34,725 nucleotides of DNA from assembly GCA_030682385.1 (NCBI GenBank), contig JAUXOG010000071.1, positions 1 through 34,725 on the forward strand. The letters run 5' to 3'. This document shows positions 1 through 34,725 of this stretch, one piece after another. The position numbers were made by a program, and so were the translations under genes. Position 1 is the stretch's first letter. Each line of letters begins with the position of its first letter. The notes under the pieces are model-generated. The model saw only the letters and a list, made by a program, of their open reading frames with translations, did not search any database and was not told the DNA's origin. The stretch is from Bacteroidota bacterium. GTDB taxonomy: Bacteria; Bacteroidota; Ignavibacteria; UBA10030; BY39.

Positions 1-212
1 TCCCCTTCTCTTTTTAAGAGAAGGGGTCGGGGGATGAGTTCCTACAGTTATCACACGACCTGTTAAGCGTGGGGTTATTGAAAAGCCGCGTGCATCAAGG
101 GCTTTAGCCCAATTAATAAATAATAGTTTTTAGAGGTGCCCAATAAAAAAAATATCGAATCCGTTAGCTAACGGATGAATACTGAATTATGAATATTGAA
201 GGATAATAATTT
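1..212. repeat. Composite of short palindromic repeats before the S23 gene
   Basis: This stretch has no convincing gene and is built from short palindromic units. Bases 2-26 form a perfect 11-bp hairpin with a TTT loop (CCCCTTCTCTT arm). Bases 99-110 (GGGCTTTAGCCC) form a 5-bp stem. Bases 124-141 match an IS5-like end found again at the right edge of the window. Bases 159-176 (ATCCGTTAGCTAACGGAT) are an exact 18-bp palindrome. The words resemble dispersed intergenic repeats common in this bacterial group, but copy number cannot be judged from one window. No nuoH lies in these bases, so nuoI is separated from any upstream nuo genes by at least 660 bp. Confidence 0.6.
124..141. repeat. Solo IS5-like terminal sequence
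   Basis: TAGTTTTTAGAGGTGCCC matches the outer end of the IS remnant at 34568-34585 (TAGTTTTTGGAAGTGCCC) at 16 of 18 positions. No transposase lies next to it. It is probably a scar or end of a related IS5-family element or a MITE derived from one. Confidence 0.4.
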
Positions 213-608
213 GTGGATGATTCTAAAGAGCGAAAATATGATCTAGAAGACAGACTTGTTGATTTTTCGATTTTGATAATTGATGTTGTAGAAATTCTTC
301 CAAACACAAAAGCCAGTAATCATTTAGCGAATCAATTAATCCGCTCGGGAACATCACCGGCTTTGAATTATGGTGAAGCTCAAAGTGCAGAATCTAAAAG
401 TGATTTTATCCATAAGTTAAAAATAATATTAAAGGAATTAAGAGAGACACGTATCTGTTTAAGAATAATTAAACGACTAAAACTTAAAAAGCCAATAGGA
501 AATATCGACTTTGTGTATGATGAATGTAATCAACTTATATCAATTTTTGTTAAAAGTATTAAAACAGTTCAAAGTCGAAATGGTAAGCAAAACATACAAA
601 AGAAATGA
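213..608 (+). CDS. Four-helix-bundle protein (S23 / 23S rRNA intervening-sequence protein family)
   Basis: This 131-residue protein resembles the four-helix-bundle family first seen inside 23S rRNA intervening sequences (TIGR02436-like). The sequence is mostly charged amphipathic helices. It carries the family-typical stretch NHLANQLIRSGTSPALNYGEA at about residues 37-57, followed by a KLKIILKELRET helix. Translation probably starts at GTG 213, nine bases after an AAGGA ribosome-binding site at 199-203; no ATG in frame gives a better start. The family has no firmly established biochemical role; related proteins bind nucleic acid in diversity-generating retroelements. Here it is a lone gene, not inside an rRNA, and is surrounded by repeat-like flanks upstream of nuoI, which suggests a mobile cassette inserted into the nuo operon. 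Confidence 0.8.
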   Translation: MDDSKERKYDLEDRLVDFSILIIDVVEILPNTKASNHLANQLIRSGTSPALNYGEAQSAESKSDFIHKLKIILKELRETRICLRIIKRLKLKKPIGNIDFVYDECNQLISIFVKSIKTVQSRNGKQNIQKK

Positions 609-660
609 ACTTCGACATTTGATATTCGATATTCGGTGTTCATTATTTATTTTTTAATAT
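605..660. repeat. Right flank repeat of the S23 cassette
   Basis: The bases after the S23 stop are made of words such as TTCGACATTTGATATTCGAT and ATTCATTATTTATT. They mirror the words on its left (AATATCGAAT, TGAATTATGAATATTGAA, 151-200) and recur in shortened form at 6042-6130. No promoter or terminator is clear here. Confidence 0.4.
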
Positions 661-663
661 ATT

Positions 664-1236
664 ATGAAACAGTATTTTAAAGACATATTTACATCTATCT
701 GGACGGTGCTGATTGGCATGCGCATCACCTTCTCGCATCTGTTTGTGCCCGCAGTAACGATTCAGTATCCGACAGTAAAAATGACACTCCCCGAACGTGC
801 ACGAAATCGTTTGTATGTTAATATGGACGATTGTATTGGGTGTTTACAGTGCTCGAATGCCTGTCCTGTTAATTGCATAGATATTGAAACCGTGAAATCG
901 TTGCCTACCGAAGATTTGGGTTTGACTTCAAAAGGAACGAAGAAACGCTTATATGTAACCGAGTTCAAAATTGATATCGGAAAATGCTGTTACTGCGGAC
1001 TTTGTGTTCCGCCTTGTCCTACTGAATGTATATTTATGACCGATACATACGAATTCTCGGAATATAAACGGCACGATTTGATATATAATTTTTGTACGAT
1101 GACCGAAGAAGAGATTGCCCGTGTAAAAATACAAGCCGCAGAAGCCGAGAAGGAAGCAGCAGCTAAAAAAGCAGCAGCGGCAAAGCCCGCCGCGCCGGCT
1201 AAACCCGAACAAACTAAAACCGAAAATCCAACATAA
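664..1236 (+). CDS. nuoI: NADH-quinone oxidoreductase subunit I (2x[4Fe-4S] ferredoxin-like)
   Basis: NuoI carries the two tetranuclear iron-sulfur clusters (N6a and N6b) that pass electrons from the hydrophilic arm of complex I towards the quinone site. Both cluster motifs are intact. C57-x2-C60-x2-C63-x3-C67-P is the first and C108-x2-C111-x2-C114-x3-C118-P the second. The N-terminal 40 residues are the usual amphipathic membrane-contact segment. The protein is 190 residues. After the conserved core, from about residue 155, it has an unusual tail rich in Ala, Lys, Glu and Pro that is predicted to be flexible. nuoJ starts six bases after the stop. The start ATG at 664 lacks a strong Shine-Dalgarno sequence, as is common in this group. 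Confidence 0.96.
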   Translation: MKQYFKDIFTSIWTVLIGMRITFSHLFVPAVTIQYPTVKMTLPERARNRLYVNMDDCIGCLQCSNACPVNCIDIETVKSLPTEDLGLTSKGTKKRLYVTEFKIDIGKCCYCGLCVPPCPTECIFMTDTYEFSEYKRHDLIYNFCTMTEEEIARVKIQAAEAEKEAAAKKAAAAKPAAPAKPEQTKTENPT

Positions 1237-1242
1237 AAAATT

Positions 1243-1752
1243 ATGAGTTTGATTGATATTTTATTTTACTTCTTTGCTACAATCGCAGTAGTCTCTGCAT
1301 CGATTGTTGTATTTTCAAGAAATATAATTTACTCGGCTTTTTCGTTGTTGTTCACTTTTTTTGCAGTAGCCGGACTTTACGTTTTGCTGAACGCCGATTT
1401 TCTTGCTATTACTCAATTGCTTATTTATGTCGGCGGCATTTTAGTGCTGATGTTATTTGGTGTTATGTTAACGCACAAAGTTGTAAGTGTTGATATGAAA
1501 ACAGGCACGTTAAAAATTTTACCGGCTGCACTTATTACTTCGATGATTGCTGGAACTCTCATTGGCATCTTCACTGTAACCGATTGGAGGGTTGCACCGC
1601 TACAAACCGGCGACCCAATTCCAACAGCCAAAGGGATTGGCGAAATGTTTATGACCACATGGCTCCTGCCTTTTGAAGTTGCATCGGTTATTTTGTTGAT
1701 TGCTCTAATCGGTGCTGCAATCATAGCAAGAAGAGAGAAAGAAGCGAAATAG
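1243..1752 (+). CDS. nuoJ: NADH-quinone oxidoreductase subunit J
   Basis: NuoJ is a core membrane subunit of complex I, next to the quinone-binding subunit, and takes part in coupling quinone reduction to proton transfer. The 169-residue product has about five hydrophobic helices. The most conserved one, near residues 55-75, has the YVGGILVLMLFGVML signature with the glycine pair that forms the pi-bulge of the family. The last helix ends in a short basic tail (ARREKEAK). It lies between nuoI (six-base gap) and nuoK (43-base gap) in the standard order. Confidence 0.95.
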   Translation: MSLIDILFYFFATIAVVSASIVVFSRNIIYSAFSLLFTFFAVAGLYVLLNADFLAITQLLIYVGGILVLMLFGVMLTHKVVSVDMKTGTLKILPAALITSMIAGTLIGIFTVTDWRVAPLQTGDPIPTAKGIGEMFMTTWLLPFEVASVILLIALIGAAIIARREKEAK

Positions 1753-1795
1753 TGTTTAAAAACAGAAAACAAAAAAGAAATTTAACAGGCAATTA

Positions 1796-2107
1796 ATGTT
1801 ACAAATAGGATTAACGCATTATTTAGTTTTGAGCGCCATTTTATTTTCACTTGGAATTTTGGGCGTTGTAACTCGCCGCAATGCTATTTTGGTATTGATG
1901 GGCATCGAATTAATTCTTAATGCCGCAAATATAAATTTTATCGCTTTCTCTCGTTACGGCACTTTAAATTTAGACGGTCACATGGCCGCCATTTTTGTAA
2001 TAGTTCTCGCAGCAGCCGAAGCTGCAATTGCTTTAGCAATCGTTTTAAACATCTATAAAACTTTCCACACCGTGAATGTTGATGAAATTAATAAGTTGAA
2101 AGAATAG
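1796..2107 (+). CDS. nuoK: NADH-quinone oxidoreductase subunit K
   Basis: NuoK is the small MrpC-like subunit of the complex I membrane arm. At 103 residues it has the normal length and three transmembrane helices. The two buried glutamates needed for proton translocation in the family are present: E38 in the LVLMGIELILNAANINF segment and E75 in AAAEAAIALAIVLNIY. It starts at ATG 1796 and ends nine bases before nuoL, consistent with cotranscription. Confidence 0.96.
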   Translation: MLQIGLTHYLVLSAILFSLGILGVVTRRNAILVLMGIELILNAANINFIAFSRYGTLNLDGHMAAIFVIVLAAAEAAIALAIVLNIYKTFHTVNVDEINKLKE

Positions 2108-2116
2108 TTTGAAGAT

Positions 2117-4384
2117 ATGAACCAGGAATTAATTTTAATATTAACAATTTCGAACCTGCTAATACCTTTAGTATCGTTTTTGATATTAATATTTTTCGGT
2201 AAACGGCTTCCACGCGGCGGCGATGTTATCGGAACGTCTCTTTTATTTGCGATGCTTGCATCAGCTTTGACTGTGATGCTTTCCAAACTCATCATCTTCC
2301 CCGATGAAGTTATACAAGTTTCTTTCAAATGGCTTACTTTCGGAAATGTTCCTTTTATCGGTCAGCTTGATTTACATTTAGGAATGGTCGTCGATAATCT
2401 ATCTGCAATTATGGTTGTGGTGGTTGCGATAGTAAGCGCACTTGTTCACCTCTTCTCAATCGGATATATGAAGGACGATATCCGCTACTCACGCTACTTC
2501 GCTTATCTTGGCTTCTTCACATTTTCGATGATGATAATTGTTATCACCAATAACTTTTTTACAATGTATGTTGGTTGGGAATTAGTCGGTATAAGCTCGT
2601 ATCTGTTAATCGGTCATTGGTTTGAGAAGAAGTCGGCATCCGATGCTGCAATCAAGGCATTCATTGTAAACCGGATTGGCGACCTTGGAATGTTTGCCGG
2701 TGTGATGATAATATTTTTTACGTTCAGAACATTCTCGTTCGATGCAATTTTTTCGGCAATAGCATCCGGTCAAATTCCGATGGGAAGCGAAACTTGGCTG
2801 ACTGCAGCAGGCATTTTAATTTTCTGCGGTGCAATAGGAAAATCGGCACAATTTCCACTTCACGTATGGCTGCCCGATGCTATGGAGGGTCCAACACCTG
2901 TTAGCGCTTTGATTCACGCTGCAACTATGGTTGCCGCCGGTGTTTATCTTGTCGCTCGCGTATTTGTTATGTTCACAGCCGATACATTAATGTTTATTTC
3001 TTACATCGGTGCGATAACTGCTTTCGTTGCCGCAACAATTGCGATAACCCAAAATGATATCAAAAAAGTTTTAGCTTACTCAACAATTTCTCAACTCGGT
3101 TATATGATTATGGGACTTGGAGTGGGAGCTTACACAGCCGGATTCTTTCACCTCTTAACACACGCAATGTTTAAAGCCGGTTTGTTTCTCGGTTCGGGTT
3201 CGGTTATATACGGAATGCACCACGCTCTTCATCATCAACACGATCATCATACCGACCCGCAGGATATTCGAAATATGGGCGGCTTGAAGAAAAAGATGCC
3301 TGTTACATTCTGGACTTTCCTGATTTATACTCTTGCAATTTCCGGCGTTCCACTTACTTCCGGGTTCTTGAGTAAAGATTCGATCTTGGCTGGAACACTC
3401 GCTTATGGAAATTTAACGGGACATTTTTTGATTCCGGTTATCGGATTCTTAGTTGCCGGGCTTACAGCTTTCTATATGTTCAGGGTTGTGATAATTACAT
3501 TTTTCGGTGAGCACAAAGATAAACACCGGTTTGAACTCATTCACGAATCACCGGCAGTTATGACGATTCCATTGATAGTGTTTGCAGTTTTATCTTTCTT
3601 TGCATTTTACTCGTTCAATCCGTTCGATGCAACCGCAGGATGGATTTATCAGTTGTTACCAAGACCTGAGTCGGTTGTTCCGATGGCAATGCAAGCAGCG
3701 AGCATTGAAATATTTGGCGAAGCATTTCATCACGCTCATTATCCGGCAATGTTTTTATCACTCGCTGTTGCAGGTTTAGGTATTCTTTTAGCTTTCGCTA
3801 CTTACTATTGGAAAAAAATTAACGCCGATGCAATCGCAAATCGATTCAGCGGTGTTCACAAATTTTTACTCAACAAATGGTACTTCGATGAGTTGTACGG
3901 ATTTGTTTTTGTTGCAGGCACTCACGCTGTAACACGAATTATGCGATGGTTCGATAACAATATCATTGATGGACTCGTGAACAACACGGGCAGTTGGACA
4001 GTTGCTTTTACACTTGGCTATAAAGAACAATGGAAAGAACGCACTTTAAGCAGTTCAGTTTACATGACAGTCGCTATTCTTACATCAGTTTTAGTCGGAA
4101 TATTTTCATCGTCAGCTCTTTGGCCCGAAGCATCCGGATTTTTTAATTACATCGGTGCAATTGCAGGCGGAGTGATTGCCGGACTGCTAACTTTGTTTGG
4201 TTTTTGGGTGGGTGCCGGCGGCTTCGATAAGTATGTTGTCGATGGTATGGTAAACGGTGTTGCGTATCTTTCAGGTTTCTTCGGTTTAGTTTTTAGAAAA
4301 TTTCAAACAGGTCGGGTTCAAACATATTTGATTTTTGCGATGTTTGGATTTATGATATTGTATTTTGTTTTTAGAACGTTTTAA
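2117..4384 (+). CDS. nuoL: NADH-quinone oxidoreductase subunit L
   Basis: NuoL is the distal antiporter-like proton-pumping subunit, with a lateral helix that runs along the membrane arm. The 755-residue protein has many hydrophobic helices. It shows the key TM5 glutamate (E155 in YVGWELVGISSYLLIGHW), the lysine-bearing segment KSAQFPLHVWLPDAMEGPTP at about 242-261, and the HATMVAAGVYLVAR stretch. It is longer than Escherichia coli NuoL (613 residues), mainly in the C-terminal region after residue 500. A loop at 368-380 is very rich in histidine (seven His in eleven residues), followed by the conserved NMGGL turn. The C-terminal hydrophobic segments would hold the lateral helix and its anchor. 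Confidence 0.96.
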   Translation: MNQELILILTISNLLIPLVSFLILIFFGKRLPRGGDVIGTSLLFAMLASALTVMLSKLIIFPDEVIQVSFKWLTFGNVPFIGQLDLHLGMVVDNLSAIMVVVVAIVSALVHLFSIGYMKDDIRYSRYFAYLGFFTFSMMIIVITNNFFTMYVGWELVGISSYLLIGHWFEKKSASDAAIKAFIVNRIGDLGMFAGVMIIFFTFRTFSFDAIFSAIASGQIPMGSETWLTAAGILIFCGAIGKSAQFPLHVWLPDAMEGPTPVSALIHAATMVAAGVYLVARVFVMFTADTLMFISYIGAITAFVAATIAITQNDIKKVLAYSTISQLGYMIMGLGVGAYTAGFFHLLTHAMFKAGLFLGSGSVIYGMHHALHHQHDHHTDPQDIRNMGGLKKKMPVTFWTFLIYTLAISGVPLTSGFLSKDSILAGTLAYGNLTGHFLIPVIGFLVAGLTAFYMFRVVIITFFGEHKDKHRFELIHESPAVMTIPLIVFAVLSFFAFYSFNPFDATAGWIYQLLPRPESVVPMAMQAASIEIFGEAFHHAHYPAMFLSLAVAGLGILLAFATYYWKKINADAIANRFSGVHKFLLNKWYFDELYGFVFVAGTHAVTRIMRWFDNNIIDGLVNNTGSWTVAFTLGYKEQWKERTLSSSVYMTVAILTSVLVGIFSSSALWPEASGFFNYIGAIAGGVIAGLLTLFGFWVGAGGFDKYVVDGMVNGVAYLSGFFGLVFRKFQTGRVQTYLIFAMFGFMILYFVFRTF

Positions 4385-4415
4385 TCAATTAACATTACGG
4401 AGTATATAAGCTTCA

Positions 4416-6020
4416 ATGGAACTAAAATTTCTTAACATTGGAATATTAACTTGGATAACATTCTTACCAATCATAGGAATGATATTCATTCTCTTAATTC
4501 CTAAACAAAACGGGAATGCCATACGGTGGACTTCAGTGGTTTTTACCGGCTTACAGGTAATTCTTGCTGTGCTAATTTATTTAGGGTTCAATAGAAGTCT
4601 CCCCGGAATCAACAATGCTGAAACATTTCAATTTGTAGAAAAATTTAACTGGATTAATGTTCAAAGTGTGCCTTGGGTCGGTAGGATTGATATCGACTAC
4701 TTTGTGGGTATCGACGGCTTAAGTGTTACGATGGTTTTGTTAACAGCCCTTATTTCTTTCATCGCAGTTTTTGCATCATGGAACATCAAGAAATCGCTGA
4801 ATGGTTATTTCGCACTGCTGCTCCTATTAGATACAGGTATGATGGGTGTGTTCGTATCGCTCGACTTTTTCCTGTTCTACGTTTTTTGGGAAGTTATGCT
4901 GCTGCCGATGTATTTTTTAATCGGAATTTGGGGCGGACCACGCCGCGAGTATGCTGCAATTAAATTTTTCCTCTATACATTATTCGGAAGTGTGTTGATG
5001 CTTCTCGTAATGTTAGCTCTTTACTTTAGTGTCTCCTATGTCGATCCTGCAACAGGCGAAAAAGTTCACACATTCAATATGTTGATGATGATGAATCCCG
5101 CTAACTACGATCCGAACTCTTTGCTTGGCGGACTTCATACATTTTGGCGATACATAGCTTACGTAGGATTGTTCATAGGTTTTGCAATCAAAGTTCCGAT
5201 ATTTCCGTTCCACACATGGTTGCCCGATGCACACGTGGAAGCTCCAACTGCAATCAGCGTTATATTAGCGGGTGTTTTGTTAAAGATGGGAACTTACGGC
5301 TTGCTCAGAGTTTCATTCCCGATGTTCCCCGATGGAATGGTTTACTTTGCAATTCCGCTTGCAATGCTTGGCTTTATAAATATCGTATATGGAGCGCTGG
5401 TCGCGATGGCGCAAACCGATTTCAAAAAGTTAATTGCATACTCAAGCATCAGTCACATGGGTGTAGTAATTTTAGGAATGGCTGCCCTCAATACGCAAGG
5501 TGTAACCGGTGCAGTAATGCAGATGTTCAATCACGGAACAATCACCGCAATGCTCTTCTTGATCGTAGGTGTTATTTACGACCGTGCACACACACGCGGA
5601 CTTAACGATTTTGGTGGACTCGCTCAGCAGATGCCGCGCTATACAGGTATTGTAACGGTAGCTTTTTTTGCAGCTCTCGGGTTACCCGGCTTAAGCGGAT
5701 TTATCAGCGAAGCGTTTGCATTTTTAGGTGCCTTCCAGGTTTTCAGGTGGATTACAATTGCATCAACTTTAGGTATAGTGCTGACAGCCGCTTATATGTT
5801 ATGGACTTTGCAAAGAGTTTTTCTTGGAACACTTCCCGAAAAATGGAAAAATCTACCAGACATTAATGGACGAGAGCTTTTTACATTGATTCCATTAGCC
5901 ATTATCGTGATCTTTTTAGGAATTTATCCAAGTCCGTTGATTGATTTGATGAATTCATCAGTCAATCATTTAGTTGAATTTGTAAGTGCCGGCGCCGGTA
6001 TGCCGATGCCTACGCCATAG
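4416..6020 (+). CDS. nuoM: NADH-quinone oxidoreductase subunit M
   Basis: NuoM is the second antiporter-like proton-pumping subunit of complex I. The product is 534 residues with about 14 transmembrane helices. It contains the essential TM5 glutamate (E159 in VFWEVMLLPMYFLIGIWGG), the GIDGLS motif near residues 98-103, and the conserved FPFHTWLPDAHVEAPTAISV segment with its following lysine (ILAGVLLKMGTYGLLR). It follows nuoL by 31 bases. The distance to nuoN is 228 bases, unusually long for this operon, and that gap holds repeat-like DNA. Confidence 0.96.
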   Translation: MELKFLNIGILTWITFLPIIGMIFILLIPKQNGNAIRWTSVVFTGLQVILAVLIYLGFNRSLPGINNAETFQFVEKFNWINVQSVPWVGRIDIDYFVGIDGLSVTMVLLTALISFIAVFASWNIKKSLNGYFALLLLLDTGMMGVFVSLDFFLFYVFWEVMLLPMYFLIGIWGGPRREYAAIKFFLYTLFGSVLMLLVMLALYFSVSYVDPATGEKVHTFNMLMMMNPANYDPNSLLGGLHTFWRYIAYVGLFIGFAIKVPIFPFHTWLPDAHVEAPTAISVILAGVLLKMGTYGLLRVSFPMFPDGMVYFAIPLAMLGFINIVYGALVAMAQTDFKKLIAYSSISHMGVVILGMAALNTQGVTGAVMQMFNHGTITAMLFLIVGVIYDRAHTRGLNDFGGLAQQMPRYTGIVTVAFFAALGLPGLSGFISEAFAFLGAFQVFRWITIASTLGIVLTAAYMLWTLQRVFLGTLPEKWKNLPDINGRELFTLIPLAIIVIFLGIYPSPLIDLMNSSVNHLVEFVSAGAGMPMPTP

Positions 6021-6041
6021 GATGAATCACAAATAACAAAA

Positions 6042-6130
6042 TGAATATCGAATATCGAACTTAGAATTATGAATTTTGCCCCGATTCTATCGAGGCGACT
6101 TCGCCATTCGACATTCATTATTCATTATTA
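6042..6130. repeat. Repeat pair resembling S23-cassette flanks without the gene
   Basis: The left part (6042-6074) consists of TGAATATCGAATATCGAA-type words followed by TTAGAATTATGAAT. The right part (6097-6130) has TTCGCCATTCGACATTC-type words followed by ATTCATTATTCATTATTA. The same kinds of words flank the S23 gene at 151-200 and 605-650. Between the two parts are only about 22 bases with a small GGCGA/TCGCC hairpin. The arrangement looks like a collapsed or empty version of the S23 cassette within the nuoM-nuoN gap. Confidence 0.4.
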
Positions 6131-6248
6131 GAACTACCCTAATGAAAGTATTGGTGCTTAATTGAGAATTGTAATTTGTTTTCTGAGATTTAAATACTTG
6201 AATATCAACACGATAAATATTAATAAAAACACCTCAAATTAAAATATA

Positions 6249-7742
6249 ATGTTACAACAAATATTAGACAGCGTAAAAATATTTCAGCCGGAAATTACTC
6301 TCGTTATTGTTTTATGTGCGGCTATACTGATCGATTTGATCGTTAAAAACAAACCGCAGTTTATTGCATCGATTGTGATGGCTGGTTTGTTTGTAGCCGG
6401 GTATTTTGTAATCCAACAAAGTGGAGTAGCTGTTTCGATTTTCAGTAATATGTTTGTTGTCGACTCGTTTTCAGTTTTCTTCAAAGTAATTATTTTACTT
6501 ACTGCAATTTTTGTAGTTATGTTTTCGATGCAATCGAAAGAACTTAACAACGGAAAACGGAAGTTAGGCGAGTATTATGCTTTCGTTATTTCTATGACTT
6601 TAGGAATGTTGTTGATGACAGGCGCCAGCAATTTACTAATGATGTATCTTTCCATCGAACTCACCTCTTTAAGCTCATACATACTTGCCGGATATAAAAA
6701 AGAAACTCCCGATTCCAGTGAAGCATCTCTTAAATATATTATTTACGGTGCAGTATCATCGGGTATGCTGCTTTACGGAATTTCAATTTTATACGGGCTA
6801 ACAGGTTCGCTGAATATATACGACGTAAATCAGGTAATACAACAAGGCGGAGTAAGCTTGCTTGCTTTGATAGCCGCAAACCTGTTAATGATTGTCGGCT
6901 TTGGTTTTAAAATATCAGCGGTTCCGTTCCACTTCTGGACGCCCGATGTTTACGAAGGCGCGCCTATCACAATTACGGCATTCTTATCAGTCGCATCGAA
7001 AGCTGCCGGCTTTGCTCTGATGATTCGTTACTTCTTTGTAGGTTATTACGACCCGCTGGCAAGTGCAATCAACGGTTATTTCACGACTATTGGCGGTTTC
7101 GATTGGCATATCATTATCGCAATTCTTTCAGTTGCTACTATGACAATCGGAAACTTCACAGCGGTTTGGCAGAACAACCTTAAGCGTCTGCTCGCTTATT
7201 CGAGTATTGCCCACGCCGGTTATATGATGATGGGTGTTGTAGTATTAAACAACGAAGGAATTTCTGCTATAATGATTTACTTCGCAACTTACTTGTTTAT
7301 GAACTTGGGTGCTTTTTATATCGTAATGTTGATTGCAGACAAAATAGGGAGTGAAGATATCGATTCGTATAAAGGTTTAGGATATAAAGCACCGTTTATG
7401 GCTGTGGTGTTTGCGATATTTTTGATTTCTTTAACCGGACTTCCGCCAACTGCCGGATTTATCGGGAAGTTATATCTCTTCGCAGCGCTAATAAACAGCG
7501 GATGGATTTGGCTTGCCATCGTCGGTGTGTTAAACAGCGTTGTATCGCTTTACTATTATGTCCGCATTTTCAGAAATATGTTTTTACGCGACATCGATAT
7601 CGAACACGAACCCATCAAGTTCAGCCCGTCTCATTTTATTGTTGCACTATTATTAGTTATCCCAACTTTGGTTTTAGGATTGTATTTCGGACCGCTTGTC
7701 GATTTTGCACAAGCATCGGTTGGAATTTTAGGAATTAAGTAG
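6249..7742 (+). CDS. nuoN: NADH-quinone oxidoreductase subunit N
   Basis: NuoN is the third antiporter-like proton-pumping subunit of complex I. The 497-residue product has about 14 transmembrane helices. It has the SIELTSLSSYILAGYKK glutamate segment near residues 136-152, and the conserved FKISAVPFHFWTPDVYEGAP segment near residues 221-240. The C-terminus ends PTLVLGLYFGPLVDFAQASV plus GILGIK at a TAG stop. The same last 26 codons and a stop occur again 620 bases downstream, with 12 base changes that are almost all silent. The functional end was therefore either supplied or duplicated when the downstream cassette arrived. The natural operon terminator lies after the second copy. Confidence 0.96.
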   Translation: MLQQILDSVKIFQPEITLVIVLCAAILIDLIVKNKPQFIASIVMAGLFVAGYFVIQQSGVAVSIFSNMFVVDSFSVFFKVIILLTAIFVVMFSMQSKELNNGKRKLGEYYAFVISMTLGMLLMTGASNLLMMYLSIELTSLSSYILAGYKKETPDSSEASLKYIIYGAVSSGMLLYGISILYGLTGSLNIYDVNQVIQQGGVSLLALIAANLLMIVGFGFKISAVPFHFWTPDVYEGAPITITAFLSVASKAAGFALMIRYFFVGYYDPLASAINGYFTTIGGFDWHIIIAILSVATMTIGNFTAVWQNNLKRLLAYSSIAHAGYMMMGVVVLNNEGISAIMIYFATYLFMNLGAFYIVMLIADKIGSEDIDSYKGLGYKAPFMAVVFAIFLISLTGLPPTAGFIGKLYLFAALINSGWIWLAIVGVLNSVVSLYYYVRIFRNMFLRDIDIEHEPIKFSPSHFIVALLLVIPTLVLGLYFGPLVDFAQASVGILGIK

Positions 7743-7966
7743 TTATACGTACCAATTGCCTTCTCAGTATAAATCCTAAAAAGGTTTTCAAAATCTACTC
7801 TGTTGTGAGTTGCTATGGAGAGTGAATGCGAAATAGAATAGTCAAACTGTTGTGGATCGCTTTTACCTAAATTATCAGCTTCTGCCGTTGTTATGACATA
7901 AATATTTCTTGCGCGAAGAAGTATAGCTAAAAGAACATCGATGTTCTCATCGAGATAAAGCTTTAT
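7743..7966 (-). pseudogene. Truncated DUF5615 PIN-like toxin gene
   Basis: Reading leftwards from about 7966, the frame gives KLYLDENIDVLLAILLRARN, then IYVITTAEADNLGKSD and THNRVDFENLFRIYTEK. This is the N-terminal two thirds of a DUF5615 protein, a PIN-like putative nuclease often paired with DUF433. The acidic DEN and the HNRVDFENL motifs are kept. Where family members normally start with MKLYLDEN, the codon is ATA (7966-7964) rather than ATG, and it overlaps the end of the DUF433 gene out of frame. Homology stops at about 7755, near the nuoN stop, so some 40-50 C-terminal residues are missing. It is therefore probably non-functional. An ATA start cannot be excluded, but the missing 3' part argues for decay. 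Confidence 0.7.
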
Positions 7967-8195
7967 TTACTTCAATGAATTTTTCGATCTCTATTTTGTT
8001 ATCGTGGTAGTAAGCAAGAGCTTCAAAGACTTGAGACAAGGTTATATGTGGGTAATGAATCGGAATTTCTTCAGGAGAGGCTCCAATTTTCCATTGTTCA
8101 ACTACATCTCTGACTGTGATACGGGTGCCTTGGATGGTCGGTTCATTCGTATCATGCTTTTTAACGATGTATCTATATGCGGTTTGAGTTTCCAT
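7947..8195 (-). CDS. DUF433 antitoxin-like protein
   Basis: This 82-residue protein has the DUF433 signature: a short N-terminal lead, the EPTIQGTRITVRDVVEQWKI segment, then a predicted helix-turn-helix (SPEEIPIHYPHITLSQVFEA) and a C-terminal helix. DUF433 proteins are usually encoded just upstream of DUF5615 and are regarded as antitoxin or DNA-binding partners. Here the partner is present but truncated. The start at 8195 follows a purine-rich CAAAG. The gene lies on the minus strand, inside an insert bounded by two copies of the nuoN 3' end. Confidence 0.85.
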   Translation of the reverse strand: METQTAYRYIVKKHDTNEPTIQGTRITVRDVVEQWKIGASPEEIPIHYPHITLSQVFEALAYYHDNKIEIEKFIEVNKALSR

Positions 8196-8280
8196 CTTTG
8201 ATTGATGATATGAAAATAATAATTTAAAAGCAAAAATGTTGGGGACTGTTTTTCCGGTCCGACATGAATATGTAATTCAG

Positions 8281-8362
8281 CCCAACATTAGTTTTAGTGT
8301 TATATTTCGGACCGCTTGTCGATTTTGCACAGGCATCGGTGGGAATACTCGGTATTAAGTAA
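8281..8362 (+). pseudogene. Second copy of the nuoN 3' end
   Basis: Bases 8282-8362 encode PTLVLVLYFGPLVDFAQASV then GILGIK and a TAA stop, matching the last 26 residues of NuoN (7662-7742) except for one Gly-to-Val change. The two copies differ at 12 of 81 bases. Eight of the nine differing sense codons are synonymous, so both copies spent most of their divergence under selection as coding sequence. Similarity ends abruptly upstream of 8281. A strong terminator begins 19 bases after the stop. This is likely the original operon end, displaced by the DUF433/DUF5615 insert, or the remnant of a second nuoN. Confidence 0.85.
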
Positions 8363-8380
8363 ATAGTATAAGCATTCATC

Positions 8381-8423
8381 AAGCCGTAACTGAAAGTAAA
8401 TACGTTAGTTACGGCTTTTTTAT
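8381..8423 (+). terminator. Intrinsic terminator after the displaced nuoN end
   Basis: A perfect 11-bp stem (AAGCCGTAACT at 8381-8391, AGTTACGGCTT at 8407-8417) closes a 15-base loop and runs into a T-rich tract (TTTTTATTTATTT). Its position just after the second nuoN stop suits the original end of the nuo operon. Transcripts leaving the present nuoN would have to cross the minus-strand cassette to reach it. Confidence 0.85.
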
Positions 8424-8480
8424 TTATTTCATTATAAAACCGTATTTGCTCCTTTCCAATTTTATTCTTTTATTTGTGCC

Positions 8481-9518
8481 ATGAAATTATTATTTCTCTA
8501 CGTAATAAGTGTTAATATTGTATTCTCGCTCAATGATAATTACTCTGTAAAGAAGGTCGAGGAGGATTCGGTAATTTATCAATATCGAATAATGGGTTAT
8601 GATAGTACGTGGAAGAATACATCTGCTATTAATCACCAATTATGGTCGCAACTTCCCGCCGGTGCATATCAATTTGAAATCCGCGAATACTATCCGCAAC
8701 AAAATCGTTATGGCGAAGGAACCTCATTAAGTATTGAAACTGAATTTCCCTTTTGGAAGCAATTTAATTTTTGGTGGCTCCACATCCTTGTTGTGTTAAT
8801 ATTTTTTTGGCTGCTGCGTAGATACGAAATAAAAAATAAATACATCTCGAAACAAACGATTCAAGAGAAACAGCGAGCTGTTGAAACGGAACGAAGCCGT
8901 ATTGCCCGCGATTTTCACGACGGCATTGGTAGTTCACTTTCACAAATATCAATTACATTGGATGTCGCAAATAAAAAAATATCTTCGGGAGATATTGCAG
9001 CAGCTCAACAAGATATTAATCTTACAGCATCAACAATATATACCTTAATGAATGGCTTACGGGATATTATATGGGCATTAGACCCATCAACAAATAGTTA
9101 TCAGGATTTGACTGCATTTATCAGGCACTACGCTGCACGATTTCTGCAAACGAAAGGTATAAAATTATTTTTTGAATCGGATTCCAATAACGAAAATCTC
9201 TTCTTCACTTCCGAATTCCGCAGAAATATTTTCTTCATAACTAAAGAAGCTCTAACGAATGTATGTAAATATTCAAAAGCCACAAAAGTTGATTTCGAAA
9301 TTACAATCAAGGGTAACGAGTTCAATTTGAAAATTGCAGATAACGGATGTGGATTCGAACCTTGCATTGAAAACACCGACCCGCGAAACGGGAAAGGGCT
9401 GAATAATATGACTTCACGCGCTGAAGCTTTAGATGGAATTTTGAACATCCAAACTATTAAGGATAAAGGAACTTTAATTTCACTGAGGATTCCAACATTA
9501 GATTCGCACATCATTTAA
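8481..9518 (+). CDS. NarL-family sensor histidine kinase with a Y_Y_Y domain
   Basis: The 345-residue protein has a hydrophobic N-terminus (1-16, probable signal sequence), a periplasmic Y_Y_Y-type beta domain (about 30-87), one transmembrane helix (about 97-114), a HisKA_3 dimerisation domain with phospho-accepting H146 in the RIARDFHDGIGSSLSQ motif, and a HATPase_c domain (N box around N260, G1 box DNGCGFEP from D287, G2 box GKGLNNM). Relatives with Y_Y_Y domains usually carry a long series of beta-propeller repeats in front, giving 900 or more residues; here these are absent. The response regulator follows 52 bases downstream and is its probable partner. The ligand is unknown. Confidence 0.88.
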   Translation: MKLLFLYVISVNIVFSLNDNYSVKKVEEDSVIYQYRIMGYDSTWKNTSAINHQLWSQLPAGAYQFEIREYYPQQNRYGEGTSLSIETEFPFWKQFNFWWLHILVVLIFFWLLRRYEIKNKYISKQTIQEKQRAVETERSRIARDFHDGIGSSLSQISITLDVANKKISSGDIAAAQQDINLTASTIYTLMNGLRDIIWALDPSTNSYQDLTAFIRHYAARFLQTKGIKLFFESDSNNENLFFTSEFRRNIFFITKEALTNVCKYSKATKVDFEITIKGNEFNLKIADNGCGFEPCIENTDPRNGKGLNNMTSRAEALDGILNIQTIKDKGTLISLRIPTLDSHII

Positions 9519-9570
9519 CCACATTAAAATGTGTTTTAAATTAGTAATTATATGATATATTGTATCTAAA

Positions 9571-10218
9571 ATGAAAACTATTAAAGTAGCAATTGTAGAA
9601 GACGATAATGTAATCCGAAACGGTATCGAGTATGTATTGAATAATACGCCGGGCTTCGAATGTGTGGGCTCGTTTAATTCGGGTGATGCAGCTTTAAAAA
9701 AAATGATTATCGATGATGTAGATGTCGTGCTGATGGATATCAATATGCCCGGTATTTCGGGAATTGATTGCGTCAGAGAACTTCGAAAACGCAGATCCGA
9801 TTTAAACATTTTAATGCTCACAGTTTACGAAACCTCGGAAAATATTTTTAAGTCGTTAACTGCCGGAGCCAGCGGATATGTTTTGAAAAACACACCGATG
9901 GATGAATTGCTGAAAGCAATAAAAGAGCTTAACGAAGGGGGCGCCCCGATGTCCAACGAAATAGCCCGCAAAGTTATTAAAGCTTTTCAAATCAAACCTG
10001 CTGAAGAAACTGAAGAACTATCGAAAAGAGAATATGAAATCGTCTCCGAGTTAGCCAAAGGATTGACTTACGAAGAAATTGCAGATAAACTATTTATCAG
10101 CATCGAGACTGTCCGTTTTCATATCAAAAACATGTATAGCAAGCTACACGTCCACTCCCGCACCCAAGCAGTAATGAAGGTATTTCAACAAGGGCATGTA
10201 AATCATAATGATGTGTAA
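9571..10218 (+). CDS. NarL/FixJ-family response regulator
   Basis: This 215-residue transcription factor has an N-terminal receiver domain (about 4-120) with acidic residues E10, D11 and D12, phospho-acceptor D56 in VVLMDINMPGISG, T84 and K106. A LuxR-type helix-turn-helix follows (about 148-207, LSKREYEIVSELAKGLTYEE and IETVRFHIKNMYSKL). It is the natural partner of the HisKA_3 kinase encoded immediately upstream. Its targets cannot be deduced. The hybrid kinase gene downstream begins 29 bases after its stop, so all three signalling genes may be cotranscribed. Confidence 0.93.
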   Translation: MKTIKVAIVEDDNVIRNGIEYVLNNTPGFECVGSFNSGDAALKKMIIDDVDVVLMDINMPGISGIDCVRELRKRRSDLNILMLTVYETSENIFKSLTAGASGYVLKNTPMDELLKAIKELNEGGAPMSNEIARKVIKAFQIKPAEETEELSKREYEIVSELAKGLTYEEIADKLFISIETVRFHIKNMYSKLHVHSRTQAVMKVFQQGHVNHNDV

Positions 10219-10247
10219 AGTTTTAATAGTTAATAAGGACCAATAGT

Positions 10248-12404
10248 ATGAATATTTCAGAAAATAAAATTTACCGGAAAACGATTGCGAGTTATTTTGT
10301 TTTAGCAGTTATTATCCTCGTTTTCACATCGTTAAATTTTTATTACAACCATTCAATTTTGAAATTCATATTTTTTGAGGCAATATTATTGATAGGTATC
10401 GTCCTTTGGATAATAAGGAAAACCCGAAAATATTTAGTTGGCAACATGCTCGCGATATCAAAAACAAAAGATAGTGCCGAGGATAAATTAATCGAACAGA
10501 CTATGCAATTGCTATTTACAGCCCTTGAATCTGCTGCGAATTCAATTATGATAACAGATAAATCTGGAAATATTCAATGGGTGAACAACGCATTCACATT
10601 GTTAAGTGGGTATTCGAAAGAAGAGGTTGTCGGAAAAAATCCTCGTTTTCTGAAGTCAAATAAACTTGATCCGAAATTTTATCAAGACCTGTGGGAAACA
10701 ATTCTTTCAGGAAAAATTTGGAGCGGGAGATTAGAAAATCTGCGTAAAAATGGAACATCATATATCGATGAGTCGATGATCACACCTGTAACTGATAACA
10801 ACGGAGAGATCACACATTTTATTGCGATAAAGCAGGATGTAACAGACAGAATTAAATCGGAAAATCAACTCAAAGAATTAGAACAAAAGTACCGAAGTTT
10901 TTTTGAAGATGATGTTACGGGTGATTACATAACAACAACGGATGGTCAAATATTAATGTGCAACCCGGCATTCGCTGAAATGTTTAGATTCTCATCTGTC
11001 AAGGAGGCGCTGCATACAAAGACTGCAAATCTATACCGTGATGTTAATACCCTTCAAGTATTACTCTCAAAATTGGTAAAATATAAAAAGCTTAATAATT
11101 ACGAAGTAGAGATGGTCAGAAAAGATGGCTCTTCGGCTTATATGATTGCAAATTACATAGGTGTTTTCGATAAGTCGGGAATGCTTCAAGAGATTAAAGC
11201 GTATCTGATAGATGATACCCGAAGAAGAATGCTCGAAAATCAACTTATCCAAACTCAAAAGATGGATGGAATCGGAACGTTTGCGAGCGGGATTGCACAT
11301 GATTTCAATAATATATTAGGGATAATACTCGGACATGCTTCGTTAATAGAAGCACAAAATTATGATATAAAGGTGGAGGAAAAAAGTAATCAAGCTATTA
11401 CTGAAGCTGCGTTACGGGGTGCGGAAGTCGTAAAACAATTGTTGACTTTTACACGGAAAACTGAAATATTTCATGAATCTGTCCAAATAAATGATGTTGT
11501 CTCCGATGTAATGAAACTTATCGGCGAAACATTCCCAAAAACTATTAATACCATCTTACATCTTGAAGAAAACTTACCCGCACTTGTTGCCGATAGAACT
11601 CAATTACATCAGGTGCTCTTTAACCTATGTGTCAATGCGCGCGACGCAATGCCGCAAGGAGGCGAACTACATATATCGACACAACTGAAAAAAAATACCC
11701 AAGACTATATTACACTCAAAGTAAGAGATACCGGAACCGGAATGGAAGAGAAAGTAATTAACCGGATTTATGAACCCTTCTTTACCACGAAAGATTTTAA
11801 TCAGGGAACCGGTTTGGGTCTTTCCGTCGTATTCGGAATTATTCAGAACCATAAAGGTTTTATTGAAGTAAAAAGCAACTTGGGTGAAGGCAGCGAATTT
11901 ATTATTTCCTTACCGTTAATAAACAATGAAATTATTATTGAGAATAATAAAAATACTGACTACACTATTATCGGTGGAAATGAAACCATCTTAGTTATTG
12001 AAGATGAACAATCATTAAGAGATTTGATGAAAGAATTTTTGATTTCAAATGGATATAATGTAATAACTGCAACCAATGGCGAGGAGGGGCTTATTATCTA
12101 TAAACAGAATATCAGTGAAATAAAATTGGTTTTCTCGGATGTTGGATTGCCGAAAATTGATGGTTTGACTTTGTTTGAAAATATGAAAGCGATACATCCG
12201 GAAGTAAAAACAATACTTACAAGTGGTTTTTTAGAGTCTAACAAAAGGTCTGAAATCATAAACGCCGGGGTGAAAGATTTTATACAAAAACCATATCACC
12301 CGGAGGAAGTTTTAAGGAAAATCAGGAAGATACTTGATTCACATTCATCTCGTAAATCAACCTTGCACCCTCAAGCACCAACCAAGGTTCACAATGAATT
12401 TTAA
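10248..12404 (+). CDS. Membrane PAS hybrid sensor histidine kinase
   Basis: The 718-residue protein has two N-terminal transmembrane helices (about 13-30 and 39-57) with almost no periplasmic loop, a PAS domain with PAC motif (about 86-203), a second PAS-like domain (about 212-330), a HisKA domain with H351 in GIAHDFNNILGII, a HATPase_c domain (N box NLCVNARDAM at 459-468, G1 DTGTGM at 494-499, G2 GTGLGL at 520-525) and a C-terminal receiver (about 579-695) with D631 in VFSDVGLPKIDG. The HDFNN type and fused receiver match NtrB-like hybrid kinases that sense a cytoplasmic or membrane signal. A ribosome-binding site (AAGGA) lies near 10231. The last 27 codons overlap the 3' end of coaX on the other strand. 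Confidence 0.92.
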   Translation: MNISENKIYRKTIASYFVLAVIILVFTSLNFYYNHSILKFIFFEAILLIGIVLWIIRKTRKYLVGNMLAISKTKDSAEDKLIEQTMQLLFTALESAANSIMITDKSGNIQWVNNAFTLLSGYSKEEVVGKNPRFLKSNKLDPKFYQDLWETILSGKIWSGRLENLRKNGTSYIDESMITPVTDNNGEITHFIAIKQDVTDRIKSENQLKELEQKYRSFFEDDVTGDYITTTDGQILMCNPAFAEMFRFSSVKEALHTKTANLYRDVNTLQVLLSKLVKYKKLNNYEVEMVRKDGSSAYMIANYIGVFDKSGMLQEIKAYLIDDTRRRMLENQLIQTQKMDGIGTFASGIAHDFNNILGIILGHASLIEAQNYDIKVEEKSNQAITEAALRGAEVVKQLLTFTRKTEIFHESVQINDVVSDVMKLIGETFPKTINTILHLEENLPALVADRTQLHQVLFNLCVNARDAMPQGGELHISTQLKKNTQDYITLKVRDTGTGMEEKVINRIYEPFFTTKDFNQGTGLGLSVVFGIIQNHKGFIEVKSNLGEGSEFIISLPLINNEIIIENNKNTDYTIIGGNETILVIEDEQSLRDLMKEFLISNGYNVITATNGEEGLIIYKQNISEIKLVFSDVGLPKIDGLTLFENMKAIHPEVKTILTSGFLESNKRSEIINAGVKDFIQKPYHPEEVLRKIRKILDSHSSRKSTLHPQAPTKVHNEF

Positions 12405-13101
12405 AAGTGCTTTTTTGGCAAACAAATTTTGAGTAGCCTCCTGTCGCAAGGATGTGGGCTTTTTTTCCCAATTTGTTTTCGATGCGTTTAATCATCCCCT
12501 CCATTGCGTCTAATGCGCCGTACATAATGCCCGATTGCATACTTTCGACTGTGTTTTTGCCGATTACATTTTCGGGGAAGTGGAGTTCAATTTTAGGTAA
12601 ACGTGCAGCACGCTTGTGCAATTCGCTGCCGGCTGTTTCTATACCCGGCGATATTACACCTCCAAGATAATCACCGCGTGGCGAGATAACATCGAATGTC
12701 GTGGCTGTTCCAAAATCTACAATAATCGCCGGACCCCCATATTTTTTGTAAGCAGCAACAGCGTTGCACAAACGGTCGGCACCCACAGCCATCGGGTCAT
12801 CGTATTTTACTTTTATTCCAAGTTTTAATGCAGCCGATACGATTACCGGTTTTACTTGAAAATACTTTTCAGCCATACGCTTAAAAATATCTGTTAAATT
12901 AGGAACAACTGATGAAATTATTACTCCACCAATATTGGTTAGCGACAAATTAATTTGCTCGCATAATAATTTCACAATTAAAAAACATTCGTCTTCGGTT
13001 CTTGTAATTGTGCTTGAGAGCCGCCAGTGTGATATTAATTTTTCTTTATTAAATACTCCAACTACTGTATGAGTATTACCGATATCAATAGATAGTAACA
13101 T
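12322..13101 (-). CDS. coaX: Type III pantothenate kinase
   Basis: CoaX phosphorylates pantothenate with ATP, the first step of coenzyme A synthesis. The 259-residue protein belongs to the ASKHA fold and shows the phosphate-binding DIGNTHTVVGVF motif (6-17), the GADR motif at 107-110 with catalytic D109, DFGTATTFDVIS at 129-140, and the GGVISPGIETAGSEL region. The length is normal for the family. It lies nine bases after birA on the same strand, a common pairing of cofactor genes. Its 3' end overlaps the convergent hybrid kinase by 83 bases. Confidence 0.95.
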   Translation of the reverse strand: MLLSIDIGNTHTVVGVFNKEKLISHWRLSSTITRTEDECFLIVKLLCEQINLSLTNIGGVIISSVVPNLTDIFKRMAEKYFQVKPVIVSAALKLGIKVKYDDPMAVGADRLCNAVAAYKKYGGPAIIVDFGTATTFDVISPRGDYLGGVISPGIETAGSELHKRAARLPKIELHFPENVIGKNTVESMQSGIMYGALDAMEGMIKRIENKLGKKAHILATGGYSKFVCQKSTFKIHCEPWLVLEGARLIYEMNVNQVSS

Positions 13102-13110
13102 AGTTTATTC

Positions 13111-13890
13111 TCACAATTGTTTGTTGATAGTTACATCACCGGAAAATAATTTTATCTCGTTATCCTCAGATTTTAGTATTAAGCTGCCGTCTGAGTCGAT
13201 CCGTAGAACTTTGCCGTGTATTTGCTTCTCAAAATAAGAAACTGATATTTCTTTTCCAAACATCTTGCATCTACTTATCCAATCTGATAAATACTCTTTG
13301 GTATCATTTTGCGTGAATCGGAAATACATATCTTCAAACCGGTTCAGTATGTCGGCTAACAAAATTATCCTGTCGATTGTTTTTCCGAACTCATTCTTTA
13401 AGGAGGTAGCAGTTAATCTTATTCCATCCGGAAATAATTCCTGATTAACATTCAAGCCGATACCTACAATGATACGATTTATTTTAAGAGTGGAAGTTGA
13501 TTCAATCAGAATCCCGCAAGTTTTTTTCCCGTTAATCAAAATATCGTTGGGCCACTTACACTCAACCTCTAAATTTGTAACAGCTTCGATTGCTTTTGCA
13601 ACAGCAGAGGCAGTTAGCAGCGGCAGTAACCCGATTTTATTCAGCGCTGATTCAGGTTTTAAAAGAATTGAAAAAGTAAGATTTCTTTCTTTCTGGCTTT
13701 CCCACTTACGGTTGAATCTACCACGTCCACAGGTCTGCCCTTCAGCAATTATAATCATTCCGTTTTTTGCATCAGCATCCGAAAGTGTTTTAGCATAAGT
13801 ATTACTGGAGTCGATGGTCTCGAATGAAATAATATCTCTACCTATTACTTTGGTTGTTAAATTATTTAATATTTTATCTTTGTCAATCAT
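13111..13890 (-). CDS. birA: Biotin-[acetyl-CoA carboxylase] ligase
   Basis: BirA activates biotin with ATP and attaches it to the biotin carboxyl carrier protein of acetyl-CoA carboxylase. The 259-residue protein has the biotinyl-AMP-binding loop GRGRFNRKW (55-63), the KWPND motif (112-116) with the catalytic lysine, GILIES (126-131) and GIGLNVNQ (143-150). A C-terminal SH3-like domain covers roughly 205-259. It has no N-terminal helix-turn-helix, so it is the monofunctional class without repressor activity. coaX follows after nine bases and is presumably cotranscribed. Confidence 0.94.
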   Translation of the reverse strand: MIDKDKILNNLTTKVIGRDIISFETIDSSNTYAKTLSDADAKNGMIIIAEGQTCGRGRFNRKWESQKERNLTFSILLKPESALNKIGLLPLLTASAVAKAIEAVTNLEVECKWPNDILINGKKTCGILIESTSTLKINRIIVGIGLNVNQELFPDGIRLTATSLKNEFGKTIDRIILLADILNRFEDMYFRFTQNDTKEYLSDWISRCKMFGKEISVSYFEKQIHGKVLRIDSDGSLILKSEDNEIKLFSGDVTINKQL

Positions 13891-14043
13891 AAATCACATT
13901 GATTATACCAAAATAGGATTTGAAAAACAACGATAATTTTTTATGCGTCAAAACAATATTTCATACATATCTGCCATTTTATGTTTCGATATTCATGTTA
14001 CGGCACTACGTATGACAGTATGTCTGTTCGAGCAGTTTTATTA

Positions 14044-14058
14044 TTTCATTGAATGAAA
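14044..14058. promoter_or_regulatory. Inverted repeat upstream of the hsp20 promoter
   Basis: TTTCATT-G-AATGAAA is an exact 7-bp-arm inverted repeat about 70 bases before the sigma-54-like element. That placement suits an enhancer-binding activator site, but no activator is identified. Confidence 0.3.
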
Positions 14059-14126
14059 GTGCACATCAAACTATAACACATTGATAAATAGTAAGTTATA
14101 TCAATTATATCGTAATTAGTAAATAC

Positions 14127-14141
14127 TGGCACGATGCTTGA
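14127..14141 (+). promoter_or_regulatory. Sigma-54-like promoter for hsp20
   Basis: TGGCACG-ATGC-TTGA matches the -24/-12 consensus (TGGCACG-N4-TTGC) except for A in place of the final C of the -12 GC. Transcription would begin near 14150, giving a leader of about 45 bases before the hsp20 start. The imperfect -12 box lowers confidence. Confidence 0.5.
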
Positions 14142-14198
14142 ATGTAATAATGGCAGAACTATAAATTATCAATCACAAAATAAAAAAGGAATATAAAA

Positions 14199-14654
14199 AT
14201 GACACTTATAAAATTCTCACCATTCAGAGAAATTGAAACTCTCGAAAATCAAATTCAAAAAATATTTAACGACCTTCCACTTACACGCAGAATGAGTGGT
14301 TCTTTCAATCCCGCAATTGATTTGCGCGAAGATGAAAAGAATCTGTATCTTACTGCCGAATTGCCGGGCATCGAAAAAGAAGAGGTAAAAATTTCTCTTC
14401 ATAATGATGTGCTTACAATCAGCGGCGAGCGGAAACGCGAAGAGAAGAAAGAAAAAGCCCACCTGAACGCCGCAGTCGGGCAGGAAAATTATTATCATCT
14501 CGAAATGTGTTACGGAACATTCAACCGTTCGGTAACTCTTCCTGTCGAAGTGGATAACGAAAAAATTGAAGCTAATTTCAAAAACGGTATCTTGAAAATT
14601 CAATTGCCTAAAATAAATCCGAAAGATATTTCGAAGACGATTGAGATTAAGTAA
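14199..14654 (+). CDS. Hsp20 / alpha-crystallin small heat shock protein
   Basis: Small heat shock proteins bind unfolding clients without ATP and hold them for DnaK and ClpB, both encoded just downstream. The 151-residue protein has an N-terminal arm (1-37), an alpha-crystallin domain (about 38-140) with the DLREDEKNLYLTAELPGIEK strand region and the conserved ANFKNGILKIQLPK motif at 125-138, and a short C-terminal extension with an IEI (I-x-I) anchor at 148-150. A GGA-containing ribosome-binding site lies just before ATG 14199. It is preceded by a sigma-54-like promoter. Confidence 0.95.
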   Translation: MTLIKFSPFREIETLENQIQKIFNDLPLTRRMSGSFNPAIDLREDEKNLYLTAELPGIEKEEVKISLHNDVLTISGERKREEKKEKAHLNAAVGQENYYHLEMCYGTFNRSVTLPVEVDNEKIEANFKNGILKIQLPKINPKDISKTIEIK

Positions 14655-14738
14655 CGGTTTGCAAATTATAGTACGAACTGAGTAGGGCGGCGTATCTTTA
14701 CATCTCCTTACTCTTTTCTTAATTTAAAAAAAAATAAA

Positions 14739-14760
14739 TCCGCCAAAGGCGGAAAAGGAG
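14739..14760 (+). promoter_or_regulatory. Hairpin plus ribosome-binding site of dnaK
   Basis: TCCGCC-AAA-GGCGGA (14739-14753) is a perfect 6-bp hairpin directly followed by AAAGGAG (14754-14760), the Shine-Dalgarno of dnaK, and seven bases later by its ATG. The stem does not mask the Shine-Dalgarno itself. It may stabilise the leader or be a dispersed repeat. Confidence 0.5.
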
Positions 14761-14767
14761 AAACAAA

Positions 14768-16729
14768 ATGGCTGGTAAAATAATTGGAATCGATTTAGGA
14801 ACTACTAACTCGGTTGTTGCTGTAATGGAAGGTAACGATCCGGTTGTAATTGCGAATCCGGAAGGTTCGCGCACAACTCCATCGGTTGTGGCATTTACAA
14901 AATCCGGTGAACGACTTGTTGGACAAGCGGCAAAGCGGCAAGCAGTAACAAACTCGCAAAACACGGTGTTTTCTATCAAACGATTTATGGGACGGTTCCA
15001 TAACGAGGTAAATGAGGAAATGAAACTTGTTCCATACAAAGTAATACAAGGAGATAACAATACCGCACGCGTCCAGATAGACGATCGTGTGTATTCGCCG
15101 CCGGAAATCAGCGCTATGGTTCTGCAAAAAATGAAACAGACTGCCGAAGATTATTTAGGACAAAAAATTACAGAAGCAGTTATTACAGTTCCCGCTTACT
15201 TCAACGATGCACAGCGACAGGCAACAAAAGAAGCGGGAGAAATTGCAGGGCTAAACGTCAGACGCATTATCAACGAGCCAACGGCTGCTGCTTTGGCTTA
15301 TGGGCTTGATAAAAAGGCGAAGGATATGAAAGTTGCAGTCTTTGATTTGGGCGGCGGAACTTTCGATATTTCGATACTTGAACTTGGCGATGGCGTGTTC
15401 GAAGTTAAATCGACAAACGGCGATACTCACCTTGGTGGCGATAACTTCGATCATCGCATCGTAGATTATCTTGCAGAAGAATTCAAGAAAAACGAAAGTG
15501 TCGATTTACGCAAAGACCCGATGGCTTTGCAACGGTTACGCGAAGCAGCCGAAAAAGCAAAAATCGAATTATCACAATTGATGCAAACCGACGTTAATCT
15601 GCCGTTCATCACCGCAACTGCCGATGGTCCAAAACACTTAAATATCAATATCACGAGAGCTAAATTTGAAACACTTGTTTCCGATCTCGTTGATCGATGT
15701 TTTCATCCGGTTGAAAGGGCGTTAAAAGATTCCGGATTATTGCCAAACCAAATCGACGAGATTATTTTGGTAGGTGGGATGAGCCGTATGCCGCGTATTC
15801 AACAACTTGTAAAAGATATTTTCGGTAAGGAGGGACACAAAGGAGTTAACCCGGATGAGGTCGTTGCTGTAGGAGCGGCTATCCAAGGCGGAGTTTTAAG
15901 CGGCGATGTTACCGACGTGCTTCTGCTTGATGTTACACCGCTATCATTAGGAATTGAGACGCTTGGAAATGTAATGACTGTTTTAATTCCGTCGAATACC
16001 ACAATTCCGACAAAGCGAAGCGAAATATTCTCGACTGCAGCCGACAGTCAAACATCTGTAGAAATTCATATCTTACAAGGTGAACGACCGATGGCAATCG
16101 ACAATCGCACATTAGGACGCTTCCATCTCGATGGTATTCCACCGGCGTCACGCGGCGTTCCACAGATAGAAGTTATATTTGATATAGATGCTAATGGAAT
16201 GTTGCACGTTGCTGCCAAAGATAAAGCAACGAGTAAAGAGCAAAGTATTAGAATTACTTCTTCGAGCGGACTGACAAAAGAAGAAATCGAGAAAATGAAA
16301 ACCGATGCCCAGTCGCACGCTGCTGAAGATAAAAAACGCAAAGAAGAAATTGAAACAAAGAACCAAGCCGACAATCTTGTTTTCCAAACACGCAAGCAGA
16401 TTACAGATTTGGGAGATAAAATTCCCGCTGATGTTAAATCCAAATTAGAATCGGCTACCGATGCACTCGATGCCGCCGTTAAAGCCGGCGTTCATGCCGA
16501 TATTAAATCGAAAATGGAAACTTTGAACAATGTTTGGAACGAAGCATCTTCAAAGATGTATGAAAATGTAAAATCGCAGCCGGGTGCTGAAGGTTTCCAA
16601 GCCGGTCAGCAACAAGCACAACCCGAAGCCGAAGAGAAAAAAGAAAAAGGTAAAGCCAGCCCGAACGACACTGGCGGGCGGGCAGTTGAAGATGCCGACT
16701 TCGAAGTAGTTGAGGATAAAGATAAGTAA
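14768..16729 (+). CDS. dnaK: Chaperone protein DnaK (Hsp70)
   Basis: DnaK folds and refolds proteins through ATP-driven cycles with DnaJ and GrpE, which are not in this window. The 653-residue protein has the full Hsp70 layout. The actin-like ATPase domain (about 1-380) includes [13 protein letters not shown], the [11 protein letters not shown] segment and the [15 protein letters not shown] phosphate loop. The [16 protein letters not shown] linker follows, then the substrate-binding domain, a helical lid, and the acidic [13 protein letters not shown] tail that recruits cofactors. Just before that tail is an unusual [10 protein letters not shown] segment encoded by a GC-rich palindrome (16655-16683). 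It follows hsp20 by 113 bases with its own leader hairpin. Confidence 0.98.
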
Positions 16730-16772
16730 ACTGTAAGTAAAAAATAGTATGTAGTAAGTAGTAGGATTCGTT

Positions 16773-16811
16773 GGAAAGGCGGAAGTTCGATTGCTTCGAT
16801 TACCGCCTTCC
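16773..16811. repeat. Imperfect hairpin after dnaK
   Basis: GGAAAGGCGG pairs with CCGCCTTCC with one bulged A, and an inner TCGA/TCGA pair closes a five-base loop. No T-run follows, so it is not a classical intrinsic terminator. It may be a transcript-end structure or a dispersed repeat. Confidence 0.5.
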
Positions 16812-16920
16812 ACGACTTTCAACCAAAAGATAAACAGGAAGCAATTGAATACGTGATAGAAGAAAAAGCAGGTAAGAATTGGGAAGAACAAAAAAGTGGT
16901 AAAAATATAGGTGAAGAAAA

Positions 16921-16953
16921 AAATCTCAAATCCCAAATCTCAAATCTCAAATC
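16921..16953. repeat. Heptanucleotide tandem repeat before clpB
   Basis: Nearly five copies of AAATCTC (one with a T-to-C change, the last partial) end about 25 bases before the clpB start codon. Tandem repeats of this size can change copy number by slippage and could alter the leader length. Confidence 0.8.
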
Positions 16954-16977
16954 AAACAAAGGTTAAACCGAGGTATC

Positions 16978-19617
16978 ATGCAATTTCAAAAATTTACAAT
17001 AAAATCACAGGAAGCTGTACAAACTGCGCAAGAAATCGCTGCAAGTTACAGCAATCAGGCAATCGAACCCGAACACTTGATAGCGGCGCTCGTTCAAGAT
17101 TCTGAAGGCGTTGTTGTTTCCATTCTTCATAAAATTGGTACCAACTTAAACTACATCAAAATAAAAATTAATGAATCGATTGAGAAACTTCCAAAAATTA
17201 CTGGCGCGGGAGCCGGCAACCAATATATAAGTTCCACTCTTTCACAACTTTTTGAATTTGCTTTAAAAGAAGCTCAGCAATTAAAAGACGACTATGTAAG
17301 TACGGAACATTTACTTTTAGGTATTTTGGAAGCGAAGCAATCAACCGCAGCCAAGATTTTACAAAGTCAAGGTGTTACAAAAGAAGAAATTTACAAAGCG
17401 CTAAAAGATATACGCGGGACACAGCGCGTAACCGACCAAACTCCTGAAGAAAAATACCAGCCATTGCAACGCTTTGGTCGCGATTTAAACGAACTTGCAC
17501 AAAAAGGAAAACTCGATCCTGTAATTGGAAGGGACGAAGAAATCCGACGTGTGCTGCAAGTGCTATCGCGCCGAACCAAAAATAATCCTGTGTTAATTGG
17601 TGAACCCGGTGTAGGAAAAACTGCAATCGCTGAAGGAATTGCAACACGCATTGTGCAAGGCGATGTTCCCGAAAGTTTAAAGTCGAAAAGAATTGTGGCG
17701 TTGGACTTAGGGGCGCTTGTAGCGGGAACAAGTTTTCGCGGGCAGTTTGAAGAACGCCTGAAAGCTGTTTTAAAAGAAGTAACCGATTCGGACGGCGAAA
17801 TTATTTTATTTATTGATGAACTTCATACGCTTGTAGGTGCGGGGGCGGCGCAGGGCGCTGTTGATGCGGCTAATATGTTGAAGCCGGCATTAGCAAAAGG
17901 CGATTTGCACGCAATCGGCGCTACAACTATTGATGAGTATCGCAAGCATATCGAAAAAGATGCGGCTCTTGAACGGCGCTTCCAGCCTGTGCTGATTAAC
18001 GAACCAAGCATCGAAGAAACAATTTCGATTTTGCGCGGACTTAAAGAGCGGTATGAAGTTCATCACGGCGTCCGGATTACTGACGGCGCCTTGATAAGTG
18101 CTGCTGAGTTGAGCCACCGGTATATCAGCGACCGCTTTTTACCCGACAAAGCCATTGATTTGATTGATGAGGCAGCTTCCAAACTTCGTATCGAAATAGA
18201 TTCGTTGCCCGAAGAACTCGACGAAGTTGAACGTAAAATCAAACATTTAGAAATCGAACACGAAGCTATTAAACGGGAGTTAATTGATTATTCAAATGAA
18301 TTGAAAAAAGAAAGCATCGAAGAACGACTCAATCAAATAGAAAAAGAAATTGCTGAAATAAACGTAAAGAGTTTAGAATTAAAAGCCCATTGGCAGAACG
18401 AGAAAAACCTGATTCATTCGATTCGAAAGATGAAGGAAGATATAAAAAATGCCAAGCAGGAAATCGAGATACGCGAACGCGATGGCGACTTGGCACGAGT
18501 TGCCGAGTTAAAATACGGTGTGATAAATTCGTTTGAAAAAGATTTGAAAGCTACTTCGGGAAAATTACAGGAAATTCAAAAAGGAAGAAAAATGCTTCGT
18601 GAAGAAGTTGATTCGGAAGATATTGCACAGGTGGTTGCGAAGTGGACAGGAATTCCTGTTACTCGCCTGGTTGAAGGCGAGCGGCAAAAGTTATTGCATT
18701 TAGAAAATAGTTTGCACCAAAGAGTTGTCGGGCAGGAAGAAGCGGTGCGGGCAGTGAGTGAAGCAATCCGAAGAAGTAGAGCAGGTTTGCAGGACGAGAA
18801 GAAGCCAATCGGTTCGTTTATTTTTTTAGGAACAACAGGTGTTGGAAAAACGGAACTTGCACGCGCATTGGCAGAAGTATTATTCAACGACGAGAACGCA
18901 CTTGTCCGTATTGATATGAGTGAATATATGGAAAAATTTTCCGTATCCCGTTTAATCGGTGCACCGCCGGGATATGTTGGTTACGAGGAAGGTGGTCAGC
19001 TCACTGAGGCAGTTCGTCGCAAACCTTACTCGGTTGTTCTACTCGATGAAATTGAAAAAGCACATCCCGAAGTTTTTGATGTATTGCTGCAACTGCTCGA
19101 TGACGGACGGCTTACTGACAGCAAAGGGAAGACTGTTAATTTCAAGAATACGATAATAATAATGACTTCAAATATCGGAACGCCGTTGATTCAGGATAAT
19201 ATGCACTTATTAAACAGCGAAAGGCGTGACGAGATATTCAGTGAGTTGAAAGCCCAATTATTCGATTTGCTGCGGCAAACAATACGACCTGAATTTATGA
19301 ACCGTATCGATGATATTATACTTTTTAAGCCACTTTCGATTGAAGACATCCGGCGTATTGTCGATATACAACTAAAGCGACTCGAAACGATGATGCAAAA
19401 AAATGGAATTAAACTGATTATCGGAAATGAAGCAAAAGATTGGCTCGCAAAGCTGGGTTATGAACCAAGTTATGGTGCACGACCATTAAAACGAACAATA
19501 CAGAAATATATCGTCAATCATCTTTCCGAAAAAATCTTATCCAACGAAGTTGTTGCCGGCGATACAGTTGAAGTTCGGTTGGATAAACGCGGATTGATTG
19601 AGTTTGTGAAATTGTGA
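16978..19617 (+). CDS. clpB: ATP-dependent disaggregase ClpB
   Basis: ClpB is a hexameric AAA+ machine that pulls proteins out of aggregates together with DnaK. The 879-residue product has an N-terminal double Clp-N domain (about 1-145), AAA-1 with Walker A GEPGVGKT (208-215) and Walker B LFIDELH (277-283), a long coiled-coil middle domain (about 405-535) that binds DnaK and marks it as ClpB rather than ClpA or ClpC, AAA-2 with Walker A GTTGVGKT (618-625) and Walker [12 protein letters not shown], and a C-terminal small domain. GAGG about six bases before ATG 16978 is a good ribosome-binding site. It completes an hsp20-dnaK-clpB stress cluster and meets ettA convergently. Confidence 0.97.
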
Positions 19618-19629
19618 GATTGAAAAGAA

Positions 19630-21303
19630 TCAACCTCGAAACATTTTTTTATACTTAATCCGGTGCGGTCGGTCAGTTTCGATTCCTAAAATTTTCTTTC
19701 TGTGTTCTTCATACTCGGTGTAATTACCATCAAACCAAATAGCTTTGCTATCCCCCTCGAAGGCAAGTATGTGTGTTGCTACTCGGTCGAGGAACCAACG
19801 ATCGTGAGATATAATTACTGCACAACCGGCGAAGTTCATTAGTGCTTCTTCAAGCGCCCGAAGCGTGTTAACATCGAGATCGTTAGTTGGTTCGTCGAGT
19901 AATAAAACGTTTGCACCTTCTCGTAAAACTTTTGCAAGATGCACACGGTTTCGCTCGCCGCCTGAAAGTGCGCCTGTCGGTTTTTGCTGATCTGTTCCGC
20001 TGAAGTTGAACCTTGCAACATAAGCCCGCGAGTTCACCTCGCGGTTACCTAACATTATCAAATCTTCACCGCCGGAAATTTCCTGCCAAATTGTTTTTTG
20101 CGGATCGAGCGGACGATTTTGATCGACATACGCAAGTTTAACTGTATCACCAAGTATAATTGTGCCGGCATCAGGTTTTTCTGGTCCGGTAATCATGCGA
20201 AATAGTGTAGTTTTACCTGCCCCGTTCGGACCTATAATTCCGATAATACCGCCTGCGGGTAAACTAAAGTTCAGGTCTTCATAAAGAATAATATCGCCAA
20301 ACGCTTTGACGACATTTTCAGCACGAATGACGATGTCGCCCAAACGTGGTCCGGGTGGTATGTAAATTTCGATATCTTCATTACGTTTGTCGCTATCTTC
20401 GGTAAGCATTTTTTCGTAAGCTGCAATCCGTGCTTTGCTTTTTGCGTGACGACCTTTGGGATTTAACCTTATCCAATCCAATTCCCGTTGCAATACTTTT
20501 TGTCTTTTTGATTCTTGTTTTTCTTCAACAGATAACCGTGCCTTCTTTTGTTCAAGCCACGATGTGTAATTTCCTTGGAAGGGAATCCCTTCGCCGCGGT
20601 CAAGTTCAAGAATCCATCCGGCAACATTATCAAGAAAATAACGATCGTGAGTAACGGCTATAACAGTTCCTTTATACTGCGAGAGATGCTGCTCAAGCCA
20701 TCCAACCGATTCTGCGTCAAGGTGATTTGTCGGTTCGTCAAGCAACAAAACATCAGGTTCTTGAAGCAGGAGCCGGCATAATGCAGCACGTCGCCTCTCG
20801 CCGCCTGATATAACAGAAACTAAAGTTTCACCCGGCGGGCATCGCAGTGCATCCATTGCTTGCTCAAGTTTGCTGTCGATGTCCCAAGCGCTGATATGAT
20901 CGATTTTTTCCTGAAGCATCGCTTGTTTTTCAAGTAACGCATCGAAATCAACATCCGGTTCTGAAAACATTGCATTGACAGCTTCGAATTCCTTCAATAA
21001 ATTGACTGATTCCTGTGCCCCTTCTTCAACAATTTCTTTCACGGTTTTATTCGGGTCCAACTCAGGTTCCTGTGAAAGGTACCCGAATGTTATTCCTTTT
21101 TGAGCGGTAATCTCTCCGAGATAATCTTTATCGACACCGGCGATGATTCGAAGAAGCGTACTTTTCCCGGAACCGTTCAAGCCTAACACACCGATCTTCG
21201 CACCATAAAAGAAAGATAGATATATATCCTTTAAAACCTGCTTGTTGGGTTTGTGAACCTTCCCAACACCAATCATCGAAAAAATTATTTTATTATCAGT
21301 CAT
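19630..21303 (-). CDS. ettA: Energy-dependent translational throttle protein EttA (ABC-F)
   Basis: EttA is a soluble ABC-F ATPase that binds the ribosomal E site and adjusts the first peptide-bond step to the ATP/ADP ratio. The 557-residue length is close to the Escherichia coli protein (555). It has two ABC domains. The first has Walker A GLNGSGKST (41-49), signature ISGGERRR (165-172) and LLDEPTNHLD (187-196). A charged linker with EEKQESKRQKVLQRELDWIR follows, then the second domain with GPNGAGKTT, SGGERNRVHLAKVL and LLDEPTNDLD. No membrane segment is present. It lies downstream of tRNA-Pro on the same strand, beyond a terminator. Confidence 0.95.
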   Translation of the reverse strand: MTDNKIIFSMIGVGKVHKPNKQVLKDIYLSFFYGAKIGVLGLNGSGKSTLLRIIAGVDKDYLGEITAQKGITFGYLSQEPELDPNKTVKEIVEEGAQESVNLLKEFEAVNAMFSEPDVDFDALLEKQAMLQEKIDHISAWDIDSKLEQAMDALRCPPGETLVSVISGGERRRAALCRLLLQEPDVLLLDEPTNHLDAESVGWLEQHLSQYKGTVIAVTHDRYFLDNVAGWILELDRGEGIPFQGNYTSWLEQKKARLSVEEKQESKRQKVLQRELDWIRLNPKGRHAKSKARIAAYEKMLTEDSDKRNEDIEIYIPPGPRLGDIVIRAENVVKAFGDIILYEDLNFSLPAGGIIGIIGPNGAGKTTLFRMITGPEKPDAGTIILGDTVKLAYVDQNRPLDPQKTIWQEISGGEDLIMLGNREVNSRAYVARFNFSGTDQQKPTGALSGGERNRVHLAKVLREGANVLLLDEPTNDLDVNTLRALEEALMNFAGCAVIISHDRWFLDRVATHILAFEGDSKAIWFDGNYTEYEEHRKKILGIETDRPHRIKYKKMFRG

Positions 21304-21333
21304 AGAAAAATTTAATATTGTAAATGGATTAAA

Positions 21334-21361
21334 TAAAAAAGGTCGAAAAAAATTTCGACCT
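21334..21361 (-). terminator. Intrinsic terminator of tRNA-Pro
   Basis: A 9-bp perfect stem (AGGTCGAAA at 21340-21348 and TTTCGACCT at 21353-21361) with an AAAA loop on the plus strand becomes, on the minus strand, a hairpin followed by TTTTTTATTT. It sits nine bases after the tRNA 3' end. Confidence 0.8.
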
Positions 21362-21369
21362 AATTATTG

Positions 21370-21444
21370 TCGGGGTGAGAGGATTCGAACCTCCGACTTC
21401 TTGGTCCCAAACCAAGCGCTCTAACCGGGCTAAGCCACACCCCG
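21370..21444 (-). tRNA. tRNA-Pro (anticodon TGG)
   Basis: On the minus strand the sequence folds into a full cloverleaf. The acceptor stem is CGGGGTG/CACCCCG, the D arm GCTT/GAGC, the anticodon stem CTTGG/CCAAG with loop TTTGGGA (anticodon TGG, reading CCA and wobbling to other CCN codons), and the T arm GGAGG-TTCGAAT-CCTCT. The discriminator base is A. The 3' CCA is not encoded and must be added by a nucleotidyltransferase. Confidence 0.97.
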
Positions 21445-21556
21445 ATAATTAATTAATTTTTTTAATGATATGAATATACGAAAGTATCTATTAACTTGCA
21501 ATTTGCCGAAAATACAATTAATTTCAGTAGAAATATTTCCCACATAATTATATAAT

Positions 21557-21928
21557 ATGAAACATACTACAATACTTTTTGTTGATGACGACGCAGATAT
21601 TCGCCGGGCTGTATCCGATGGTTTAACCGAAAAAGGTTACAAAGTTATTACTGCCGATGGCGGTTTAACAGCTCTGAATTTGCTTGAAACTATTATACCA
21701 AATTTAATTATCACCGATCTAAGAATGGAACCGATGAACGGTTTCGATTTTTACCAAACGGTGAAAAACAATAAGAAATTTCAAGATATTCCTTGCTTCT
21801 TCCTGACAGCGATTAGCGACCCGCTCGCCGAAAAATACAGCCATGATTTAGGAGTTGACTCGTATCTGATTAAACCAATTGACCTTGATGAGTTGGACTT
21901 AGTAATCCGTACAAAGTTAAAAATTTGA
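21557..21928 (+). CDS. Single-domain response regulator (CheY-like)
   Basis: The 123-residue protein is one receiver domain with no output domain. Acidic residues D10-D12, phospho-acceptor D54 in LIITDLRMEPMNGFDF, a threonine near residue 83 (FFLTAIS) and the lysine in YLIKPIDL are all in place. It is the first gene of a tight plus-strand run. The next gene, starting 24 bases later, encodes a membrane protein with a DHp-like domain, its likely interaction partner. It probably passes a signal by protein contact rather than by DNA binding. Confidence 0.93.
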   Translation: MKHTTILFVDDDADIRRAVSDGLTEKGYKVITADGGLTALNLLETIIPNLIITDLRMEPMNGFDFYQTVKNNKKFQDIPCFFLTAISDPLAEKYSHDLGVDSYLIKPIDLDELDLVIRTKLKI

Positions 21929-21952
21929 AGATAGAAATTGAGAGAGAATGAA

Positions 21953-22495
21953 ATGCAAATTTTCAAAAATAAATTGTTTGAAAAGATAAAAACTTTTGTA
22001 AATAAGTACCCGTTAATTATCGCAGCAGTCATAATTTATGCTTATTATCTACTTACTTCTGTAAATTTTTTTGAGAACCATAATACAAAAAAAGGGTTCC
22101 TTGATTATGTTTTACAGTTCGATTCATTGTTTTTTATGTGGTTAGCCACAGCGGCGTATGTGCAAATTCAAAAACTACGCACCGATAAACATAGTAACAC
22201 TATGCGGAACTTTCAATTGGAGAAGCAGTTGGAATTTCAACAAATCCATACAAAAGTAGTAAACGAAATTTCTGCTCTGTTGCAGGACAATGTGAATAAT
22301 CCGCTTGCCGTTATTTCGATTACTACAAAAGAAATTCGCAGGAAGTTCGAATCGGATACAGAAATAATCCGCTGGCTCGATCGAATTGATTCTTCGATGC
22401 AAAGAATTCATAATACTATACGCGATATTCAACTCTACGAAACTCAAAAATTACTTGAAGAATCAAACCCGAACTTATCAAAGACGGAAAAGTAA
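21953..22495 (+). CDS. Membrane protein with a degenerate HisKA (DHp)-like domain
   Basis: The 180-residue protein has two hydrophobic segments (about 20-37 and 58-70), a connecting coiled coil, and a C-terminal helix pair that resembles the dimerisation domain of histidine kinases. The LLQDNVNNPLAVISITTKEI stretch aligns with the usual AHEINNPLAII motif, but Asp 112 stands where the phospho-accepting His should be. There is no HATPase domain. I chose ATG 21953; a TTG at 21938 would add five residues. It is encoded between a lone receiver and an outer-membrane protein, so it may be a receiver-binding scaffold or pseudokinase. This reading is inferred from the motif alignment. Confidence 0.65.
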   Translation: MQIFKNKLFEKIKTFVNKYPLIIAAVIIYAYYLLTSVNFFENHNTKKGFLDYVLQFDSLFFMWLATAAYVQIQKLRTDKHSNTMRNFQLEKQLEFQQIHTKVVNEISALLQDNVNNPLAVISITTKEIRRKFESDTEIIRWLDRIDSSMQRIHNTIRDIQLYETQKLLEESNPNLSKTEK

Positions 22496-22496
22496 A

Positions 22497-25208
22497 TTGT
22501 TTCCATTTTTAAAAAATGTAAACATGCTAATTTTCTTTTTTGGATGTTGCTTTTTCACTCAAACAATTTTCCCACAACAAAAACATATTTTACTTTCTGA
22601 ATATCGTAAAACCGATCTGCAAAACAATGGTAAATTGAAAGTCGGGCTCGTATTGAGCGGTGGCGGTGCACGAAGTTTGGCACAAATCGGAGTTCTCAAA
22701 GTTTTTGAAAAGTACAATATTCCTATCAACCTGATTGTTGGCAACAGTATGGGAGCGATCGTTGGCGGGTTATACTCTGCCGGCTATTCTGCTGCTGATT
22801 TGGAAAGTATCGTCCTCTCTACCAATTGGTCAGAAATCCTTTCGCTTACCGACGAAACGAAAAGAACCGAACTTTTTATCGATCAAAAACAGTCAAAAGA
22901 CAGGGGCTTCTTAATTATCCGGTTCAACGGACTCGAACCTATTATTCCATCTGCAGTTTCCGGTGGTCAAAGGGTTACAAATTTTTTGAACAAACTTGCT
23001 CTTCAAGCTCTTTATCATCCGCAACCGAGTTTTGATGATTTAAAAATTCCGTTTCGAGCAGTTGCCGCCGATATAATATCGGGCAAGCGATTCATCTTTA
23101 ATAAGGGATCCCTCTCTGAAGCGATGCGTGCAAGTGTAGGTGTACCGCTGATGTTTTATCCGTTGGAAAAAGATTCTCTAGCGTTGATAGACGGAGGTGT
23201 TGTTACTAATATTCCTGTTGATGTTGCAAAAGATGAAAACTGCAACGTTGTTCTCGTGGTGAATTCAACCAGCGAATTAATAAATTTAGAGAAACACGCT
23301 GCACCCTGGGAAGTTGCCGATCAAATAATTACGATTATGATGCAAAACTCCAATCAGGAACAAATGGCGTTGGCTGATATAATACTCAAACCGGAAATCG
23401 GAAATCAATTATCATCCGATTTTAGCGACGTAAAATATCTGATAAAAGCGGGAGAGGAAATTGCTGAAAAAAATATCCAATCAATTCTATCTTTAATCGA
23501 AGGAAAAAATACAAACAATATTACTGATGAAGGATTTATATTTACAAATGTTGCGTTCGATTTCGTGGGCGATTCCATACCGGTAGAAACTAAAAACAAA
23601 ATCATAGCGAGTAAAAACAACGAGAGAGTTACGCAAAAGGAATTATTGGAAGATATTAACATTATCTCTTCCTTAAAAATATTTCAAGAGGTTCATGTCG
23701 AAATCGTTGATGATTCTATGTTTCACCGTATTACTTACAAAACCAAATATTATCCGTTTGTAAAAAAAATAATATATTCCGGTAATGTAAATTTTGAAAA
23801 CACGGAAATTGATTTCACCTTTTCCGGATTATTGGGCAAGCGTTTTAATACAGGAAAATTTAATTTAGCTCGTGATCAACTACTTCATAAATATCGATCA
23901 AAAGGGTTTAGTCTCGCCCGAATTGAGTCGATGGAAGTAGATAGTGAAAATGAATTATTATCATTCATAATTAATGAAGGGGTCGTTAACCAAATTCAAT
24001 TTATAGGTAACACTCATATCGCAGAATATGTTTTAAGAAGGGAATTCCCTCTAAAAAACGGAGATGTATTCCAGATAACTGCAGCAGAAAAGGGAATTTC
24101 AAATTTGAGCAGCCTTGGTTTGTTTGAGTATGTTTTGCTGGAAATTCAAAACGATGATAAACTAAATCCAATCATTGTTATAAAAGTGAAGGAAAGAGCA
24201 ACCGATATTATAAAGTTAGGTGTGAATGCGAACGATGAACGCTGGTTAATTTTTAACATCGATTTACGTGATGCTAATTTTCGAGGACACGGCGAAGAAC
24301 TTGGAATCAATTTTTTAGTAAGTAACCGGAACAGGGTTGCCGAATTCGATTATAAAGTCCGGAGAATTTTCCACAGTTATTTGACTTTTAATTTTAAATT
24401 TTATCATAACTTACAAAATATTTTTACTTATCAAGACGAACTTATTCCTGCATCGACAGATTGGAAACGAGTACAATTTGGTGAATATCGGTTTATTAAA
24501 TACGGAGGTTCGCTGAGCTTCGGCACTCAACTCGAACGGCTCGGAAATATGATGTTGGAGTATAGGCGAGAGGAACACGAAATAACGGAAATCCAAACTG
24601 GAGGTGTTTTTCCCGAAAAATATCCTATCGCGATATTCAAAGTTGCAACTACCATAGATTCAAAAAACCGGATGCCATTTCCGACAGAAGGAATGTTTCT
24701 TTCAATTGCTTATGAGTCGGCAATCAAAGAATTCGGAAGCAAATTCTCGTTTACGAAGTTAACATTGACGTTTGAAAATTACTATACTCTTTTTTCGAAT
24801 CACACATTTCGGCCAAAATTATTTTTTGGAGTAGCCGATGCAACTCTTCCGCTTGCCGAACAGTATTCGTTGGGAGGAATGAATTCATTTTTTGGTTTGA
24901 GGGAGTACGACAGTCGAGGCAGACAAATTTTACTTTTTAGCGGCGAATATCGCCTTCGTTTTCCTTTTAAAATTATTTACGATACATTCTTTTCGTTCAG
25001 GTATGATATGGGAATGATATCAAGTTTACCACAAGAAATTAAGCTTGTCAACATGCGGCACGCAACCGGTTTTCAATTGGGTTTCGATTCACCCGTCGGT
25101 CCCGTATCAGCCGCAATTGGCAGAAGTTTTTATCTCCCCCAAAAAATTAAAGCTCCGCTTGCAAAAGGTCCTTGGCTTGTTTACTTTTCAATAGGTATTG
25201 ATATATAA
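22497..25208 (+). CDS. Patatin-like phospholipase / BamA-type outer-membrane protein
   Basis: This protein of about 903 residues joins a patatin domain to a BamA-like barrel, as in PlpD-type type Vd autotransporters. After a signal peptide come the oxyanion loop SGGGARSLAQIG (54-65), the nucleophile motif GNSMG with Ser 84, and the DGG dyad aspartate at 232. One or more POTRA-like regions follow (about 390-560), then a surface-antigen beta-barrel to the C-terminus ending in alternating hydrophobic strands. I prefer TTG 22497, two bases after the previous stop, because it gives the signal peptide a basic N-region; ATG 22524 is the alternative. It probably releases or displays a lipase outside the cell. 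Confidence 0.88.
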   Translation: MFPFLKNVNMLIFFFGCCFFTQTIFPQQKHILLSEYRKTDLQNNGKLKVGLVLSGGGARSLAQIGVLKVFEKYNIPINLIVGNSMGAIVGGLYSAGYSAADLESIVLSTNWSEILSLTDETKRTELFIDQKQSKDRGFLIIRFNGLEPIIPSAVSGGQRVTNFLNKLALQALYHPQPSFDDLKIPFRAVAADIISGKRFIFNKGSLSEAMRASVGVPLMFYPLEKDSLALIDGGVVTNIPVDVAKDENCNVVLVVNSTSELINLEKHAAPWEVADQIITIMMQNSNQEQMALADIILKPEIGNQLSSDFSDVKYLIKAGEEIAEKNIQSILSLIEGKNTNNITDEGFIFTNVAFDFVGDSIPVETKNKIIASKNNERVTQKELLEDINIISSLKIFQEVHVEIVDDSMFHRITYKTKYYPFVKKIIYSGNVNFENTEIDFTFSGLLGKRFNTGKFNLARDQLLHKYRSKGFSLARIESMEVDSENELLSFIINEGVVNQIQFIGNTHIAEYVLRREFPLKNGDVFQITAAEKGISNLSSLGLFEYVLLEIQNDDKLNPIIVIKVKERATDIIKLGVNANDERWLIFNIDLRDANFRGHGEELGINFLVSNRNRVAEFDYKVRRIFHSYLTFNFKFYHNLQNIFTYQDELIPASTDWKRVQFGEYRFIKYGGSLSFGTQLERLGNMMLEYRREEHEITEIQTGGVFPEKYPIAIFKVATTIDSKNRMPFPTEGMFLSIAYESAIKEFGSKFSFTKLTLTFENYYTLFSNHTFRPKLFFGVADATLPLAEQYSLGGMNSFFGLREYDSRGRQILLFSGEYRLRFPFKIIYDTFFSFRYDMGMISSLPQEIKLVNMRHATGFQLGFDSPVGPVSAAIGRSFYLPQKIKAPLAKGPWLVYFSIGIDI

Positions 25209-25209
25209 T

Positions 25210-27324
25210 ATGACATTTTTAAATCCATTAGTTTTGTTCGGTTTAATCGGGGCTGCAATTCCTCTCATCATTCATTTACTAAATTTACGAAAACTTCGAA
25301 CGATCGAATTCAGCACGCTGACTTTCTTAAAAGAACTTCAGCAAACCAAAATCCGCCGGCTTAAACTAAAGCAAATTTTACTTTTAATTATTCGTACTTT
25401 GATGGTGATTTTAATCGTATTAGCTTTTTCGCGTCCGGCGCTGCGAGGTACTATCTTAGGAGGTATCGGTGCACACTCGTTATCCACCGTGCTGATAATT
25501 TTAGACGACTCGTTCAGCATGATGCCGCAAGATGAGGAGGGGGAACTCTTCAAACAGTCGAAGGAATCAGCTTTAAAAATTTTGGATTTGATGAAAGAAG
25601 GCGATGAAGCTTACATAATTAAACTATCAAATCCGGAATCGGGTGAGTTAGTCCCTTCGAACGATATTGCTATGGTAAAAACAGCGATTCGAGAGAGCCA
25701 AATTTCACAAATTCGAAATCCTATTGAACCGGCTCTCCGCCTTTCGTCAAAAATTTTGAGTAAATCGAAAAATGCAAACAAAGAAATTTACTTCATCAGC
25801 GATTTTCAGAAAACACTTTTTGAGCATCAAGAAAAATCGTTCAATCAGACCCCTTCGCTATTCGGTGAAGATACGAAATTCTTTTTAATCGAAGTTGGGA
25901 AGAAAGAAATTCAAAATGTTGGAATCGATTCAGTGATTGTGCAAACTAAAATATTTGAAAAAAATAAACCGGTTAATCTTACAGCTATTATTAAAAATTA
26001 TGGCAGCATCGAATTAAAAAATGTTGTTGCAAGTTTGTATTTCGACGGAGTGAGAGTTGCACAAAGCAGTCTCGACCTCAATACGATGGGGACGGCATCG
26101 GCGAATTTTTCTGCAATTCCAAAACGAACAGGTTTTTTAAAGGGGTATGTTGAACTTGAAACCGATGCTTTAGAATTTGATAACAGAAGATTTTTTACAA
26201 TCAATGTTCCTGAGAAAATCAGCGTAACATTTATCTCGAATCCCGACGAATCTCGATTTGTGAAGTTAGCTTTAACTGCAACTGCCGCCGAAAATTCTAA
26301 TTTACTTTTCGAGATTAACGAATTTCTGCCATCACGCTTTCCGGTAGTAGATTTGAAAAAAGCGGATGTTTTAATTGTTTCGAATTTCACAAATATTTCA
26401 CAATCGGATGTTCAACGTATCAAATTATTTGTTGAACAGGGGAAAGGGTTAATTTTATTTGCACCTGAAAATGCCCAAATACAGAATTTTAACGGACTTT
26501 TAACTGTCTTGAGTATTCCATTCGTCGAAAGTATTGGAACTGCTAATTTTACATTCAAGGAATTAGATTTCGATCACCCTGTTTTCGAAGGAATATTTAT
26601 GAAAGATAAAAAAGAGAAAGAACAACGAATTGATTCACCCGAAATTAATACATTTGCTAAACGTCAAACAGGCAGGGAGGGGCATTCGATTATCTCGATG
26701 AGTAATGGAAATCCATTTCTTACGGAACACAAGTTCGGTAACGGAACTGTCTTGTTATACTCAATTTCTCCAAAACTATCCTGGTCGAATTTTCCACTTA
26801 AAGGAATTTTTGCGCCAATCATTTATCGTTCTGTGCATTATACTGCTGCCAATGAAAAGCTTGGTGAGTCCGTAATCGTCGGAAAGGAGATCAGTATAAA
26901 ATTAAGCGGTAATAGAACTGCGTCCGTAAAATGGAAATTAATTTCCCCGGATGCGAGCGAAGAAATTATCAGCACGTTACAAGAAAAAGGTAGCGGCAGC
27001 GATGTTTTGCACTTAGGTAAACTTACAAAATCGGGTATATACGAGTTAACATCCGGCGCCAGCACCGAAGCTTTGGTTGCTGTAAATGTTGATAAAGCAG
27101 AATCGGATTTAAGGAAGATTCCCAAAGAGGAGATGTCGGAATATTTTCAACGGTACAATATTCAGGAATCAAATATTGTTTCCATAACTACTAATGAGAA
27201 AATTCAAGAGACAGTGTTGGCATCCCGATTTGGTGTGGAGCTTTGGAAGTATGCTGTCATTCTCGTGTTATTCCTCGCACTTCTCGAAATGTTTATTGCA
27301 TACGATCGTAGAAAAGAAAAATAA
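25210..27324 (+). CDS. BatA-like membrane protein with von Willebrand A domain
   Basis: The 704-residue protein begins with the BatA N-terminal signature: two transmembrane helices (about 5-24 and 55-75) around LHLLNLRKLRTIEFSTLTFL-like residues. A von Willebrand A domain follows, whose metal-binding motif LDDSFSM (D99-x-S101-x-S103) is intact. A long extracytoplasmic region resembling glutamine-amidotransferase-like and CARDB folds follows, and a C-terminal helix (about 675-693) ends in DRRKEK. Relatives act in Bat (aerotolerance/stress) systems, but no MoxR ATPase lies in the window. ATG 25210 is one base after the patatin gene; hflX overlaps its stop by one base. Confidence 0.85.
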   Translation: MTFLNPLVLFGLIGAAIPLIIHLLNLRKLRTIEFSTLTFLKELQQTKIRRLKLKQILLLIIRTLMVILIVLAFSRPALRGTILGGIGAHSLSTVLIILDDSFSMMPQDEEGELFKQSKESALKILDLMKEGDEAYIIKLSNPESGELVPSNDIAMVKTAIRESQISQIRNPIEPALRLSSKILSKSKNANKEIYFISDFQKTLFEHQEKSFNQTPSLFGEDTKFFLIEVGKKEIQNVGIDSVIVQTKIFEKNKPVNLTAIIKNYGSIELKNVVASLYFDGVRVAQSSLDLNTMGTASANFSAIPKRTGFLKGYVELETDALEFDNRRFFTINVPEKISVTFISNPDESRFVKLALTATAAENSNLLFEINEFLPSRFPVVDLKKADVLIVSNFTNISQSDVQRIKLFVEQGKGLILFAPENAQIQNFNGLLTVLSIPFVESIGTANFTFKELDFDHPVFEGIFMKDKKEKEQRIDSPEINTFAKRQTGREGHSIISMSNGNPFLTEHKFGNGTVLLYSISPKLSWSNFPLKGIFAPIIYRSVHYTAANEKLGESVIVGKEISIKLSGNRTASVKWKLISPDASEEIISTLQEKGSGSDVLHLGKLTKSGIYELTSGASTEALVAVNVDKAESDLRKIPKEEMSEYFQRYNIQESNIVSITTNEKIQETVLASRFGVELWKYAVILVLFLALLEMFIAYDRRKEK

Positions 27325-28595
27325 TGATGAACATAAATTTTACCAGCGAAAAAGAAAAATCGATAGTGGTGGGTATTAAACTTCCAAATTTAACGCGTCA
27401 GCATGTTAATGATTACTTGGATGAACTTGTTCTACTCGCCGATACAGCGGGCAGCGAGGTTGTGCATCGTATAGTGCAGGAGCGGGTTAGAATTGAAGCA
27501 TCGACTTTTATCGGGGCAGGAAAGGCAGAGGAGATTGCAGAATTAGTTAAAGAGGAAAATATTAATTTAGTGATATTCGACGACGACCTTTCGCGAACGC
27601 AAGTTCGGAATCTTGAAAAAATTATTAACTGCAAAATTGTCGATAGAAGCGGTTTGATACTCGATATCTTTGCTGCGAGGGCGAAGTCGAAAGAAGCTAT
27701 GACACAGGTTGAGTTAGCCCAGTTGCAGTACACACTCACACGGTTAACACGTATGTGGACTCACCTCTCGAAACAATACGGAGGCATCGGCACTAAAGGT
27801 CCCGGTGAAACCCAGATCGAAACCGACCGTCGTGCAATACGTAAGAGGTTACAATTATTAAAAGAAAAACTTACTCAAATTGATAAAGAGCGTGAAGTAC
27901 AACGCAAAGGCAGAAAAGATTTTACACGTATCGCACTTGTCGGCTACACGAATGCAGGAAAATCGACTTTGATGAATGCGCTTGCCGATGCAGATGTGTT
28001 TGTTGAAGACCGGTTGTTTGCGACACTCGATACTACTGTTCGCCTAATGCAGCTTCCTCATTCTCAAAAAGTTTTGCTCTCCGACACCGTAGGTTTTATA
28101 CGAAAGCTTCCCCCAAACCTGATTGCTTCGTTTAAAAGTACACTTGCAGAGGTCGTTGAAGCCGATATTCTGCTACACGTTGTGGATGTGAGCCACCCTC
28201 TTTTTGAAGAGCATATACAAACAGTAATATCTACTATCGAAGAGTTAGGAGCGGAAACAAAAATAACAATATTGGTTTTTAATAAAATTGATGCACTTAC
28301 AGACCGAACAATTTTGAATGAGTTAACCAAAAAGTTCGTCGGTTCAATTGCTGTATCAGCTTTAAGAGGAATAAATATCCCGGCGCTGAAAGAAAAATTG
28401 TTTAGTTATGTATCGGAAGAATTTATTGAAAGGGTTGTTGAAACCGATCATTTAAATTATAAAGTCATCTCTAAACTTCACGATATCGGTGAAATATTAG
28501 AAAAAAAGTTTGGTAATAAAAAAGTATCAATCAAAATACGGTTCAATAAAAAGCGTTTAGGCGACTTTGAAAAACTACTTGCAAAAATTAAATAA
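27324..28595 (+). CDS. hflX: Ribosome-splitting GTPase HflX
   Basis: HflX is a GTPase that binds the 50S subunit and splits or rescues stalled ribosomes during heat and other stress. The 423-residue protein has the N-terminal HflX domain, the glycine-rich GGIGTKGPGETQIETDRR helix loop (153-170), and a G domain with G1 GYTNAGKS (207-214), G2 LDTT (235-238), G3 DTVGF (254-258), G4 NKID (about 307-310) and G5 SAL. Its ATG overlaps the preceding stop by one base (TAATG), a sign of translational coupling. Confidence 0.96.
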   Translation: MMNINFTSEKEKSIVVGIKLPNLTRQHVNDYLDELVLLADTAGSEVVHRIVQERVRIEASTFIGAGKAEEIAELVKEENINLVIFDDDLSRTQVRNLEKIINCKIVDRSGLILDIFAARAKSKEAMTQVELAQLQYTLTRLTRMWTHLSKQYGGIGTKGPGETQIETDRRAIRKRLQLLKEKLTQIDKEREVQRKGRKDFTRIALVGYTNAGKSTLMNALADADVFVEDRLFATLDTTVRLMQLPHSQKVLLSDTVGFIRKLPPNLIASFKSTLAEVVEADILLHVVDVSHPLFEEHIQTVISTIEELGAETKITILVFNKIDALTDRTILNELTKKFVGSIAVSALRGINIPALKEKLFSYVSEEFIERVVETDHLNYKVISKLHDIGEILEKKFGNKKVSIKIRFNKKRLGDFEKLLAKIK

Positions 28596-28618
28596 TATTA
28601 AAATTCATCTTTATACAT

Positions 28619-30160
28619 ATGCTAATACGCATCATCATCACAGCAATTTTAATCGCCTCGTTTGCGGGTTGTTCTTTTAACATTTTCAGAAGCTCATTGC
28701 CGGGCGAAAAAGCAATCACTCCACAATTAATTGCAAAGCATATAAATTTTCTTGCATCCGATTCATTAAAGGGGCGGAATACACCAAGTCCGGAGCTCGA
28801 TTCTGCGGCTGAATATATCGCTAAAGAATTTCACTCGATTGGCTTATCGCCGGTAAACGACAGTTATTTTCAGAAATTAAATTTGTGTGTTGTAAAGTTA
28901 GATAAAGATAACCATTTAAAAATCAGTAAAGATAGATCTGAAAAATTGTTTCAGATAAAAGAAGAATTTACACCTTTCGAAATGACAGGTAACAAGGAAA
29001 CGAATGCGTCCGTTATTTTTGCCGGCTACGGAATTGATGCCCCCGAGTACAATTACAGCGATTACTCGAACATTGATGTTGCCGGAAAAATTGTTTTCGT
29101 TCTGCGGCACGAACCGGGCGAAGAGGATACAAATTCGGTTTTCGATGGAGTTAAGTCAACAGCGTATTCGAATGTTCCACGCAAAGTAAAAACCGCAATT
29201 GAAAAGGGGGCGGTTGGCGTGTTAGTGGCAACCGATCCGCTGAACCATACATCATTAACTCCACGCGGATTTCCATGGCCCTCGCTCTCGAAAACAATTC
29301 CCGAAGATGCCCTTCCGATGAATTTGAGTATGGATGAATCGAAGAAAATACCTGTCGTCCACGTCGGCGAAGAAGTAATTAATTTACTATTCGGCAATGT
29401 TGACTCATTGAAGAATCTTCAATCCGAAATCGATGCTTCGTTCACTTCCCAATCGTTTCAATTCGAAAATGTTTCTGTTAATCTTAAAACGACTACGATT
29501 GTTACAGAGAAACCCGCAAGAAATGTGGTGGGCTTTTTAGAAGGTTCTGATCCGGTTCTGAAAAACGAAGGAGTGGTGATTGGGGCGCATTGTGACCATG
29601 TTGGTTACAAAAAAAAACACGAACCGGATACTGATTACATCTTTAACGGTGCCGACGATAATGCTTCTGGAACGAGTGGAGTACTGGCAATCGCTGCAGC
29701 TTTTACTGCGATGAAGACAAAACCGAAACGTAGCGTAATGTTTTTAACGTTTGCCGGTGAGGAAAAAGGATTATTGGGTTCGGAAGCGTACGTTGAAAAT
29801 CCGTTGTTCTCTTTGGAAAAAACAGTTGTTATGCTTAATTTAGATATGATTGGAAGAAACCACGAAGATACACTCTTTATTATCGGCAGTTCACGCAGTC
29901 CTGATGTTGCTGCAATTAATGCTGAAGAAAATTCTTTTATCGGATTTACTTTAGCCGGTAATGAAGAGAGATATGTCGGTGGCAGCGATCATGCGAGTTT
30001 TATGAAAAAGAAAGTACCGGCTTTGTTCTATCACACAGGCACTCACGCCGATTACCACAAAGTAACCGACCATGCCGATTTAATTGATATGACGAAGGCG
30101 GCGAAAGTTTCGCAGCTTGCATTTCGAACCGCATGGCGTCTTGCTAACGAAAATAAATAA
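28619..30160 (+). CDS. M28-family zinc aminopeptidase, lipoprotein
   Basis: The 513-residue protein has a lipoprotein signal (lipobox ASFAGC, modified Cys 18), so it is probably anchored in the outer or inner membrane and faces the periplasm or outside. A PA-type insert (about 120-260) precedes the M28 peptidase core with a two-zinc site: H324 in GAHCDHVG, D346/D347 in GADDNASG, E381/E382 in FAGEEKGLLGS, D409 in LDMIGR and a His in GTHADYH (475-480). It probably trims amino acids from peptides. It starts 23 bases after hflX. Confidence 0.92.
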   Translation: MLIRIIITAILIASFAGCSFNIFRSSLPGEKAITPQLIAKHINFLASDSLKGRNTPSPELDSAAEYIAKEFHSIGLSPVNDSYFQKLNLCVVKLDKDNHLKISKDRSEKLFQIKEEFTPFEMTGNKETNASVIFAGYGIDAPEYNYSDYSNIDVAGKIVFVLRHEPGEEDTNSVFDGVKSTAYSNVPRKVKTAIEKGAVGVLVATDPLNHTSLTPRGFPWPSLSKTIPEDALPMNLSMDESKKIPVVHVGEEVINLLFGNVDSLKNLQSEIDASFTSQSFQFENVSVNLKTTTIVTEKPARNVVGFLEGSDPVLKNEGVVIGAHCDHVGYKKKHEPDTDYIFNGADDNASGTSGVLAIAAAFTAMKTKPKRSVMFLTFAGEEKGLLGSEAYVENPLFSLEKTVVMLNLDMIGRNHEDTLFIIGSSRSPDVAAINAEENSFIGFTLAGNEERYVGGSDHASFMKKKVPALFYHTGTHADYHKVTDHADLIDMTKAAKVSQLAFRTAWRLANENK

Positions 30161-30188
30161 TCAAAAACAAAATTTAAAAGGAAAAGTT

Positions 30189-31031
30189 ATGAAAAAACAA
30201 TTGTCTCAATTAGTTTCGATGGTTCTAATTATCTTATTAATTGCCTCAGTCGCAGTGGCGCAGGAGAGTTTTAAATTAGAATACAAATTCGAAAAAGGGA
30301 AAACCTTTCGTTACAAGGATATTTCATCGGGAAAGATGACGCAGGAAATGATGGGGAAAGAAATGAAGATGAGCAGCGAGGGGGAAAAGGTGATAAAAAT
30401 TATTGTAGATGATGTTTCTAAAACCGGAGATATTACAATTACGACTTCTACTGATTCGATGAAGGTTTTCAGCAGCACCCCGATGGGCGATACAACGATT
30501 TATCCGACAGAATTATTGAATAAACGAACTGTTGTAACTTTCTCAAATAAAGGGAAAATACTTTTAGAACAGGTAATTGATTCTATTAAGCAGACCGGCA
30601 GAATGGCAAGTATGGCTCCGACTGAACCGGTTAAATTTCATATTCTACCGGAAGATGCGAAAGCTATAGGAACGATTTGGAATTCATTAACCGTTGATAC
30701 AGTCGATCGTATGGGCGGAAAAGTTTTAACTACTTCCGACATCGAATATACACTCGTTGGAAAAGAGAAAAAACTTGGTTACGATTGCTTAAAAATTTCT
30801 TTTAAGGGAAAAACAGAAATCGAAGGGAAGGCAAGTGTTCAAGGTATGGAATTGATGATTGAAGGTTCGGGAAAAATTAACGGCAGTTTCTATTTTGATC
30901 CGAAATTGGGATTAGTCGTTTTTGAAGATACGGAAGTCGATTCTGAAATGACAATGGCAACCACAGGTGAACAAGCTATGATAATCCCGATTACACAATT
31001 TGTTAAGAATACACGCACATTGGTGAAGTAA
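30189..31031 (+). CDS. Exported DUF6263-like protein
   Basis: This 280-residue protein has a clear signal peptide (MKKQLSQLVSMVLIILLIAS, cleaved after VAVA). The mature part begins FKLEYKFEKGKTFRYKD and is a beta-rich sequence with several DTT/DSM turns. It resembles the DUF6263 family of Bacteroidota, whose function is not known; the assignment rests on the N-terminal pattern. ATG 30189 is chosen because AAAAGGAAAAG directly precedes it and it begins the signal peptide. It is the last gene of the plus-strand run, 28 bases after the M28 gene. Confidence 0.75.
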   Translation: MKKQLSQLVSMVLIILLIASVAVAQESFKLEYKFEKGKTFRYKDISSGKMTQEMMGKEMKMSSEGEKVIKIIVDDVSKTGDITITTSTDSMKVFSSTPMGDTTIYPTELLNKRTVVTFSNKGKILLEQVIDSIKQTGRMASMAPTEPVKFHILPEDAKAIGTIWNSLTVDTVDRMGGKVLTTSDIEYTLVGKEKKLGYDCLKISFKGKTEIEGKASVQGMELMIEGSGKINGSFYFDPKLGLVVFEDTEVDSEMTMATTGEQAMIIPITQFVKNTRTLVK

Positions 31032-31298
31032 TAAAAAGATATTTGTTTGTTATCGCGATCCATCGAAGGCGAAGTCGGAAATGGCTTTGCCTTCGACTGC
31101 GATCATAAGGGATTTCAGGGGGAAAAACTGTCCCCCAGCACAAAAGTTTGTTGGAAGCACAACCGTTCAAATAATAACGGTTCGTTGTTTGTTTCGTCTG
31201 TGCTGTATCTATCAATTATACTGCTGTCTTGGTGCGTTTGCTTGGTAGCTCTTTTGAATTTTTTAGCGTTGGTCTGTGCGTTGTAAAAAATGCAAATG

Positions 31299-31317
31299 CC
31301 TGCCTGTAGCAGACAGG
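31299..31317. repeat. Palindromic repeat, imperfect copy
   Basis: CCTGCCTGTAGCAGACAGG pairs as two short stems with one mismatch. A perfect relative, CCTGCCTGCAGCAGGCAGG, lies at 34233-34251, where it truncates a transposase. The two differ at two positions. Confidence 0.65.
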
Positions 31318-31389
31318 TGCTACCAAATGCGGTGTAATTCGGTCATGTAGTTTGAGTAATATTTTATTGTCTGAATACTAACAAACAAA

Positions 31390-31428
31390 AAGTGTTTCTG
31401 ACTATAAAGTCAGAAACACTTAAATTTT
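31390..31428. terminator. Bidirectional intrinsic terminator
   Basis: A perfect 14-bp stem (AAGTGTTTCTGACT at 31390-31403, AGTCAGAAACACTT at 31408-31421) with loop ATAA is flanked by an A-rich run on the left and a T-rich run on the right. It can stop both the plus-strand run ending with the DUF6263-like gene and the minus-strand Met-rich gene. Confidence 0.9.
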
Positions 31429-31443
31429 TTTGTCGTTTTAGTT

Positions 31444-31869
31444 CTATGCTTGTTCTTTCACAAACATTGCAACTGTAATTCCGAAAATCACATGCCCCAT
31501 AATGCTGCCCATCATCATTAACAACATGCTGCCTTCCATTGGTGGCATTGGCATCATCATTCCCATTATTGCCATCATTATTTGAGCAAAGATAAATACT
31601 GCCATTCCGAAGATTGCTCCTTTCAAAATATTGTTACTGATTTTTTTCAACACATTAAGAAAGAAGAAAGCATAAGCCATAGCGAAAATTATTCCTATCA
31701 TAAAGTGCATCATCCAACCTACTACGATTGGAAAACCCATCATCATTGAGAGCATTGCTGGTGGGTTCATTTTTGGCATTCCCAGCATGGGTGCAATCAT
31801 CATTACCATTGTCATTACGGCTGTGCCGATGATGCCACCAATTAGTGCTGTTTGAATTTTATTTGTCAT
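31444..31869 (-). CDS. Methionine-rich small membrane protein
   Basis: The 141-residue protein has about four hydrophobic helices and 31 methionines (22%), many in runs such as SMMMG, GMMMPMPPM and LLMMMG. Conserved-looking features are GGIIGTAVMTMVM at the N-terminus, a WMMHF motif in the second helix and GHVIFG in the last. I do not recognise a firm family; it may belong to the DUF6789-like membrane proteins. Methionine clusters in membrane proteins can bind Cu(I) or Ag(I), which would fit the cysteine-histidine-rich exported protein encoded just upstream, but metal binding is an inference. Confidence 0.75.
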   Translation of the reverse strand: MTNKIQTALIGGIIGTAVMTMVMMIAPMLGMPKMNPPAMLSMMMGFPIVVGWMMHFMIGIIFAMAYAFFFLNVLKKISNNILKGAIFGMAVFIFAQIMMAIMGMMMPMPPMEGSMLLMMMGSIMGHVIFGITVAMFVKEQA

Positions 31870-31898
31870 GATATTTTTTGTTTAATGGTTTTAAAAAT

Positions 31899-31926
31899 TC
31901 AGGAGTTGGCGAAAGCCAACTCCTGA
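31899..31926 (-). terminator. Hairpin with GAAA loop between the two metal-module genes
   Basis: TCAGGAGTTGGC and GCCAACTCCTGA form a perfect 12-bp stem with a stable GAAA tetraloop. On the minus strand it is followed by AATTTTTAAAA. It lies four bases after the stop of the HxCxxxC protein gene and about 30 bases before the start of the Met-rich gene, so it could terminate or attenuate transcription between them. Confidence 0.75.
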
Positions 31927-31930
31927 TTAA

Positions 31931-32266
31931 TTACATTTTCTTTTTGCATGCTTCCCCGCAAGTGTGTCCTTTCTCACCGTGTGCATACATGTGATTTCCG
32001 TTTTTACAAGCATCGGTGCATACATGGTCTTTCATTTCCATTTTCTCCGAATTGGTGTTTGCAGTTTTACATGCTTCGGTGCAGGTGTGTCCTTTTTCAC
32101 CATGTGCATACACGCAATGCCCTGAAGTGTGGCATGCATCTGTGCATGTGTGGGTTTTCATTTCCATATTTTGTTTTTCTTTCTTCTCTTTTTTAGAAGA
32201 TATTTGAGCATTTGCACTGATTGAAATGCCCAAAATGATTACGAATGCAAGAATTAATTGTTTCAT
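31931..32266 (-). CDS. Exported Cys/His-rich repeat protein with four HxCxxxC motifs
   Basis: The 111-residue protein has a signal peptide (1-20, ending SANA). The mature part holds nine Cys and nine His. Four HxCxxxC motifs occur (H39-C41-C45, H60-C62-C66, H81-C83-C87, H101-C103-C107), arranged as two 41-42-residue repeats that each include the spacer AHGEKG. The spacing and His/Cys content strongly suggest metal binding in the periplasm or outside, most likely of a soft metal such as copper, zinc or mercury. I do not know a named family. It lies in a minus-strand set with an ECF sigma factor and a MerC-like gene, which suggests metal-stress control. Confidence 0.8.
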   Translation of the reverse strand: MKQLILAFVIILGISISANAQISSKKEKKEKQNMEMKTHTCTDACHTSGHCVYAHGEKGHTCTEACKTANTNSEKMEMKDHVCTDACKNGNHMYAHGEKGHTCGEACKKKM

Positions 32267-32387
32267 TGTTTTTGATTTTTAAATTGTTTATAAAATTTTA
32301 ATTACAAACAAACAGTCGTTGCAAATTTTGAAACCTGACAAGCGGATAAAAAAATATTTTTGTGAAATAGAGAAAGACGTGTATGGC

Positions 32388-32849
32388 TTAATGCTGAACT
32401 AATAGTTTGCCTTGCGTTATGGGCAAATTTCCATTTGTGGAAATTGTGAAAAGATAAATTCCTGATTCAAGCAAAGTGGAATTGAGTTGAAAGAAATCTT
32501 CTTTGGTGGTAGTAGTGAAAACCGAAATTCCACTCATGTTATAAAGTGTGAGTTGATGTTCCTGCTTTATGCTGTTGTCAAAATAAATTTTGGCTTCGGT
32601 GCTTACAGTGTTTGGTCGTATTTGGTAGCCGCTGTTTTCTATATCAATAATTTCAACTGAAACAATTTGAGAGTAACCTTGATTGCCCAATTCAAGACGG
32701 TAATAATTGATTTGGTTTTTGATTGGATGTTGGTCGGTGAAATCATAATTTATCGGTTCAGATGAACTTCCGCAAACTCCAGATATATTTCCAATTTGTG
32801 AAAACTGGATGCTGTCGGTTGAACGGTAAATTTGTATTCCGTTGCAAGT
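32388..32849 (-). pseudogene. C-terminal fragment of a T9SS-sorted surface protein
   Basis: From about 32849 downwards the frame reads CNGIQIYRSTDSIQFSQIGN, then a fibronectin-like INYYRLELGNQGYSQ segment, and ends in a type IX secretion sorting domain (LTLYNMSGISVF ... LLESGIYLFTISTNG ... GKLLVQH). Such C-terminal domains send proteins of Bacteroidota through the type IX system. There is no start or signal peptide of its own. The upstream codons of this frame are the MerC gene read in the wrong frame, so it is a fragment joined to merC by rearrangement. About 150 residues remain. Confidence 0.75.
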
Positions 32850-33085
32850 GCAATAATTAACGGGAAAATATTTTTGTGTTGGCGGTAAGAAATATAAGTT
32901 CCTATCAGAGAAATCAAAACAAGTGCCTGAAAAACATATTCTGTCCATCCACCGAAAAGCTCTGCTGAACCCAAACCAAATGAAGCCAATAAGAACCCAA
33001 GCAATGGGAAACAACACGGAGTTGCCAATGCAGCAAGGAACAAACCTATTGTTCCAATTTTATCAAGATTTGCTGAGAGTTTCAT
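32750..33085 (-). CDS. MerC-like transporter, 3' end replaced
   Basis: The first 80 or so of the 111 residues match the MerC domain: DKIGTIGLFLAALATPCCFP with the metal-binding Cys pair C24-C25, and further hydrophobic helices (about 10-40, 48-65). MerC proteins carry mercuric ions, and relatives in Bacteroidota often sit beside ECF sigma factors without other mer genes. From about residue 83 the homology stops and the frame runs through the antisigma-unrelated T9SS fragment in another frame, giving a 29-residue tail that is not native. ATG 33085 directly abuts the stop of the preceding gene. The last helices of the family are therefore missing and function is doubtful. Confidence 0.7.
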   Translation of the reverse strand: MKLSANLDKIGTIGLFLAALATPCCFPLLGFLLASFGLGSAELFGGWTEYVFQALVLISLIGTYISYRQHKNIFPLIIALATEYKFTVQPTASSFHKLEIYLEFAEVHLNR

Positions 33086-33349
33086 TTACAATTTTGAAAT
33101 TATTTGTTGTTTCAATTCGTTATTGGTGATTAGAGGAACTTGCGTTTCGTCTATTTTATGAATGTGTCTGTTAAGCAATTCATCCAAAATTTTACTTTGC
33201 TTCTGATATGCTTTGCAGCCATCGCACATCGCGGTGTGCATGTGCAACATCACATTTTCTTTCATGGAAAGATTTACTACCGATTTCTTGTCTATCAACT
33301 CGCTTGCCTTTTTGCAAGAGAGCATCAATATGTTCATTAACTTTTTCAT
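33086..33349 (-). CDS. Small zinc-finger anti-sigma-like protein
   Basis: The 87-residue protein begins MKKLMNILMLSCKKASELID, with C12 in the usual first position, and has the zinc-finger motif H38-x3-C42-x2-C45 (HTAMCDGC) of the ZAS anti-sigma class. The rest is a charged helix with no transmembrane segment. It lies four bases after the ECF sigma gene and abuts merC, so it probably binds and inhibits that sigma factor and releases it on oxidation or metal binding. The family match is by motif and context. Confidence 0.75.
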   Translation of the reverse strand: MKKLMNILMLSCKKASELIDKKSVVNLSMKENVMLHMHTAMCDGCKAYQKQSKILDELLNRHIHKIDETQVPLITNNELKQQIISKL

Positions 33350-33353
33350 TGTT

Positions 33354-33929
33354 CTATTTTTTGAACCAATTTAATTCCAAACATTTTCTCAACTGCAACT
33401 TAGCCCTGTGAAGTATCTGCCAAAAATTAGTATTGGTAATCCCCAATTCCTGACAAATGTGTTCACCATTTTTTTCTTCCATAAATTTTAACCGGATTGC
33501 AGAAAACCAATTGACGGGAAGTTTTTTCATGCAGTGGTGCAGGGTTTTCTGAAATTCGTCATTGTCCAAAAGGTGTTCAGTGTCGTCTGCCCACTGTTGC
33601 GGTCTTTGGTCGGGTTTCCACTGGTCGTTACTGTCAAAGAGGGTTTCAAAAATGGAGTTGTCGTCAACCATTGGTCTGCGGTAACTTCTGCGGTAATGGT
33701 CGTTTATTTTGTTGTTGAGAATGGCGAACAACCATGTCTTTGGGCTACTGTCACCTTTGAACTTGTCAAAGGACTGAACTGCTGCCAAAAATGCTTCCTG
33801 AACTAAATCTTCTGCTGTTTCCTTACTTGATGTCTTATGTATAGCCCATGAATACAGGCTGTCGGAATACAACTCCACCCAACACTTGATTGTGGCAGTC
33901 GGATTTTTGGTATCCATTACATTTTCCAT
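33354..33929 (-). CDS. ECF-subfamily RNA polymerase sigma factor
   Basis: The 191-residue protein has sigma region 2 (about 15-85, with the ETAEDLVQEAFLAAVQSFDK and SSPKTWLFAILNNKINDHYRR segments) and region 4 (about 130-188, with a helix-turn-helix in GEHICQELGITNTNFWQILHRAKLQLRKCL). It resembles the TIGR02943-type ECF sigma factors of Bacteroidota. It heads a minus-strand set with a zinc-finger anti-sigma-like gene and a MerC-like gene. A second ATG (33917, giving MDTKNP) is an alternative start. A TAnnTTTG promoter element lies very close to the first ATG. Confidence 0.92.
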   Translation of the reverse strand: MENVMDTKNPTATIKCWVELYSDSLYSWAIHKTSSKETAEDLVQEAFLAAVQSFDKFKGDSSPKTWLFAILNNKINDHYRRSYRRPMVDDNSIFETLFDSNDQWKPDQRPQQWADDTEHLLDNDEFQKTLHHCMKKLPVNWFSAIRLKFMEEKNGEHICQELGITNTNFWQILHRAKLQLRKCLELNWFKK

Positions 33930-34227
33930 TTGGCAAAGGTAGATTTTAGAGTTGTCAATTTGTTACGAAACAGTTTTTAGTGCGTTTGGCAAAATTAAAT
34001 GTGGTGTTTTTGTGTCGGCTTGCGTGTCGGCTGTCTTTCACCTTGTCTGTCGATATTTTGGTGGTCTCTCGGTCTTTTTACAATGACCGGTATCGTCCTG
34101 CAAAAATACGCAATACTTTTGTGAACCTATAATTCTCATTCGCCGTGAACAAAAGTATTGAGCGAGGCTTTTTGTCATTGGTTTATACCAGCGTCGTATT
34201 TTTGCTTGAAACGTTACACGTTTCGAG
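33930..34227. other. Non-coding stretch with nested inverted repeats
   Basis: No gene is supported here. The main feature is a nested palindrome. The outer arms GCAAAAATACG (34100-34110) and CGTATTTTTGC (34195-34205) enclose the exact inner pair CAATACTTTTGT (34111-34122) and ACAAAAGTATTG (34149-34160). Next to it, GAAACGT-TAC-ACGTTTC (34208-34224) forms a 7-bp hairpin. The block could be a repeat element or recombination site. Confidence 0.55.
33934..33941 (-). promoter_or_regulatory. Bacteroidota-type -7 element (TAnnTTTG)
   Basis: On the minus strand TACCTTTG matches the -7 consensus TAnnTTTG of Bacteroidota sigma-A promoters. It ends five bases before the first ATG of the sigma gene, so the transcript would be leaderless or start at the second ATG. 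A convincing -33 TTTG at the right distance was not found. Confidence 0.3.
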
Positions 34228-34491
34228 TTAGACCTGCCTGCAGCAGGCAGGCATCTGTTCATCGCTCAATCCAAAATATTCTTGCAATATCAGAATCTTA
34301 AACATCAATACATATTCGTATGGTGGACGACCCCCTGGACCTTTGGCTTCTTTGCGCATAGCCTCGTTCAGAATTGGAACGAAAAGATTCCAATCAATTG
34401 CTTCGTTTATTTTCTCTAATGGATCACCTAATCTGCTGATCCGCTCTAATTTGTTTTGTTCATCAAAGAACCCAGGGTTATTCTTTCTCAT
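34228..34491 (-). pseudogene. IS5-family transposase, N-terminal fragment
   Basis: The frame begins MRKNNPGFFDEQNKLERISR and continues with the DUF772 domain typical of IS5-family transposases (GRPPYEYVLMFKILILQEYF, GLSDEQ). Homology ends at about 34255. The last eight codons are a palindromic repeat read through, and stop at 34228. The DDE catalytic domain is missing, so it cannot transpose. Confidence 0.85.
34233..34251. repeat. Perfect palindromic repeat at the IS break point
   Basis: CCTGCCTG-CAG-CAGGCAGG is an exact 8-bp-stem hairpin located precisely where the transposase homology stops. An imperfect copy lies at 31299-31317. Confidence 0.8.
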
Positions 34492-34585
34492 CGCTCTTCC
34501 TCATAGTGTTTTCTGTTATCTTTTTTCTTACTTGTAATGTAATCAAATATTCTCACACTTTAAAAGTTAGTTTTTGGAAGTGCCC
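34252..34585 (-). mobile_element. IS5-like element remnant with one intact end
   Basis: The remnant runs from the transposase break (about 34255) to the terminal sequence GTTAGTTTTTGGAAGTGCCC (34566-34585). The adjacent CTAA (34585-34588) fits the YTAR targets of the IS5 subgroup. The element interrupts an RluA-family gene. The other end is not visible in the window. Confidence 0.7.
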
Positions 34586-34725
34586 TAAAGTTAAAAAATC
34601 GAACTCTTCAATAACTTCATACTCGGTCATCGCATACTTGCCGACGTTGGCTACGGCAACTTTTTTTCTGTCGGTTTTACTTCGTGCAAGACTCGCTTCG
34701 ATAAATCCTTTTTTCTTCTTTCCAA
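34553..34725 (-). pseudogene. RluA-family pseudouridine synthase, interrupted by IS
   Basis: Reading leftwards from the window edge, the frame gives GKKKKGFIEASLARSKTDRK, then KVAVANVGKYAMTEYEVIEEF and DFLTL. This is the segment after the catalytic site of RluA/RluD-type 23S rRNA pseudouridine synthases, just before the usual GRTHQIRVH motif. At 34585 the sequence enters the IS end and the frame stops at 34553. The 5' part lies outside the window, and the 3' part was not found to the left of the IS remnant, so the gene is broken. Confidence 0.8.

Follow-up and report, generated by a model that had tools for sequence, protein, structure and literature searches.

Thiol oxidation of a zinc-type (ZAS) anti-sigma factor such as RsrA leads to release of its sigma factor. 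The closest described systems are sigma-E/MseR of Neisseria (PMC2893595, PMC3240639) and RpoE2/HrsE of Haemophilus influenzae (PMC7907618). Both anti-sigma factors, MseR and HrsE, control msrAB (PMC2893595, PMC7907618), and the Haemophilus pair also controls hvf/DoxX genes (PMC7907618). Neisserial sigma-E promoters follow the consensus GTMAGBWTT-N12/13-CGTCTAAH (PMC2893595). As to inducers, expression of rpoE2 in Haemophilus goes up with HOCl and H2O2 (PMC7907618); in N. meningitidis, sigma-E showed no induction by H2O2 or diamide (PMC2893595). Related to these systems are the bufferins or oxazolins (PMC12452194, PMC13419390), exported Cys-rich products likewise encoded behind an ECF sigma factor.

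Our window, a stretch of 34,725 nucleotides from a Bacteroidota genome, carries a minus-strand cassette that can be compared with each of these systems (Table 1). The five reading frames in which the initial annotation saw a metal-stress module (ECF sigma, anti-sigma, MerC, the HxCxxxC protein HCC and a Met-rich membrane protein) are present where it had placed them, according to sequence, Pfam and NCBIfam. Its residue counts, nine Cys and nine His in HCC and 31 Met in the membrane protein, are correct as well. The five-gene module itself stands only in part: the conserved unit consists of the ECF sigma, the zinc anti-sigma, the exported HCC and the membrane protein DUF6789, whereas the MerC gene is truncated and falls away. 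These four genes are contiguous, without MerC, in a Paludibacter MAG (L009), and because their order is conserved, the grouping is not a matter of chance. The five genes of the window do not form a simple single transcription unit, since HCC has its own ECF promoter upstream and a terminator behind it.

Table 1. Features of the cassette and its borders, in positions of the window.
Feature	Position	Strand	Basis
ECF sigma factor, 191 aa	33354..33929	-	Pfam Sigma70_r2, 60.5 bits
Soluble zinc-type (ZAS) anti-sigma, 87 aa, no TM	33086..33349	-	Sequence motif and NCBIfam
merC fragment, codons 1-80 of a MerC-GDCCVxC gene	32846..33085	-	Identity to L062/L063
T9SS-tail (Por_Secre_tail) gene, 3' remnant	32388..32849	-	Identity to L032; TIGR04183, 35.2 bits
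ECF promoter TGTCAGG-N15-CGACT	32314..32340	-	47 nt upstream of HCC start codon
HCC (HxCxxxC) protein, signal peptide and two units, 111 aa	31931..32266	-	23-sequence alignment
HCC unit 1 (aa 39-66)	32069..32152	-	
HCC unit 2 (aa 81-107)	31946..32026	-	
Intrinsic terminator between HCC and DUF6789	31899..31926	-	12-pair stem and T run
DUF6789 four-TM membrane protein, 141 aa	31444..31869	-	PF20587
Terminator after DUF6789, usable on both strands	31390..31421	-	
Broken IS5/IS1182-type transposase bordering the cassette	34228..34491	-	PF05598, 34.4 bits

The sigma factor is 60% identical to that of L009 and belongs to a family found in 55 of 395 phylum genomes (E below 1e-30). Against the best specific ECF models in NCBIfam it scores below the cutoffs, and a place in the formal ECF group ECF13 would be tentative. 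A ZAS-type anti-sigma follows the sigma gene in all 29 homologues fetched from the phylum sample, the window's own copy excluded. The window anti-sigma carries the motif C12-X25-H38-X3-C42-X2-C45, of which all four Cys/His residues are invariant in a 4-sequence alignment, and scores 48.3 bits against NCBIfam antisigmaE, just under the cutoff of 50. Its Cys/His spacing is identical to that of MseR and RsrA (spacing compared with PMC2893595). As in Neisseria, an ECF sigma gene is followed by a small soluble ZAS anti-sigma with this spacing, the promoter is of the same type and Msr is among the targets in relatives of the window. Unlike in Neisseria, the target here is the HCC gene, the -10 element is CGACT and no autoregulatory site was seen in the window. 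The likeness to Haemophilus lies in an ECF sigma and a cytoplasmic ZAS anti-sigma that would control an exported Cys-rich peptide and, in relatives of the window, Msr. However, Haemophilus HvfA is a KCGExKCG RiPP precursor that needs HvfBC, whereas HCC consists of unrelated His-rich units and has no maturase beside it.

The promoter points to this type of regulation for HCC. The HCC start codon is preceded at 47 nt by TGTCAGGTTT-N12-CGACT, which, read as GTCAGGTTT-N12-CGACTGTT, matches the Neisseria sigma-E consensus at 14 of 17 positions; the deviation is in the -10 element, which is CGACTGTT and not CGTCTAA. Upstream of five of the sigma genes we found a common motif, TGTAAGG-N15-CGACTAA, with the same -35 and the same spacing as the neisserial consensus. 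A query learned only from these sigma-gene promoters and scored out of 12 reached at least 10/12 in 9 of the 23 HCC upstream regions (background 0.3%, binomial p about 3e-17), and the Neisseria consensus reached at least 14/17 in 7 of the 23 (background 0.6%, p about 5e-11), p-values that overstate independence because some HCC loci are near relatives. Besides the window, nine loci have a match of at least 9/12 at 15-48 nt before HCC, while 13 of the 23 homologues have no clear promoter motif. Matches inside the sigma coding sequence, at codons for C-x-E-L-x-I-T, recur in many loci; they were rejected as coding coincidences and not counted as promoters.

Within its own 3.38-Mb genome, TGTMAGG-N15-CGWC has three matches, two inside genes and one intergenic, before HCC. 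Since the HCC site is the only intergenic one, the regulon in this host would seem limited to one locus; no exact site precedes the msr genes of this genome. Neither in the window nor in L009 does the motif stand upstream of the sigma gene, so autoregulation was not seen there, but it does so in the relatives L030, L049, L051-L053 and L058. Other genes with the motif in front are HvfA (four loci), DUF417-MsrA (two loci), DUF6789 (L030 and L067) and a cytochrome P460-like gene (L030). Of 27 sites in six genomes with HCC, 18 stand no more than 50 nt from the start of an ORF, against 22% for random positions; five of the 27 are coding coincidences in sigma genes. Together with a five-genome scan, the genes behind such sites include those for MsrA, MsrB, DsbD_N, peroxiredoxin, thioredoxin, YHS, DUF1223 and HCC. 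Per-genome totals do not exceed those of a reversed control pattern, or exceed them only modestly; the case for a regulon rests on position and gene function. The pattern TGTMAGK-N15-CGWC makes this regulon searchable in any Bacteroidota genome.

HCC represents a real and conserved protein family of Bacteroidota that is undescribed, while its regulation is of a known kind. It has no match in Pfam, NCBIfam or PDB, none in plasmids, phages or viral contigs, and a literature search on its core HGEKGH and on DUF6789 returned nothing relevant. One scan of 84,980 species genomes gave 23 HCC loci, all in Bacteroidota. With the full-length query, clear matches occurred in only two other of the 395 phylum genomes, and the family is therefore sparse or diverged. 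The HCC gene of one genome of the same phylum but not the same class (G426) equals that of a named Bacteroidetes MAG (L029), which suggests that the host falls outside the class to which the HCC-rich Chitinophagaceae belong. Across 23 aligned homologues the consensus unit is H-x-C-x3-C-x(4-6)-H-x-Y-x-H-G-E-x-G-H-x-C-x3-C, in which four Cys and four His are invariant. Homologues have one to three units behind a signal peptide, which in L014 and L015 appears to be a lipoprotein signal; the window protein has two units of the form H-x-C-x3-C...H-G-E-x-G-H-x-C-x3-C. An AlphaFold2 model from the 23 sequences was of low confidence (pLDDT 57) and was not used. Because each unit has eight invariant Cys/His residues, compatible with Cu(I) or Zn(II), HCC is likely to bind soft metals, as judged from its sequence.

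The link between the regulators and HCC recurs in several arrangements. Sigma, anti-sigma and HCC are followed by a cytochrome P460-like gene in L021, and L030 has the order DUF6789, sigma, anti-sigma, P460-like, HCC. In L013, L016 and L023, HCC is preceded at a distance of one to three genes by another ECF sigma gene and followed by DsbD-type genes. Five Chitinophagaceae-like loci have HCC flanked by a phosphatase-like gene and icd, and contain no metal gene. The regulator pair with its Cys/His-rich exported protein is thus a real, conserved and undescribed Bacteroidota unit, as first proposed, with its order kept in L009. Most HCC homologues do lack sigma or MerC neighbours, which is half of what the initial annotation had named as evidence against its module, the other half being a lack of metal response; yet many of those keep the ECF promoter.

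Other genes also follow the sigma and anti-sigma pair; one representative per kind was run against Pfam and NCBIfam, and the others were read from sequence. They encode HvfA-type KCGExKCG precursors (L036, L038, L039, L043), with an MNIO-type maturase gene seen downstream in the first three of these loci, DUF417 and MsrA (L055, L059), Lys/Met-rich exported proteins and peroxiredoxin (L044, L051-L053), rhodanese-like proteins (L033, L034), a DsbD-like membrane protein (L041), a YHS-like protein (L058) and a T9SS-tail protein (L032). HvfA, a copper-binding oxazolin precursor, takes the position of HCC in related loci, with the same sigma, anti-sigma and promoter.

The MerC-like reading frame (111 aa) scores 41.3 bits against PF03203 (cutoff 27.6), but the match covers positions 1-72 of the 108 MerC positions and the domain is incomplete. 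Its intact relatives are MerC-GDCCVxC proteins of 202-204 aa (L062, L063), to which it is 55-60% identical over exactly codons 1-80 and not beyond. After codon 80 the frame runs out of frame through the remnant of a T9SS-tail gene: read from 32849 towards lower positions, a different frame codes for the C-terminal ~151 residues of such a protein, 50% identical over 151 aa to an intact 204-aa gene in L032. The 5' end and signal peptide, present in the L032 relative, are lost. Because MerC homology ends at codon 80 and the T9SS-tail remnant follows in another frame, 'MerC' is a deletion scar, although the merC/T9SS-tail junction may be an assembly chimera. In L032, the intact T9SS-tail gene comes immediately after sigma and anti-sigma genes of the same kind as those in the window; the remnant in the window (32388-32849) was absent from the initial gene list. 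Like mer operons, the third frame encodes MerC in its first 80 codons; unlike them, it is truncated, and merA, merR, merT and merP were not seen in the cassette. MerC was also absent from every other HCC locus scanned (23 HCC loci). On sequence grounds we take this frame to be a broken relic outside the conserved unit that makes no contribution; MerC as a working part was rejected because the gene is truncated.

Could unrelated genes have come together here by accident, next to a broken insertion sequence? The surroundings offer some ground for this idea: the sister genome G001 has a copy of the neighbour gene (30192-31031) with 82% identity but no cassette downstream of that copy (L097), two near-identical palindromes flank the cassette (31299-31317 and 34233-34251), the broken transposase frame ends at the second of them, and MerC is broken. 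This is contradicted, however, by the four-gene order kept in L009, the shared promoter and the independent sigma-HCC linkage in other loci, which make an accidental assembly extremely improbable. The GC content of the cassette (37.3%, against 38.7 +/- 2.2% for the window) gives no sign of foreign DNA.

Our preferred explanation, to which we assign a probability of roughly 0.7, sees in the locus an accessory cassette of the sigma-E/MseR (Neisseria) and RpoE2/HrsE (Haemophilus) type, in which a new Cys/His effector serves an envelope response to thiol and methionine oxidation. We are led to this reading by the anti-sigma motif, by the promoter and by the genes that share it (MsrA, MsrB, DsbD, peroxiredoxin, HvfA). 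Because the window sigma lacks an autoregulatory motif, we liken the working of the cassette to this type without calling it a full member. We infer the stimulus, the release step and the chemistry of HCC as follows. The soluble zinc-binding anti-sigma would hold the ECF sigma until thiol oxidation or thiophilic attack on its Cys/zinc site, by analogy with RsrA, MseR and HrsE, sets the sigma free. The freed sigma would then transcribe HCC from TGTCAGG-N15-CGACT. In the envelope, HCC would most likely be a thiol/soft-metal buffer shielding envelope proteins from oxidation and Cu(I)-like ions, and DUF6789 would be part of the same response.

The initial annotation had instead suggested metal capture as the function, and a dedicated envelope system can be pictured in which the sigma senses Cu/Ag/Zn/Hg, MerC imports the metal, and HCC and DUF6789 bind it. 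The eight invariant Cys/His per HCC unit would suit this proposal, and so would the copper binding of HvfA, the positional counterpart of HCC (PMC13419390). In L012, moreover, MerTP and GDCCVxC genes lie about 2 kb upstream of HCC's group, in the order MerTP, GDCCVxC, (Crp-like), T9SS-tail, DUF6789, HCC. Intact MerC relatives are located in Zn/Cd/Cu efflux operons, adjoining CzcB-like and P-type ATPase genes in L062 and P-type ATPase and multicopper-oxidase-like genes in L063 (names read from sequence). But MerC is broken here and missing from the other HCC loci, and the co-promoter genes of relatives are mainly concerned with thiol and Met repair. With the promoter and anti-sigma motif pointing the same way, the primacy of metal capture was not borne out; we regard the proposal as unlikely, and soft-metal binding as at most one arm of the oxidation response.

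A further alternative is that HCC, like HvfA, is a RiPP precursor and has its Cys residues modified by an MNIO enzyme, here one encoded at an unlinked site. HCC does share with HvfA its position behind sigma and anti-sigma, the promoter, a signal peptide and repeated Cys units, and HvfA-type precursors occur in four Bacteroidota loci of the window's sigma family. However, a phmmer search of the window and the 23 HCC loci with an HvfB-like protein found no MNIO maturase, Pfam and NCBIfam revealed neither KCGExKCG nor any other bufferin signature in HCC, and HCC units, in contrast to HvfA, retain four His. We therefore rejected HCC as a RiPP precursor for want of a maturase nearby, and consider this alternative very improbable. 

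Returning to the oxidation response, HCC might be a new, unmodified and genetically encoded envelope buffer that replaces oxazolin/bufferin peptides as Cu(I)/oxidant sink across Bacteroidota, with DUF6789 as its membrane partner; this extension is tentative, and we would call it possible rather than probable. Our results indicate that the Neisseria/Haemophilus oxidant regulon, including its promoter sequence, is widespread in Bacteroidota, where it appears to swap its exported Cys-rich effector, either HvfA or HCC. For an undescribed protein family, this supplies a promoter, a regulator and a role that can be tested.

The membrane protein matches PF20587 (DUF6789) with 41.8 bits, above the gathering cutoff of 27.1. 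AlphaFold2 predicts a confident four-TM bundle (pLDDT 92.5), for which comparison with PDB folds gave nothing below E = 5. Two His residues, H55 and H126, are invariant. Elsewhere, DUF6789 genes have thioredoxin-, Crp-, CcdA- and rhodanese-like genes in their neighbourhood, company that suits a redox function better than one specific to metals. The high Met content is a property of the window copy, in which Met makes up 31 of 141 residues (22%), compared with 5-15% in homologues.

Four comparison loci from other Bacteroidota (L036, L038, L039 and L043) carry the sigma gene and the ZAS anti-sigma gene followed by an HvfA-like KCGExKCG precursor, and these loci are oxazolin-type clusters under the sigma family of the cassette. 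A TGTAAGG-N15-CGTC promoter precedes every HvfA of the four, and an MNIO-type HvfB lies downstream of the HvfA-like gene in L036, L038 and L039. The same sigma and promoter were found upstream of short exported Lys/Met-rich proteins (KMDKMKKKDMK...) in L044, L051, L052 and L053, where a peroxiredoxin gene comes next. These proteins represent a further undescribed effector and may serve as a methionine oxidant sink.

The promoter motif is also matched inside the sigma genes, close to the 3' end, by codons for C-x-E-L-x-I-T-x-S. In many loci this match lies ~80 nt ahead of the anti-sigma gene. It is probably a coding coincidence; possibly, it serves as an internal promoter.

Coordinates of features in the window and in comparison loci
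Feature	Locus	Position	Remark
Motif match within sigma coding sequence	L036	1960	
Motif match within sigma coding sequence	L038	1599	
Motif match within sigma coding sequence	window	33455	
Cytochrome P460-like gene	L008	6358-6876	
Cytochrome P460-like gene	L021	6298-6825	
Cytochrome P460-like gene	L030	5190-5705	with ECF promoter
HCC homologue	L003	1168-1737	long Lys/Glu/Met repeat stretch (EKKGEMM...)
Palindrome pair CCTGYCTGCTRCAGGCAGG	window	31299-31317 and 34233-34251	19 bp each, near-identical
IS5/IS1182-type transposase fragments	window	34038-34723	upstream of sigma gene

Among the loci of HCC, the exported Cys/His-unit protein, an exported cytochrome P460-like protein is a repeated neighbor (L008, L021, L030). 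In L013, L016 and L023, HCC is preceded by a second ECF sigma, unlike that of the cassette, and genes of the DsbD type lie downstream. The repeats of the L003 homologue sit between the signal peptide and the Cys/His units.

Both CCTGYCTGCTRCAGGCAGG palindromes bracket the cassette. No further copies occurred in the rest of the window, in shuffled sequences or in the loci of relatives. A broken transposase reading frame stops at the palindrome upstream of the sigma gene (34233-34251).
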